From the NCBI GenBank assembly GCA_014803765.1, contig JAAVBC010000024.1, positions 1 to 64,000 on the forward strand: a stretch of DNA of 64,000 bases. Direction: 5' to 3'. Made by a program: the position numbers and the translations under genes. The stretch's first letter is position 1; the number at the start of each line of letters is the position of its first letter. The notes under the pieces were generated by a model. The model saw only the letters and a list, made by a program, of their open reading frames with translations, was not told where the DNA came from and ran no database searches. The DNA is from Bacteroides sp. Lineage in GTDB: Bacteria; Bacteroidota; Bacteroidia; Bacteroidales; Muribaculaceae. Shown here one piece after another: positions 1-64,000 of the stretch.

Positions 1-68
1 ACACCACCAGTCTTGCCAAGTATAAACAGAACTAACTCTGTGAGTTTCTTGCTGTCGTAATTCGTCAT
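1..68 (-). CDS. N-terminus of a gene running off the window; possibly Panacea/SocA-like (DUF4065-type) protein
   Basis: Reverse complement reads MTNYDSKKLTELVLFILGKTGGV from ATG at 68; resembles starts of Panacea-domain proteins. Only 22 codons are visible. Confidence 0.35.
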   Translation of the reverse strand, partial: MTNYDSKKLTELVLFILGKTGG

Positions 69-300
69 GGGCTTATGTCCTTATGCTTATCTAACGCAGA
101 ATGCGCAATTGCAGTTTATCTCAAGCTGCAAATATAATAATTTTTTTAAATTACAAAATTTCCGGAATATGTGTAAAATATGTAGAGTCAACTGGCAAGT
201 GCAAAATTAACAGATTCTTCGAAAGAACTCAATTTTGGGGGTTGAAAAATTTATTTTTTTTCGCGGTCTTTTCATTAATTTGATATTGTACTTTATTTAG

Positions 301-453
301 TCCTTCCTGCGTAATTTGCCTGAAATCAGTGCCTTTTGGGAAGCATTCAAACGATGGTTGAGCCGTCATCCCGACCTCAGCATTGACGAAGCCATTCACC
401 GCTACCGCGATGAGCAGAAAGCTAAGCAACGTCGCATGGGGCTAAAAGATTAA
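301..453 (+). pseudogene. C-terminal fragment of an unknown protein
   Basis: Open frame after TAG: SFLRNLPEISAFWEAFKRWLSRHPDLSIDEAIHRYRDEQKAKQRRMGLKD*, protein-like composition but no start codon; absent from the ORF track. Confidence 0.35.
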
Positions 454-531
454 TTCTATCTCCGAAAGATTGTATTTCCAGCTCTTTCGGAGAATTTAAT
501 GTGAATTAGAGTCCTCATAGTTAGATATCTA

Positions 532-562
532 TTTGCAGACATTGAAAATTTAACTAACTTTG
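532..562 (+). promoter_or_regulatory. Bacteroidetes-type promoter (TTTG-N19-TAACTTTG)
   Basis: TTTG 532-535, TAACTTTG 555-562; upstream of the split zinc-ribbon gene. Confidence 0.6.
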
Positions 563-658
563 CACTCACAGACCGCATCGCAGAAGCCCCGGTCATGGGC
601 AATTCGGGAGGGTCGGCAGACATTTATAAGCTAATTGGAATAATAGGATAATATTTAT

Positions 659-1479
659 ATGAATTGTAGATGTCCCGTATGTGGTGAATATTGCTATGGT
701 ACTACAAATTCCTTTTCCAGCGCTGGAATAAATACAGTGAACAAAGTAACAGATGGAATTGAGAATTTAAAAAACAAATAATATCGCCTACGTCATTAAT
801 TCAAGGTGTAGGCAAGGCCATTATTGATTCGGCATCAACTATAATGAATTGGGATGCTTATTATAAGTTTGAATGCGATAAATGTGGAAATAAATGGATA
901 ATAAAAGAATCTGATGCACTGGATGAATCTGATCAGTATTATCATACCCGAGAGAATCATTTTGTTAAACAAAGGGGAGAGAGATTTCTGACGATTAATC
1001 CGGATGCCAACTGTGTTTACCCTATGGATTCCTCACTTACATTACTGAGATCAGTTCCGGAGGGAGTTATACTTCCTGATAACAAATTTGAAAAAGGTGA
1101 AATATACATAAGCCATCCAGCAGACAATAGTATATTTTTCCCGTCTACATCATATCGCTATGATGTAATGAAAGACGAACTTGATGATATTGAAAGCTAT
1201 GATGAGTATCATTCCGGGAGTTATGTATCACCAAGGAGGAGGCTGACAAAATGTAACGAGACCACTGAAGTGAAAAGAATAGCAACCATAACAATTAAAG
1301 GGGTTTATCAGTTGAATGGTCCGAAACCGTTCACTCGTGTTATTGAATGTTCCCCCTCCGAAACCGGATATTATTCTCAATTGATGGGAAGTAAATCCAA
1401 GCAGGCGCAATGGATTCAAGCGAATTTCCCGGGTGCAAATGTCGGCAAGGGATTTTCAATGAGTGTAAACATCAAGTAG
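659..1479 (+). CDS. Hypothetical protein with two Cys-rich ribbon-like motifs, encoded in two frames joined at a -1 slippery site (659..775 then 775..1479)
   Basis: Frame 1: MNCRCPVCGEYCYGTTNSFSSAGINTVNKVTDGIENLKNK* (659-781). Frame -1 continues QIISPTSLIQGVGKAIIDSASTIMNWDAYYKFECDKCGNKWII... to 1479. The ORF track lists only 844..1479. Confidence 0.55.
769..775 (+). other. A_AAA_AAC slippery heptamer in zero-frame register
   Basis: Codons TTA AAA AAC AAA TAA; heptamer aligned X_XXY_YYZ, stop two codons later. Confidence 0.6.
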
Positions 1480-1524
1480 AGTCTAATATTTCGTCACTAT
1501 CTTTTAGTGATTTAACTATTGGAG

Positions 1525-1570
1525 GTGGTGACCTAACAGCGATTTTGGATGAGGTCGCCACATTTTTTTT
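1525..1570 (+). terminator. Intrinsic terminator
   Basis: gtggtgacct...aggtcgccac followed by T-run. Confidence 0.7.
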
Positions 1571-1749
1571 CATTCGATTATATTTAATGTCTGTTAAAGT
1601 TTACCTGGAAAAACCGGAGCAGACTGGGACAGCGCGCCGGAGGTCGTTGGAACACTTTTGATGCGTCGTAAGCATATGGTGACGCGCGTATTTATAGATT
1701 GATCGGGCGTAACTTCGCGGGCAAAAGATGTCTCTTTCTCATTCAATTC

Positions 1750-2910
1750 TTAATGGAGAAACTTCTGAGAGAGCCATTTGCGGACGGGAATGTCGTAGAC
1801 TTTTACACTCGCGTATGCAATGGCGATGGAGGCGATGAATATGCTGACAGCCACCCAGATATGTGTGCCTAACGGTGCGTCGGCGTGTTGTGCAGCCCAA
1901 TTCATCTGGACGTAGATCATCGGGTAATGGGTGATATAGAGAGGATATGAAATCTCGCCGAGGAATTTGCAGATGGCAGTCGTGTGTGTCCCTTTCAATT
2001 CGCTCCCGGCTCCGGCTGCCACAATTGCCGGATAAACCAGCAGAATTACGAATGCGCAGTAAACACCATTCATCCATTGATGCGTTTCGTCCCCGATGCA
2101 GGGTATCACGAGAGTCGCGGCTACAGCGAGAGAACACCATGTCATCCCTCCGCTTTTGATATTGATTCTCCACTTGCTCATCCGATATAGCAGAAGTCCG
2201 CCAAAGAAAGGATAGAGGAGGCGGCAGATACCGATATATATCTGGTCCGGGGTCAATCCGAATCCGCCGATCATTGTGTATTTCGCATACTCGCGCAAAG
2301 TCAGAAGTCCGGTGACATCAAGATTCAGAGCGAGGTCGATAGTAAGGAAGGCAGACAGGACTACGAAGACTGCAAGAAGGACTTTTCCGAATCTTCTGAC
2401 CAGCAGCGCGTAAAGGATATTAGCCACATATTCCCACATCAACGACCACTGAGCGCCATTTAGAGAATTAATCTCCTGCCAACCCCGGATATCCATTGAA
2501 GGGGGAGTCGGAAACATAATGCAGCCGAGAATCATTATCAGAAATAGTTTCCACCATGGAGTCTGCATCACGAGTTCAAAACCCGGGGCTGCCCCGAAAT
2601 AAAACCAGAACGCGCCGATAAGAGTGCCGAGCACGACCATCGGTTGCAGGCGAATCAGTCGGCGTTTAAAGAAATCCCAGGTCGTCATCCGATGCCAGCG
2701 GTCGTCGTATGCGTAGCCGATTACGAATCCCGAAAGGACGAAAAAGAAATCGACGGCGAGATAACCGTGATTGAGAATCTGATCGCGTGGAGATGAAGAA
2801 TAAGTCTCAAAGAGGTGGAATGCCACGACTATGATAGCCGCGACTCCGCGCAGCCCGTCGAGTATTTCAAATCTCGGTTTGGAGGATAGGGGATAGTAGG
2901 GAGAAGTCAT
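1750..2910 (-). CDS. Acyltransferase 3 family membrane protein
   Basis: RFEILDGLRGVAAIIVVAFHLFE... N-terminus typical of acyltransferase_3; multiple TM segments. Confidence 0.85.
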   Translation of the reverse strand: MTSPYYPLSSKPRFEILDGLRGVAAIIVVAFHLFETYSSSPRDQILNHGYLAVDFFFVLSGFVIGYAYDDRWHRMTTWDFFKRRLIRLQPMVVLGTLIGAFWFYFGAAPGFELVMQTPWWKLFLIMILGCIMFPTPPSMDIRGWQEINSLNGAQWSLMWEYVANILYALLVRRFGKVLLAVFVVLSAFLTIDLALNLDVTGLLTLREYAKYTMIGGFGLTPDQIYIGICRLLYPFFGGLLLYRMSKWRINIKSGGMTWCSLAVAATLVIPCIGDETHQWMNGVYCAFVILLVYPAIVAAGAGSELKGTHTTAICKFLGEISYPLYITHYPMIYVQMNWAAQHADAPLGTHIWVAVSIFIASIAIAYASVKVYDIPVRKWLSQKFLH

Positions 2911-3022
2911 ATTTCGGATAATCGTTTATAGGGTCAGTATATTCTGCAAATTTACTTACTTCGCTGCAAAATTACGCCTGAAATATTACACATTGTTTGC
3001 CTAAAATTTAAAATAATTGCAC

Positions 3023-3030
3023 TATATTTG
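3023..3030 (+). promoter_or_regulatory. -7 box TATATTTG
   Basis: Matches TAnnTTTG consensus; lies inside the ORF-track start of the AraC gene. Confidence 0.5.
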
Positions 3031-3034
3031 CATT

Positions 3035-4486
3035 GTGAATTCCGCTTCATTTAAATATGATGATGTATGCGTCCCTCCCGAGCGTCAGGTCGGGAAAGAC
3101 TCTCATCCCCAATGGGAGTTATCCTATATCCTTCTCGGAAAAGGGGAGCGGGAAATCGGGGATTGCCGTGTGGAGATGGAGGAGGGAGAGGTGGTCCTTA
3201 TTCCTCCTGATATTCCGCATGTCTGGATGTTTGATCCTGCACACACCGATAAAGAGGGTAACATTGCCAATATAAGTGTCTTTTTTGAATCGAAGATGCT
3301 GATGCGGATAGGCACCCTCTTTCCGGAGTATGAGGATGTGATAACGACTATCATGGAGCAGCGGGAAGCAATCAGCTACACAGGTGAGTCCCTTCTCCGG
3401 ATAAGATCCCTGCTGACAGAGATGAGGAATCTGACGGCGACGGGGAGACTCCCGATATTTCTTGAGTTACTTAGGGCCCTATCTCTGACTGACACGTGTG
3501 TGTCTGCCGGAAGCATTGACCATGCCGACAAGATAGAGCGTCGCTATGAGAAAATCCGGGTCTATTGCAGGTGTAACTATGCAAGGAATATATCGCTTGA
3601 AGAGGTGGCTCTGCATGTTGGAATGAATAAATCTGCGTTCTGCACATTCATGCGCCGTTATGCCGGAATGAGTTTCACGGAGTTGCTCAATAGCGTTCGC
3701 CTGCGTAAAGCCTCAGAGCTGCTCCTTGACACAGATCGCACGATCGCCTCCATAGCATACGATGTAGGATATTCAAATGTAGCATATTTTAATCGGTTAT
3801 TCAAAAAGAAATATAAACAGACACCCGGACAGATGCGTAAAAATATAGTAAGCCCCGAGATTCGGAGATATGTAGAGGAGCAGATTATTCCGCGTTATGA
3901 GGCATTTGATAAAGCTCATCAGGCAGATCATGTGGAGATGGTGATTAATCAGAGTCTACGTCTTGCTGACCTGAATCCGGGGATAGACAGGGATATGGCA
4001 TACGTTGTAGCTGCGTTTCATGATCTCGGACTTATCAACGGGAGGGAGAATCATCATATCGATTCTCGGAAGATTCTTGAATCAGATGAATTTTTGAAAT
4101 CGAGATTCAGCGAATCTCAGATAAGGATTATGGGAGAGGCGGTGGAAGATCATCGGGCGTCGAAAGGGAGTCGTCCGCGCAATGACTATGGGTTGATTGT
4201 AGCGGAAGCCGACCGCTTCATAGACTGCGATACGATTCTTCGACGCACAATCCAGTATGGGCTTCGTAACTATCCGGAGCTGGATAAGCCACGGCAATTT
4301 CAACGTGCCTTAGATCATTTGAAAGCGAAATATGGCAGAGGGGGATATCTTAAAATATGGATGCCCGGCAGCGAAAATGAATCGCGTCTGGAAGCCCTGC
4401 GACAGATAATCGACAATTCTTCTCTGCTGCAAGAGAAGTTAGAGCGCATATATGAAGAAGAATCGGAGGCAAACCAAGAAATTTAA
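3035..4486 (+). CDS. AraC-family regulator with N-terminal cupin, central HTH and C-terminal HD-domain extension
   Basis: HTH region EVALHVGMNKSAFCTFMRRYAG...IASIAYDVGYSNVAYFNRLFKKKYKQTPGQMRK; HD-like HADHVEMVINQSLRLADLN...VVAAFHDLGL. Start moved from TTG 3017 to GTG 3035 because of the promoter position. Confidence 0.8.
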   Translation: MNSASFKYDDVCVPPERQVGKDSHPQWELSYILLGKGEREIGDCRVEMEEGEVVLIPPDIPHVWMFDPAHTDKEGNIANISVFFESKMLMRIGTLFPEYEDVITTIMEQREAISYTGESLLRIRSLLTEMRNLTATGRLPIFLELLRALSLTDTCVSAGSIDHADKIERRYEKIRVYCRCNYARNISLEEVALHVGMNKSAFCTFMRRYAGMSFTELLNSVRLRKASELLLDTDRTIASIAYDVGYSNVAYFNRLFKKKYKQTPGQMRKNIVSPEIRRYVEEQIIPRYEAFDKAHQADHVEMVINQSLRLADLNPGIDRDMAYVVAAFHDLGLINGRENHHIDSRKILESDEFLKSRFSESQIRIMGEAVEDHRASKGSRPRNDYGLIVAEADRFIDCDTILRRTIQYGLRNYPELDKPRQFQRALDHLKAKYGRGGYLKIWMPGSENESRLEALRQIIDNSSLLQEKLERIYEEESEANQEI

Positions 4487-4507
4487 TAGATTATAAGATT
4501 ATAGGAA

Positions 4508-5053
4508 ATGGGATTTTATACGAGTGAAATTTTGAGCGGCGCACCGGCTGAGTTTAAGTCGGAGACGCAGAAGTTGATTTATGGTGAGCTGGAGAAGGCT
4601 GGTGTTGATTATACCCGCATTGAAAGCGATCCGGGAATATCTATGGATGATTGCCTGAATATTGATAAGGCTTTCGGAATTGAGACTGTGAAGACGATTT
4701 TGTTGACTAATCGCCAGAAAAATAAATTCTGGCTTTATGTAACTCATGCCCGCAAACCTTTTATCACCAAGGAATTCGGAGCGTCGCTTGGAATTCCCCG
4801 TGTTTCCTTCGCAGATGAGGGATTGATGATGGAAATACTCGGCACGCCCCATGGGGCTGCTACACCCTTCGGACTCTTGCGCGAGGAGGCAAAGGATGTG
4901 ACATTCGTAATGGATAAGGATGTGGCAGCGCGAGATAAGATAGTGCTGACCGACGGGGATGCCTGCGGATTCATCGCTATTTCGAATAAGGATCTCTTTA
5001 AGCTGTTAGGGAGAGAACCTATTCTAATAGAAAATCCTGCGGAAATGATATAG
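4508..5053 (+). CDS. YbaK/EbsC-family aminoacyl-tRNA deacylase (ProX/PrdX-like)
   Basis: KTILLTNRQKNKFWLYVTHARKPFITKEFGASLGIPRVSFADE...GAATPFGLL. Confidence 0.8.
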   Translation: MGFYTSEILSGAPAEFKSETQKLIYGELEKAGVDYTRIESDPGISMDDCLNIDKAFGIETVKTILLTNRQKNKFWLYVTHARKPFITKEFGASLGIPRVSFADEGLMMEILGTPHGAATPFGLLREEAKDVTFVMDKDVAARDKIVLTDGDACGFIAISNKDLFKLLGREPILIENPAEMI

Positions 5054-5115
5054 GCAGAAGCCATAAGTAAGTAATATATACACATTAATTTTCATTACTT
5101 ACTTAACAATCAAAT

Positions 5116-5173
5116 AAAATATCGCCTGCACTCCAAGAGTTAAACAAAACTATTGGAGTGCAGGCGATATTTT
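5116..5173. terminator. Bidirectional intrinsic terminator between convergent genes
   Basis: 21-bp perfect stem aaaatatcgcctgcactccaa / ttggagtgcaggcgatatttt. Confidence 0.9.
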
Positions 5174-5185
5174 ATAATGATTGAT

Positions 5186-5731
5186 TTAATCAAGGGAATG
5201 GAGTTCGCCGGTGTAGGAATCCATGACGAAGCCTTGCACGTTAACGCCGGTCGGAGGCATAAGAGGATGGCGGGCAATGAGATCGACTGTCTCGCGTACG
5301 GCAGCGTCAGTGTCATCAAAACCATGTAGCCATTCCTTGAGGTTTATGCCGCAATGTTCCATAAGAGTGATGTGCTCTTGAGGGACGCCACGTTCGCGCA
5401 TCAGATGGAGCATTTCGTTGGCATCCATGCCCTGCACCCCACACCCGGTGTGTCCGATTACCATAATTTCATTCACCCCCAATTCATAGACAGCTACCAG
5501 AAGGGAACGCATGGTGGAGTCGAATGGATTCACAATAGTTGCTCCGGCATTTTTGATAATCTTCACATCGCCGTTCTTCAGACCCAGAGCGGCAGGGAGA
5601 AGTTCGATAAGGCGCGTATCCATGCAGGTGACGATAGCAATCTTCTTATCAGGGAATTTGCTCGTCACATATTGTTCGAATCGCCGCTCCTCGACGAAAC
5701 GCTTATTGAAGTCTTTGATTTCCTGTATCAT
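5186..5731 (-). CDS. Beta-carbonic anhydrase
   Basis: AIVTCMDTRL...NAGATI...VIGHTGCG motif set. Confidence 0.9.
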   Translation of the reverse strand: MIQEIKDFNKRFVEERRFEQYVTSKFPDKKIAIVTCMDTRLIELLPAALGLKNGDVKIIKNAGATIVNPFDSTMRSLLVAVYELGVNEIMVIGHTGCGVQGMDANEMLHLMRERGVPQEHITLMEHCGINLKEWLHGFDDTDAAVRETVDLIARHPLMPPTGVNVQGFVMDSYTGELHSLD

Positions 5732-5780
5732 AATATTCTAAGGTTTTGAAGTGTAGATTAAAAATCGCTGATATAGCAGC

Positions 5781-7265
5781 TCACGCTTTCTTACGGAATC
5801 GCCCGAACAGATAGCCTGCAGCCTCATCAAGTTCCGGAAGCCGGATGATGCGGGCGGCTGCAATATAAGTGATGCACGCTATAAAAGAGCGGATGAAGAG
5901 GTCAAGTCCGGCGGAGAGACGGATTGAAGGTATAAAAGAGTTTGGAGCGGGGAGAATTGCCGAGATAAGAATAGTTGCCGCTGCCATCAGCACTGTAAGG
6001 AGGAGGAAGGGGAGAACGGGGCGCAAGAGCGCACCGACAGAGAGTCGGAGAGGTTTTGACGTGACAGGAATCAGGATTATCCACGTCAGCACAGAGGCTA
6101 CCCCCTGACCGATGATAAGGAGGGTGAGATTATGGAAAAACACTGTGGCAGCAATTGCCAGAAAAATCATAGCGTCCTTAATAAACTCACTCCGGAAGAT
6201 AGACCGTGCCATCCCCATGGCAAGCAGATAATTAGAAAAAAGACTTATATAGACAATAAAAATTCCTCTTGCGGAAAGAATCTGAAAAAGAGGTATTGCC
6301 GCATCCCATTTATCAGCGAAAAGAAGATGGAAGAGGGGTTCGGCGATGAGCACGAGCAGTATCATCGAGGGGAGGAGGATGAAGCTCGTAAAGCGCAGTG
6401 TCTTTTCAAGATAGCGATCGAAGTCCGATTTTGAATCCTGCACTTTCGATAGCAGCGGCACGAAACTCCCCGTCAGAATCTGAGAGATTGAAGCAGACCC
6501 CATCTTAGCCCACTTGTCAGCCTGGGTATAGACGCCAAGCACTGCGGGAGGATAAAAAATACCGATTACGAAATTATAAACATTAAGCGAAATAGTGTTA
6601 AGCATAGAAGAAGAAAGCACACTCATCCCGACAGCGCGCACTTTTCTGAGCGACCGGCGGCTGAATACCCATGCAGGATGCCAATCCGAAGTAAGCCAGA
6701 GTATGCCGGTCTTCACGAAAGCCATAACGACAGTCTGCCAGACGAGCGCCCATGCTCCGTAACCTTCCAAAGCCGACCAGATTCCGGCTATTCCTCCGGC
6801 GATAAGAGCGATAGTGTTGCTGACGGCTATCATCTTCACGTTCATCTCCTTCATGAGTCGGTTGACTTGCACTATTGCCAATCCATTGATAACGAAGCTG
6901 AGAAACATCACTTTCGATAACGGAATCAGCTCCTGCTGATTCTGAAAAATACGAGCAATCAAGGGAGCTCCAAGAAAGAGTAAGGCATAAAGAAGCAGGC
7001 TGACGATGGTGTTAAACCAGAACACTGTCGAATAATCCTTTTGAGTGGGATTCTTTTCGCGCAATAAGGCAGCTCCGAAGCCGGAATCAACGAGGATAGT
7101 GGCGAAAGCCTGAAAAATCAGCAGAACTCCGACAAGACCGAACTCCTTACGGGAAAGGATATTCGCGAGTACGACTCCGACGAGGGCATAGATCAATTGC
7201 GTCAGCAATCGATCTATCGTATTCCATTTCAATGTTCGGGCAGTCTGAAGTTTTAAAGGTGGCAT
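5781..7265 (-). CDS. Lipopolysaccharide/polysaccharide flippase (MOP superfamily, Wzx/WzxC-like)
   Basis: Multi-TM; KWNTIDRLLTQLIYALVGVVLANILSRKEFGLVGVLLIFQAFATILVDSGFGAALL. Confidence 0.85.
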   Translation of the reverse strand: MPPLKLQTARTLKWNTIDRLLTQLIYALVGVVLANILSRKEFGLVGVLLIFQAFATILVDSGFGAALLREKNPTQKDYSTVFWFNTIVSLLLYALLFLGAPLIARIFQNQQELIPLSKVMFLSFVINGLAIVQVNRLMKEMNVKMIAVSNTIALIAGGIAGIWSALEGYGAWALVWQTVVMAFVKTGILWLTSDWHPAWVFSRRSLRKVRAVGMSVLSSSMLNTISLNVYNFVIGIFYPPAVLGVYTQADKWAKMGSASISQILTGSFVPLLSKVQDSKSDFDRYLEKTLRFTSFILLPSMILLVLIAEPLFHLLFADKWDAAIPLFQILSARGIFIVYISLFSNYLLAMGMARSIFRSEFIKDAMIFLAIAATVFFHNLTLLIIGQGVASVLTWIILIPVTSKPLRLSVGALLRPVLPFLLLTVLMAAATILISAILPAPNSFIPSIRLSAGLDLFIRSFIACITYIAAARIIRLPELDEAAGYLFGRFRKKA

Positions 7266-7285
7266 AAAAGTAGATTAGCCTGAAA

Positions 7286-8014
7286 TTAGTCGAGAGGAAT
7301 CAATTTTCCTCCTCCGCGATGTTTAATGACGGGGTTGCCGGGATAGAGAACTCTCGTTGAGCCGAGTCCTTTGACCACTAAAGATTCAAGATTCGGACAA
7401 TATATCGCTCCTCCCCCGAATATCTTGCAGACGAGTTTCTTTGCAAAAAGATTCTCGGCATTGATTGTGCCTGTGCCGGTGATTCTGAAAATAGCATCCT
7501 GACATTCACCCTGCATGATGATAGTGCCGCGTCCGGCAGTCGATTTAGCTTCGACATGGTCAGCCTTAATAAGATTAAGATTAATCATGCCATTTCCAAT
7601 AAGAGAAGCCTCGAAGTTCTTTACATCACCCGTATGCTCGACAGTGACGTTGAAATCCGAGTAATTCGCCACTTTTTCCAAGCGATTCGAGTAGACATGT
7701 ATTGTCGGCAGATCAGTCTTTCCGACATCCTCCGTAGTGACCTGAATTGTCAGAGTCCCGTCATTGTTAGTGAAGATAAATGCATCCTCAAAATCCTTGG
7801 GGGCATTATATGTGATTTTCGCGATTGAATCCGGGGAGGTATTATAGAACACGTTGACATTATCCTGAATACGCAGGGAAGTGAACTGCTTTGTAGGAAA
7901 ACTATAAGTTTCAATCTTATCTGCAGCTGCGGCATTAAAGAATCCTGTGATGACTAATGTCATTACGAGGAGAGAGAGGAGGGGAGTGCGTAATATGAAA
8001 AATTTAGTCGTCAT
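7286..8014 (-). CDS. GIN/DUF2807 (putative auto-transporter adhesin head) domain protein
   Basis: Signal peptide then beta-helical repeats; FTSLRIQDNVNVFYNTS... typical of DUF2807. Confidence 0.7.
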   Translation of the reverse strand: MTTKFFILRTPLLSLLVMTLVITGFFNAAAADKIETYSFPTKQFTSLRIQDNVNVFYNTSPDSIAKITYNAPKDFEDAFIFTNNDGTLTIQVTTEDVGKTDLPTIHVYSNRLEKVANYSDFNVTVEHTGDVKNFEASLIGNGMINLNLIKADHVEAKSTAGRGTIIMQGECQDAIFRITGTGTINAENLFAKKLVCKIFGGGAIYCPNLESLVVKGLGSTRVLYPGNPVIKHRGGGKLIPLD

Positions 8015-8035
8015 AGTATAGTGGAATTTCTTTAT

Positions 8036-9034
8036 TTATAAAGATAACGCAGAATTCTTTGCGAGTGTTTCGCGAGTTGCCGAAATAATATCAAGTAATT
8101 CGGAAAGTTTAGTTGCGCGAAGCATCTGTATGCGGGTCTGGCGGAAATCAGGAATCCCCTTGAATAGCGGAGAAGAAGCGAGATGACGGCGAATATGCAG
8201 GATTCCGCGATATTCATCGATGCGCTCCACACTTTCATGAATCTGCCTTTCCAGCAGAGCGAACTTCTGATCCAGAGGAGTCGGAGTTACACTTCCGGTA
8301 TCGAGGAACTCACGCACTTCGCGGAAAAGCCAGGGTTGTCCGAAAGCTGCCCTTCCGATCATTATTCCATCTACATGATATTTCTCAAAAGCATCCGCCG
8401 CCTGTTGAGGGGTAGTGATATCGCCATTTCCGATTATGGGAATTTCCATACGCGGATCCTCCTTAAGTTTCCCTATGAGAGTCCAATCGGCATCTCCGTT
8501 ATACATCTGGGCGCGGGTTCTGCCGTGGACCGTAAGAGCCTTGATTCCGCAGTCCTGCAGCGCAGGTCCGAGATCAGTTATGATTTTATTTTCAGCGTCC
8601 CATCCCAGTCGCGTCTTGACTGTGACCGGGATACTCACAGCCTTGACTACCTGCCGGGTGATATCCAGAAGTTTGGGTATATCGCGCAGCATTCCGGCGC
8701 CGGCACCCTTGTGAGCCACTTTCTTCACCGGACATCCGAAATTAATATCCAGAATATCCGGCTGCGCTTCCTCAACGATTCTTGCCGCGGCTACCATCGC
8801 CTCGGCATCCCTGCCATATATCTGGATAGCGACCGGGCGTTCCTGCGGAAGCACCTTGAGTTTGCGGGTCGTAGACTTGATGTCGCGGATCAGAGCCTCG
8901 GCGGAAACAAATTCAGTGTAGACCATAGCCGCTCCTTGTTCGCGGCATATTAGGCGGAAAGACTCATCAGTGACATCCTCCATTGGAGCGAGCATCACCG
9001 GGCGATCGCCGAGATTAATATTATCAATCTTCAT
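8036..9034 (-). CDS. dusB: tRNA-dihydrouridine synthase (DusB-like)
   Basis: MLAPMEDVTDESFRLICREQGAAMVYTEFVSAEAL...DINFGCPVKKVAHKGAGAGML. Confidence 0.92.
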   Translation of the reverse strand: MKIDNINLGDRPVMLAPMEDVTDESFRLICREQGAAMVYTEFVSAEALIRDIKSTTRKLKVLPQERPVAIQIYGRDAEAMVAAARIVEEAQPDILDINFGCPVKKVAHKGAGAGMLRDIPKLLDITRQVVKAVSIPVTVKTRLGWDAENKIITDLGPALQDCGIKALTVHGRTRAQMYNGDADWTLIGKLKEDPRMEIPIIGNGDITTPQQAADAFEKYHVDGIMIGRAAFGQPWLFREVREFLDTGSVTPTPLDQKFALLERQIHESVERIDEYRGILHIRRHLASSPLFKGIPDFRQTRIQMLRATKLSELLDIISATRETLAKNSALSL

Positions 9035-9073
9035 AAGTAAGCATATCTGGCGTTAATAACGAGAAGAGAGGGG

Positions 9074-10291
9074 TTAATGGATTGTAAGGCGGCAGAGGGG
9101 AGAATTGACCAGCATTTCAGCCACGTCGCGCAGTTGAGCCGGAGTGACCTCACGCAATCGACTCGTCATGGTCTCAATATCATGAATCTCGCCATAATAC
9201 ATCAGGCTCTTTGCCATAGACATTGACATATTTTCCTTATTGTCAGAGCTGACGAGGAGCTGCCCGCAATACTGATTGACTATTGCCTCGAAAGCGCGAT
9301 GCGAGAGAGTCGAATCGGCAAGCTTAAGGAGTTCGCGTCTGATTATTCCCAGACACTTATTGACATCCGCAGCGTCACACCCGAAATAAATCTGCATAAG
9401 ACCCGCATCCGAGAGGAGAGCCACATTGGAATCGACCGTATAGACCAATCCGCGTTTCTCACGCAATTCCCGGTTTAGTCGGGAGTTCATGCAAGGACCT
9501 CCCAGGTAGTTGTTAAGCAGGAAAAGCGGGAAGCGGCGGGAGTCATTTCTGCCGAAAATCCGGCGCCCTACTATTGTGTGAGCCTGATGCCCCTTTCTGT
9601 CGCTGACGATATCGAATCCGGCGGTAGGGGGAGGAGCGAGGCGATTAGAAGGAGAAGTCGGGAAATGCAGGCTTCCGAAATATTTCTCAAGAAGACGCAG
9701 AATCTTCTCCGGAGAGGAAGGGTCGGCAACATAGACCACCATGTTGCCGGGTGTATAATACCTGTCGATAAAACGTCGGCAATCCTCCGAAGTCAGAGAA
9801 TCGACACTTTCAGGGGAGCCGAGGATATTATGAGCGAGCGCCGAACCGGCGTATGCAGCTTCCTCGAACTCATCGAAAATAGAGTCAGCGGGGGAATCCA
9901 GATAAGAATTAATTTCATCCTTCACCACCTCACGCTCCATCTCCAGCTCTTTAGCCGGGAATCGGGAATCGGCAATAATATCGGCGAGAAGTTCCAGCGC
10001 ACGTTCAGGCATTCCTGCCGGGGCATTAGTATAGATAAGAGTTTCCTCCTTAGAAGTATAGGCATTAAGTTCCCCTCCGACACTCTCCATACGATTGGAG
10101 ATATGCCAGGAGCGGCGAGTGGAGGTTCCCTTAAAAATGGTGTGCTCCACAAAATGAGCGAGGCCCTGACGGTCGGCAGGTTCATCGCGGCTACCGGCGT
10201 TGATTGCGACGCCGATGTATGATACATGACTTTCCGGAGCTGTCTTTACGGCAGCTCTCAGACCATTAGAAAGAGTGAATATATTAATCAT
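9074..10291 (-). CDS. M16-family zinc peptidase
   Basis: HFVEHTIFKGT (HxxEH inverted zinc motif). Confidence 0.92.
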   Translation of the reverse strand: MINIFTLSNGLRAAVKTAPESHVSYIGVAINAGSRDEPADRQGLAHFVEHTIFKGTSTRRSWHISNRMESVGGELNAYTSKEETLIYTNAPAGMPERALELLADIIADSRFPAKELEMEREVVKDEINSYLDSPADSIFDEFEEAAYAGSALAHNILGSPESVDSLTSEDCRRFIDRYYTPGNMVVYVADPSSPEKILRLLEKYFGSLHFPTSPSNRLAPPPTAGFDIVSDRKGHQAHTIVGRRIFGRNDSRRFPLFLLNNYLGGPCMNSRLNRELREKRGLVYTVDSNVALLSDAGLMQIYFGCDAADVNKCLGIIRRELLKLADSTLSHRAFEAIVNQYCGQLLVSSDNKENMSMSMAKSLMYYGEIHDIETMTSRLREVTPAQLRDVAEMLVNSPLCRLTIH

Positions 10292-10371
10292 CGGACTACA
10301 AAATTACTATAAAACGGGGAGAAAGTATTGATATAAATGTCAAAAAGTGTTGAGTTGCGAAAAAAAGTGAT

Positions 10372-10379
10372 TATATTTG
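10372..10379 (+). promoter_or_regulatory. -7 box TATATTTG with TTG at 10350-10352
   Basis: TTG-N19-TATATTTG. Confidence 0.65.
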
Positions 10380-10424
10380 CACGATAAAGGAGTGGAAAAA
10401 GGGGGATTGACAAGACCCGACATC

Positions 10425-10970
10425 ATGAAAATTAAAAAAGTCGGCAAGAAAGTCGGCGATCAAATACTTCATAACGACAACTTTATTTTCACGTTCCTGA
10501 GGAGCGGCGTATCGTCGCAGGCATCGGGCTGGACTGATTTTGCCGTGAGTTTCGTCTTTTTTGCATGGGTGAATCTCAGTGCATGGCTGTCGACGGCTAT
10601 AGGAGCGGTCGCCGGGGGTGTCGTAAACTGCATCATCAACTATCGCTTCACGTTCCATGCCGCCGGGCTTGACTGGCGTGCGATAATCGTGAAATATGCA
10701 CTTGTCTGGATCGGGAGTCTGCTTCTTAATTCCTTTGGCACAGAATTGCTTTTCTACGTCATCCGTGATTGGGACTGGCTTGAGACGATAGGTTTCAAGC
10801 ACGACGGCTATTTTGCCGCCGCCCGATTGTTTGTATCCTTAGTCGTGTCGTGGGGATGGAATTTTATACTCCAGCGATATTTTGTATACAGAGCAAGCTG
10901 GTTCGACGAGTATGCTATAGAATTTATGTCACGATTAGGCTGGAAGACCGAGGTCAGCTCCAAGAGATAA
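10425..10970 (+). CDS. GtrA-like membrane protein
   Basis: SGVSSQASGWTDFAVSFVFFAWVNLSAWLSTAIGAVAGGVVNCIINYRFTF; start set to ATG 10425 (in frame with track ORF 10377). Confidence 0.75.
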   Translation: MKIKKVGKKVGDQILHNDNFIFTFLRSGVSSQASGWTDFAVSFVFFAWVNLSAWLSTAIGAVAGGVVNCIINYRFTFHAAGLDWRAIIVKYALVWIGSLLLNSFGTELLFYVIRDWDWLETIGFKHDGYFAAARLFVSLVVSWGWNFILQRYFVYRASWFDEYAIEFMSRLGWKTEVSSKR

Positions 10971-11024
10971 TAATTTAACGGGTAGGATTCAATAAAAATC
11001 AATAAAAAGTTAGAAGAGGAATAG

Positions 11025-12056
11025 TTAATTTTCAATTTTCCTGATTATATTCTGAATTTTATAGGAAAGATCGCGGAAAGTCAGCGCCATAGGGGAGAGG
11101 AAAGGGATTTCAGGAGCCATTAGCGGCCGCAGCTTGGACTTCATGGAGGTCGAAAATAATCGGAGTTTGCCCGGATAACATTTTATTTCAATGATTTTGG
11201 AGAGATTCGCCGGTTCGCCGTCAAAATGGACGGCACCCTCATGATTGCGTATAATTTTGAGGGTTTGTGCGCGGAAGGTGGTAGTGGCGAATTCAGAATG
11301 TCCGATCATTCCTGATAGCATCCCGATAGCTGCCATTGCATTTTCCAGCACGGAGCCATTATGGACCACAGTCACATCCAGCATTCCGTCCTTGATGGAA
11401 GCCTGCGGGGCGATATAGGCATTATTGCCATATTGCGAAGCGTTGCAGACCGCAATTATAAGTGCCTTCTCAGTGATGCGTGTCCCATTGGCGATGATCG
11501 TGTACGTGTCCGGGTGATAGCGCGAATATTCCTCTAAAGTAGTGATGATATAATTCTTCAAGCCTCTTCCGGGGCGTGAATTGAACTTCTCCGTGACTTC
11601 GGCATCGAAGCCTACACCGAAAGTACAGAAAAACGGTCGGGAATTGGCAGAAGCATAATCAGCATCCAGAACCCTGTCTTCAGCAATAACCTTAAAAGCC
11701 CCTTTCACTGTCAGAGGGATTCCAAGATGGCGGGCGAGTCCGTTGCCTGATCCAAGCGGGATGATTCCAAGGACAGTGCGGGTGTCGCGCACACCGCGAG
11801 CCACTTCATTGACAGTCCCGTCCCCTCCGCAGGCAATCACCCCGTAATAGCCCGAGCCCGCGGCAAGAGCCGCAAGTTCCGTGGCGTGTCCGGCATGAGT
11901 AGTAAAACGCACATCCACATCATACGCCTTCCTCACTCCGTCGCGATCAATATACGTCAGCTCTTCAGCCGACTCAATGATGGAGGAATGAAGATTGCGA
12001 TGAGCATTCACACCCGCTTTCGGGTTAATGATGATCATTAATTTTCGTGTCTTCAT
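11025..12056 (-). CDS. Diacylglycerol kinase-family lipid kinase
   Basis: IIINPKAG...ACGGDGTVNEVARGV...LGIIPLGSGNGLARHLGIPL. Confidence 0.92.
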   Translation of the reverse strand: MKTRKLMIIINPKAGVNAHRNLHSSIIESAEELTYIDRDGVRKAYDVDVRFTTHAGHATELAALAAGSGYYGVIACGGDGTVNEVARGVRDTRTVLGIIPLGSGNGLARHLGIPLTVKGAFKVIAEDRVLDADYASANSRPFFCTFGVGFDAEVTEKFNSRPGRGLKNYIITTLEEYSRYHPDTYTIIANGTRITEKALIIAVCNASQYGNNAYIAPQASIKDGMLDVTVVHNGSVLENAMAAIGMLSGMIGHSEFATTTFRAQTLKIIRNHEGAVHFDGEPANLSKIIEIKCYPGKLRLFSTSMKSKLRPLMAPEIPFLSPMALTFRDLSYKIQNIIRKIEN

Positions 12057-12171
12057 TTTACTCGGTTACTTGCGCAGGTCCAATTCATAATTAGATAACA
12101 AAATTAAACAAAAAAAGTCAGACATTGAAAAATTGAATGCAACAGCCTGAGGACAATTCATTAAAAAATAG

Positions 12172-12179
12172 TAAATTTG
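12172..12179 (+). promoter_or_regulatory. -7 box TAAATTTG
   Basis: Consensus match upstream of the DUF6377-like gene. Confidence 0.45.
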
Positions 12180-12249
12180 CAATGGTTAAAAAACTCTCTG
12201 ATAAACTTCTGATAAACTATAGTCTTAACTAACATAAGTCTTACATGAT

Positions 12250-13866
12250 ATGAATAGCCATAGAAACTCAGTTCTTTACGTTGCTGTAATAGCGATGATG
12301 TTTGCCCTGATCGGGTGTGGAGGGCGCAGCTCGTCGTCGCGCCGGGTGAAACTCCCCGAAAAAGAACTTAATCTGCTTGATAAAGCCATAAAGGCATCCA
12401 ATTTATACATGAGCGATAAGACCGCACAAATAGATTCAGTCAAGCATGAGTTTGAATTGCTTGTCTCGACGGATTATATGCGACGTTGGAAATTTGCAAG
12501 CCGGCTTGCAGAATTATATCTTCCGGTGAGAGCGGACTCATCCCTTCACTATGCGGAAAAGGCTTATCATATAGCCATGCAGGGTAATCTTCCGGAGGAA
12601 GCGGCAAAAAGTCGGATTGCAAGAATCAATGCACTCAGCACAGCGGGCATTTTCGCACGTGCAGTTGCTGAGTTCGATTCCATATCCAAGAATCCGATGA
12701 CTCCGGAGATGAAGCTCAGCTATTGGAGTGCCGGACGCAAACTCTACGGATATATGCGGGCATACGTCGAAGGGGATAAAGAATTCTTTTCGCAATATTC
12801 AACGAAGTATTTTCAATACGACGATTCCTTAGCGATGCATCTTCCCGCCTCAGATAAATATCGTCAGTTCTATGAAGCGGAAAAACTTGTCAGTCGCGGA
12901 GACTACGACCGTGCTTCCAAAATTTTGAATCAATTATGTGAGACACTTCCGGAGGAGAGTAATCTCTACGGCATGGCGGCGTTTCAAATCGGAATATTGA
13001 ATCAAAAACAGGGGAATGCCACGGAGTATGCCTCCTATCTTGCGAAAGCCGCAATTTCAGATATCAAAGGGTGTGTGAAAGATGGACTGGCACTCCCGAC
13101 ACTTGCAGAATGGCTCTATCATGAAGGAGAGCTTGATGATGCTTTCCGATATATTAATTTTGCGCTTGAGGACGCAATGAGTGGAAATGTCAGAATGCGC
13201 ACAGTCACGATTGCAGCTCTTCTGCCCTTGATTGATGATGCATATAGAGAAAAAATCAATGCTTCCCGCGACGAGCTGATGATATATTTCCTTCTTGTCA
13301 CATTCCTGTTGGTGCTGACTGTCGGACTTTTGATTGTTCTTATGAGAGTCGTGCGTCGCGGCAGAATTTCGGCGCTGAAACTATCGCGTACGACTGAGTT
13401 GCAGGATACATATATCGGGCACTTTGTCGAACTCTGCTCGGGCTATGCCAATCGACTGTCGACACTCCAGAAACTCGTCACTCGAAAGCTGGCTGCCGGG
13501 CAGACTGACGAATTGCAGCAAATGATAAAAAATGGAAAATTCACGGAGAATGATGAATTCTACAAAATATTCGATTCCGCGTTTCTTGACATCTATCCCG
13601 ATTTCATAGAGAATATAAATAATCTTCTGCGTCCCGAGGAGCGCGTTGAGCCCAAAAAGGAGAAGGAACTCTCACCCGAATTCCGAGTGTATGCGTTCGT
13701 CAGATTGGGCGTGGAAGAATCGACGCGCATTGCGCATATACTTAATTACAGCGTAAGCACAGTGTATGCCTATCGGAATAGAATGCGCAATAGGGCGATC
13801 GATCGTGAGAACTTCGACCGGCTTGTGATGCTCATCGGTAAAGAGGATAAAAATGCCGAGATATAA
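12250..13866 (+). CDS. DUF6377-like TPR/transmembrane regulator with C-terminal HTH-like region
   Basis: LLDKAIKASNLYMSDKTAQIDSVKHEFE..., TM ~ LVTFLLVLTVGLLIVLM, C-term RLGVEESTRIAHILNYSVSTVYAYRNRMRNRA. Confidence 0.75.
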   Translation: MNSHRNSVLYVAVIAMMFALIGCGGRSSSSRRVKLPEKELNLLDKAIKASNLYMSDKTAQIDSVKHEFELLVSTDYMRRWKFASRLAELYLPVRADSSLHYAEKAYHIAMQGNLPEEAAKSRIARINALSTAGIFARAVAEFDSISKNPMTPEMKLSYWSAGRKLYGYMRAYVEGDKEFFSQYSTKYFQYDDSLAMHLPASDKYRQFYEAEKLVSRGDYDRASKILNQLCETLPEESNLYGMAAFQIGILNQKQGNATEYASYLAKAAISDIKGCVKDGLALPTLAEWLYHEGELDDAFRYINFALEDAMSGNVRMRTVTIAALLPLIDDAYREKINASRDELMIYFLLVTFLLVLTVGLLIVLMRVVRRGRISALKLSRTTELQDTYIGHFVELCSGYANRLSTLQKLVTRKLAAGQTDELQQMIKNGKFTENDEFYKIFDSAFLDIYPDFIENINNLLRPEERVEPKKEKELSPEFRVYAFVRLGVEESTRIAHILNYSVSTVYAYRNRMRNRAIDRENFDRLVMLIGKEDKNAEI

Positions 13867-14130
13867 ACAGATTAAGTCGGTCGGTGGATGTAGGCTCTTG
13901 ACCCGAATTGCAGAATTGATAGTAAACATAATTTATGAGATTTCAAAGCAAATCGGGGAGAATCTAAAAATAAGATATTTTCGATGTCGTGAAAAAACAC
14001 TAAAAAATCTTATTTTTGATTGATACAAGATGGTTATATAGACTTATATTTGCAATTTGTAAGTATTTGATTATTAGGGTTGATTATAAATTTTAACTTA
14101 TATATCACCTTTTACTTTTATTATAATGCT

Positions 14131-14160
14131 TTGAGATTGAAGAAAAGTGATGTAATTTTG
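14131..14160 (+). promoter_or_regulatory. Bacteroidetes promoter TTG-N19-TAATTTTG
   Basis: TTG 14131-14133, TAATTTTG 14153-14160. A second possible -7 box, TATATTTG, is at 14045-14052. Confidence 0.65.
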
Positions 14161-14165
14161 CATTG

Positions 14166-14428
14166 TTGATAATTCATAAAGACTTCGGGAGCGAAGTCAA
14201 TCCCGGTAGAGTTCCGGTAGGAATCGGGTCGGGATAGGAATTGGATCAAAGACATACTCTTTCTTAATTAACTAAATTCTCAAAGGCAAACGCCATTAAG
14301 GCGATAGATTATAAGGTTAGTAAAGGTGTAATAAAGAAAAACGATAAAATCGTTTATGTTAGGTTTGTAGAAATAAATTTGATTCGCAATGCGGCAGACT
14401 CACTTGTGAAAGTGGTCTGCTTTTTTTT
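14166..14428 (+). ncRNA. Candidate structured ncRNA, no credible ORF
   Basis: Promoter upstream, hairpins gacttc/gaagtc, atcccg/cgggat, aaacgat/atcgttt, ends at an intrinsic terminator. Confidence 0.45.
14394..14428 (+). terminator. Intrinsic terminator
   Basis: gcagactcac ttgtgaaa gtggtctgc + 8-T run. Confidence 0.85.
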
Positions 14429-14440
14429 ATGGGGTTATGG

Positions 14441-14686
14441 AGCCCGAGCATAGCTCGGCGCGTCAACGCTTCGCTTCCGGCTTTTGCGGGAGCGGAGGGG
14501 GGATTGCAGGGGGATTGGAGGGAGCCCGAGCATAGCTCGGCGCGTCAACGCTTCGCTTCCGGCCTTTGCGGGAGCGGAGGGGGGATTGCAGGGGGATTGG
14601 AGGGAGCCCGAGCAGAGCCCGGCGCGTCAACGCTTCGCTTCCGGCGTTTGCGGGAGCGGAGAGGGAATTACAGGAGGGATTATAGG
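14441..14686. repeat. Three tandem copies of an 82-bp unit containing the palindrome ccgagcATAgctcgg
   Basis: Units start at 14441, 14523, 14605 (agcccgagca...); third copy slightly degenerate. Confidence 0.9.
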
Positions 14687-14706
14687 GTGGGGGCTTACAG
14701 GGGGAA

Positions 14707-15096
14707 TTACAGATGCTTGCCGAGGTAATATCCTAATGCGCAGCCGAAGAGACCGACAAAGAGGGTCATTGTGGCGAAGATGAGCCATGTGAAGAAATGC
14801 CCGTTTTCGTAATATTTTACGCTATCGAGGGTGAAGCTGGAGAAGGTGGAAAAGCCGCCGCAGAAGCCTGTCATCGTAATAAGGGCGAAGGATGTCTTTG
14901 TGTCGTCGCCCCAATCGCAATGAGTATTGATAAGCCATCCGGCGAAAATGCCAATAAGAAAGCATCCCAGAGAGTTAATAACCCATGTGGCGAACCCTAA
15001 GGGGGAGTTCTTAAGCAGGAGTTCGATAATGTAGCGGCAGACGGCTCCAAATCCCCCGGCTGCAGCTACCATGGCAATGCGTATCCAGATATTCAT
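14707..15096 (-). CDS. crcB: Fluoride exporter CrcB/Fluc
   Basis: GGFGAVCRYIIELLL...GTWVINSLGCFLIGI-type motif (ATWVINSLGCFLIGIFAG) and TGFCGGFSTFSSFTLD. Confidence 0.93.
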   Translation of the reverse strand: MNIWIRIAMVAAAGGFGAVCRYIIELLLKNSPLGFATWVINSLGCFLIGIFAGWLINTHCDWGDDTKTSFALITMTGFCGGFSTFSSFTLDSVKYYENGHFFTWLIFATMTLFVGLFGCALGYYLGKHL

Positions 15097-15201
15097 AGGT
15101 TTGGTTAATAAGAAAAGGATTACAGCTCGAAAGCCATAATCCTTTCATAAAATAAGCAAAGTGTTTTATTATTTTATGGAGTTTTGTCTAATCGTCAGGA
15201 A

Positions 15202-15882
15202 TTATTTGCCGAGGCGAGCATTCTCGCGCGCGATATAAGCTTCGATGCTCATGCCGTTGCCGAGAGAGAAGGAAGGATAAGAAGACTTGATTTGCTCGTA
15301 GCATTCAAGCGCTTTATTGTAATTCTTCTGTGCGTCATAGACATTAGCCTCTTTCCAGAGCACTACAGGAGCGATCTGATTGTTGCCTGAAGCGATGCGC
15401 AGAGCAGAATTGTAGGCTGAAAGAGCTGCGTCATACTGCTTGAGGTTGACGTTGGCATCGCCGAGGAGCACCTTCGCCTGCGCGTTAAGGACAGCATCAT
15501 CGCAAGAGAACTTGTCGAGATATTTTACGCACTCTTTATATTTGCCGAGATTATAATAGCTTGTGGCAGCCTGAATTGCTGCAAGTTTTCCTGCGTCGGT
15601 GCGGGAGTATTTATCTGCTACTTTTGCAAATTCAGCGGCAGCGATAGAATCATTGCCCATTGCTTTAGTCAGCACCTGATCATAAGCTGCCTGAGAATTC
15701 TTAACGAGGGGCACCTGATAGAGCCACATATAAGCGGCGCCGCAGACTGCGATTGCTGCGATGATTCCAAGAGCCCAATAGAGGATCTTTTTATTATTAG
15801 CCACTGTCTCGCCGGCATGGGTGAGTGAAGTGTTCAGGTTGTCGATAGCGTTAAGGTCCTGATTGTTTTCGTTATTTGCCAT
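15202..15882 (-). CDS. TPR-containing (YfgM/BamD-like) membrane protein
   Basis: Single TM near N-terminus then TPR-like repeats (YYNLGKYKECVKYLDKF..., NLKQYDAALSAYNSALRI). Confidence 0.7.
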   Translation of the reverse strand: MANNENNQDLNAIDNLNTSLTHAGETVANNKKILYWALGIIAAIAVCGAAYMWLYQVPLVKNSQAAYDQVLTKAMGNDSIAAAEFAKVADKYSRTDAGKLAAIQAATSYYNLGKYKECVKYLDKFSCDDAVLNAQAKVLLGDANVNLKQYDAALSAYNSALRIASGNNQIAPVVLWKEANVYDAQKNYNKALECYEQIKSSYPSFSLGNGMSIEAYIARENARLGK

Positions 15883-16121
15883 TTTTGTGTTTAAGTTTAA
15901 GATGCAATTTGACGAAATTCGGCGTCATTGCGCTCGTAAAGTGAGGTGCTGATAGAATCTCGTTTTGAATGGAAATTCAATCCACTTCCCTCTGAATTGC
16001 AAAGTTAGCAATAAAAAGCCGTTCCGACAATTATTTTTTCAAAAAAATCTGCACGAGAAGATTGAATAGGGGATATTTTTGTGAAAAATATGATATTGGC
16101 GCTTCTTATGGCTGCAATTAT

Positions 16122-17537
16122 TCAGAGAGTCTTTCGAAGTCGGGCGATGAGGATTCCCTGACGGTCGCGATATTTCGCAATTGTACGTCGGGATATATCA
16201 TGACCTCTTTCCAGCAGTATTTTGCGTATTTTTTCGTCCGAGAGGGGATGGCGTTTATCCTCTTTCTCTACGATTTCGGCAATCAGTGCCTCTACTTTAC
16301 GATTGGTCAGAGAATCATCGCTCTGACTCTCCTTTTCCGGACTCTTCTCTTCATTGCCTGAGTCAGTGACAGTGTCGCTGAAAAGAGATTTTACCGGCAT
16401 TATCGATCCCCAGGGAGTATCGACATATTTATTTGCAGTGGCGCGAGATATGACAGAGATGTCAAGTCCTGTGGCATTGCTTATATCGCGCAGCATCATC
16501 GGGCGCAGGGCATAGACATCTCCCGAATCGAAGAAATCCTTTTGATGATTTACGATTGCGGTGATTACGGTCAGCATAGTCTGCTGCCGCTGACGCAGAA
16601 TATCAATGAAATCCTTTGCATCGTTATAGCGGGAAGATATAAATTCCGTCCCTTTCTTCGGTCTGCCGCGCCTGCGTTCCACACCCCTCATGGCTTCCGA
16701 GAAACTCTCTTCAACTGCCAGCTCCGGGATTCTGTTGTTGAGCGATATAAATAGCTCATCCCCTTCGCCGGACACGACGAAATCCGGCACGATTATTCCG
16801 GCGGCAGTAGCGGCGTTGCCTCCGAAGGCAGCTCCCGGTTTCGGATTTAAAGTGAGAATAAGTTCATTAGCCCTTTCGAGACGATCTTTGGAAATGCGCA
16901 ATCCTGATATTATCTTGTGGCTATGGCGCATATAGAAAGGTTCGAAATAATCGGTCAGAATATTGATTGCATCCTGCCGCGCCTCGGAATCCGGGAGTCG
17001 CTGAAGTTGCAGGAGGAGTGTCTGACGCAGGTTTTCTCCCCCGATTCCGGGAGGGTCTAATTCTCTGACGATGCTCAGAGCCTTTTCCGCTGTCGGCAGG
17101 GGGATGTCGATATCCTGATTGAATGCAAGGTCATCTATTATACCGGAAAGCGGACGCTGCAGATATCCGTTGGAATCAAGATTCCCGACAATATACTTCG
17201 CGATATCCGCCAACTCTTTGGATATTTCCTTTTCGTCAATCTGACGCAGAAGATAATCGTAGAGAGATTCCGATTCATCAGGAGGTATGAAATCGAATGA
17301 AGGTCGGTCGGCGGAAGCGTTATTGGCATGGCGCAGATAGTAGGGGGTGTTATCGGAGAGCCGGCGGTCGGCTTCTCCTTCCGGATCAGCCACTTCCAGT
17401 GCCGGATTTGTCTCCAACTCATTCTCTACGGCTTCATCCAGTTCGGGCGCATTGAGTTCCAGCAGACGTACGAAACGGATCTGCTGGCGGGTCAGATGCT
17501 GACCTAATCGCTGGTTTTGTTGAAGTTCCTGAGCCAT
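16122..17537 (-). CDS. rpoN: RNA polymerase sigma-54 factor
   Basis: N-term Q/L-rich region I; PLSDEKIRKILLERGHDISRRTIAKYRDRQGI (variant RpoN box ISRRTIAKYR). Confidence 0.95.
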   Translation of the reverse strand: MAQELQQNQRLGQHLTRQQIRFVRLLELNAPELDEAVENELETNPALEVADPEGEADRRLSDNTPYYLRHANNASADRPSFDFIPPDESESLYDYLLRQIDEKEISKELADIAKYIVGNLDSNGYLQRPLSGIIDDLAFNQDIDIPLPTAEKALSIVRELDPPGIGGENLRQTLLLQLQRLPDSEARQDAINILTDYFEPFYMRHSHKIISGLRISKDRLERANELILTLNPKPGAAFGGNAATAAGIIVPDFVVSGEGDELFISLNNRIPELAVEESFSEAMRGVERRRGRPKKGTEFISSRYNDAKDFIDILRQRQQTMLTVITAIVNHQKDFFDSGDVYALRPMMLRDISNATGLDISVISRATANKYVDTPWGSIMPVKSLFSDTVTDSGNEEKSPEKESQSDDSLTNRKVEALIAEIVEKEDKRHPLSDEKIRKILLERGHDISRRTIAKYRDRQGILIARLRKTL

Positions 17538-17605
17538 ATTCTTTTATCTATCTTCAGCTGTTAAGGGGGGAGAGACGGATAATGGAAAAAGCAGCCTTAT
17601 GGATA

Positions 17606-18832
17606 TTATGCTTTGGGGAGTTCGATGCGGAAGACTGTGGCGATATGAGGTTCAGAGGATTTGACATAAATCTTTCCGCCATGATATTCCTCAATAATTC
17701 TTTTTACGAGAGTCAGTCCCAATCCCCAGCCCCGCTTTTTAGTTGTGAATCCGGGATTGAAAACGGTCTTGAAATTCTTGCGGGCAATTCCCTTGCCGTT
17801 ATCCTTAACCTCGATATAAACGCAATTTTTATCCGAGCCGGTCGATATATCGATTTTCCCTTCGCCATCCATAGCATCGACCGCATTCTTGGTGAGATTC
17901 TCCATAACCCATTCAAATAGAGGTCGGGAAAGTCTGACTCCATGATCATCCTCATCAAGATGCATAGTGATACTGACTTTGCCGGAAATACGATTCTTCA
18001 TATAATCCAGCGAACCGCTTACGACATCATTGAGATATTCAAGATTGAGTTCGGGCACACTGCCGATTTTTGAAAATCTTTCAGCGATAACCGACAGGCG
18101 CTTAACGTCCTTATCTATCTCGCGCGTGATTTCCGGATCTGCGCCGGTCGCTTCAAGGTATTGACTCCACGCCATGAGAGAGGAAATCGGAGTTCCGAGC
18201 TGATGGGCAGTCTCCTTCGACAGTCCCACCCACACCCTGTTTTGTTCGGCGCGTTTTGTATAGATGACTGCAATATATATAATGAGGATAAGGGTCAGCA
18301 TGACGGCGAGCTGGACGTAGGGGTAGAGTCCGAGACGCTTCAGCAAAATAGAATCCTCATAATAAATATATTGATAAGTGTTGTCGAAGATTTCGACCTC
18401 GATGAAATGCGGATTAGTCTGCGCCATGACATCGAGAGGGGTGTCGCCCCCGGGTGCCTTAAGGCGTTTGAGAAGGTAGGTCCGATTCTTTTCCGAAAGC
18501 TGTTCGAATCCCGGCTCGGCGGCGTCATTGCGATCCGGCAGATTGAAATTGCGATATTCAATAATATTGAAATTATCATCAGCTACCAGAACCGGGATGG
18601 AATTATTCTGCTCGATGATCGAAAGCAGAAACTCAAAATCCGCATCCGGCTGGGACTTGGCGAGACGCTCCGTCGCTTTAGCCCAGATATTCATTCTCTC
18701 TCTCTCCTGTTGGGCGAGAGCTTTCACAAGATTATTGCTGATGAGCATCACTGCGATTACGGCAATAAGGGCAATTACGAGGAAAATTACCTTTCCTGAG
18801 CGTTGATTGTCGTAGAGAGTTATCTTCTTCAT
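17606..18832 (-). CDS. Membrane sensor histidine kinase
   Basis: SKETAHQLGTPISSLMAWSQYLE (H-box), VMENLTKNAVDAM (N-box), KDNGKGIARKN, GWGLGLTLVKRII. Confidence 0.92.
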   Translation of the reverse strand: MKKITLYDNQRSGKVIFLVIALIAVIAVMLISNNLVKALAQQERERMNIWAKATERLAKSQPDADFEFLLSIIEQNNSIPVLVADDNFNIIEYRNFNLPDRNDAAEPGFEQLSEKNRTYLLKRLKAPGGDTPLDVMAQTNPHFIEVEIFDNTYQYIYYEDSILLKRLGLYPYVQLAVMLTLILIIYIAVIYTKRAEQNRVWVGLSKETAHQLGTPISSLMAWSQYLEATGADPEITREIDKDVKRLSVIAERFSKIGSVPELNLEYLNDVVSGSLDYMKNRISGKVSITMHLDEDDHGVRLSRPLFEWVMENLTKNAVDAMDGEGKIDISTGSDKNCVYIEVKDNGKGIARKNFKTVFNPGFTTKKRGWGLGLTLVKRIIEEYHGGKIYVKSSEPHIATVFRIELPKA

Positions 18833-19767
18833 TACAATCCGAGCATCTGGGCGGATGAAGAGTGTGCGATATAATCCTCAAGGATGAAATCTGCCACAGC
18901 ACCTTCATTGCAGTTTCCAATAATAACGTCGGCTTTCTCCTTCACCTCAGGAATGGCATTATCGACCGCCACTGCGAGATCCGCAATTTCAAGAAGAGGG
19001 AGGTCATTGCGATTATCTCCAAAAGCTACAATTCTGTCTGCTCCCAACTTATTGGCGAGATTTCTGACGGCGTTCGCCTTAGAAGCATCTTTCGGGAAGG
19101 CTTCTATCATCACATTCCCCGGATAGACAGTATCGAAATAATACATCGGATTGATATCCGGAATCCGAAAAATATCCTCCTTAGCCTTAGAAGCTATGGA
19201 TTCCGGTTGCATGGCAAAAAAGAGTACGCCATCATTAATCTCCTTAGGGATGTGCAGGCTGCTCTCTTGCCAGGTCTTATCGATAAACTCCTGAGAATAG
19301 TCATCGCCGAGCCATCCCATCGACTCCTGTTGGGCAGGGGTCAGAAGAAACCGCTTATACGGAGAATAAAGCCGATTGCGGATAAAATCCTTTTCGAGAA
19401 CCGAAAGCGGACCGAGGTGATAGATATATATCATACGATCACGAAGAGTATAGAGGAAAGTCGGGAGGTGATGCTTGAGATATACTTTCAGGATTTCCTG
19501 AGCGGTGGCAGGTGAGAAATGGCAGGTATGATGATATGAATTGTCAGCGGGATTCCAGGTAGTGGCTCCGGTCATGACGACTGCCGGGATATTTATATTG
19601 ACATTGCTCAGCAGGTTAGCCACAGTGGCAGGAGTGCGCGCAGTAGCGACAGTGAAGAGTGCTCCGCAGCCGATTGCGCGGTTGAGGGCTTCAATGGCAT
19701 GCGGCGGAATCACAGATTCCGAATTCAGCAATGTGCCGTCCATGTCGCTTACATACAATGTCTTCAT
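18832..19767 (-). CDS. Cof-type HAD-superfamily hydrolase
   Basis: LYVSDMDGTLLNSESVI... VAFGDNRNDLPLLEIADLAVAVDNA. Confidence 0.92.
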   Translation of the reverse strand: MKTLYVSDMDGTLLNSESVIPPHAIEALNRAIGCGALFTVATARTPATVANLLSNVNINIPAVVMTGATTWNPADNSYHHTCHFSPATAQEILKVYLKHHLPTFLYTLRDRMIYIYHLGPLSVLEKDFIRNRLYSPYKRFLLTPAQQESMGWLGDDYSQEFIDKTWQESSLHIPKEINDGVLFFAMQPESIASKAKEDIFRIPDINPMYYFDTVYPGNVMIEAFPKDASKANAVRNLANKLGADRIVAFGDNRNDLPLLEIADLAVAVDNAIPEVKEKADVIIGNCNEGAVADFILEDYIAHSSSAQMLGL

Positions 19768-19775
19768 GCCTTACT

Positions 19776-20189
19776 TTACTTATTACCCTTTGCGTTATTA
19801 TCCCTTATTTCAATGTATTCCACATCCGATACCTGTTCTTCGATGCGTATGCGTGTGGAGGTTGAGCCATCAGGGTTTTCCACCTTCTCTACGCTCGCAT
19901 CGGAGGAATACTCCTTATACTCGGTGAACTCCACATCCTCGGCATATTCCTTCGGGATAATGGAATCCGGATGTTCGTGATAGGGATTTTTAGGGCGCCG
20001 GGGGCTCTGAGGGTTCTTTGCTGCCTCGCGTTCGCGGCGGCGTTGCTCCTTGCGTGTCGGCATACCCATCTGTTGGCGGAAGCGATCCTCTACATATCCA
20101 TAGAATCTCGCGCGCAGCCATTGGGATATTCTTGTGCCGAAGCACATCCAGATAATACAAAGAATTATAAGGATTACTACGAATGTCAT
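19776..20189 (-). CDS. DUF4834-like small membrane protein
   Basis: N-terminal TM, basic RRRERE region, acidic tail; pattern typical of DUF4834. Confidence 0.6.
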   Translation of the reverse strand: MTFVVILIILCIIWMCFGTRISQWLRARFYGYVEDRFRQQMGMPTRKEQRRREREAAKNPQSPRRPKNPYHEHPDSIIPKEYAEDVEFTEYKEYSSDASVEKVENPDGSTSTRIRIEEQVSDVEYIEIRDNNAKGNK

Positions 20190-20191
20190 TT

Positions 20192-20935
20192 TCAGTTCTT
20201 AATCGAAAGAAGGAGATACAGAATGATTATAAGTGAGAAAGCGGGGAGTCCGAAGCATATCAGCAGGACGGCGGAAGCAATGAGGATAATCCATCTTCTG
20301 CCATTTCCCTTCCATCCGAAAGTCTTGAACTTCAGGGAGAACATCCTCATATTGCAGACCATCAGAAGTGCTTCGATTATAATTATCGGGACTGCCACTG
20401 CAGGCAGTGTCAGCATACCGCTCCAGATATAGATTCCCGAAGATTCGCCAAAAGCTGCGGAACTGCCCAAAGAAGAGGCGACACAAGCCGCATAGCCGAT
20501 CCAGAAGATAGCATTGGCGGGAATGGGGAGACCGATAAATTCCTCGCTCTGTCGGGTGTCAATATTGAATCGCGCGAGTCGGAGCGCGCCGCAGACCGGG
20601 ATAATAAGGCAAACCCATGCCATCCATTCCGGTACACCCGGATAATTACGGAAAATATTGAACATCAGGAAAGCCGGGGCTACTCCGAAGCTGACATTAT
20701 CAGATAGGGAGTCAAGTTGCTTTCCCAATTCGGAATAAGCTCCGAGCAAGCGCGCCATAAATCCATCGGCGAAATCGGCAACTGCTGCCACGCCGATAAA
20801 CAGGACAGCCCATTGCCAGCCTGCCATAGAGCCATGCATGGCAAACGGGTCTGCTCCGAAAATCAGAGACGCAAAACCTGCGAGAAGATTCAGGCAGGTG
20901 ATTGAATTAGGTATATTCTTTGTGATTACGTTCAT
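20192..20935 (-). CDS. pssA: CDP-diacylglycerol--serine O-phosphatidyltransferase
   Basis: NIPNSITCLNLLAGF; DFADGFMARLLGAYSELGKQLDSLSD (CDP-AP motif). Start MNVITKN at 20935, 4-bp overlap with psd. Confidence 0.92.
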   Translation of the reverse strand: MNVITKNIPNSITCLNLLAGFASLIFGADPFAMHGSMAGWQWAVLFIGVAAVADFADGFMARLLGAYSELGKQLDSLSDNVSFGVAPAFLMFNIFRNYPGVPEWMAWVCLIIPVCGALRLARFNIDTRQSEEFIGLPIPANAIFWIGYAACVASSLGSSAAFGESSGIYIWSGMLTLPAVAVPIIIIEALLMVCNMRMFSLKFKTFGWKGNGRRWIILIASAVLLICFGLPAFSLIIILYLLLSIKN

Positions 20936-21624
20936 TTTGTATTCGATTTGAGTCTTGCCACAGGTGTCAGACCTCCTGAAGTTTTCTGACCCATTTTGAC
21001 GAGGATTTCGCAATCGAGCGGCAGGTAGAGGTCGACTCTCGATCCGAATTTAATGAAACCGAGATGCTCATCAATTTCGGCTTTATCGCCGGGGCGTGCG
21101 TATGTCACGATTCTGCGCGCCATAGCTCCCGCAATCTGGCGGACGGTGATACGCTGTCCGTTGTCGCAGGTGATGCCGATTGTAGAGCGTTCATTCTCAG
21201 TGCTGCTTTTCGGAAGATAAGCCGAGAGGAATCTCCCGCTGTGATGCGCTACATAATCTACAACGCCCGAGACGGGGTACCAGTTTGCATGAACATTCAG
21301 CGGCGACATAAAAACCGACAGGAGAATGGCGTCACTTTTTAGGAATTCAGGCTCATAGACCTTCTCAAGAGCGACGACCTTGCCATCGACAGAGCTAACC
21401 ACCAGATCTGTCGCATTCCCCTGAAAAACGCGTTTGGGGCACCTGAAAAAATTGAATACGAAGGAATAGATTATCAACGACAATGCCGAGCAGAATGCCG
21501 GAAGAATCCAGGGCGGGAGAAAAAGCCACACCGGAATCTGAAGCACTGCCAGCACTATAAATAGCAGGATTAAAATATTTGTACCTTCGTGGTGAATTTT
21601 CATGTTTTTGGGGATGGGATCCAA
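20932..21624 (-). CDS. psd: Phosphatidylserine decarboxylase-related protein (start may be 21603)
   Basis: DGKVVALEKVYEPEFL...SVFMSPLNVHANWYPVSG...KFGSRVDLYLP. Confidence 0.9.
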   Translation of the reverse strand: MDPIPKNMKIHHEGTNILILLFIVLAVLQIPVWLFLPPWILPAFCSALSLIIYSFVFNFFRCPKRVFQGNATDLVVSSVDGKVVALEKVYEPEFLKSDAILLSVFMSPLNVHANWYPVSGVVDYVAHHSGRFLSAYLPKSSTENERSTIGITCDNGQRITVRQIAGAMARRIVTYARPGDKAEIDEHLGFIKFGSRVDLYLPLDCEILVKMGQKTSGGLTPVARLKSNTK

Positions 21625-21781
21625 ACTTGATTCGAAAAATCTCTCCCGACAATGTCGCGGGAGGGGAGGAGAAATGGTTTCTACAGCACAAATTTAGGAA
21701 AAAATATCGTGTTTTTCCCTATAAGGAGTAAAAATATGGCAAAAAATCATGGTGAGTGCTGAAAAAGAGCCGAAAAATGAT

Positions 21782-21789
21782 TAATTTTG
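21782..21789 (+). promoter_or_regulatory. -7 box TAATTTTG for pheT
   Basis: Consensus match ~100 nt upstream of pheT ATG. Confidence 0.5.
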
Positions 21790-21892
21790 CATATTGACAT
21801 GCCTGCGTTGCTCTCGTGACTCCGATTTGCGAAGTCTACGAATGCCTGACAAAGAATCGCAGGCTTGTGCGACAAAATATCAACAAAGATTT

Positions 21893-24382
21893 ATGAACAT
21901 ATCGTATAAATGGCTCAAACGCTACATTGACGTGCCCTATTCCCCTAAGGAATTGGCGGCGGTCTTCACATCCCTCGGACTTGAATGCGACAATGTAGAG
22001 GAGGTAGAGAGTGTCCGCGGAGGACTTCGCGGCATAGTGATCGGCAAGGTGCTGACCTGCATCGATCATCCGGACTCAGATCATCTTCATATCACGACAG
22101 TCGATCTCGGCGGAGAAGCGCCCGTTCAGATTGTCTGTGGCGCACCTAACGTCGCAGCGGGTCAGACAGTAGTCGTTGCCACTGTCGGCACTACGCTCTA
22201 CGACGGCGACAAGGAATTTCAGATCCGCAAGTCTAAGATCCGCGGCGTTGAATCCTTCGGCATGATTTGTGCGGAAGATGAGATCGGATTAGGGGAGAGC
22301 CACGACGGTATAATGGTGCTGACGGACGATGTGAAGCCCGGCACCCCTGCCGCAGAATATTTCAAAGTTGAAAGCGACTACTGCCTGGAAGTGGAGCTGA
22401 CTCCCAACCGTGTTGACGCAGCAAGCCATTACGGTTGTGCGCGCGACCTGAAGGCACACCTCTGGCGCGAGCAATTTGAAAAGAATCCCGGCGCAGCGCT
22501 ACCGGAAGTTCACCTGCCTGATGAAAATGCATTTGCAATAGATCGCCCGGACGGCGGCGCCTCTGTCGAAGTAATCGATGAAGGATGCGGTCGCTACACC
22601 GGCATCACCATTCGCGGCGTAAAGGTGGCTGAGAGTCCCGAATGGCTTCGCAATCTTCTTATCGCCGCAGGTCAGCGCCCGATTAACAATATAGTTGACA
22701 TCACTAACTTCATCCTTCTCGGACTCGGTCAGCCGCTACATTGCTTTGATCTTGACAAGGTCAAAGGGGAAAAGATTGTAGTCCGCACCTGCGAAGAAGG
22801 GACTAAATTCACAACCCTCGACGGAGTTGAACACACCCTCTCGGCAGCCGACATGATGATTTGCGACACAGAACGCCCGATGGCGATTGCCGGAGTGTTC
22901 GGAGGTCTGGACTCGGGAGTGACTGAAGCTACTGAAAATATCTTTATCGAAAGCGCATGGTTTAATCCGACCCGCGTGCGCCGCACAGCGCGTCGCCATG
23001 GTCTGAACACCGACGCGTCCTTCCGATATGAGCGCGGCGCGGATCCCAACATCACTCTCTTTGCGGCGCGCCTGGCAGCAATTCTCGTTCAGGAACTCGC
23101 CGGAGGTGAAGTATGTGGTCCGGTAGTCGACTACTATCCCGCGCCCGTCGAACCCGCGGAAATCGACTTCTCCCTCACTTACTGCCGCTCCCTGATCGGC
23201 AAGGATATACCCGAAGAGATGATCCTTTGCATACTCAAGGCACTTGAGTTCGGAGTAATGCCTACGGAGAATCCCGATGTGCTCCGTCTGCATGTGCCGA
23301 CTTATCGTGTAGATGTCACTCGCCCGTGTGATGTAGTGGAGGAAATCCTTCGTGTCTACGGATATAACAATGTGGAATTCGGCACAGAGATGCATGCAAA
23401 TCTCTCACGCCGCGGCGACACTGATTTCAGCTATGCGCTGACTCAGACCATCTCCGAGATGCTCACATCCGAAGGCTTCATGGAGATAATGAATAACTCC
23501 CTGACTGCAGCATCCTATTATGCGGAGAATGAGGTCTATCCCGCAGAGACTTGCGTGAAAATCATGAATCCTCTTAGCGGCGACCTCTCGGTAATGCGCC
23601 GCACCCTGCTTTACGGAGGTCTGGAATCAATCGCCCATAATGTCAACCGAAAGGCAGCCGATCTCCGTCTGTATGAATTCGGCAACGTATATACATATAA
23701 TAAGGAGAAAGCCGAGTCTAATCCCGAAAAAGCATTGGCTGGATATTCTGAAGAGATGCATCTCGGAATATGGCTCTGTGGCAAATTTACGCCTGCAGGG
23801 TGGAATCAGAAAGAAGCTGAAGCCACTGTCTATGATCTCAAAGGAGTCGTAGAGAATCTTCTTCGTCGTCTCGGCATCTCGCTGCAGTCGCTTAAATTCA
23901 CTCAGGACTCCAATCAGATATTCTCCGCGCGTCTTTCCATTGAAGCGAAGAGCGGAAAGCATCTCGGAGAACTCGGACTCATCTCCCGTGGCGAACTCAA
24001 GAGATTTGATATCGAAGGGGATGTGGCATACTGCGAACTCAACTGGAATGAACTCTACAAGTTGGCAGCGCGCACGAGTGTGCTTTACGCTCCGCTGCCC
24101 AAGACCCAGCCCGTCCGCCGCGACCTCGCCCTGCTCCTTGATTCATCGGTAGCCTTTGCGGCAGTCGAAGAGACAGTGCGCAAATCCGGAGGCAAGATGA
24201 CCCGCGATGTCCGCCTCTTTGATGTCTACGAAGGGAAGAACCTTCCCGCCGGGAAGAAATCATACGCTGTCGCAATTACGCTTCAGGATGATGAAAAGAC
24301 CCTTCAGGACAAGCAGATAGACGCCGTCATGAAGAAAATCATCGACAATCTCAAAAAGAATCTCGGAGCAGAACTCAGATAA
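21893..24382 (+). CDS. pheT: Phenylalanine--tRNA ligase beta subunit
   Basis: MNISYKWLKRYIDVPYSPKELAAVFTSLGLE...; start corrected from 21794. Confidence 0.97.
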   Translation: MNISYKWLKRYIDVPYSPKELAAVFTSLGLECDNVEEVESVRGGLRGIVIGKVLTCIDHPDSDHLHITTVDLGGEAPVQIVCGAPNVAAGQTVVVATVGTTLYDGDKEFQIRKSKIRGVESFGMICAEDEIGLGESHDGIMVLTDDVKPGTPAAEYFKVESDYCLEVELTPNRVDAASHYGCARDLKAHLWREQFEKNPGAALPEVHLPDENAFAIDRPDGGASVEVIDEGCGRYTGITIRGVKVAESPEWLRNLLIAAGQRPINNIVDITNFILLGLGQPLHCFDLDKVKGEKIVVRTCEEGTKFTTLDGVEHTLSAADMMICDTERPMAIAGVFGGLDSGVTEATENIFIESAWFNPTRVRRTARRHGLNTDASFRYERGADPNITLFAARLAAILVQELAGGEVCGPVVDYYPAPVEPAEIDFSLTYCRSLIGKDIPEEMILCILKALEFGVMPTENPDVLRLHVPTYRVDVTRPCDVVEEILRVYGYNNVEFGTEMHANLSRRGDTDFSYALTQTISEMLTSEGFMEIMNNSLTAASYYAENEVYPAETCVKIMNPLSGDLSVMRRTLLYGGLESIAHNVNRKAADLRLYEFGNVYTYNKEKAESNPEKALAGYSEEMHLGIWLCGKFTPAGWNQKEAEATVYDLKGVVENLLRRLGISLQSLKFTQDSNQIFSARLSIEAKSGKHLGELGLISRGELKRFDIEGDVAYCELNWNELYKLAARTSVLYAPLPKTQPVRRDLALLLDSSVAFAAVEETVRKSGGKMTRDVRLFDVYEGKNLPAGKKSYAVAITLQDDEKTLQDKQIDAVMKKIIDNLKKNLGAELR

Positions 24383-24426
24383 AGAAAAAGATAACAAAGA
24401 ATAACAGCAAAACTATATAACTACAA

Positions 24427-25143
24427 ATGGGAAGAGCATTTGAATATCGCAAAGCCCGTAAGCTCAAACGCTGGGGCAATATGTCGCGTACATTCACGCG
24501 AATCGGTAAAGAAATCACAATGGCAGTAAAATCAGGAGGTGCGGATCCTCAGATGAACCCCCGCCTGCGCGTACTCATGCAGAATGCGAAGGCTGCCAAT
24601 ATGCCTAAAGACACAGTAGAACGTGCCATCAAGAAGGCGACTGATAAGGACGCTTCCGATTATAAGGAGATAGTATATGAAGGATATGGACCTTACGGAA
24701 TCGCTATCGTCGTGGAGACTGCCACAGACAATAACCAGCGCACTGTAGCAAACGTACGTTCATATTTCAACAAGCACGGCGGCAGCCTTGGCACTCAGGG
24801 CTCGCTTTCATTCCTCTTCGATCATAAGAGTGTATTCCATATCAAACCTGCAGAGGGCACAGATCACGACGAGTTCGAACTCGCGCTTATGGATTTCGAA
24901 GCGGAACTTGAGGCAGATGAAGAAGAATGGCTCATCTACGGCGCATTCGATCAGTTTGCCAACCTCCAGAAATTCCTTGAAGAGAGCGGCGCCGAGATTG
25001 TGTCTGCAGAATTCGAGCGCATCCCGACAGACTATAAGGAAGTGACTCCCGAGCAGCGTGAGGCTCTCGAAAAACTCCTTGAGAAATTCGAGGATGACGA
25101 GGATGTGCAGAATGTCTTCCATAACATGAAGGAAGAGGAATAA
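24427..25143 (+). CDS. YebC/PmpR-family protein
   Basis: MGRAFEYRKARKLKRWGNMSRTFTRIGKEI...NPRLRVLMQNAKAANMPKDTVERAIKKA. Confidence 0.95.
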   Translation: MGRAFEYRKARKLKRWGNMSRTFTRIGKEITMAVKSGGADPQMNPRLRVLMQNAKAANMPKDTVERAIKKATDKDASDYKEIVYEGYGPYGIAIVVETATDNNQRTVANVRSYFNKHGGSLGTQGSLSFLFDHKSVFHIKPAEGTDHDEFELALMDFEAELEADEEEWLIYGAFDQFANLQKFLEESGAEIVSAEFERIPTDYKEVTPEQREALEKLLEKFEDDEDVQNVFHNMKEEE

Positions 25144-25212
25144 TTTGCCTTTCCGGATTCTACAATCCCCCGCGGCGGGGATGACAAATTCACTCGAATA
25201 CTGACCTGAATC

Positions 25213-26682
25213 ATGAAGATTTTTGACCGACATATAAAATGGTGGGTAGCGGCAGGAATGTTGGCGCTTGCAAGCGCCGGCGCTCCTGCGGCACACGCCG
25301 TCAGCAATAAGGATATGGAGCAGGCGAAGACTACCACGGCATTGTGGTATCTCCGTTATGTCAATAATGGCTCCGACTATCTTGAAAAACTTAATCCCGA
25401 AGATCTTGCCTCTCTCAAGAAATCCCTTAAGACTAAAGAGCAGGAGAATATCAAGGCATTTGAGGCTGTAAAGACTCCGACTGATTATGCCTCCTGGGAT
25501 AAGGACAAACTTGTAGAATATTGGTCGGTCACATTCTTCAATTCGAAGGGTCTGGACGATAAGGGCAGGGCTGCCAAAACCCGCGTGCGCAAGAAATTGC
25601 AGCAGATGCAGGTGTCCGCACCTTCTGCCGACGCTCCCGCTCCTGAGGAGGCTGCTCCGCAACTCCCTGAGAGTGCTCCGCAGGCGGGCGATACTCTTAG
25701 TCAGCAGCCGGCGCTTCCTACAGGTGAGGAAGTGATGAGCGATGTCAGTGCCCTTGAAGATTCATTGGCACTCGCCGGAGTGCCTGAAGAGGAAGGAGCG
25801 AAAAGCAAGAAGGATTCCGGGAGTTCAGCTACATGGATTTATGTAATAGCTCTGCTCGTATTGGTAGGCGTAGTGGTATGGTTGGTGATCTTTGCATCCA
25901 AGACCATGCAGAACCGTCCGGCTGTAGAGGATGAAGACTCGGATCAGGAATCGCGTCGAGAACGTCGCTCTTCACGCAAGCGTGAAGATGAGGAAGAGGT
26001 GGAGGAAATCGTAAGAGTCGCATCACCCGGCATCAGTCAGGAATCCGGATTGCGCGAGAAGTTCGCGCGTTCGTTGGCTGCCAAAGAAGAGGAGATACGC
26101 GGGCTCAACCGTGAGATTCACGACCTTCGCGAGGAATGCCTGAAATTAGGAGAAGAGAATGGGCGTTTGAGTTCCGATCTCAGCATGACGCAGCGAGAGC
26201 TTGAAGCCTTGCGCGGAAGGCTGAAAGCGGCATCGGCTGTGACTTCGGCATCCTCGGCGGCAGGCAGGCAAGCTGCTGCTGACGCTCCCGCTGCGGGTAG
26301 GCAAGCTGCGGCTGAAGCCGCTCCCCGTCAAGGAGGATCTGCGGCTGAATCTGCTCCGCGCGAGGCGAGTGAGATATTCCTCGGAAGAGTCAACTCAAAA
26401 GGATTGTTTGTCCGCGCAGACCGTCAGCCTGTAGAAGGGAAAAGCATGTATGTGCTGATCACTCAGGATGGATTCACGGGCAGTTTCCGACTTCTTCAGA
26501 AACCCTATGTAATTGAGACTGCATTGGAAAATCCCCGTCATTACCTTTCGGGGGGATGCGTGGCGATAGATCTTGATGACACGGCAGGCGTAACGGCTAT
26601 CCGTACCCTTTCGGCAGGCACGGCAGTGTTCGAGGAAGGTTGCTGGAGAGTTCTTCGCAAATCTAAGATTGCCTACGAATAA
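25213..26682 (+). CDS. Hypothetical exported/membrane protein with central TM and coiled coil
   Basis: Signal peptide, Pro/Ala-rich linker, TM WIYVIALLVLVGVVVWLVIF, coiled coil EEEIRGLNREIHDLREECLKLGEENGRL. Confidence 0.7.
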   Translation: MKIFDRHIKWWVAAGMLALASAGAPAAHAVSNKDMEQAKTTTALWYLRYVNNGSDYLEKLNPEDLASLKKSLKTKEQENIKAFEAVKTPTDYASWDKDKLVEYWSVTFFNSKGLDDKGRAAKTRVRKKLQQMQVSAPSADAPAPEEAAPQLPESAPQAGDTLSQQPALPTGEEVMSDVSALEDSLALAGVPEEEGAKSKKDSGSSATWIYVIALLVLVGVVVWLVIFASKTMQNRPAVEDEDSDQESRRERRSSRKREDEEEVEEIVRVASPGISQESGLREKFARSLAAKEEEIRGLNREIHDLREECLKLGEENGRLSSDLSMTQRELEALRGRLKAASAVTSASSAAGRQAAADAPAAGRQAAAEAAPRQGGSAAESAPREASEIFLGRVNSKGLFVRADRQPVEGKSMYVLITQDGFTGSFRLLQKPYVIETALENPRHYLSGGCVAIDLDDTAGVTAIRTLSAGTAVFEEGCWRVLRKSKIAYE

Positions 26683-26804
26683 AGGGGGATTGGAGTCATC
26701 CTCAGTTCAAAGATTGCCTGCGAAAAAATGGCGATTGGAGATATAAGGAAGCATTTTATTACATAGATATAATGCATTTATTAAGTTGACTTCAAGCGAT
26801 AAAT

Positions 26805-26835
26805 TTGGAAAAGTCGAAAAAAGGTATTAACTTTG
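26805..26835 (+). promoter_or_regulatory. Promoter of tRNA-Leu (TTG-N20-TAACTTTG)
   Basis: TTG 26805-26807, TAACTTTG 26828-26835. Confidence 0.75.
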
Positions 26836-26849
26836 CGTCAGTAAAGTAA

Positions 26850-26931
26850 GCCCTGATGGCGGAATCGGTAGACGCGCTGGTCTCAAACACCAGTGGAGCA
26901 ATCCGTGCCGGTTCGACCCCGGCTCAGGGTA
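26850..26931 (+). tRNA. tRNA-Leu(CAA)
   Basis: Acceptor GCCCTGA/TCAGGGT, anticodon arm CTGGT-CTCAAAC-ACCAG, T-arm GTTCGACCC, type II variable loop. Confidence 0.93.
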
Positions 26932-26934
26932 CTG

Positions 26935-26968
26935 AAAAGAGGATTCTCAATGCGAGAGTCCTCTTTTC
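26935..26968 (+). terminator. Intrinsic terminator after tRNA-Leu
   Basis: aaaagaggattctc/gagagtcctctttt. Confidence 0.8.
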
Positions 26969-27221
26969 TATTTCAGGTCTCTCTGAATTTGAATCCGCAT
27001 TTATCGAACCTGCGGAGCAGGTTGCTGACGCGCCTATGTATACTTATGTGCTTATGTTAAATGAAAGAGCCGTGGGTTATTTTAGTGATTTTTTGCTGAA
27101 AATATTTTGTTTTTTGTTATTTTGTGTTAACTTTGTCGGAGAAGATGTTTTTTACTATAAGCGTTTTTTGATTTTTTTTGGAATCGATTATAATTTTTAT
27201 TCATCTATAAATAAGTTGTCT

Positions 27222-29153
27222 ATGAGAAAAAACGCTCTACTTATTCCGGGTGCTTTGGCACTGACTCTCGGTCTCGGCGTCATCGGTATGACTGCCGGAA
27301 ATGTGCTTTCCGCTCCCGAAGCCGTAGCTCCTCAGGCTGCAGATGTGAATTTCTTTGATCTGCTCGGCGAACGCTATGCTCCCGCTTCATCTATCCTATC
27401 GGCAGGGTCAACCGACAATCATTTCATCGTAGCAGGAAACTATGCATCCTATGTCGTAAATGAATTCGCATGGGAACTGACAGGCGACCTCGATCTGGGT
27501 TCCGGATCGCAGCCGGTAGTAGTGACCTATGTTGACGGCACGTCAAGCGTGAAGGAACTCTTTACCATTCCGGCAGGGGATGATGATACATTCTTTGTGG
27601 AACCTCCGTTCCCCGCCTTTAATCTTCCCGGCGCACTGACAATTGATATGGCAGAGTCGCAGAAAGCTATGTTTGATGCTCCGGGCGACTATATCATGAG
27701 TTTCCCCGCAGGTTATTTCGTATCTGATGGTGAGAATGTCGGCGCATTCACTCTTACTATTACAATCGAAGGAGCTGCCCCCGTCGACTACTCCTACACA
27801 CTTTCTCCCGAGGATAATGCAGTAGTGGAGAGTCTCTCTCTCATCACAGTTAGTTTCGATACTAACAGTGTTACATATTGCGATGGTGCAGTAGCTACTC
27901 TGAGCAACGAATCAGGATACACAGAAAGCGCGAAATATCCTACCCTCGATGGCGGATCACTCGTGTTTAACTTCGCGGGTCCGGAAGGCGGTTGGACTCC
28001 CGGTATCTACACTTTCACTGTGTTGGATAAGCAGATTTGCGTGAATCCCGATCCCTTCTTCGATGATTCAGAATCAGGCGCAGGCAATGTTGAGGGATTC
28101 TCAGCGACCTACGTTATCGAAAAGGCTGTCAATACAATTGACTTCGATGCAATCGCCTCCCTCGTCACTCCCGATGCATTGGAAGCAAATCGCAAGAACA
28201 CCACTACACAATTCGGTGTCAGCGGCATGGGTGTAGTCGTGATCGGTCTGAATCAAATGATTCATCCCGTGAACGGCAATGAAATGATTTTATACTCATA
28301 TAAAGAAAATGAGTCGGCAGAAGAGGAGATTCTGAATGTGTTGAATCCTCTTAACGAGTATAGCGGAATTATTCTGGGCGGAATTGCTGCGGCAGATGAA
28401 TTCGGTGGCGAGTTTGGTGATTACAGATATAGTATGACATTCCTCTTCGCTCAGGATTTCGACGACTATGGACTGATCATCGATCCCTCTCAATTCCCGA
28501 AATATCGCAGAACCGGTCTGTACACTCTCGTTATCCCCGATGGCGCTTACGCACTTGAGGATGGCACTCTGGTCAACGGCTTTACGCTGACTTACGCATA
28601 CGACGATTCAGAGGATGTCTATGGTCTGGGATATGAAATTACTCCCGAACCCGGAAAATATGATACAGCAGCCGAACTCTTCAAATATGGTTCGGAGGGT
28701 GTCAAGGTATCCTTCACAGATGCAAAATTCATCGACTATCAGGGTCGCCCTGCAACTCTGACATTGCCCAACGGCGAAATGCTTCCCTGTAACACACCTC
28801 AGGGATCCTACAACAATACATATCTCACATTCACATTCGGCAACAACGAGACCGATTGGAGTCAGATGGGAGAATACGTATTCGAGGTTAAATCCGGCTG
28901 CGTGGGTCTCGACCAGGGCTTCGAAGATGATTGGGAAGATATGGGTGTAACACCCAATTTCCCGGGTCTGAAAGCAATCTATATCGTAGGCGCTACAAAT
29001 GTCTGCATCGTAGATCTCGAATCAGCATCAAGCTATGACGTCTACACCCTCGATGGAAAGACACTCATGCTCGGCGCATCTTCAGAAGAACTCACAACTC
29101 TTTCAGCCGGACTCTATGTCATCAACGGCAATAAAGTACGCGTTGTGAAATAA
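27222..29153 (+). CDS. Secreted modular protein with conserved C-terminal tail
   Basis: MRKNALLIPGALALTLGLGVIG signal peptide; tail SSYDVYTLDGKTLML...LSAGLYVINGNKVRVVK. ORF-track start 26856 lies inside tRNA-Leu. Confidence 0.85.
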   Translation: MRKNALLIPGALALTLGLGVIGMTAGNVLSAPEAVAPQAADVNFFDLLGERYAPASSILSAGSTDNHFIVAGNYASYVVNEFAWELTGDLDLGSGSQPVVVTYVDGTSSVKELFTIPAGDDDTFFVEPPFPAFNLPGALTIDMAESQKAMFDAPGDYIMSFPAGYFVSDGENVGAFTLTITIEGAAPVDYSYTLSPEDNAVVESLSLITVSFDTNSVTYCDGAVATLSNESGYTESAKYPTLDGGSLVFNFAGPEGGWTPGIYTFTVLDKQICVNPDPFFDDSESGAGNVEGFSATYVIEKAVNTIDFDAIASLVTPDALEANRKNTTTQFGVSGMGVVVIGLNQMIHPVNGNEMILYSYKENESAEEEILNVLNPLNEYSGIILGGIAAADEFGGEFGDYRYSMTFLFAQDFDDYGLIIDPSQFPKYRRTGLYTLVIPDGAYALEDGTLVNGFTLTYAYDDSEDVYGLGYEITPEPGKYDTAAELFKYGSEGVKVSFTDAKFIDYQGRPATLTLPNGEMLPCNTPQGSYNNTYLTFTFGNNETDWSQMGEYVFEVKSGCVGLDQGFEDDWEDMGVTPNFPGLKAIYIVGATNVCIVDLESASSYDVYTLDGKTLMLGASSEELTTLSAGLYVINGNKVRVVK

Positions 29154-29406
29154 TCTCAGGAAATAACGACGTAAAATACAGAAAATTCCGATAAGTCAAG
29201 GGGGCGCCTCAGAGCGTCCCCTTGTTTGCTTTTTGACAGAGAAACGGGAGGATTTTGACACCGCACGACATATTTGTGTCAAAATGTCAGAAATATTGGA
29301 ATTGATTAAATAAAATCCACTATTGAAATATGAAAATTGTTAAAATCTCAATTAAATGAGAAAAATTAAATTTTTTTGATTTTTGTGTTAAAAAAGTGCG
29401 TTATTG

Positions 29407-29437
29407 TTTGGTGGTATGATAAAAATGATTAATTTTG
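29407..29437 (+). promoter_or_regulatory. Promoter TTTG-N19-TAATTTTG
   Basis: TTTG 29407-29410; TAATTTTG 29430-29437. Confidence 0.6.
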
Positions 29438-29517
29438 CAATTGACATCTGTCTTTAGAATATATTTTCAGACAAAATCTTGTCAAAGGATTATGTTTTTA
29501 AACATATTTTGAAGATA

Positions 29518-30696
29518 ATGAAATCAACCAATAATCAACTAAAATATTCTGAGATGATGAATTCGAAGCTCATATATGGAGTCATGGCTGCGACGGCGGC
29601 ATTTAGCGGCAGTGTGTCAGTAGATGCGTCGGCGGCAGATATGGCAGAAAAAAGCATCAATGAGTATATGACGCTTGGAATTCCGAGTTCCCTTGAAGCC
29701 AATCGGGCGAATACACACACAAATTTCGGACAGACCGGATTGGGCATATGCGTATTCGGGTTGACAGAGCGGGGAATGGCGGTCAGATCATGCGAAGGAT
29801 ATGTCACAATTGGTTATTCAGCAGAGAAGGATGGAGAGCCCGAGATTCTGAGAAGTCTGAAGCCCGGCAATCCTGCCGGGGGGATAATGATCATGGGTGC
29901 TACTCCATTTGATAACGGAGATTTCTCCAACAATCCTGCTCTTTACACACTCTACATGTTTTTTGCAAGCAATCCGGATGCGGAATCCGGTCTTGCGCTT
30001 GATTCACAGTTGCTCCCGCTCTATCGTCAGACAGGTTATTATACCGTGACAATTCCTGACGGAGCGTTCGCGCTTGCAGACGGAACGCTCATTCCCGGCG
30101 CTAAGATTCAGTTTCACTACAGCGATGCTCAAGCGCCTCATAATTTCAACTACACGCTTTCTCCGGCAGCCGGAGAAGAAAAACAATATCCATCTGCGGC
30201 AGATCTTTTCGCTCCCTCATCGGGTGGGATTACAGTCACTTTCGCCGGAACACGTCAGGTGGATTATCTCCGAAATGTTCAACTTTCAAAACTCACTCTT
30301 CCTGACGGCACGGAGCTTTCCGGCAATGTCCCGACAGGTGGAGGTAATCGCGCTTATCTGACATTTACATTCGGCTCGCGCTCACAGGATTGGAGTCAGG
30401 CGGGACAATATGAGTTTGAAGTATTGCCGAATGTCATCGGACTCGATCAGGGAGAATACGATGAATGGGAGCTTGACGGGACTGTCCCCAACTTCCCGGG
30501 TCTGAAAGCTACCTACATTGTGGAGGATGACATGACGAACGGCGTCCTGCTCTACGGCGTCGACAAAGCGGATTCCTACACTGTCCATAGCCTTGATGGC
30601 AGGCAGATTATGCAGAATGCATCTCCTGCCCGAATGGCAGACCTTGATGGCGGCGTATATATCGTCAACGGAAAGGTTGTGAATATCGTGAAGTGA
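29518..30696 (+). CDS. Secreted paralog of the C-terminal half of the preceding gene
   Basis: SLEANRANTHTNFGQTGLGICVFGL vs ALEANRKNTTTQFGVSGMGVVVIGL; tail GGVYIVNGKVVNIVK. Start could be 29554/29557. Confidence 0.8.
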   Translation: MKSTNNQLKYSEMMNSKLIYGVMAATAAFSGSVSVDASAADMAEKSINEYMTLGIPSSLEANRANTHTNFGQTGLGICVFGLTERGMAVRSCEGYVTIGYSAEKDGEPEILRSLKPGNPAGGIMIMGATPFDNGDFSNNPALYTLYMFFASNPDAESGLALDSQLLPLYRQTGYYTVTIPDGAFALADGTLIPGAKIQFHYSDAQAPHNFNYTLSPAAGEEKQYPSAADLFAPSSGGITVTFAGTRQVDYLRNVQLSKLTLPDGTELSGNVPTGGGNRAYLTFTFGSRSQDWSQAGQYEFEVLPNVIGLDQGEYDEWELDGTVPNFPGLKATYIVEDDMTNGVLLYGVDKADSYTVHSLDGRQIMQNASPARMADLDGGVYIVNGKVVNIVK

Positions 30697-30875
30697 GGAC
30701 CCTGAATGGTGTCAGCCTCATTTTTCGGATAGATTTATTGAATGCAGCGGTCGTTGCAGCTGCGTTTCATAAGCGTATTATAAATTTTTAAAAAGCGCGT
30801 GTAGAAATATAAAAGCATATTCATCAGGAATATATATATAATTAACATCAATAATAACTTCTTATTCAACTATCT

Positions 30876-33800
30876 ATGAAGAAGAAAACTTTACTTATCT
30901 CAGGACTCCTGCTTCTGGGAGCTGCAGCCGGAGTGACATCCTATGCTGTAGCGCAGTCTTCATTCGGCGTTGTCACCTTGGCAGAAGGCGACGAAGCGGA
31001 TGCAGATGTAGATACGTGGATTTCTCCCGCTATCCTCAGCCCGGCAGATGGAGCAGTAGTCGGTTCTAACGTCGGCGTATCTTCAGTTTACGCTCAGTTC
31101 AACGGGGGTGGCGACCGTGGTTATTCCGTGACTACAGCTGCCGGCTTGGATATTCTCGTTAAGCGTGACGGCGAAGTCATCAAGACTATCCCCGCCAACG
31201 ACAAGAGTCAGGTCTACATGGACCGCAACTGGATCACCCGCATGATCATCAACTTCGGCGAGACGCTCACAGAACCCGGTGTCTATACAGTAGAAGTTCC
31301 CAAACGTGCGCTCGAGACAGAGGCATTCGATGAAAACGGCTCATCAATCGTAGCAAATGAAGCCTTCTCCTGGAGCTTCACTATCAAGCCCGCCCTCTCT
31401 TACACAGTGTCTCCCCGTCAGGGTAGCGAGGTTTCAGTAAATCAGCTTGCCAACTTCACTCTTACTTATGAAGAAGGTACTGAAGTAAAAGTGAACAAAG
31501 GCACTCCTACTCTCTACAAATTTTATGCTAACAAGGCTACAGAGCAGACAACATATACTGTAGCGGCAGAAGGCAATGTCGTAACTCTTACCGCAGTGAA
31601 TCCTGCCGGTATCGCTACTTCAACAAGAACAATCGCACAGGAGTATGACTATCTCGTTCTTCCCGCAGGTCTTCTCACACTCACAAAGGGTGCGACTTCT
31701 TACACCAGCGACGAAGTGACAATCGGTAACTACGCTCCGCGTGTGATCTCTGCTTCAGACTTCAAGATCTATCCCGATCCCAGCACTCCCGGTCTGACAA
31801 TCGATGACCTTAAGGTAGTGACTGTAGAATTGGCAGAAGGTTTCAAGGCAGCCAATCTCAATCCGCTTGCAACAGCGACTGCGTTCACCGTGTATCCCTC
31901 ACCCGTCTATGCTTCCTACGCTTATCAGTATGCATTCAAGAGCATCAGCGAAGATGGCAGAACAATTGTCGGCGAGATGAAGAGCGCAACTTCAACCAAT
32001 ACATTCACAAATACAACTCAGTATTGCCAGGCAGGTCCGACAGTGATTCGCTTCGCTGCAAATCAGGTTGTAGCTGAAAGCGGCGCCAAGAACGCACAGA
32101 TCGACCTTGCAGGCTGGGATCTGAAGGGTATCGAATATGCTCCCTTCTACGCTTCAACTCCGTCAGAGAACAGCGTTGTCACTTCAATCAACGGCTTGAC
32201 ACTCGCATTCCCGCAGCTCGTGAAAGTGGAGAACGCAGATGCAGAAATCACTCTTTCTTTCGATGGTAATGTCGTTAAGACTGTAAAAGCAGGTGCGACT
32301 ACATCTGCAGCTGCTCAGGTTACCGGAGCCGGCAACCGTACAGTCGCATACGCCAACCTCTTCAAGGATGACAACAACGCAAACTTCACAGCTCCCGGCG
32401 TATACACATTCTCAGTTCCCGCAGGCGCTTACAAGCAGGTCGGCACAGAATATGTCAACGAAGCTAAAGAATTCAGCGTTTACATCGGTCAGAACTACGA
32501 AGGCGTAGTGAAATATCCCGTGCCCGCAACTTATACAGGCACATCAAGCAACTGGCAATGCACACCCGCTGCAGGCAGCGATCTTACAGAACTCACAAGC
32601 CTCACACTGACTTATCCTGTCGGCACACAGATCGAGCTTCTCGATGGTTACCAGTACAAACTCCAGACAGGTGGTGCATGTGTGACATCTATCTCTTACG
32701 CTCTTAATAACAGTCAGTCTGCATATCCCACTGTGAAAAGCACTGATATCTGGGGTAAGGCAGAAGTGAAGGACAATGAAATCGTCTTCACTCTCAGCAA
32801 TCCTTACAGAACTGCATCTCCCGCTAACCGCGCGACATGCCTGACAATCCCCGGCGGTGTATTCATCGCACGCGTCCCCAATGGCGAAGGTGGTTATGAT
32901 GTATATCCCAACAAGGAACTCGACAGCTACTATCAGCCCCTGAATATGGTTAAGGGTCGTCTTGCAACTCCCTTCACAAAGGCAGACGGCGCAGCTGATC
33001 TTCAGTACCTCGGTGAGGCAGATGGTCCGAACTATATCCTCAACGATCAGCTCAGCTCAATCATCTATACAGGCTACGAGCCCCTCTATCCCGCTGCAGT
33101 AGCTCCCAAAGCAACTCTTACTAACGAGGATGGCGATGTTGTGGCAGAATATAAAGGTGCAGAACCGACTGAGTCTCTCCGTCTCTCTTCCTACAATGTA
33201 GAATTCACTACAACTACTGACCTTTCTCAGCTCGAGCGCGGCATCTATACATTCACTATCGCTGCCGAGTGTCTGCAGGGCGGTTCATCAACTGCAGGTT
33301 CAACCCTCGCTACTCTCAACAAGTCAGCATTCTCTTACGAACTCATGACTCTTGAGGTGAACAGCGATGTTACTCCCGCTACCGGCACAGAAGTAGAAGG
33401 TCTGTCTGAAATCGACATCGTCTACAACGGCGTTTCTATCGCTCTTGCTGACACTGATATCAAACCGACTGTCTACTATCAGGAAAAGATCACAGAAGGT
33501 GTCTTCGCAGGCGACATGCAGGATATCGATATCACAACCGAGGGCTACACTGTAGAGGTTAAGTATGGTGGTTCTGTAATCGAAGGCGAGCTTGATCCCG
33601 ATGAGTATGCAATCAATACTCTCGCAGGTGATGATGAAATGGGTCTTTCTAATGTATCGGCTAAGATCGTGATCACTCCCGCTCTGACAGAGGAAAAGAC
33701 TTACTACGTTCATATCCCCGCAGGCATGCTGAAACTGGAGACTGTATGCGGATCTCCCTCAATGGATCTTACTTACAATGTCGTAGCTCCCAAGACAGTC

Positions 33801-34745
33801 GCATTCGACAGCGCTGTTAAGCGTAACTTCCCCGCTGCTGAAGAGTGTAGCCTTAGCGAGACATACGGCGCGATGTATAATCATCCCTTCGGCATGGCAG
33901 CTATCGAGATCTCAGCAGCACAGGGTGTGACTGTCAACACTGAATGCACTGAGAAAGTACAGCTCTACTACGAAGGCACACTTCTTGCAGAGGTTGGCAC
34001 AGGCACTCCCGATGAGAGCGGCGACGGCACAGGTATCTACAGCACAGGTATCGGCGGCATGGACGACGGTGTTATCGAATGGGGCACAACCAACACTTAC
34101 ATGATCATGTTCAACCCCGCAGCTCCCGATCAGTTCAAGCAGCTTGGCAAGTATACCCTTAAGGTTCCGGAAGGTGCATTCTTGCTCAATGAGGTTCCCG
34201 TAGCAGCAGGCGAACTCAACTATACACTTGTAGCCGACAAGAGCTCATGGGATTACTCATTCACTCCTGAGGAAGGTTCTTCTCTCGATGGCGCAACTTC
34301 AATCGTGCTTACAATTGATGGCGTACAGTTCGTTGATGCAGAAAAGAACTGCGCAACCCTGGTTGACCCCGAAGGCAATACAGTGCCCTGGCAGTCAGCA
34401 TACGCAGGCTATGCAGATGGCAAGTACAACACCGTACAGTGGCTCATCAAGACCGGCTTCAATGATTGGAAGGGTGGTTTCTACACCTTCACTCTGAAAG
34501 CTCACACTGTGGCAATCAACGGTTGGGCTGACGAAATCGATCCCCAGTTCCCCGAAGAGGATATCACAATTCTCTACAACGGCGCAACAGGTGTATCACT
34601 CGTTGGTGTTGACGTAGCTGATTCTTACACAGTTTACACTGTAGACGGCAAGGCGGTTCTCGTCAATGGCACCCTTGAGCAGGTTGCAGAACTCTCCAAC
34701 GGTCTCTACATCGTAAACGGCAAGAAAGCACTCCTTCGCAAGTAA
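30876..34745 (+). CDS. Large secreted modular (Ig-like repeat) protein, paralog A
   Basis: MKKKTLLISGLLLLGAAAGVTSYAVAQ signal; tail ADSYTVYTVDGKAVLVNGTLEQVAELSNGLYIVNGKKALLRK. Confidence 0.85.
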   Translation: MKKKTLLISGLLLLGAAAGVTSYAVAQSSFGVVTLAEGDEADADVDTWISPAILSPADGAVVGSNVGVSSVYAQFNGGGDRGYSVTTAAGLDILVKRDGEVIKTIPANDKSQVYMDRNWITRMIINFGETLTEPGVYTVEVPKRALETEAFDENGSSIVANEAFSWSFTIKPALSYTVSPRQGSEVSVNQLANFTLTYEEGTEVKVNKGTPTLYKFYANKATEQTTYTVAAEGNVVTLTAVNPAGIATSTRTIAQEYDYLVLPAGLLTLTKGATSYTSDEVTIGNYAPRVISASDFKIYPDPSTPGLTIDDLKVVTVELAEGFKAANLNPLATATAFTVYPSPVYASYAYQYAFKSISEDGRTIVGEMKSATSTNTFTNTTQYCQAGPTVIRFAANQVVAESGAKNAQIDLAGWDLKGIEYAPFYASTPSENSVVTSINGLTLAFPQLVKVENADAEITLSFDGNVVKTVKAGATTSAAAQVTGAGNRTVAYANLFKDDNNANFTAPGVYTFSVPAGAYKQVGTEYVNEAKEFSVYIGQNYEGVVKYPVPATYTGTSSNWQCTPAAGSDLTELTSLTLTYPVGTQIELLDGYQYKLQTGGACVTSISYALNNSQSAYPTVKSTDIWGKAEVKDNEIVFTLSNPYRTASPANRATCLTIPGGVFIARVPNGEGGYDVYPNKELDSYYQPLNMVKGRLATPFTKADGAADLQYLGEADGPNYILNDQLSSIIYTGYEPLYPAAVAPKATLTNEDGDVVAEYKGAEPTESLRLSSYNVEFTTTTDLSQLERGIYTFTIAAECLQGGSSTAGSTLATLNKSAFSYELMTLEVNSDVTPATGTEVEGLSEIDIVYNGVSIALADTDIKPTVYYQEKITEGVFAGDMQDIDITTEGYTVEVKYGGSVIEGELDPDEYAINTLAGDDEMGLSNVSAKIVITPALTEEKTYYVHIPAGMLKLETVCGSPSMDLTYNVVAPKTVAFDSAVKRNFPAAEECSLSETYGAMYNHPFGMAAIEISAAQGVTVNTECTEKVQLYYEGTLLAEVGTGTPDESGDGTGIYSTGIGGMDDGVIEWGTTNTYMIMFNPAAPDQFKQLGKYTLKVPEGAFLLNEVPVAAGELNYTLVADKSSWDYSFTPEEGSSLDGATSIVLTIDGVQFVDAEKNCATLVDPEGNTVPWQSAYAGYADGKYNTVQWLIKTGFNDWKGGFYTFTLKAHTVAINGWADEIDPQFPEEDITILYNGATGVSLVGVDVADSYTVYTVDGKAVLVNGTLEQVAELSNGLYIVNGKKALLRK

Positions 34746-34796
34746 TTAGCGAATCCCGACATCGTTTCCGCTTCTGAAGCGGAGATAACATAGAAA

Positions 34797-34848
34797 AGCG
34801 ACTCTGCGCAGACAATAAGGTCATGGCGCAGAGTCGCTTCCTTTTTGT
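34797..34848 (+). terminator. Intrinsic terminator
   Basis: agcgactctgcgc...gcgcagagtcgct + T-rich. Confidence 0.85.
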
Positions 34849-34960
34849 CAGTCAAACATATAGGGATTATGACTTGTGTGGGTGTTTGGCTAACAAAATG
34901 CTATAAAAGAAAAGCAAAAAGCAACAATATTTTTTATTATTTTATTTTTTCTTAAAAATT

Positions 34961-34990
34961 TTGTACAAGTCCAAATAATGTTTAACTTTG
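34961..34990 (+). promoter_or_regulatory. Promoter TTG-N19-TAACTTTG
   Basis: TTG 34961-34963; TAACTTTG 34983-34990. Confidence 0.65.
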
Positions 34991-35083
34991 CAATCACGAA
35001 TAAGAGATTATTCTACCGAATCAAAGAAAATCGAATATTCCAATATTCAATCAATCTAACTAATAACTTTTTAAACAGCTTCA

Positions 35084-38000
35084 ATGAAGAAGAAAAATTT
35101 AATTCTCTCAGGGCTTCTGCTTCTGGGATGCGCTGCAGGCGTAACTACTTACGCGTTAGCGCAAAACTTGCCGGGTATTTCGACCTATGCTGACACAACA
35201 TCTCAGCCGCAGTCATATAGCCCCGCTAACGGAGCCGTAGTGGGCTCGAATGTCGGAGTTTCCTCACTTTACTTTGAATTTAAAAGTAGCGGTGACGACG
35301 GATATGCAGTCAACTACAATGAAGATCTTGCGATTACAGTGAAGAAAGATGGAGAAGTGGTTCTCACAATTCCTGTAGATAACGCTCATGTGACACGCGA
35401 CCGCAGCTGGCAGGGACGTATCAACGTCGCTCTCGGCACAACTCTTAAAGAGCCCGGCAACTACACGGTAGAGGTTCCTGAAGGAGTAGCAGGGGAGACA
35501 GCATTCACACAGAATGGTTCGTCTACGACTTTATCCGGAGCCTTCTCCTGGAGCTTCTCGATTGAAGCTGCCTTTTCTTATACAGTATCTCCCCGTCAGG
35601 GTGGAGAGGCTTCGCTGGGTCAGCTTGCAAACATCGTAATCACATATGAGGAAGGCACAGAGATTACAGTGAATTCCGGGAAAGCTACTCTCTATAACTT
35701 CCAGTCAGGCAAAACTACATCACAGACAACCTACACAGCTACTGCAGAAGGGAATGTGCTGACTCTTACAGCTGATACCCCTTCAAAAATCACAGGTGCG
35801 ACCCAGGCTATCAACGTAGCGTACGACTATATAACGATTCCCGCCGGAATGTTGACACTCTCCAATGGCGGAATCACCTACAACAATCAGGAGCTGACAA
35901 TCGGAAACTATGCTCCGCGTGCATGCACTGCAGCTGATTTTACTATTATTCCGGATCCTTCGACTCCCGGTTTGACTATCGAAGATCTGAAGGAGGTGAC
36001 TATCGTGCTTCGTGAAGGACTCGTGTTGTCAAATCTCAAGCCCGGAGCGACTGCCAATGCTTTCACTGTGAATCCCGCTCCCTATTATGCAACTTATGGC
36101 TATCAGTATGCCTATAAGAGCATCAGTGAGGATGGGCGTACAATTGTCGGCGTGATGAAAGATCCGACGAGCGCAACGTCTCTTACAAACAATACAGCAT
36201 TTTGTCAGGCGGGTCCTTCAGTTGTGCATCTGAATGCAAGCTGGGTGACAGTTTCCGGCACTACTTCCAAGAATGCCGCTCTGGATATTCCCGCATGGAA
36301 TCTCGACGGCATCGAGTATGCGCCCATCTACAGCTCCACTCCTCAGAGAGGCAACGTAGATACTAAGCTGAATGGCTTGACACTCAATTTCCCGCAACTG
36401 GTGAAAGTTGAGAATAAAGACGCTGTCATCACACTCTCTTTTGAAGGAGAAGTCGTGAAATCGGTTATTGCCGAGAACACCACAACAGCTGCAGCTCGCT
36501 CAACAGGTGCAGGCAGCCGCACCGTGGCATTCTCCAACCTCTTCAAGAATGATGCAGGTGCAGACTTCACCGAACCCGGCACATATACATATCATATTCC
36601 CGCCGGCACATTCAAGCAGGTGAATTCAGAGTATTACAATGAAGAGACCGACATCACAGTATATATCGGCAGAAACTATGCTGACGTTGTGAAATATCCC
36701 GTGCCCGCTACATTCTCAGGCTCTTCTACAAATCTTCAGTGTACACCCGCTGCAGGCAGCGATATCAATGAGTTCACAAGCCTCACGCTGACTTATCCCG
36801 TCGGCACAACTTTCGAGCTTATCCCCGGATATGAGAATAAGCTTTCAACCTGCGGTGCGACTTCAGTAGGCGCTGCTCCTGCTCTTGCAAACAATCAGAA
36901 CAACGCGCCGACTTTTACTGATGGATCTACAGGTATGTCATGGGGTTCAATCGACATTAAAGACAATGAACTCATCTTTAACCTGAAGCAGCCCTTCAGA
37001 ATGGCGACTGCGAAGAACCGCGCAACCTGCATGTGGATTGCAAAGGGTATCTTCATCGCTCACATTCCGAATGGCGAAGGAGGTTATGATCTCTATCCCA
37101 ACACAGAGATGGATAACTACTATCAGCCCTTCTCAATGTATCAGGGTCGCCTCGCTACAGTTGAAGTAAGCAACGAAGGCAAGGCCTCTCTCGCATACTA
37201 TGGCGAGGCTGACGAGACCAACGTAATCCTTAACAGCGAACTCGGCTCAATCGTCTACTCCGGTTATCAGGATATATATCTCGAAGATGACAACGATAAG
37301 GCGCTTCCGGCTCCTACTGCAACCCTTACAGACCTTTCAGGCAATGTAGTGGCTAATTATACCGGCACAGCCGTTGATGAAAACTATGGTCTTTCTTCAG
37401 CTAATGTGCTCTTTACAACTACAACCGATCTTTCCAACCTCGCAAAGGGTATCTATACTTTCACAATTGCACAGGGATGCCTGCAGGGTGGTGCGAAATC
37501 CACAACAGGTGCTTTGAAGGTTGTCAATGACAAAGCATTCTCTTATACAATCGAGAACTTCCAAATTCAGAAAGTAGACTTTGAGAATGTAATCAAACGC
37601 AGCGTGCCCTCTAAAGAGGAGTTCTCACTCGAAGAAAGCTTCGGCGCAGAGATGGGTCGTGCATTCGGTATGGCAGTCGTTCAACTTGACGCTGCTAAGG
37701 GTGTAAGTGTGAATGAAGAGTGCACTGAGAAAGTGGAACTCTATTATGGCGACACTCTCCTTGCAGAGGTGACAACAGCTTACGATGATAACACCGGCAC
37801 AGGCATCATGCCCTACGGTATCAGCTATGGCGCAGAAGGCGATGAGTGGGAGACTCCTAATACGTATCTCGTAATGTTCAATCCGATGGGTGGCGAACAG
37901 TTTAACCAGATCGGAGAATATACAGTTAAATTCCCGGAGGGTGCATTCCTTTCCGATGGTCTTTCCACAACTGCTGCTGAACTTAAATATACATTAGTTG

Positions 38001-38518
38001 CAGCTCAGACCAACTGGGAATACTCATTTAGTCCGGCTGCCGGCGCAAGTCTTGAAGATGGCATCTCTTCAATCATACTTACAATTGAGAATGCAAGCTT
38101 CATTGATGTGGAGAACGGCAACTGCGCTACTCTTGTAGACCCCGCAGGTAATGTAGTGGATTGGCAGTCTAAATATGTAGGTCCTGCCGGCAATCAGAGA
38201 AACACGATTGAATGGGTTATCAATAGCGCATATACTGATTGGCAGAGCGGCACATACACGTTCACTCTGAAGGCTCATTCAGTAGCAATCAACTCATTTG
38301 CTGATGAAGTTGATCCTCAGTTCCCCGAAGAGGATATCGAGGTGGTCTACAACATGACTACAGGTGTAACTCTTGTAGGCGTAGGTGCAGCTGATTCCTA
38401 CACAGTTTACACAGTAGACGGCAAGGCTGTCCTTGTCAACGGCACACTTGAGCAGGTTGCAGAACTTGCAGAAGGTCTCTACATCGTAAACGGCAAGAAG
38501 GCACTCCTCCGCAAATAA
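35084..38518 (+). CDS. Large secreted modular protein, paralog B
   Basis: MKKKNLILSGLLLLGCAAGVTTYALAQ; near-identical tail to paralog A. Confidence 0.85.
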   Translation: MKKKNLILSGLLLLGCAAGVTTYALAQNLPGISTYADTTSQPQSYSPANGAVVGSNVGVSSLYFEFKSSGDDGYAVNYNEDLAITVKKDGEVVLTIPVDNAHVTRDRSWQGRINVALGTTLKEPGNYTVEVPEGVAGETAFTQNGSSTTLSGAFSWSFSIEAAFSYTVSPRQGGEASLGQLANIVITYEEGTEITVNSGKATLYNFQSGKTTSQTTYTATAEGNVLTLTADTPSKITGATQAINVAYDYITIPAGMLTLSNGGITYNNQELTIGNYAPRACTAADFTIIPDPSTPGLTIEDLKEVTIVLREGLVLSNLKPGATANAFTVNPAPYYATYGYQYAYKSISEDGRTIVGVMKDPTSATSLTNNTAFCQAGPSVVHLNASWVTVSGTTSKNAALDIPAWNLDGIEYAPIYSSTPQRGNVDTKLNGLTLNFPQLVKVENKDAVITLSFEGEVVKSVIAENTTTAAARSTGAGSRTVAFSNLFKNDAGADFTEPGTYTYHIPAGTFKQVNSEYYNEETDITVYIGRNYADVVKYPVPATFSGSSTNLQCTPAAGSDINEFTSLTLTYPVGTTFELIPGYENKLSTCGATSVGAAPALANNQNNAPTFTDGSTGMSWGSIDIKDNELIFNLKQPFRMATAKNRATCMWIAKGIFIAHIPNGEGGYDLYPNTEMDNYYQPFSMYQGRLATVEVSNEGKASLAYYGEADETNVILNSELGSIVYSGYQDIYLEDDNDKALPAPTATLTDLSGNVVANYTGTAVDENYGLSSANVLFTTTTDLSNLAKGIYTFTIAQGCLQGGAKSTTGALKVVNDKAFSYTIENFQIQKVDFENVIKRSVPSKEEFSLEESFGAEMGRAFGMAVVQLDAAKGVSVNEECTEKVELYYGDTLLAEVTTAYDDNTGTGIMPYGISYGAEGDEWETPNTYLVMFNPMGGEQFNQIGEYTVKFPEGAFLSDGLSTTAAELKYTLVAAQTNWEYSFSPAAGASLEDGISSIILTIENASFIDVENGNCATLVDPAGNVVDWQSKYVGPAGNQRNTIEWVINSAYTDWQSGTYTFTLKAHSVAINSFADEVDPQFPEEDIEVVYNMTTGVTLVGVGAADSYTVYTVDGKAVLVNGTLEQVAELAEGLYIVNGKKALLRK

Positions 38519-38589
38519 TCCAAGATAATCCAAGATAATTCAAGAATCCCGATAATATTTCCGCTACTGAAGCGGAAATAACATAGAAA

Positions 38590-38638
38590 AGCGACTCTGC
38601 GCAGACATGATGGTTATGGCGCAGAGTCGCTTCCTTTT
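38590..38638 (+). terminator. Intrinsic terminator (near-copy of 34797..34848)
   Basis: agcgactctgcgc...gcgcagagtcgct + T-rich. Confidence 0.85.
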
Positions 38639-38704
38639 GTTTAAGTAAACAATGAATGTTGAATCTTGAAATTTTAAAGATAAATAGAAGTTTTTGCGGA
38701 AATA

Positions 38705-38736
38705 TTTGGAGGAATTGAAAAAAAGTGCTAACTTTG
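38705..38736 (+). promoter_or_regulatory. Promoter of tRNA-Pro (TTTG-N20-TAACTTTG)
   Basis: TTTG 38705-38708; TAACTTTG 38729-38736. Confidence 0.75.
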
Positions 38737-38752
38737 CAGACGCAAAAGCACT

Positions 38753-38825
38753 CGGGGTGTAGCGCAGTTGGTAGCGTGCTACGTTCGGGACGTAGAGGTC
38801 GGGCGTTCGAGTCGCCTCACCCCGA
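38753..38825 (+). tRNA. tRNA-Pro(CGG)
   Basis: Acceptor CGGGGTG/CACCCCG, anticodon arm CTACG-TTCGGGA-CGTAG, T-arm GTTCGAGTC. Confidence 0.93.
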
Positions 38826-38833
38826 CAGTGAAA

Positions 38834-38876
38834 ATAAGAGGATTGAATCGAAAGATTCAATCCTCTTATCTTTTTT
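38834..38876 (+). terminator. Intrinsic terminator after tRNA-Pro
   Basis: ataagaggattgaatc/gattcaatcctcttat + T6. Confidence 0.85.
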
Positions 38877-38916
38877 CTTACTGAGCTCTTTGATTATTGA
38901 TTATTGGAGTTATATC

Positions 38917-39183
38917 CAACCCGCGGAGCGGGTTGCCTCACCGTTAACCGCCGGTTGAAGCCCGAAGGGCTGAAACCTGCGGACTTGTAACCTGATATAG
39001 TATCCTCCAACCTGCGGAGCGGGTTGCCTCACCGGAGCATCAGTGTCGAGGGGCATTGAGACTTCCGGTTAGGCAACCCGCTCCGCGGGTTGGTGGCATA
39101 AGATTGGGCATGAGATCCGAGGGTTTCAGCCCTTCGGGCTTGAACCCTCGGTTAACGGTTAGGCAACCCGCTTCCGCGGGTTG
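38917..39183. repeat. Composite palindromic (BIME/REP-like) element, cluster 1
   Basis: caacccgcggagcgggttgcctcaccgttaaccg ... cggttaacggttaggcaacccgcttccgcgggttg, with inner ttgaagcccgaagggctgaaa palindromes. Confidence 0.9.
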
Positions 39184-39233
39184 ATTCCTATTCGTTTCTA
39201 TAGCTCCTGTTTGATTTTATGGGATCCTATCGG

Positions 39234-40571
39234 TCAGACGAGCGAGAAGGCTTTTTTGATGGCATCGACGTGATCGAGCTTTTCCCAAGTGAAGAGCTCT
39301 ACCTCGCGGGTGATGGGTTCACTCTCGTAGCGGGATTTGAAAGTCTTGCTGACTGTCTGAGGCTTTCTGCCGAGATGTCCATAGGCGGAAGTCTCCTTAT
39401 AAATCGGGTTGCGGAGTTTCAGACGCTCTTCTATAGCTTTGGGGCGCATGTCAAAGAGTTCTTCCACCTTTGCTGCTATTTCGGCATCCGATAGGTCGAC
39501 GTTGGATGTGCCGAAAGTATTGATGAAGAGTGATACGGGTTTAGCTACGCCAATCGCATAGGCTACCTGAACAAGCACCTCTCTTGCAACGCCTGCTGCT
39601 ACGAGATTCTTCGCGATGTGACGGCAAGCGTAGGCTGCCGAGCGATCCACTTTCGAGGGATCTTTGCCGGAGAATGCGCCTCCGCCGTGAGCTCCTCTGC
39701 CACCATAAGTATCAACGATAATCTTACGTCCTGTCAGACCCGTGTCGCCATGAGGACCGCCTATTACGAATTTGCCGGTCGGGTTGACATGCAGAATCAG
39801 ATTCTCATCGAAGAGAGCCTGCAGTTCTTCGGGAAGGGATGCCTTCAGACGCGGGATAAGCACTTGCTCTACATCCCGGCGGATAGTAGCGAGCATCTCC
39901 TCATCTGCACGATCCTGAGCTTCCTTAGTGTTATCCAGGGGCAGGATGAAATCATCGTGCTGAGTGGAGACGACGATAGTGTGGATGCGCACGGGACGAT
40001 TATTCTCATCATATTCCACAGTGACCTGGCTTTTTGCGTCGGGACGCAGGTAAGTGGTCAGTTTTCCCTTGCGATAATAAGTCATCTCCTTCTCCTCCCG
40101 GCGGATGTCGGCGAGTTCTGTGAGAAGCTTATGCGAGAGATCGAGAGTTAAAGGCATGTATTCAGCTGATTCATCGACTGCATAACCGAACATCATGCCC
40201 TGATCGCCGGCGCCCTGCAGTTCGAGGGCATCCTTGGAATCATCCTTGCGGGATACGCCGCGATTGATATCGGCAGACTGCTCATGAATTGCAGAGAGAA
40301 TGCCGAGGGAATCGCCGTCGAAGCGATAAGCTCCGCGATTATATCCGATTTCGTTGATGACGTTGCGGATAGTAGCAGGGACATCGACGTAAGCCTCGGA
40401 AGTGACCTCACCTGCAACTACGACCTGTCCGGTAGTGCAAAGTGTTTCGATAGCCACATGGCTTTTGGGGTCGCGCACCAGGAATTCATCAAGGAGCGCA
40501 TCGGAAATGCGGTCGGCGACTTTGTCGGGATGACCTTCCGATACAGATTCAGATGTGAATAGATAGTTCAT
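39234..40571 (-). CDS. metK: S-adenosylmethionine synthetase
   Basis: [61 protein letters not shown]. Confidence 0.97.
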
Positions 40572-40660
40572 CTTTATAATAGAATTTAATTGATATCAGA
40601 TTTGCAGTTCCGTCTTCCCCGGGGGGAGTGGGTTTGCATCACGAAGGGGAGTGTATAAAC

Positions 40661-40698
40661 AAAAAAATAGCATTTCTGGCTGATTGCCGAAAATGCTA
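40661..40698 (-). terminator. Intrinsic terminator in the metK leader
   Basis: Minus strand: tagcatttTCGGCaatcaGCCAGaaatgcta followed by TTTTTTT. Confidence 0.8.
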
Positions 40699-40803
40699 AA
40701 AATTGACTTCATCGAAGATCGGCGCGGAAGCCGACAGGGATTTATCTTTTCAGCCGCAGACTCTGAAAAGGGGAGGGCTGAAGTGAGCAGTTTTTAGCAT
40801 TTT
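40690..40803 (-). promoter_or_regulatory. Antiterminator pairing region between aptamer tail and terminator 5' arm
   Basis: Minus strand AAAAUGCUAAAAA (40803-40791) complementary to UUUUUAGCAUUUU (40702-40690); extended by ACUUCA/UGAAGU. Confidence 0.65.
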
Positions 40804-40840
40804 TTTCGGTGGTTGCAAGCAGCCAAATTTGTCCACCTTT
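40790..40840 (-). ncRNA. SAM-II-like riboswitch aptamer upstream of metK
   Basis: Minus strand GGUGG-ACAAAUUUGGCUGCUUGCAA-CCACC-GAAAAAAAUGCUAAAAAC; matches the remembered SAM-II layout (P1, AUUUG, CUUGCA, 3' GCUAAA). Confidence 0.75.
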
Positions 40841-40965
40841 CTGTTTCCGATACAAAAGTAATACAAAAAATCGGAAAACACTACAAAAAACACCTTTAAG
40901 ATTATGCTATATTCACTGAAAAATGTTAAATTTGAAGATTAAAAGGGGAGATTGAGGGGGATAAC

Positions 40966-42009
40966 TTGACATCAAAAAGAGAAAAGATGAAGAATAAAAT
41001 CGGACGTATTTTGTATTGGGCGTTACTCGCGCTGGTCTTCTTCCCCTTCAAGGGGTTTGGAATTACTGAGCACGAGATAATTGATGCGCCGATTGGATTG
41101 GCACTCGGACTCGTGTTTGCGATTATCTTCGGCACTCCATTTCCGAAGTTTAATAAATTTCTGTCGAAATGGCTTCTGCAGGCATCAGTAGTCGGACTCG
41201 GTTTCGGCATGAACCTCGTGAAGAGTCTTCAGAGCGGCGCGGAGGGAATGATATTCACTGTGGCATCAGTCATCGGGGTGATGTTTATCGGCGTATTGCT
41301 CGGTAAATATATGGGGATCAACAACAAGACTTCATATTTGATTTCCTCCGGCACGGCGATTTGCGGAGGGAGTGCGATAGCGGCGGTAGGTCCGGTCGTA
41401 AAGGCTGATCAGAGTGAGATGGCAGTATCTTTAGGGGTAGTGTTTATACTTAACGCCATAGCGCTGTTTATATTCCCTCCGTTGGGTCATTTCTTCGATC
41501 TGACGCAGGAGCAGTTTGGCACATGGGCGGCGATAGCTATTCATGACACGAGTTCCGTAGTCGGCGCAGGCGCGGCATACGGTCCGGAAGCGTGCGAGCT
41601 TGCTACACTTATCAAGTGTACGCGCGCATTGTGGATTATCCCCTTGGCATTCTTCACCATGTGGTTCTTCCCGAAGTTAAATTCAAAAGCCGCCGGCAAA
41701 GAGAAAGAGGGGAAAGCGAAGGTGTCAATTCCCTGGTTTATCTTCCTCTTTATTCTTGCGATGATTATCTATACCTACACTCCTGAGAGTGCGATGGGCG
41801 TAATGGGTCCGGTCTATGAATTCATTACGGCTGCCGCGAAGAAATGTCTGGTGGCAGTGTTGTTTGCCATAGGCGCCGGCTTGAGTCTGAACGTGATAAA
41901 GAGTGTAGGGATAAAGCCTTTGATTCAGGCGATAACCCTATGGATTGCTATCGGGGCAGTCAGTCTGTTCGTGGTCATGACCACAATGCCTTCCGCAAAT
42001 CCTAACTAA
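40966..42009 (+). CDS. YeiH-family putative sulfate exporter
   Basis: SYLISSGTAICGGSAIAAVGPVVKADQSEMAVSLGVVFILNAIALFIFPPLGH; multi-TM. Confidence 0.88.
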   Translation: MTSKREKMKNKIGRILYWALLALVFFPFKGFGITEHEIIDAPIGLALGLVFAIIFGTPFPKFNKFLSKWLLQASVVGLGFGMNLVKSLQSGAEGMIFTVASVIGVMFIGVLLGKYMGINNKTSYLISSGTAICGGSAIAAVGPVVKADQSEMAVSLGVVFILNAIALFIFPPLGHFFDLTQEQFGTWAAIAIHDTSSVVGAGAAYGPEACELATLIKCTRALWIIPLAFFTMWFFPKLNSKAAGKEKEGKAKVSIPWFIFLFILAMIIYTYTPESAMGVMGPVYEFITAAAKKCLVAVLFAIGAGLSLNVIKSVGIKPLIQAITLWIAIGAVSLFVVMTTMPSANPN

Positions 42010-42024
42010 AAAAAGCGACGAGAA

Positions 42025-42984
42025 ATGGATGTATTGCAATATGTAAAGACTAAAGGGAGTTTTTCAACTCTTTTGATGGGTGTGGGATCGGTGTGTGCCG
42101 GCACGGCAGCTGCCGCCATACGCGGCAATCTGGAGATACTCCCGGCTACAGTGTGTTTGCTCTTCGCGGCATTTACCCAATTAGGAGCGAATTACTGGCA
42201 TGCGTATAATAACTATACGAAATATATACAGGCAGTCCCCATGTCCCGCATTGAGCGTCTTGAGGCAGAGAAGAATCCCTTGAAACAGCGGGTTCTCAGG
42301 GAGGCTGCTGTCGGGTGCCTTATATTTTCGCTGATGTTGGGGCTGACGCTGATGTCGATGTACGCTGTGCCTTGGTTTGCCCTGATATTAGGAGCTTTAG
42401 TGTATGGACTTTATGGCGTGATAACTTATAAAGGGAGAGAATTTTTGGGTACATTGGCAGGACTTCTTGTGACCTTCATTTTGTTCGGTCCGGTCGGTGT
42501 GTTCGGTACATGTCTGATTCAGACCCAGCATGAGGCTACTGCCTCCATGTGGGGTTCCTATGATACAACCCCTCCTATCCCGGCAACCATTCTGATGGGT
42601 CTGCTTGCAATCAACGTGCATCTGATTCATAGTTATTATGCCAATGTCATGACTGAGGGGAAGATCAAATACAACGTAAGCCGTACATTAGGGAAGAAGA
42701 TGACGATTTTTCTTGTGATTCTCAATGGATTCCTGTCGTTCATTTTTATGGGTATCAAAGTATTTACTTATGATTTTCCCCAACCCTTGATTGCAGATGT
42801 TCCCTTCTTTCTCGGATTGGCATTGAACACTTATATCGGGCTCAGGATGTATAACAGTAGTGGCTCGGAGCTTAGTCATCTTGTGCTGCTGAGCAAAGCT
42901 AATATGTTCCTGACGGGATTTGTGATGCTCATTGTGTGGTGGGCGGTCGGAGTGCCGGATGATTCAATGCGGACCTTCTTCTGA
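42025..42984 (+). CDS. UbiA/MenA-superfamily prenyltransferase-like membrane protein (divergent)
   Basis: Multi-TM architecture, QLGANYWHAYNNYTKYIQ and YGVITYKGREFLGTLAGLLVTFILFGPVGVFGT. Confidence 0.65.
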   Translation: MDVLQYVKTKGSFSTLLMGVGSVCAGTAAAAIRGNLEILPATVCLLFAAFTQLGANYWHAYNNYTKYIQAVPMSRIERLEAEKNPLKQRVLREAAVGCLIFSLMLGLTLMSMYAVPWFALILGALVYGLYGVITYKGREFLGTLAGLLVTFILFGPVGVFGTCLIQTQHEATASMWGSYDTTPPIPATILMGLLAINVHLIHSYYANVMTEGKIKYNVSRTLGKKMTIFLVILNGFLSFIFMGIKVFTYDFPQPLIADVPFFLGLALNTYIGLRMYNSSGSELSHLVLLSKANMFLTGFVMLIVWWAVGVPDDSMRTFF

Positions 42985-43010
42985 ATATACTGAATTCATA
43001 GGCGCGTCAC

Positions 43011-43327
43011 CAACCCGCGGGAGCGGGTTGCCTAACCGTTAACCGCGCGTCACCAACCCGCGGGAGCGGGTTGCCTAACCGTTAACCGGGGGTTGAAGCG
43101 CGAAGCGCTGAAACCCCCGGACCTCAAGACTCCTCTAATGCCAACAACCTGCGGAGCGGGTTGCCTAACCGGAAGTCTCAACGCCAACAACCAGTGAGCG
43201 CTGATACAGCAGTTAGGCAACCCGCTCCGCAGGTTGGTGGATACTATGTCAGGTTACAAGTCCGCCGGTTGAAGCCCGTAGGGCTTCAACCGGCGGTTAA
43301 CGGTTAGGCAACCTGCTCCGCAGGTTG
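43011..43327. repeat. Composite palindromic (BIME/REP-like) element, cluster 2
   Basis: caacccgcgggagcgggttgcctaaccgttaaccg (two tandem), inverted copies ending ggttaacggttaggcaacctgctccgcaggttg-type. Confidence 0.9.
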
Positions 43328-43394
43328 TGTAGGGAGTGGAGAATCACCTCGGATGCCATCGAGAACTGAAATATGAAGGCTTTCTATCAGCTCT

Positions 43395-44330
43395 TCAGTC
43401 AATCCATGTGATTGCCTTGCGGCAGAGGCGTTCGTGGCGCACCATCATGTAGACGAGGATTACATTGAGAACGATAAGCTCGAAAGCGAAGTAGAGCCAG
43501 GGCATCCTGAAAATCAATATAGCCGCGAACAGAGCGAAAGTGCGGGTGTTGAAGGAGAGAATATTGGTGTATTTCATCAAGCCCTTTCCTGCGGCACGGA
43601 AGCGGTCGCGGAAGCTCTGCGGAATGTCGTTGCCATAGCGCTGGCGGAGTGCTTTGCGGAGACGCTGCATGGCAGGTGTGCGCTTTTCCTGTCCGACGGT
43701 GTAATTAGTATAGAACATCAGGGTCAGTTTCTCCCAGAAATTCTTTTTCCAGCTCAGCGAATGGAATTTTTCCCATAGGAGGTCGGCTCTTTCAAGTTCG
43801 CTGCCATCCTTTCCCTTTACGAAGTAGAGATGAAACTGGCGATAGTAATCCGCCATAGCAGCCTGAATGGCATGGCACGCGCCTGTCGCCACAGCTATGA
43901 CCCATATAAGCCATTTATGATCCATGAAGAAATCACTCGTCACATTCTCACGCAGACAGATTGCGACATATATGCAGAAAAACCATATATCTCCCGACAA
44001 TCCGTCGAGGATTCTGCCGATACGCGAATATTGCTTGGTCATTCGCGCCAGTTGACCATCGGCAGAGTCAAAACTATCAGCCCAGACGAGCAGAATGACC
44101 CCCAGGATGTTGATCCAGATATTATTAAAGTAGAAAGCGACTCCGGCTCCTATGCCGAGAATAATGGAGGCGATCGTGATTGCGTTCGGGGTCACACCGA
44201 GTCGGGCTGCGATCTTAGCCCAAACGAAGCCGATAGGGCGATAGAAGATAAGGTCAAAGGTCTCCTCAGTGTCCATTGACTTCAGGGATCCTTTATACTC
44301 CTCCTTTAGTTTCTGATATTTCGAACTCAT
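43395..44330 (-). CDS. CDP-alcohol phosphatidyltransferase family protein
   Basis: DSADGQLARMTKQYSRIGRILDGLSGD matches DxxDGxxARxxxxxxxxGxxxDxxxD. Confidence 0.92.
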   Translation of the reverse strand: MSSKYQKLKEEYKGSLKSMDTEETFDLIFYRPIGFVWAKIAARLGVTPNAITIASIILGIGAGVAFYFNNIWINILGVILLVWADSFDSADGQLARMTKQYSRIGRILDGLSGDIWFFCIYVAICLRENVTSDFFMDHKWLIWVIAVATGACHAIQAAMADYYRQFHLYFVKGKDGSELERADLLWEKFHSLSWKKNFWEKLTLMFYTNYTVGQEKRTPAMQRLRKALRQRYGNDIPQSFRDRFRAAGKGLMKYTNILSFNTRTFALFAAILIFRMPWLYFAFELIVLNVILVYMMVRHERLCRKAITWID

Positions 44331-45976
44331 TTCTTTACCTCCTTTCTACGTGTGCGCGGATAATGCTCGCGGATACGCTTGAGTACATATTTTGCTATCG
44401 CCGGAGCTGCCTCATCGCGACATGGAGCGAACGATGGCCAGTCGTTGAAATCAATAATAGCGGAAGACCCATCCGGACTCACGATGCAGTCGCCTCCGAA
44501 GATTTCCATTCCTGTGGCTTTGGCTGCACGGAGCGCATTCTCCTTGAGCGCCTCTTCATCGACATGGAAATGCTGCGGCATGCCATTGATGAGTTCATCG
44601 CCATATTTCGAATGATGTCCCTCCAGAGGATAGAACCAATAGAAGAACGATCCGTCGGCTACGCCATAGAATTTGATAAGGTCGCCGGGGAGGTGGCGGT
44701 TGATGACGGCGCGGCGTATTCCGCGATAATAGAATTCATGCAGAATCTCCTGCACCTCCTGAGGATGGCGACAGAAGCTTACGTCCTCCTTATGTTGGGA
44801 ATGATTCTCACCGCGCTTTATCCAGCAGGCTTCAAAGCCGAGTTCATGAAGACGGGGGAGGGCATTGGCATTAGTGTCGACGATGAGGGATTCCGGATAG
44901 GGAACGCCTGCGCCTAAGAGAAGGAGGGTCATGCGTTCGCGTGTACCGTTCTCAATGGATTCTCCGCTGTTGATGACGAGTTTCCCCTCCGCTTCGAGAG
45001 CATGGAGCTTGAGGATTGATTCATCGCGCCGACACATGTCGAGCACGACCTCCTCCGTAATGTCTGCCGTAGCAAACTGCTCCTCACTGTAGATCTGCAC
45101 TTCGCAACCGCGACGGCGGAGTTGGTCGATGACGGCATGAAGGATTGCCGCATCGTTGCCGATATGATTCGGGGAGAAAGCCCCGGCGCGGCTGATTGCC
45201 GCAATTCTATATTTTGACATGCGGGTTCGGGTTTTGGGTTCGGGTTTGGCGGGTGCTTCCGCAGGCTCCGACAGGAATTCATTTGCCGTGTGGATATCCC
45301 CTTCATGATCGACATCGATTATCTTCCCCATAGGGTAGGCTTCTACCCGAAGATTCTCCTCGACCAGAGAGCGTTGATAATTACGCATCCGGCTTTTCCC
45401 TTCTGCCAGACATTTGTCGAGTACATCAATGCAGGGATCAGACAACCCGTAGATTCCACCGGAAATAAATCGAGTGTCAGGAGTATTTGTATCAAGGAAT
45501 GCGCGGATATGCATATCGCGGGGATCCGCGTCTATCCAAAGGGGTTTTTCATCATCGACAAAATCAGTGACAGCCATCATGGCGTCTACATCTTCGGGCG
45601 CTTTCTCCCATGCCTCTACATATCGGCGGAAATCCTCTTCCCGGAAGATGGTGTCGACTGTGACGGTGATGAATCTGCCCAATCCCTTCAGAGACTCCGA
45701 CACCTCCTTGAAGGTATGCATCGAAGAGGGGGTCGACTTAATACGCAGGATTAACTCCACGCCCTCGGCGGGTTGGAAGTTTTCCAGGAATTCCCTGACT
45801 TCAGGCATGAAATCATTGATGCAGACCACAATCCTTTTTGCGCCTGCTCTTTCAAAAATATGCAGCATACGCTCAATCATGGGTGTACCCTGAATCGGCA
45901 CGAGCGGTTTGGGAGTGGCGACACCCTCAGATGCCAGCCGCGAACCTTCTCCGGCTGCTATAATTGCGAAATTCAT
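44327..45976 (-). CDS. Fusion: N-terminal nucleotidyltransferase + C-terminal ATP-grasp-like domain
   Basis: MNFAIIAAGEGSRLASEGVATPKPLVPIQGTPMIERML; linker EPAEAPAKPEPKTRTR; second domain beginning MSKYRIAAISRAG (ATG 45220) and ending EIFGGDCIVSPDGSSAIIDFNDWPSFAPCRDEAA. Confidence 0.8.
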   Translation of the reverse strand: MNFAIIAAGEGSRLASEGVATPKPLVPIQGTPMIERMLHIFERAGAKRIVVCINDFMPEVREFLENFQPAEGVELILRIKSTPSSMHTFKEVSESLKGLGRFITVTVDTIFREEDFRRYVEAWEKAPEDVDAMMAVTDFVDDEKPLWIDADPRDMHIRAFLDTNTPDTRFISGGIYGLSDPCIDVLDKCLAEGKSRMRNYQRSLVEENLRVEAYPMGKIIDVDHEGDIHTANEFLSEPAEAPAKPEPKTRTRMSKYRIAAISRAGAFSPNHIGNDAAILHAVIDQLRRRGCEVQIYSEEQFATADITEEVVLDMCRRDESILKLHALEAEGKLVINSGESIENGTRERMTLLLLGAGVPYPESLIVDTNANALPRLHELGFEACWIKRGENHSQHKEDVSFCRHPQEVQEILHEFYYRGIRRAVINRHLPGDLIKFYGVADGSFFYWFYPLEGHHSKYGDELINGMPQHFHVDEEALKENALRAAKATGMEIFGGDCIVSPDGSSAIIDFNDWPSFAPCRDEAAPAIAKYVLKRIREHYPRTRRKEVKK

Positions 45977-46051
45977 ATAAGAAGTTACTTATGTTGCTTA
46001 GTTAGATTAATCGTAGTGGATATATCAGAACTGATATATTGTGGAGTTCTG

Positions 46052-47122
46052 TTACTGAGGCTTATTGGAAGACTTCTGCACTGAGAAGGGGAGCGGGGAT
46101 GCGCTCGCTTCGTCATAAATGCTTCTTGCCTTATAGATGTCGATCGCCTTATAGATAGCCTCGCGCATGGAGGTCGGATCGGCGGAATTAGTGCCGGCGA
46201 TATCATAAGCTGTGCCATGATCCGGAGATGTGCGGATAACTTCCAATCCTGCAGTGAAGTTGACTCCTGCAGCCCCGGCGATTGTCTTGAAAGGCGCCAG
46301 CCCCTGATCATGATACATCGCCAATACTCCGTCGAAGTTTCGCCATTGCTCTGATCCGAAGAAACCATCGGCTGCAAAAGGACCGAAAGCGAGTATTTTC
46401 TCCTCACGCAGATCCGAGAGGGCAGGAATAATCTCGGTCTGCTCTTCAGATCCGAGGACTCCGCCATCGCCATTATGGGGGTTAAGCGAGAGTATGGCAA
46501 TTTTCGGTCGGTCGCAGGCGAAGTCGCGCCGCAATGTGCGGTCGAGACGCTTCACTGCGTCTTTGATTGCGTCAGCCCTCACGGCATCGCTTACTTTAGC
46601 GATGGGGAGATGAGTAGTCAGGAGAGCGACACGCAGGTCGTCGCTGAAGAGTATCATTGAGGCTTTGGAGTCGGGATTCCCTTCATCGGCGAATCTCGCC
46701 TCGAGATATTCCGTATGCCCCGGGAAATTAAATTCATCGCTTTGAATAGCCTCTTTGGAGATTGGAGATGTGACGAGGGCATCGATCTCCCCGGCTTCCA
46801 GAGCGTCACACGCCGCATTCAGGGAGGCAAGGGCTGCTTTTCCGCTTTCCGGGGTCGGAGTGCCGTAGGATATTTCCGGAGTCTGCTCCCCGATATTTAC
46901 TACATTTATCTTACCCGGGCGGGCATCAGCCGCCGATTCTATTGATTGAAACTTCATTGTGGCGCCCATCATATTGAGGGTCTGAAGCAGGAGTTTTTTA
47001 TTTGCAAAGACTATCGGTGTGCATATTTCAGTAAATCCCTCCGGCATGATAGCCTTAAGAGCCACTTCGAGTCCCACACCGTTTGTGTCACCCTGGGTTA
47101 TACCTATTTTCAGGTTGTCCAT
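46052..47122 (-). CDS. pdxA: 4-hydroxythreonine-4-phosphate dehydrogenase
   Basis: KIGITQGDTNGVGLEVALK...MYHDQGLAPFKTIAGAAGVNFTAGLEVIRTSPDHGTAYDIAG. Confidence 0.95.
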   Translation of the reverse strand: MDNLKIGITQGDTNGVGLEVALKAIMPEGFTEICTPIVFANKKLLLQTLNMMGATMKFQSIESAADARPGKINVVNIGEQTPEISYGTPTPESGKAALASLNAACDALEAGEIDALVTSPISKEAIQSDEFNFPGHTEYLEARFADEGNPDSKASMILFSDDLRVALLTTHLPIAKVSDAVRADAIKDAVKRLDRTLRRDFACDRPKIAILSLNPHNGDGGVLGSEEQTEIIPALSDLREEKILAFGPFAADGFFGSEQWRNFDGVLAMYHDQGLAPFKTIAGAAGVNFTAGLEVIRTSPDHGTAYDIAGTNSADPTSMREAIYKAIDIYKARSIYDEASASPLPFSVQKSSNKPQ

Positions 47123-47140
47123 ATTCCGGAATTAAATGAA

Positions 47141-48187
47141 TTATTTTGCGAGCATGCCGCAGGCTGCCATGATATCCTCCCCTCTTGAGGCGCGGATAGT
47201 GGCAGTGATGCCGTGCTTGTTTAAGATATTGCGAAACATTATCATGCGTTCCTCCGAACAGGGCTGGAGATCGATGCCGGGAATTGCATGATAGCGGATA
47301 AGATTGACGCGGCAATCCTGATTGCCTATCAGTTTTATCAGCATATTTGCGTGAGCTATGTCGTCGTTGACTCCTTTCCACATAATGTATTCCAAGGAGA
47401 GTCGGCGCTGATGAGAGAAATCATAGCCGCTGAGGAGCTGCATGACGCTCTGAATGGGGAAAGCCTTTTGAGCCGGCATCATCGCTCCGCGTTCCCGCGG
47501 ATCAGCGGAATGGACGCTGATGGCGATATGCACTTTTGTCGTGTCAAGAAGATCTTTCAGCTCCGGCAGTTTGCCGACGGTAGAGACTGTGATTCGTTTC
47601 GGACTCCAGTCGAATCCCCAGGGGGCTGTCAGAATATCAATGACTCTCTTCACTGCCTTGAAATTATCCAGGGGTTCCCCCATTCCCATGAAGACGATAT
47701 TGGTCAGCGGATTCATTTCCGCCTCTCCGGGTTTAGCCTTCGGAGGTATGCTCAGAATCTGATTGATAATCTCGGCAGCCGTCAGCTGGGACTTAAAGCC
47801 CATCTTTCCAGTGGCGCAGAAATAGCAATTCATCTTGCAGCCCGCCTGCGAGGACACGCAAAGAGTCGCGCGGTCATGATCAGGTATATATACGCTTTCA
47901 ATCCTTCTTCCGCCGGCTACGGGAAAGACATATTTCACCGTGCCGTCAGAACTCTTCTGCATCCCGGCGGGTGCAGTCCGTCCGACACAATAGCGTTCGC
48001 TCAGAAGAGCTTTGTTCTTCTTGGAGAGATTTGTCATCTCATCGAATGAGGCGGCGCGTTTCTGATAGAGCCATTGGGCGAGCTGCGTGCCGATAAAGGC
48101 AGGCATCCCTAATTCCTTGGCAACATCTCGAAGTTCGCTTTCTGTCAACCCGATGAGGGGGATGAGTTCCGTATTATCTGTGTTCAT
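47141..48187 (-). CDS. rlmN: 23S rRNA (adenine2503-C2)-methyltransferase
   Basis: CVSSQAGCKMNCYFCATGKMGF (radical SAM CxxxCxxC); NIVFMGMGEPLDNF. Confidence 0.96.
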   Translation of the reverse strand: MNTDNTELIPLIGLTESELRDVAKELGMPAFIGTQLAQWLYQKRAASFDEMTNLSKKNKALLSERYCVGRTAPAGMQKSSDGTVKYVFPVAGGRRIESVYIPDHDRATLCVSSQAGCKMNCYFCATGKMGFKSQLTAAEIINQILSIPPKAKPGEAEMNPLTNIVFMGMGEPLDNFKAVKRVIDILTAPWGFDWSPKRITVSTVGKLPELKDLLDTTKVHIAISVHSADPRERGAMMPAQKAFPIQSVMQLLSGYDFSHQRRLSLEYIMWKGVNDDIAHANMLIKLIGNQDCRVNLIRYHAIPGIDLQPCSEERMIMFRNILNKHGITATIRASRGEDIMAACGMLAK

Positions 48188-49047
48188 TTGAGTTCGTGGA
48201 GTTTATAAGTCTGTTCGCGGAGATATTTTCCAAGTTCTTCAGGATTAGCAAATTTCGCCTGCTCGTCGGGCATTATCGGCGTGCCGACGGATATATGCAG
48301 TTCCTTCCCTTTTTTCGAGAAGAGTTCGCGGGGGAGGAGGAGAGAGCGGAGAGGCCAGCAGGCGTGTCCGAGGAAATTGAAGAATTTGCGGTTGTTGCCG
48401 TGGAAATATATCGGAATGACGGGCACTTTCGCGCGCGCGATAATCTGAAGAATAGAGGGCTGCCACTCACGGTCGACGAGGAACCCCGTCCTATCCGTCT
48501 TGCTCATGGCGCCGGCGGGGAAGAAGCCGACGGGATGCCCCTCTTTCAGGCGGCGTAATGCGGCGCGGATGCCGTTGACCGACACTTTCCTTTTCGACGG
48601 ATCGGAAGAAGCCATCGCATCGACTGTGATAAAGTTGGGGCGCATTGCCGAAAGCTTTCCGAGAATCATATTGACCATGACCTTATAATCCGGTCGCCGG
48701 CGGGTGACAAGGTTTATCAGTGCGATTCCGTCAATGGATCCGAAAGGATGATTGCTGACGGTGATAAACGGACCCTCCTTGAATTGATCCAGCACCTCCT
48801 CGTTGTCGACTCTGAGCGGGGTCTTGAACTCATCTTCTATCAAATGGCGTGCGAATTCCGGTCCGGGTGTGTCACACCATGCTCCATGAATGCGATTCAC
48901 TTCATCAATCTGCAAAAGATGAAATATGCGTCGGATGAGTTTGTCGTGTCCCTTCAGTTTCGGAACGAGGCTGACCACATCATCCACAGTGATGGCATCG
49001 GGATGCACATCAAGATCGGAAAAATCGGCTTCTATTTTGCTATCCAT
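48184..49047 (-). CDS. Lysophospholipid acyltransferase-like protein
   Basis: FITVSNHPFGSIDGIALINLV (HxxxxD-like NHPFGSID); GFFPAGAMS. Start moved to MDSKIEADF because of the hairpin just upstream. Confidence 0.85.
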   Translation of the reverse strand: MDSKIEADFSDLDVHPDAITVDDVVSLVPKLKGHDKLIRRIFHLLQIDEVNRIHGAWCDTPGPEFARHLIEDEFKTPLRVDNEEVLDQFKEGPFITVSNHPFGSIDGIALINLVTRRRPDYKVMVNMILGKLSAMRPNFITVDAMASSDPSKRKVSVNGIRAALRRLKEGHPVGFFPAGAMSKTDRTGFLVDREWQPSILQIIARAKVPVIPIYFHGNNRKFFNFLGHACWPLRSLLLPRELFSKKGKELHISVGTPIMPDEQAKFANPEELGKYLREQTYKLHELK

Positions 49048-49061
49048 ATTACTCTTATGGC

Positions 49062-49104
49062 AATCAGCCGGAGACGTCATTGCAATGACGCTCCGGCTGA
49101 TTTA
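49062..49104 (-). terminator. Hairpin between ppiD-like gene and acyltransferase
   Basis: aatcagccggag/ctccggctgatt inverted repeat. Confidence 0.6.
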
Positions 49105-49152
49105 ATGGTTTGGGTATTGACTATTAGTCTGATTAGGGGAGCTTATCTTGGA

Positions 49153-51291
49153 TTACTCACCGGCTTCAAACTTATAGATATTATTTTCAAATTTTTCGCC
49201 GCCGCGGAGCATCAGTTCAAGATTAGTGTTGAAGAGACGATTGAACTGCTGTTCGTAAGTAGCATCATCATAGGGGATGTTCTCTTTTGAATTGCCGTTG
49301 ATAACGTAAGCGTATACGCCATCATCTCCTTTCACGAGGACAACCTTGCCATCCTTCTTGCTGCCTGCGATCTTGCCTGCAACTTTCGGGTCATTCACAC
49401 CGGAGCGACCTGAGAAGCGGAACTGCTGAATCTGTGAGGGTTCAACGCCCATTGCAGAAGCGATAGCGGAGATTGAACCGGTCTTGCCTGCATACTGCTT
49501 CATCATTTCGTCGCCTGCCTTAGAACGGCGCACTTTATCTGTGAGGTAATTCTTCACCTGCTCGTTGGAGAGGGGAATGAACTCATCATATTCGCTGTTG
49601 ACAGCCGCTACATAAAGAGCCGGAGCCGCAGCATCAGTTGATTCATAGATTTTAGACACTTCGCCGGGTTTGCCGTCGATCATCACCCATCTTACGACCT
49701 TGCGGCTGTCGGGGTAATACATATTGTAGCCCTGCATGCGGGGCACGGCGTTGCTGCTCTGAGTGAGCTGGAAGTTCTGGAGGTTATAGCCTTCCTTCTG
49801 TGCATTCTTCGCGAAATCCTTTGCATTCTTGTTCTGATCAAGGAATTTCTGAAGTTTTGCGCGAGTGTCGTTGACAGTCTTTGCAGAGGGCTGGAGAGTG
49901 TAATCCACCACGTCATATTCGTAAATCTCGATAGGAGCGGTCTGCTTTGCAAGCTGGGCGAGCACGGAGCCTTCGGGAGTTGACATGAGGCGGATGAACT
50001 TGCCGCCGGCGTTCTTCAGAGAATCGAGCTGATTCTGGGGGAGAGCGTTAGTTCTGCCGTTGTCGCCATATAGGGTGATCCATTGTTCTTTCTGAGCCAT
50101 AACGCTATCAGCTGAGAACGCTTTTGAGATAGAGTCAACGGAAAGACCTGCATTGAGGCGGGCGAGGACAGCGTCGGGAAGATTATTGCCTGCCACCTGC
50201 ACAATGTTGAGCTGAACGGAATCAACATCAAGAGTCTTCTTGCCCATTCTGACAACTGTGAAGCCGCGGAAGTTTTCGCTGACGATGCTGACAGAGTCCT
50301 TGGGTGCTGTAGTGACATAGTTCTTGATAGCACCGGCGGGGAGATCGGCAGCGCGGAGAGTGCGCTTTTCAATAGCGAGACCCTCTTTGCGGAGATCCTT
50401 GGTCAGCGTTGCGTTGCTGTCGCGAAGAGCTTTTGCTGTGGCGAGGGCGAGCTTTGAAGAAGCTGCGCGGTCGGCATCAGAGGGAGCTATGTTGACAGCG
50501 ATGAAGTTGATGTCCTTAGTCGGTTCTTCAACTTTGAAGTTGCCCTTCTCCTCTTCGTAAGCTTTGCGGAGATCAGCGTCGCTGACGGGATATTTCTTTT
50601 CGTCGAGCTGACCATAGGGACGATATGCAAGAGTGAGCTGAGTCGTTTCTACGAAGTCATTGTAGAGAGCCTTCTTGTCGAGGTCGTTGGCTTTCACTGT
50701 AGAGCCGAGCAGGCTGATATACATCTGCTGCGCGATCTGGCGGGAAGCGTCAGCCTCAAGTGCAAGCCATGCTTTCTGAAGGGGCTCAACCTGACTCTGG
50801 GTGAGGTTGTTCTGCTTAGGATTGAAGATAACGTTGTGAGCCTGCTCCATAGAAGTGACGTTGACGTTGAGAGCAGCGAGCTGCTGCACGATCGCCATCT
50901 GCTCCTGAGAGGGCTGGGGATTCTGAAGAAGATAGCTGCGAAGCATTTCAGGAGATGCCTTGATGCCGAGTTCATCTACAGCTTTGTTGAGAAGCTGCTC
51001 CGAGATAAGCTGATTGAGAGCCATCTGGGGAAGGAGCTGAACATCGAAGTTAGCATACTGCTCGGGATTTGCGCGGCGTGCTTCTTCGAGGCGGCGGTTA
51101 AGCTCCTCGCGCTTGCGCTGATAATCAAGGTAATCGATTTTTTCTCCTCCGACTTTTGCTACAGTCGTGCGGTTGCCGAAGAGATTCCGGCCGTTAGTGA
51201 TGGCGTCGCCAAGAATAAAGGCGAGAAGCGCCACGAAGATCACAATCAGCAGGAACACTGATTTGCTTCTGATTTTCTCTAATGTTGCCAT
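49153..51291 (-). CDS. SurA N-domain/PpiD-like peptidylprolyl isomerase
   Basis: MATLEKIRSKSVFLLIVIFVALLAFILGDAITNGRNLFG; periplasmic SurA_N-like region. Confidence 0.88.
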   Translation of the reverse strand: MATLEKIRSKSVFLLIVIFVALLAFILGDAITNGRNLFGNRTTVAKVGGEKIDYLDYQRKREELNRRLEEARRANPEQYANFDVQLLPQMALNQLISEQLLNKAVDELGIKASPEMLRSYLLQNPQPSQEQMAIVQQLAALNVNVTSMEQAHNVIFNPKQNNLTQSQVEPLQKAWLALEADASRQIAQQMYISLLGSTVKANDLDKKALYNDFVETTQLTLAYRPYGQLDEKKYPVSDADLRKAYEEEKGNFKVEEPTKDINFIAVNIAPSDADRAASSKLALATAKALRDSNATLTKDLRKEGLAIEKRTLRAADLPAGAIKNYVTTAPKDSVSIVSENFRGFTVVRMGKKTLDVDSVQLNIVQVAGNNLPDAVLARLNAGLSVDSISKAFSADSVMAQKEQWITLYGDNGRTNALPQNQLDSLKNAGGKFIRLMSTPEGSVLAQLAKQTAPIEIYEYDVVDYTLQPSAKTVNDTRAKLQKFLDQNKNAKDFAKNAQKEGYNLQNFQLTQSSNAVPRMQGYNMYYPDSRKVVRWVMIDGKPGEVSKIYESTDAAAPALYVAAVNSEYDEFIPLSNEQVKNYLTDKVRRSKAGDEMMKQYAGKTGSISAIASAMGVEPSQIQQFRFSGRSGVNDPKVAGKIAGSKKDGKVVLVKGDDGVYAYVINGNSKENIPYDDATYEQQFNRLFNTNLELMLRGGEKFENNIYKFEAGE

Positions 51292-51452
51292 TCGTTATAT
51301 AGCTGATATATTTATTATTAGCGTTCTTTTAGGGGCGCATATACGCCCAAGCTTTCCCCGCAAAGGGCAAGTTCTCTCGCTCTGCGGGGTGCTATTACCT
51401 TGCAAAGATAGCTAATTTCGTTAAATTACGCAAGTTTTTCAAGGCTTGTTGA

Positions 51453-52934
51453 TTAATTGGCAATTGAGATAGCGTCAAGGTTGCCGCCGAGGGCTTCGAT
51501 TTCATCGCGGAGGGAGAGCGCGAGTTGATCGGCGTAGTTGAGTGCCGCATCATGATTGTTCTCTATTTCCCCTTCCATAATCGCCTCCTTGATGCTCTCT
51601 TTTATTGTGGCAATCACTTTTGACCCCGGGATGTGATAGCGCTCCATGATTTCATTGCCGTCTACGGGATTTTTCCATTTCCGATAATTGTCGGCGGCAT
51701 TGATTTCATCCATTCTGACGCGCAGACGGGAGAAACCTTCGAGCTGGCGCTTCACTTTCTCCGGAATCTTTGAAGTGATGTCGGCTTCGCAAAGGAGCAT
51801 GAGGGCTTCAATGTCATCGCCGGCGTCCGTGATGAGACGGCGAACACCGCTGTCGCTCACTCCGTCGTCAGCCACACTTTGCGGACGCATATGGAGTCCG
51901 ACGAGTTTTGCCACAAATTTCATTTTCTCATTCAATGGCAGCTTCATCTTGCGGAAGAGTTTGGGTATCATCTTCTCTCCGATGAAGTTATGATTATGGA
52001 ATGTCCATCCGAGTTTGGGGTCGTAACGCTTCACACGCGGTTTGGCTATGTCGTGGAGCAACGCAGCCCAACGGATCCATTCGTCGTCGGTCTTTTCCGC
52101 TACATTGTCCAACACCTTCAGCGTATGGAGGAAATTATCCTTGTGTCCTCTCCCTTCCTGAGTCTCCACACCCTTGAGTTCGCATAGCTCCGGGAAGATA
52201 AGCTCAAGCAAGCCACTCATGTCCAGAAGCTTGAAACCTACGGAGGGACGCGGACTGCGGATGATTTTCGAGAGTTCGTCGTTGATTCTCTCTTTTGTGA
52301 TAATCTCGATGCGTTTGCGATTGCGCCTGATGGCATTAAACGTCTCTGGAACAATGAAAAATCCCAGCTGAGATGCGAAGCGGATTGCCCGCATCATGCG
52401 CAAGGGATCGTCGGAGAATGTGACGTCGGGATCAAGCGGGGTGCGGATGGATTTTGATTCAATATCGGCAATGCCGTCGAAGGGGTCGACGAGTTCTCCG
52501 AAACGCTCTGCATTAACGCAGATTGCCATGGCATTGATCGTGAAGTCGCGTCGCTGCTGATCATCTTCCAGAGTGCCGTCTTCCACGATGGGGTTTCGGC
52601 TTTCGCGATGGTAGGATTCCTTGCGTGCTCCGACGAATTCAAGCTCAAGATCTCCGTCGCGGAGCTGGGCTGTGCCATAATTGGCATATACGGCGACGCG
52701 GGGTTTTCTGCCGGTCTCTTCTGCAATGAGTTCCGCCACTTTCCGGGCAAGTTCAATGCCGCTGCCGACTGTGACGAAATCGGCATCCTTAGATGGGCGG
52801 TTGAGGAATATATCGCGGACGTAGCCTCCGACGACATAGGCTTCAAGTCCGAGTTCATCAGCGGCGCGTCCGACAGTGCGGAATGCCCGGTGAGACAAAT
52901 GTTCTGAAAGATTTTTCATATAGTGTTCCTTCAT
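51453..52934 (-). CDS. CCA-adding/polyA polymerase family tRNA nucleotidyltransferase with HD domain
   Basis: AYVVGGYVRDIFLNRPSKDADFVTVGSG...RRDFTINAMAI...LLHDIAKPRVKRY. Confidence 0.95.
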   Translation of the reverse strand: MKEHYMKNLSEHLSHRAFRTVGRAADELGLEAYVVGGYVRDIFLNRPSKDADFVTVGSGIELARKVAELIAEETGRKPRVAVYANYGTAQLRDGDLELEFVGARKESYHRESRNPIVEDGTLEDDQQRRDFTINAMAICVNAERFGELVDPFDGIADIESKSIRTPLDPDVTFSDDPLRMMRAIRFASQLGFFIVPETFNAIRRNRKRIEIITKERINDELSKIIRSPRPSVGFKLLDMSGLLELIFPELCELKGVETQEGRGHKDNFLHTLKVLDNVAEKTDDEWIRWAALLHDIAKPRVKRYDPKLGWTFHNHNFIGEKMIPKLFRKMKLPLNEKMKFVAKLVGLHMRPQSVADDGVSDSGVRRLITDAGDDIEALMLLCEADITSKIPEKVKRQLEGFSRLRVRMDEINAADNYRKWKNPVDGNEIMERYHIPGSKVIATIKESIKEAIMEGEIENNHDAALNYADQLALSLRDEIEALGGNLDAISIAN

Positions 52935-52966
52935 CTGAATCAGTCCGGGAGGTCCCGGCGCAAGAT

Positions 52967-54169
52967 TTACAAGAGGTTGATTATTTCTTCGTGGAAGGGG
53001 GTGAGGTTTTCAAGTCCGGAGGGGGTGACGACATAGCTGTTTTCAACTCCTACTGCTCCGACCTCGGGGATTACGAATTTGGGTTCGATGGCGAGGGTCA
53101 TGTTCTCGCGCAGAATATCCTTGCAGCGTGGAGTGATGGCAGGCATCTCATTAAGTTCGATTCCAATGCCATGACCGATGAATGCGGCATGCTGACGATG
53201 ACCCATAAAATATTCCGACAAACCTTCTTTCTCCACAATCTCCATGGCGTGGTTGTAGAGTCGGCACACCTCTGTGCCGGGGAGTGATATCTTTTCAAGT
53301 TCGCGGAGAATCCGGATGGAGCAGGCATGTGCTTTTCGGGCGAGAGGGCTGACTTCTCCGATACTCCAGACGCGGGTCATGTCGGAGTTATAGCCGTTGA
53401 AGTTGCCGTTCATGTCGACCATCACAGTCTGTCCCATACGCATGATTTCGCCGGAGGCTCCTCCGGGGACTGATGTGTCAACGCCGGCGCCACCCATTGC
53501 AAAGTCGTAGGGACTCGGTGTGTCCGCGTTCTCTCCGGCAATCACCGAACCCATGTTGATTTCCATGAGATTCCCGGCAACGCGCAGCGTCCCCAGGCTC
53601 CCTTCGAGGCGCAGAATGCGCTCTATCTCAATCTGGAATTCAAGGTCGGTCATGTCGCGCGAATAAAGACGTGCCACTTTTGAATAGACTGCCGCCTGAT
53701 GAGTCCCGTCTTCACGGATCAGTTCGATTTCATAGGGTGTTTTGATAAGACGCGCTTTGCGCATTATGGGAGAGGCGTTGATAACTTCCGCATCAGGAAA
53801 AACTTTGCGCAGACGTTCGCAATCGCTCCATGTCAGGTCATCGCGTTCGATGCCTATGCGCGAGGGAAGAGGAATCCCGAGTTTCTCAAGTTCGGCAGGT
53901 ATCTGCTCAGGTTTGCGGATATACAGCAGATTCTCTTCGGGACAGAAATTATTGGGGCGTATCACGAAATACAGCGTCCGCCCCTCCTTATTAATATATA
54001 TATAGCCTCTGAAGAATCTTCCTGCGCAGTAATACACATTCGCATTTGAAGCGATAATAAGAGCATCGGCTCCCGATTCGGAGAGAATCGGAAGTAGTTT
54101 TCGCAAGCGGAGCTCCGTCTCTTGACGGAGCTCCTCGTTATTAAAGAAGTTTTGATTTTCAGTCATCAC
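52967..54169 (-). CDS. M24-family Xaa-Pro aminopeptidase-like protein
   Basis: VMVDMNGNFNGYNSDMTRVWSIG; HAAFIGHGIGIELNEMPAITP; LAIEPKFVIPEVGAVGVENSYVVT. Confidence 0.92.
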   Translation of the reverse strand: MMTENQNFFNNEELRQETELRLRKLLPILSESGADALIIASNANVYYCAGRFFRGYIYINKEGRTLYFVIRPNNFCPEENLLYIRKPEQIPAELEKLGIPLPSRIGIERDDLTWSDCERLRKVFPDAEVINASPIMRKARLIKTPYEIELIREDGTHQAAVYSKVARLYSRDMTDLEFQIEIERILRLEGSLGTLRVAGNLMEINMGSVIAGENADTPSPYDFAMGGAGVDTSVPGGASGEIMRMGQTVMVDMNGNFNGYNSDMTRVWSIGEVSPLARKAHACSIRILRELEKISLPGTEVCRLYNHAMEIVEKEGLSEYFMGHRQHAAFIGHGIGIELNEMPAITPRCKDILRENMTLAIEPKFVIPEVGAVGVENSYVVTPSGLENLTPFHEEIINLL

Positions 54170-54205
54170 TTACTCATTGAGTTATTCATTGAGTTATTCA
54201 CAGAG

Positions 54206-55612
54206 TTATTTTTTCAGCACTTTCTTGCCATTGACAATATAGATGCCGGGCTTAAGAGAAGAAATCACTGCCGGATTCTCGTTATGAGCCACGCGGATGC
54301 CGGACAGAGTGTAGATTGTCACTACTTCTTCAGCAGCTGCGACTTCCTCAACATTCTTCACGGCTGAAGAATCCTCTACGATATAATAGTAATCGAAGGG
54401 GCTGGAGTTTACGAACTCCGGATCGACTCCCTCAATCTGAGATGTATAGACACCGGAGAAGAGTCCGTCGGCAAGGCGCAGGCAGTAAGTGCCGGGTGCG
54501 GGAGTGAATGACTCAAGGGGTTCGCCGCTTTCAACATCGAAGAGATTAAGGATAATCATATCCGGGAAACATTCTTCTGTCTCGGGATTCTCATAGTTAT
54601 TCTCGGGCACGAAGCGCACGCGGCAGAGTGAACGTGAGTCATCAACTATGCCATTTTCATTCACAGCGTACAAATTTGAGGAAGTGCGGTCGTTGGCAAA
54701 GAACTTCTCAAAGCTGTCCGGCATGTAGAGAATGAAGTAATCGAAAGATTCTACCGGGTAATCAGTCTCGGGATTGATTTCCGGCATGGGGATTGAGGGA
54801 ATCTGATATTTGAAGAGGAGGGCTTCGTTCTTACGGCTTACGAAGTCAGTGGGGTCTGCAGCGTAGTTCGGACCGTAAGTGATGTATTCGAAGTAGCCGG
54901 CATCGACACGCAGACCAAAGATACCGGGTTCGATGAATATCTGAGAGATGCCGTCGGAAGTGCCGATTGTGAATACAACCTCATTCTCTTTGCCATCGCC
55001 GTTATAGTCCATGATGGAGTAGGCGGTTGTATACTGAGCGTCAGAATTGTCCTTATAGAACTCGAGTTCCAGAGAAGGATTGCTTGTGGCAACGATTTTG
55101 TCGGCGTCCGGGAAGGTCAGGACAATGTTCTCGATCTCGGGTACTACACCCGGAGTGGGGAGCACATTATAGCCGATATAAATCTGATAATACAATGTGA
55201 GGGCGGGAGTCAGGGCGCCCTCCTCGAATTTCCAGAAACCTTCGGGGATTTCGACTTTATAGATGCCGGTCTTATTCCATGTCGCACCTTTAAATACGAC
55301 GCCGCCACCGATATTTGTCATGACATCGACACTCGAAGCGAGAGTCGTGTCGGCAGGGGTTTCCATATCGTTGAAATAGAGAAGAGCCGGAGTCGTGTTA
55401 TCCGGGTTGGGCACGATGTAGGAGGAGAAATTCACTCCGACGTTGGAGACACCCTTCGGATAAGCCGAACCGGAAACTTCTACAAAACCCTGAGTGGGGA
55501 AAACTGCGCTGACACCATCCGGAAGGGGTTGGGGTGTGATCTCCAACTCAGGAGACTTCGCTGACATAGAGCAGGCTAAAAGAAGAGCCACAATGAGTAA
55601 TAAATTCTTCAT
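54206..55612 (-). CDS. Secreted protein of the same tail family as 27222-38518
   Basis: MKNLLLIVALLLACSMSA signal; tail VTIYTLSGIRVAHNENPAVISSLKPGIYIVNGKKVLKK. Confidence 0.8.
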   Translation of the reverse strand: MKNLLLIVALLLACSMSAKSPELEITPQPLPDGVSAVFPTQGFVEVSGSAYPKGVSNVGVNFSSYIVPNPDNTTPALLYFNDMETPADTTLASSVDVMTNIGGGVVFKGATWNKTGIYKVEIPEGFWKFEEGALTPALTLYYQIYIGYNVLPTPGVVPEIENIVLTFPDADKIVATSNPSLELEFYKDNSDAQYTTAYSIMDYNGDGKENEVVFTIGTSDGISQIFIEPGIFGLRVDAGYFEYITYGPNYAADPTDFVSRKNEALLFKYQIPSIPMPEINPETDYPVESFDYFILYMPDSFEKFFANDRTSSNLYAVNENGIVDDSRSLCRVRFVPENNYENPETEECFPDMIILNLFDVESGEPLESFTPAPGTYCLRLADGLFSGVYTSQIEGVDPEFVNSSPFDYYYIVEDSSAVKNVEEVAAAEEVVTIYTLSGIRVAHNENPAVISSLKPGIYIVNGKKVLKK

Positions 55613-55650
55613 AGGCAAATAAAAAATTATTAATTGATATTATGGTTTAT

Positions 55651-55681
55651 TTGCAAAGGTATAAAAAAAATTGTAACTTTG
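55651..55681 (+). promoter_or_regulatory. Promoter TTG-N20-TAACTTTG
   Basis: TTG 55651-55653; TAACTTTG 55674-55681. Confidence 0.7.
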
Positions 55682-55725
55682 CGCACTAAATAAATTTTTT
55701 TGAGCTAAAAATAACATTAGATACG

Positions 55726-58203
55726 ATGACTGATCCGAATCTTTCGACTCCTGAGAATGAAGTCGCTTCATCGACATCAAAGGTGCAGTCGGCTATAGCT
55801 GCTGTTAGTCTTGGGAATGTCTTGTCAATTGCGCTGAGGTTCTGGTATTGGATAGTGCTGTCAGTAATAGTATGTGTCAGCATTGCCGTTCTCTCCGTAA
55901 AGCGTACAGTGCCTCTCTATACGCGTACATGTGCCGTAATCATACGGGACGATGCGACGAGTGCTGTCGGATCGACTTCCGTCGATCTGTCAGAAATCGG
56001 AGTGGGAATAAGCCGAAGTGTGCTTACGGATGAAATGGCAACCCTGAAGAGCCCGGATTTGATGGAACAGGTGGTGAAAAAACTTCGCCTGACTGTAAAT
56101 TATGCAACTCCCGGCATGTTCCATAATAATGTGCTTTACGGAAGTAACCTCCCCGTCACTGTCGACTTCCCCGACATCCCGGATGATGAGACTGCGTCTC
56201 TGACTGTGAATGTGGATGAAGCGGGAAAGCTCAGAGTGACCGATCTCGTGGTAAATAAAAAGCCTATGGCATTGCCGGCGGATGGTGCTATGGACTTCGG
56301 GTCTGTGATAGCCACTCCTTCCGGACGTATCATTGTGTCGAAGACTCCTTTCTTCCGTGAGGGTACGCCTTATACAGTCAATGTCAATCGCACTACTCTG
56401 GAAGCTGCAACCAAGAGATTCGAAGGTGAGATATCGGTGGATCAGGCTAACAAGAAATCATACGTTGTGGAAATCTCCTGTCTGGATGCGTCAATTCAGA
56501 GAGGTGATGAAATCCTGACCTCTCTCGTGAACGCCTATAATCAGGACTGGATCAAGGGCAGAGCGGAAGTCGTCGCTATCACATCCAACTTCATTACCGA
56601 CCGTCTGAATGTTCTGGAAAGCGAGCTGGGTAGTGTCGACACTGAAATCTCCTCATTCAAGAGCTCGAACCTTATTCCTGATCTCGGACAGGCTTCCTCT
56701 ATGTATATGCAGCAGAGTAATTCGTCGAGCAATCAGATTATGCAGCTTTCCAATCAGCTGCAGATGGCGCGTTATCTCCGCACATTCATCAACACGGAAG
56801 GACGCAACAACACGGTGCTCCCGGTCAATACGGGTATCGGGTCAAGCAATATTGAGTCGCAGATTGCAGAGTATAACTCTTTGATGATTCAGCGTAACAC
56901 TCATCTGAGCAATACTTCCGTAAATAACCCCCTCATCGTTGACCTCGATTCGCGTCTGGCAGCTCTCAGAAGCTCGATCCTCTCATCACTCGATAATCAG
57001 ATCATGGCGCTGACCAATAATATCGGCAGCCTTGAGCGCAATGAGCAGACCGCCAATGCCCGCGTCGCTGCCAATCCCCGGCAGGCTAAGTTCCTTCTTA
57101 CAGCAGAGCGTCAGCAGAAGGTGAAGGAATCGCTCTATCTATATCTTCTCCAGAAGCGCGAGGAGAGCGAACTTTCTCAGGCATTTACATCAGTAAATAC
57201 GCGCCTTATCAGAAAACCGACCGGCAGCAACGGACCGACCTTCCCGAAGTCATCCCAGACTTACATGATGGGATTCATTATCGGTCTGCTGATTCCTTTC
57301 TGTCTCATCTATCTCATCGAGATTCTGAATACCCGTCTGCGCGGAAGAAAGGATATTGAGGATACTAATCTCCCGATTATCGGTGAGATTCCCGAGTTCC
57401 AGCATGAAAATGCCAAGCTCAGACATAGATTCATCAGTCCGTCGAAGATGCGTGATGAACTTCCGGTGGAAGATGACGTGATTGTGGAAGAGGGTAGCCG
57501 CGACCTTGTGAACGAAGCATTCCGAGTGTTGCGTACGAACATCAGCTTCATTACAGCGGAGAGCATCCCCTGCGTTGCAATGTTTACGAGCTTCAACGCC
57601 GGTTCGGGTAAGACATTCATCACTCTTAACTCGGGTATCTCTCTAGCCCTGAAGGGTAAGAAAGTGCTCTGTATCGATGGCGACCTCCGACGCGGTTCGC
57701 TCTCGCGTGTCGTAAAGAGTCCGAAACATGGTATTGCAGAATATCTCAACGGCTCGACCCGCGATGTCAACTCTCTCATCATAAAGGGTTCGTTGACTCC
57801 GAATCTGAGCATCCTCCCGGTCGGCACATTCCCGCCGAACCCGACAGAGCTTCTTGAAAGCCCGCGTTTCAATAATCTTATCGATTATCTGCGCACTGAA
57901 TATGATTATATATTCATCGACTGTCCGCCGGTAGAGATGATGGCAGATGCCCAGATTATCAATAATGTAGTCGACCGCACATTCATCGTGCTTCGTGTCG
58001 GACTCTTTGAGCGCTCCATGATTCCCGAACTTGAGAGAATCTATCAATCCAAGAAGTATCGTAACATCGCCATTATCATCAACGGCGCAGACACTAAGTC
58101 GCGTTACGGCAGCTACTATCGCTATGGTTATGGTTATACCCGCAAGAATTACAAGGATTATAAGGGTTATAATCAGAGCCTGTCGAAGGGTAAGAAAAAA
58201 TAA
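55726..58203 (+). CDS. Wzc-like polysaccharide co-polymerase / BY-tyrosine kinase
   Basis: Wzz-type N-term; FTSFNAGSGKTFITLNSGISLALKGKKVLCIDGDLRRGSLS; Tyr-rich tail YGSYYRYGYGYTRKNYKDYKGY. Confidence 0.93.
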   Translation: MTDPNLSTPENEVASSTSKVQSAIAAVSLGNVLSIALRFWYWIVLSVIVCVSIAVLSVKRTVPLYTRTCAVIIRDDATSAVGSTSVDLSEIGVGISRSVLTDEMATLKSPDLMEQVVKKLRLTVNYATPGMFHNNVLYGSNLPVTVDFPDIPDDETASLTVNVDEAGKLRVTDLVVNKKPMALPADGAMDFGSVIATPSGRIIVSKTPFFREGTPYTVNVNRTTLEAATKRFEGEISVDQANKKSYVVEISCLDASIQRGDEILTSLVNAYNQDWIKGRAEVVAITSNFITDRLNVLESELGSVDTEISSFKSSNLIPDLGQASSMYMQQSNSSSNQIMQLSNQLQMARYLRTFINTEGRNNTVLPVNTGIGSSNIESQIAEYNSLMIQRNTHLSNTSVNNPLIVDLDSRLAALRSSILSSLDNQIMALTNNIGSLERNEQTANARVAANPRQAKFLLTAERQQKVKESLYLYLLQKREESELSQAFTSVNTRLIRKPTGSNGPTFPKSSQTYMMGFIIGLLIPFCLIYLIEILNTRLRGRKDIEDTNLPIIGEIPEFQHENAKLRHRFISPSKMRDELPVEDDVIVEEGSRDLVNEAFRVLRTNISFITAESIPCVAMFTSFNAGSGKTFITLNSGISLALKGKKVLCIDGDLRRGSLSRVVKSPKHGIAEYLNGSTRDVNSLIIKGSLTPNLSILPVGTFPPNPTELLESPRFNNLIDYLRTEYDYIFIDCPPVEMMADAQIINNVVDRTFIVLRVGLFERSMIPELERIYQSKKYRNIAIIINGADTKSRYGSYYRYGYGYTRKNYKDYKGYNQSLSKGKKK

Positions 58204-58218
58204 TAACGACCTCATAAA

Positions 58219-58265
58219 AATGCCGCCTGCTCCGCAAGTGATTGCGGAGAGGCGGCATTATTTTT
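58219..58265 (+). terminator. Intrinsic terminator
   Basis: aatgccgcctgctccgcaa/ttgcggagaggcggcatt + T-run. Confidence 0.85.
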
Positions 58266-58363
58266 GATATTACGGAGAGGAGTGACTTTGGTGGATATCG
58301 CGTAGTGACTCCGGTAGTTTAATATTATAATCCTTAATCATATAAATTCTTTTCATACTGCCT

Positions 58364-60073
58364 ATGGATTTTTTACATCAACTTGATTTCCGCCCCGCTT
58401 CGCTGGGGGTTATTAAGAGTTATTCGGCAGCTAAGTTCAAGGCTGATCTTATTGCCGGCATCGTGGTCGGCATCGTGGCGCTTCCGCTGGCAATTGCTTT
58501 CGCGATAGCTTCGGGAGTGAACCCGAGTGTCGGACTTATCACTGCCATAATCGGCGGATTCCTGGTTTCGGCTCTTGGGGGTAATTCTGTACAGATCGGA
58601 GGTCCGACAGGTGCTTTCATCATTATTGTCTATAATATTATCTCTCTTTATGGGCTTTCCGGACTGGCTATCGCTACTTTCATGGCGGGATGCCTGCTCG
58701 TGATGATGGGTGTATTCAAACTTGGCACTGTCATCAAGTTTATTCCCTATCCTATTGTAGTGGGATTCACAGCCGGCATTGCGCTGACAATTTTCTCAAC
58801 TCAGATGCCCGATTTCTTCGGACTCTCCATTAGCGAGAAAATTCCTGCGGACTTCATCGGTAAATGGGGTGTCTATTTCCGTAACTTCGCGTCCGTCGAC
58901 TGGATGACTACGATTGTCGGTGTCGGTTCGTTGCTGCTGATTATCTTCACTCCGAAAATTTCCAAGCGTCTTCCGGGAGCATTGGTGGCAATCGTAGTGA
59001 TGACTTTCTTTGTATGGATTATGAATCGTTTCGGTTACTTTACCGAGGTCGAGACAATCGGAATGCGTTTTCAGAATCTGACAACTGATATTCCGCATCC
59101 GCATTCCATCGGAATCAATATGGAGAGTATAAATCTGCTTCTTCCATCGGCGTTCACAATCGCTATGTTGGGAGCGATCGAGAGTCTGCTCTCGGCTACA
59201 GTGGCAGACGGCGTGACAGGGAGCAAGACCAATTCCAATACTGAACTTATCGGACAGGGCATAGCGAATATAACTGTGCCTTTCTTCGGGGGTATCCCGG
59301 TGACCGGAGCTATAGCGCGAACGATGACCAATATTACCAACGGCGGACGTACACCGGTAGCCGGAGTTATTCATGCTCTCGTGCTTCTTCTGGTCTATCT
59401 TTTCCTTATGCCTCTGATTAACCTCGTGCCGATGGCATGTCTGGGAGCAGTGCTGATTGTCGTGTCATATAATATGAGCGGCTGGCGCACTGTCATCGGT
59501 ATATTCAAGAATCCGAAGAGTGATATCTCAGTGCTTGTCGTCACATTCCTGCTGACTGTCATATTCGATCTTACAATTGCGATTGAAATGGGTCTGCTGC
59601 TGGCTATCGTGTTGTTCTTGAAGCGTGTGATGGAAAATTCAGATGTGCGAGTTTATGGCGAGCAGCTTGATGCCGCCGAGGGATCTGACCTGACTACCCA
59701 TGAAGTGCTCCATATCTCAAAGGGGGTAAGTGTATATGAGATTGACGGACCATTCTTCTTCGGCGTGGCAACGAAGTTTGAGGAAGTAATGCGCTCAACG
59801 AGTATGAAAGAGAAGCCCCTCGTGCGAATCATCCGCATGAGAAAGGTGCCGTTTATTGATGCTACGGGAGTTCATAACCTTGAGATTCTTATTCGCAGCT
59901 CTCAGGAGGATGGCGTAGAGATCGTATTGTCCGGTGTCAATGAAGGTGTGTCAGCAGTATTACATAAAGCCGGTATCGACAAACTTATCGGTTCGGAACA
60001 CATCTGTCCGCATATATCTGTTGCAGTAGAGATGGCTAACAAGTTGGCTGCCACTATGGCTCCGAAATTATAA
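58364..60073 (+). CDS. SulP-family anion transporter with STAS domain
   Basis: AGIVVGIVALPLAIAFAIASGVNPSVGLITAIIGGFLVSALGGNSVQIGGPTGAFI; C-term STAS. Confidence 0.95.
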   Translation: MDFLHQLDFRPASLGVIKSYSAAKFKADLIAGIVVGIVALPLAIAFAIASGVNPSVGLITAIIGGFLVSALGGNSVQIGGPTGAFIIIVYNIISLYGLSGLAIATFMAGCLLVMMGVFKLGTVIKFIPYPIVVGFTAGIALTIFSTQMPDFFGLSISEKIPADFIGKWGVYFRNFASVDWMTTIVGVGSLLLIIFTPKISKRLPGALVAIVVMTFFVWIMNRFGYFTEVETIGMRFQNLTTDIPHPHSIGINMESINLLLPSAFTIAMLGAIESLLSATVADGVTGSKTNSNTELIGQGIANITVPFFGGIPVTGAIARTMTNITNGGRTPVAGVIHALVLLLVYLFLMPLINLVPMACLGAVLIVVSYNMSGWRTVIGIFKNPKSDISVLVVTFLLTVIFDLTIAIEMGLLLAIVLFLKRVMENSDVRVYGEQLDAAEGSDLTTHEVLHISKGVSVYEIDGPFFFGVATKFEEVMRSTSMKEKPLVRIIRMRKVPFIDATGVHNLEILIRSSQEDGVEIVLSGVNEGVSAVLHKAGIDKLIGSEHICPHISVAVEMANKLAATMAPKL

Positions 60074-60086
60074 AACATATATTAAT

Positions 60087-60803
60087 ATGGAAGCATTAAA
60101 TATTAAGGGGGTAATATTTGATTATGGCGGCACTATCGACTCGGGCGGAGAGCACTGGAGCGAAGTGATTTATCGCGGATGGAAGAAAGCAGGGCTTGAC
60201 GTAGAAAAGTCCCTTTTCAGGGATGCGTATGTATTTGCAGAACGCGAGTTGGCGAAAGTGCGCCACATTATGCCTGACGATGACTTTCTTTCCCTTTTGC
60301 AAAAGAAGATGCGCATAGAACTCAGCTATCTCGTAGAGAATTCCGATATAAAAATAGCTGATATAGATGAAAAGGCAGACGAAATAGCCGGATATTGTGA
60401 TGATGCTGCAAGGGGGTGGGTCGAGCGCGCGAAGCCGGTGCTTCAAAAGCTTCATGCCCGTTATCCCATGGTGTTGGTCAGCAACTTCTATGGAAATGTG
60501 GAAGCTGTGTTGCGTAGCTATGGTCTTCTTGAATATTTCAAGGAGATAGTAGAGAGCGCAGTCGTAGGAGTGCGCAAGCCTGATCCCGAGATTTTCCGTC
60601 TCGGAGTAAGAGCTCTCGGACTTCCGGCAGAAGAGATAGTCGTGATAGGTGACAGCTATAAAAAAGATATTGAGCCTGCTGAGAAGGCAGGGTGCAAGGC
60701 GATATGGATAAAAGGGAAGGGTTGGACTGATGAGGAGGATGCCATAGAATATCCCCGGATTATAAAATCGCTCGAGGAATTGCCTGCCATTCTCGGAGTC
60801 TGA
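60087..60803 (+). CDS. HAD-superfamily hydrolase
   Basis: GVIFDYGGTIDSGGEHW...VLVSNFYGN...VGVRKPDPEIFRLGV...VVIGDSYKKDI. Confidence 0.9.
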   Translation: MEALNIKGVIFDYGGTIDSGGEHWSEVIYRGWKKAGLDVEKSLFRDAYVFAERELAKVRHIMPDDDFLSLLQKKMRIELSYLVENSDIKIADIDEKADEIAGYCDDAARGWVERAKPVLQKLHARYPMVLVSNFYGNVEAVLRSYGLLEYFKEIVESAVVGVRKPDPEIFRLGVRALGLPAEEIVVIGDSYKKDIEPAEKAGCKAIWIKGKGWTDEEDAIEYPRIIKSLEELPAILGV

Positions 60804-61076
60804 CCGAACATTTGTAGCAATTTGACAAAAAATGTTAACTTTAAGCTGTTAGCTTGATTTGCATATTTTAACAATTAATGTCTAAATAGGCATTATATTA
60901 ATATTAATTAAGTAAATCAACTTATTGTTAACATTAATTAACAAATGTGTATGCAAATTTTATTAAGTTTTCTTTGTCAAGTGAGAATTTAACTATAATT
61001 TTACGCCGCGAATCCCCTTAACGGGGAGGGCGCAGAAAAGAAAACAAAAAACAACGACATAAACTTTAAAGAAATT

Positions 61077-62402
61077 ATGGCAGAAAAAGCAAAAGCACCC
61101 AATGGTAAGTTAGGTGTTATGATCGTCGGCCTCGGCGCTGTGAGCACAACATTTATCACAGGCGTATTGATGGCTCGTAAGGGTCTTGCAAAACCCGTTG
61201 GTTCAATGACACAGTACGACAAGATTCGTGTAGGTCGCGGAGCTGACAAGAAATATCTGAAATATAAAGACATCGTGCCTTTGGCAGATCTTAATGATAT
61301 CGAATTTGCGGCATGGGACGTATATCCCGAGAATGCTTACGAATCAGCAATCAATGCAGAAGTTCTGAAAGAGAAAGATATCGAGCCGGTAAAGGAAGAG
61401 CTCGTGAAGATCGTTCCTCTCAAAGCTGCATTCGACAAGAACTATGCGAAGCGTCTTGAAGGCAACAATGTAAAGGATGCCAAGACTCGCTGGGACATGG
61501 TAGAGCAGATTCGTGAGGATATCCGTAAGTTCAAAGAGGAGACAGGCGTAGAGCGTGTTGTAGTTCTCTGGGCGGCTTCTACAGAGGTTTACGTTCCCGT
61601 TAACGAGAAGGTGCACTATAAGCTTGAAGATCTCGAAAAGGCAATGAAGGATAACGATGTTGAAAACATCGCTCCCTCAATGTGCTATGCATACGCAGCT
61701 CTTAAGGAGGGTGCTCCCTTCATCATGGGTGCTCCTAACACAACTGTCGACATCCCGGCTATGTGGGAGCTCGCAGAGCAGACCAAGATGCCGATCGCAG
61801 GTAAGGACTTCAAGACAGGTCAGACTCTCGTGAAGTCAGGCTTCGCTCCGATCATCGGCACTCGTTGCCTCGGTCTGAATGGCTGGTTCTCTACCAACAT
61901 TCTTGGCAACCGCGATGGTCTCGTGCTCGACGAACCCGCTAACTTCCGTACTAAAGAGGTGTCAAAGCTTTCTACACTGGAATCAATCCTCGTGCCCGAA
62001 GAGCAGCCCGATCTCTATGGTCATGGCAATGACGAAGACACTCAGTATTATCACAAAGTGCGTATCAACTACTATCCCCCGCGCAACGATAATAAGGAGG
62101 GTTGGGATAACATCGACATCTTCGGCTGGATGAACTATCCGATGCAGATCAAGATCAACTTCCTCTGCCGCGACTCAATCCTTGCAGCGCCTCTCTGTCT
62201 TGACCTCGTTTTGCTCAGCGACCTCGCTGCGCGTGCAGGTCGCTACGGCACTCAGCGCTTCCTCAGCTTCTTCCTCAAGAGCCCGATGCACGACTATACA
62301 GAGGACGAAGTGCCCGTCAACCATCTCTTCCAGCAGTATGTAATGCTGAAAAATGCTATCCGCGAAATGGGTGGCTACGAGGCTGACGAAGAAATCGATT
62401 AA
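61077..62402 (+). CDS. Inositol-3-phosphate synthase
   Basis: GVMIVGLGAVSTTFITGVLMARKGLAKPVGS; CYAYAALKEGAPFIMGAPNTTVDIPAMWELAEQTKMPIAGKDFKTGQTLVKSGFAPIIG. Confidence 0.93.
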   Translation: MAEKAKAPNGKLGVMIVGLGAVSTTFITGVLMARKGLAKPVGSMTQYDKIRVGRGADKKYLKYKDIVPLADLNDIEFAAWDVYPENAYESAINAEVLKEKDIEPVKEELVKIVPLKAAFDKNYAKRLEGNNVKDAKTRWDMVEQIREDIRKFKEETGVERVVVLWAASTEVYVPVNEKVHYKLEDLEKAMKDNDVENIAPSMCYAYAALKEGAPFIMGAPNTTVDIPAMWELAEQTKMPIAGKDFKTGQTLVKSGFAPIIGTRCLGLNGWFSTNILGNRDGLVLDEPANFRTKEVSKLSTLESILVPEEQPDLYGHGNDEDTQYYHKVRINYYPPRNDNKEGWDNIDIFGWMNYPMQIKINFLCRDSILAAPLCLDLVLLSDLAARAGRYGTQRFLSFFLKSPMHDYTEDEVPVNHLFQQYVMLKNAIREMGGYEADEEID

Positions 62403-62467
62403 TTCAAAACTCAGCTGAAGGTCGCCGCAGATATCATCAGAGTGACCTAACTGAGACAACTGATATT

Positions 62468-62505
62468 TCGGGGGTGTGCCTGTCAGGGTCACACCCCCGA
62501 TTTTT
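62468..62505 (+). terminator. Intrinsic terminator
   Basis: tcgggggtgtg/cacacccccga + TTTTT. Confidence 0.9.
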
Positions 62506-62531
62506 AATATAGATTTAATCATTGCTTACTT

Positions 62532-63206
62532 ATGAGAATAGACATACTGACAGTCCTCCCGGAGATGTTTGAATCTCCGCTTAACTGTTCGATTCTTAAA
62601 CGCGCGCAGGATAAAGGTCTTGCCGAAATCCATGTGCATAATCTGCGGGATTATACGATTAACAAGCACCGCAAGGTGGATGATTATCCCTTTGGAGGGG
62701 AGGCGGGAATGGTGATGAGTGTTCAGCCGATTGATGCGTGCATCTCAAAACTCAAATCAGAACGGACCTACGACGAGATAATCTTCATGACTCCTGACGG
62801 AGAGACTTTTGATCAGCCGATGGCGAATTCTCTTTCACTTCTGGAAAATGTCATTATTCTATGCGGTCATTATAAAGGAGTGGATTATAGAGTCAGGGAG
62901 CATTTCATAACGAAGGAGATTTCTATCGGAGATTATGTTCTTACCGGTGGAGAATTGCCCGCTCTTTGTGTGACTGATGCACTCGTCCGTCTTATTCCCG
63001 GAGTAATAGGGGATGAGCAATCGGCATTATCGGATTCCTTTCAGGATAATCTTCTCGCGCCTCCCGTCTATACCCGCCCTGCAGACTACAATGGCTGGAA
63101 AGTTCCCGACATACTTCTAAGCGGGCATGAGGCGAAAATCGCCGAATGGCGTTATGAGCAGGCAATGGAAAGGACAAAACGTCTGCGTCCGGATCTGCTG
63201 AAATAA
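62532..63206 (+). CDS. trmD: tRNA (guanine37-N1)-methyltransferase
   Basis: [42 protein letters not shown]...GEAGMVM...[31 protein letters not shown]. Confidence 0.97.
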
Positions 63207-63306
63207 TACGTGAGACGTAGGCGAAGCCGGGTGTCAGTGTAACCCCCCTTGTGGAATTGTAATGCTCCCACGTTCAGATCTCACCGATGCACGCCCGCTT
63301 CCTACA

Positions 63307-63405
63307 CAACCCGCGGAGCGGGTTGCCTCACCATTAACCGGGTTGAAGCCCCAAGGGCTGAAACCTGCGGATTGTAAAATATCATCCAACCCGCTCCGCG
63401 GGTTG
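63307..63405. repeat. Palindromic BIME/REP-like element, cluster 3
   Basis: caacccgcggagcgggttgcctcacc...caacccgctccgcgggttg. Confidence 0.85.
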
Positions 63406-63560
63406 TTACGCGTACTACATGTGCTAAACCGTGGACAGCGCTATCGTACGCAAGGGGCAGTCAGAAAATCCGTGAAATCCGTACAAATCAGTGAGACGCA
63501 GGCGTAGCCGAGCGTCAGTGTGATCCCCTTCCGAAGAAATTATCGCCCTCATCAAAAAAT

Positions 63561-63735
63561 AAAAATCCGTGAAATCCGTCAGCATCCGAGCAAAAAAGTC
63601 CGTGTGTAAATAAATCCATTCAAATCCATAAGAACTCATGCGATAAGTAGGTAATAATAGATATCTATGGGATTGTTTTGGATTATGACAACACGGATCT
63701 TTTTGCTCGGATGCTGACGGATTTCACGGATTTTT
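63561..63735. repeat. Long inverted repeat with ~45-bp near-perfect arms
   Basis: aaaaatccgtgaaatccgtcagcatccgagcaaaaaagtccgtgt (63561-63605) vs acacggatctttttgctcggatgctgacggatttcacggattttt (63691-63735). Confidence 0.9.
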
Positions 63736-63835
63736 TATATAATTCCTTGCCGAAAGTGGTTGGATTAATACTGACACTTGGCTTCGCCTCGTGTTTACGG
63801 GATCTCACGGATAAGACAGAGAGGGGCATAATCGC

Positions 63836-63925
63836 CAACCGGAGCGGGTTGCCTCACTGAGAAACCTCCACCCCAACGAGCTCCGCGCGGTGATACTCCG
63901 GTTAGGCAACCCGCTCCGCGGGTTG
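63836..63925. repeat. Palindromic BIME/REP-like element, cluster 4
   Basis: caaccggagcgggttgcctcac...ggttaggcaacccgctccgcgggttg. Confidence 0.85.
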
Positions 63926-64000
63926 TTCCGCGTCCATGTGACACAAAAGAGTAGCTTTTTCGGAATATCAAACTGAATCCAGTATTTGCTAATTGCTCAT

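Follow-up and report, generated by a model that had tools for sequence, protein, structure and literature searches.

The window, i.e. the whole stretch of 64,000 nucleotides of Muribaculaceae DNA analysed here, carries on its minus strand metK, the gene for S-adenosylmethionine (SAM) synthetase (478.9 bits for a TIGR01034 cut-off of 309.4), directly downstream of an RNA element recognized by cmscan as RF01726, the SAM-II family with "long loops" (Table 1). The match scores 58.7 bits (E 1.1e-8), the gathering score of the family being 44 bits, and spans model positions 1-60, i.e. the full length of the model. The element displays the SAM-II layout, with a P1 stem formed by GGUGG and CCACC and a P2 pseudoknot (UUUGGC/GCUAAA) joining the P1 loop to the 3′ tail, and the gene that follows belongs to methionine/SAM metabolism, the context expected of a SAM-II riboswitch. 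RF01726 was described from Bacteroidetes as a cis-regulatory riboswitch (Weinberg et al. 2010, PMC2864571); across the entire model, the window aptamer agrees with it in sequence, P1, loop and tail, as well as in its Bacteroidetes host, and shows no differences from it, the downstream expression platforms being what the present analysis adds. The covariance-model search thus bears out the original prediction of a SAM-II-like aptamer, with P1 and P2 lying where it had placed them. Judging from its sequence, the leader RNA before metK is very probably a real SAM-sensing switch. Matches of the leader to the Rfam families SpF01, snoR12, snoZ13, RF_site1 and SAM_alpha, each below its own gathering score, were dismissed as chance.

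The Bacteroidetes -7 promoter consensus, TAnnTTTG, is present upstream of P1, and, of 111 family leaders, 103 carry the same motif no more than 120 nt upstream of their aptamer, compared with 7.1 expected from shuffles. The linker between aptamer and terminator had been called unusually long: the distance from the aptamer to the ATG, 221 nt, is indeed on the long side for the genus without being exceptional, since it ranges from 97 to 379 nt in relatives.

Table 1. Coordinates of metK and of the elements of its leader in the window
Feature	Position	Strand	Basis
metK, S-adenosylmethionine synthetase, putative regulated gene	39234-40571	-	TIGR01034
Terminator U-tract, seven T	40661-40667	-	Sequence
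Intrinsic terminator stem-loop (predicted)	40668-40698	-	-13.8 kcal/mol, then TTTTTTT
Terminator loop/3′ segment GCAAUCAGCC, 9/10 complementary to aptamer loop GGCUGCUUGC (40815-40824); role uncertain	40678-40687	-	Minimum-energy fold
Switching strand TTTTTAGCATTTT / UUUUUAGCAUUUU: tail partner (antiterminator) or terminator 5′ arm	40690-40702	-	Complementarity and leader comparison
Linker hairpin region 2	40718-40735	-	Predicted fold
Linker hairpin region 1	40746-40780	-	Predicted fold
SAM-II (long-loop) riboswitch aptamer	40784-40842	-	RF01726 covariance model
Tail AAAATGCTAAAAA / AAAAUGCUAAAAA: contains P2 3′ strand; alternatively antiterminator 5′ strand	40791-40803	-	13-nt perfect complement of 40690-40702
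P1 3′ strand CCACC	40808-40812	-	Covariance model and sequence
P2 5′ strand UUUGGC, in P1 loop	40822-40827	-	Pairs with GCUAAA (40793-40798), one G-U
P1 5′ strand GGUGG (GGTGG in DNA), partner 40808-40812	40833-40837	-	Covariance model and sequence
Bacteroidetes -7 promoter box TACTTTTG (TAnnTTTG), 15 nt upstream of P1	40853-40860	-	Sequence

Two possible partners for one leader strand

An A/U-rich intrinsic terminator stands before metK, as befits a transcriptional expression platform; a simple scan for consensus terminators did not list it. Beyond a gap of 88 nt, the aptamer tail has a perfect 13-nt complement that overlaps the 5′ arm of the terminator, so that the terminator and an antiterminator built with an aptamer strand would be mutually exclusive. 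Dinucleotide shuffling of the leader yielded a perfect inverted repeat of 13 nt or more once in 2000 trials, and a 13-nt stretch complementary to the window tail once in 5000. Every piece of the three-strand arrangement originally put forward is present on the minus strand: P2 with its single G-U pair, the 13-nt tail complement, the terminator overlapping it and the seven T. In constrained folds of the window leader calculated without SAM and with P2 uncounted, the antiterminated fold comes out 10.5 kcal/mol more stable than the terminated one, so that the OFF state would depend on co-transcriptional kinetics and on SAM. In most leaders, a few kcal/mol at most separate the ON fold from the OFF fold, pseudoknot and SAM being again uncounted.

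We compared 31 metK leaders from the window's genus, 24 of which have a detected terminator, with 178 unrelated terminators collected by the same terminator finder from 400 kb of one same-genus genome. The duplex between the tail and the 5′ arm (taken as the arm plus 12 nt upstream) averages -9.6 kcal/mol in the 24 leaders versus -4.2 kcal/mol in the 178 controls, whereas the tail pairs no better with the 3′ half of the terminator in leaders than in controls (-3.6 versus -3.8 kcal/mol). Of the 24 leaders, 21 have the pentamer GCATT within the 5′ arm or immediately ahead of it, as against 4 of the 178 controls, counts that are not independent because the leaders are mutually related and stem mostly from the best-scoring aptamer matches. 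Within the stem, GCATT makes up the 5′ pentamer in 20 of 21 cases, while the bases opposite it on the 3′ side fall into ten types, G-U pairs and mismatches included; a near-invariant 5′ arm facing a drifting 3′ partner is what would be expected if the invariant tail also constrained the 5′ arm. Six same-genus leaders have no GCATT, and do not show the pairing, inside a detected terminator stem. Furthermore, the strict pattern tail-N30-60-GCATT-N8-38-TTTTT was retrieved in 36 of 111 same-genus genomes, of which a few matches may not be riboswitches, and the reversed pattern in none.

Covariation of the three strands, suggested beforehand as a check, turned out to be uninformative as evidence: since the aptamer holds the tail nearly invariant, covariation cannot appear on that strand, and the unequal conservation of the two terminator arms served as evidence in its place. 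Of this check, complementarity held, being conserved well above the control terminators, but covariation is absent from the near-invariant tail strand. The covariance-model match and the complementarity conserved in same-genus leaders nevertheless support the reading of this leader as a SAM-II element with a terminator/antiterminator, and related bacteria conserve the predicted on/off wiring, in which a shared strand would go either into a stop hairpin or into an anti-stop helix.

Distribution and neighbouring arrangements

RF01726 is matched in 368 of 397 same-family genomes, and metK, recognized by a protein motif, lies downstream in 115 of the 122 loci extracted from the family and the order. 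Four near-complete genomes of the window's genus gave no RF01726 match.

In sister genera with short linkers, a complement of the tail, TTAGC(A/G)TTTTTCCA, precedes TGGAAAAATG at the metK start and is complementary to both the aptamer tail and TGGAAAAATG. This strand was noted between aptamer and metK in six individual leaders and in other short-linker leaders. Both pairings, that of the tail with the strand and that of the strand with the start, reach p <= 0.05 against shuffles and overlap by at least 6 nt in 26 of 48 short linkers, which suggests that the sister genera possess a start-codon version of the same switch, freeing or masking the metK start codon. Seven leaders from other genera have a terminator, AATGTTGAAGC...CTTCGACATTTT with a T-run, after SAM-II; an antiterminator was looked for in these other-genera terminator leaders and none was identified.

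As a separate observation, the SAM-II aptamer begins 9-13 nt past a tRNA-Pro (CGG) gene in six same-genus leaders, and three leaders have a tRNA-Pro (CGG) gene followed by a hairpin and a T-run, and then the aptamer. Where the upstream flank was read, TAnnTTTG is found before tRNA-Pro and not between tRNA-Pro and the aptamer. By pattern search, 10 of 111 same-genus genomes have this arrangement, which looks like a joint transcript of tRNA, riboswitch and metK. The window also has a tRNA-Pro (CGG) gene, at 38753-38826 on the plus strand, beyond the 3′ end of metK and on the opposite strand, hence a tRNA-metK link in a different arrangement.

Proposed switch, alternatives and precedents

The locus combines an aptamer match, a gene context, a promoter box and three complementary strands with their conservation among relatives. 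That the RNA binds SAM, that transcription terminates there and which way the control runs are inferred, and we consider it highly likely that the SAM-II riboswitch is a transcriptional OFF switch for metK. Transcription would start a short way before P1. With abundant SAM, the P1/P2 pseudoknot would be stabilized and the tail (GCUAAA) kept on the aptamer loop; the strand UUUUUAGCAUUUU would then be available to pair with its own 3′ arm as the intrinsic terminator, and metK would not be transcribed. When SAM is scarce, the tail would pair with UUUUUAGCAUUUU in a 13-bp antiterminator, the terminator would be blocked and metK read through.

Other explanations differ in how well they account for these features. 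The tail is A-rich and short complements to it are easily found, but its 13-nt complement was so seldom reproduced by shuffling, and GCATT is so concentrated in the leaders relative to the controls, that a mere coincidence in A/T-rich DNA appears hardly credible. It is improbable, although less so, that SAM-II acts on metK translation or mRNA stability while the hairpin is a constitutive, SAM-independent attenuator, as reported for Sinorhizobium meliloti metA, where a terminator follows a translation-controlling SAM-II and no SAM-driven antiterminator was predictable (PMC9373788). The start-codon platform apparently used by sister genera speaks for such a mode of action; however, the tail complement of the window is the terminator 5′ arm and is conserved as such, and the distance separating the aptamer from the ATG makes direct occlusion of the start unlikely.

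A larger refolding, which would extend the OFF-switch model, is a better candidate but still an unlikely one. Here, the loop strand would also pair with the terminator loop and 3′ arm, and the whole aptamer would be consumed. This is the minimum-energy fold of the leader; the duplex of the loop strand with the terminator 3′ half averages -11.0 kcal/mol in same-genus leaders versus -7.4 in controls, and GCAAGC is present in that half in 10 of 24 leaders versus 1 of 178 controls. However, the duplex of the window loop with GCAAUCAGCC amounts to -11.6 kcal/mol and does not go beyond the -12.3 of the strongest 5% of controls, GCAAGC may be nothing more than a GC-closed GCAA tetraloop, two leaders have no obvious match to the loop strand, and the strands pairing with the loop emerge only at the point where the terminator itself is being completed. 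Slightly less doubtful, and offered as a speculation, is a composite proposal: that the terminator is antisense to the aptamer twice (5′ arm to tail, loop and 3′ arm to P1 loop), the SAM-free state dismantling the whole aptamer, and that the tail-complement strand is re-used within one family, as a terminator in the window's genus and as a start-codon mask in sister genera.

The transcriptional OFF switch favoured here has precedents. Proteobacterial SAM-II aptamers followed by intrinsic terminators have been reported (Corbino et al. 2005, PMC1273637; Barrick and Breaker 2007, PMC2258182), the combination being described as a genetic OFF switch in the latter work, and the SAM-II of S. meliloti metZ was predicted in 2022 to terminate upon SAM binding (PMC9373788); the kind of switch encountered in the window was therefore already known. 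The window shares with the proteobacterial systems a pseudoknot aptamer followed by an intrinsic terminator and a predicted OFF response, but differs in phylum and in gene, metK instead of metA/metZ. In the window, the terminator 5′ arm is directly complementary to the aptamer tail, and this complementarity is conserved; S. meliloti metZ may share the layout. The Sargasso Sea metX SAM-II (PDB 2QWY, PMC10907184) has the aptamer class and the pseudoknot fold in common with the window; however, its ribosome-binding site is hidden inside P2, whereas for the window element the predicted means of control is a terminator lying at a distance. Within the open-licence literature, no study of the platform was found for Muribaculaceae riboswitches or for SAM-II upstream of metK in Bacteroidetes.

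The switch class and its use of a terminator were thus known before, and the platform predicted in the window is well supported and conserved. It provides a clear, testable model linking a SAM-II pseudoknot to the termination of metK transcription in gut bacteria. Furthermore, among related genera the same tail is apparently coupled to a terminator in some and to the metK start codon in others, which would make these leaders a natural series in which the outputs change and the sensor stays fixed.
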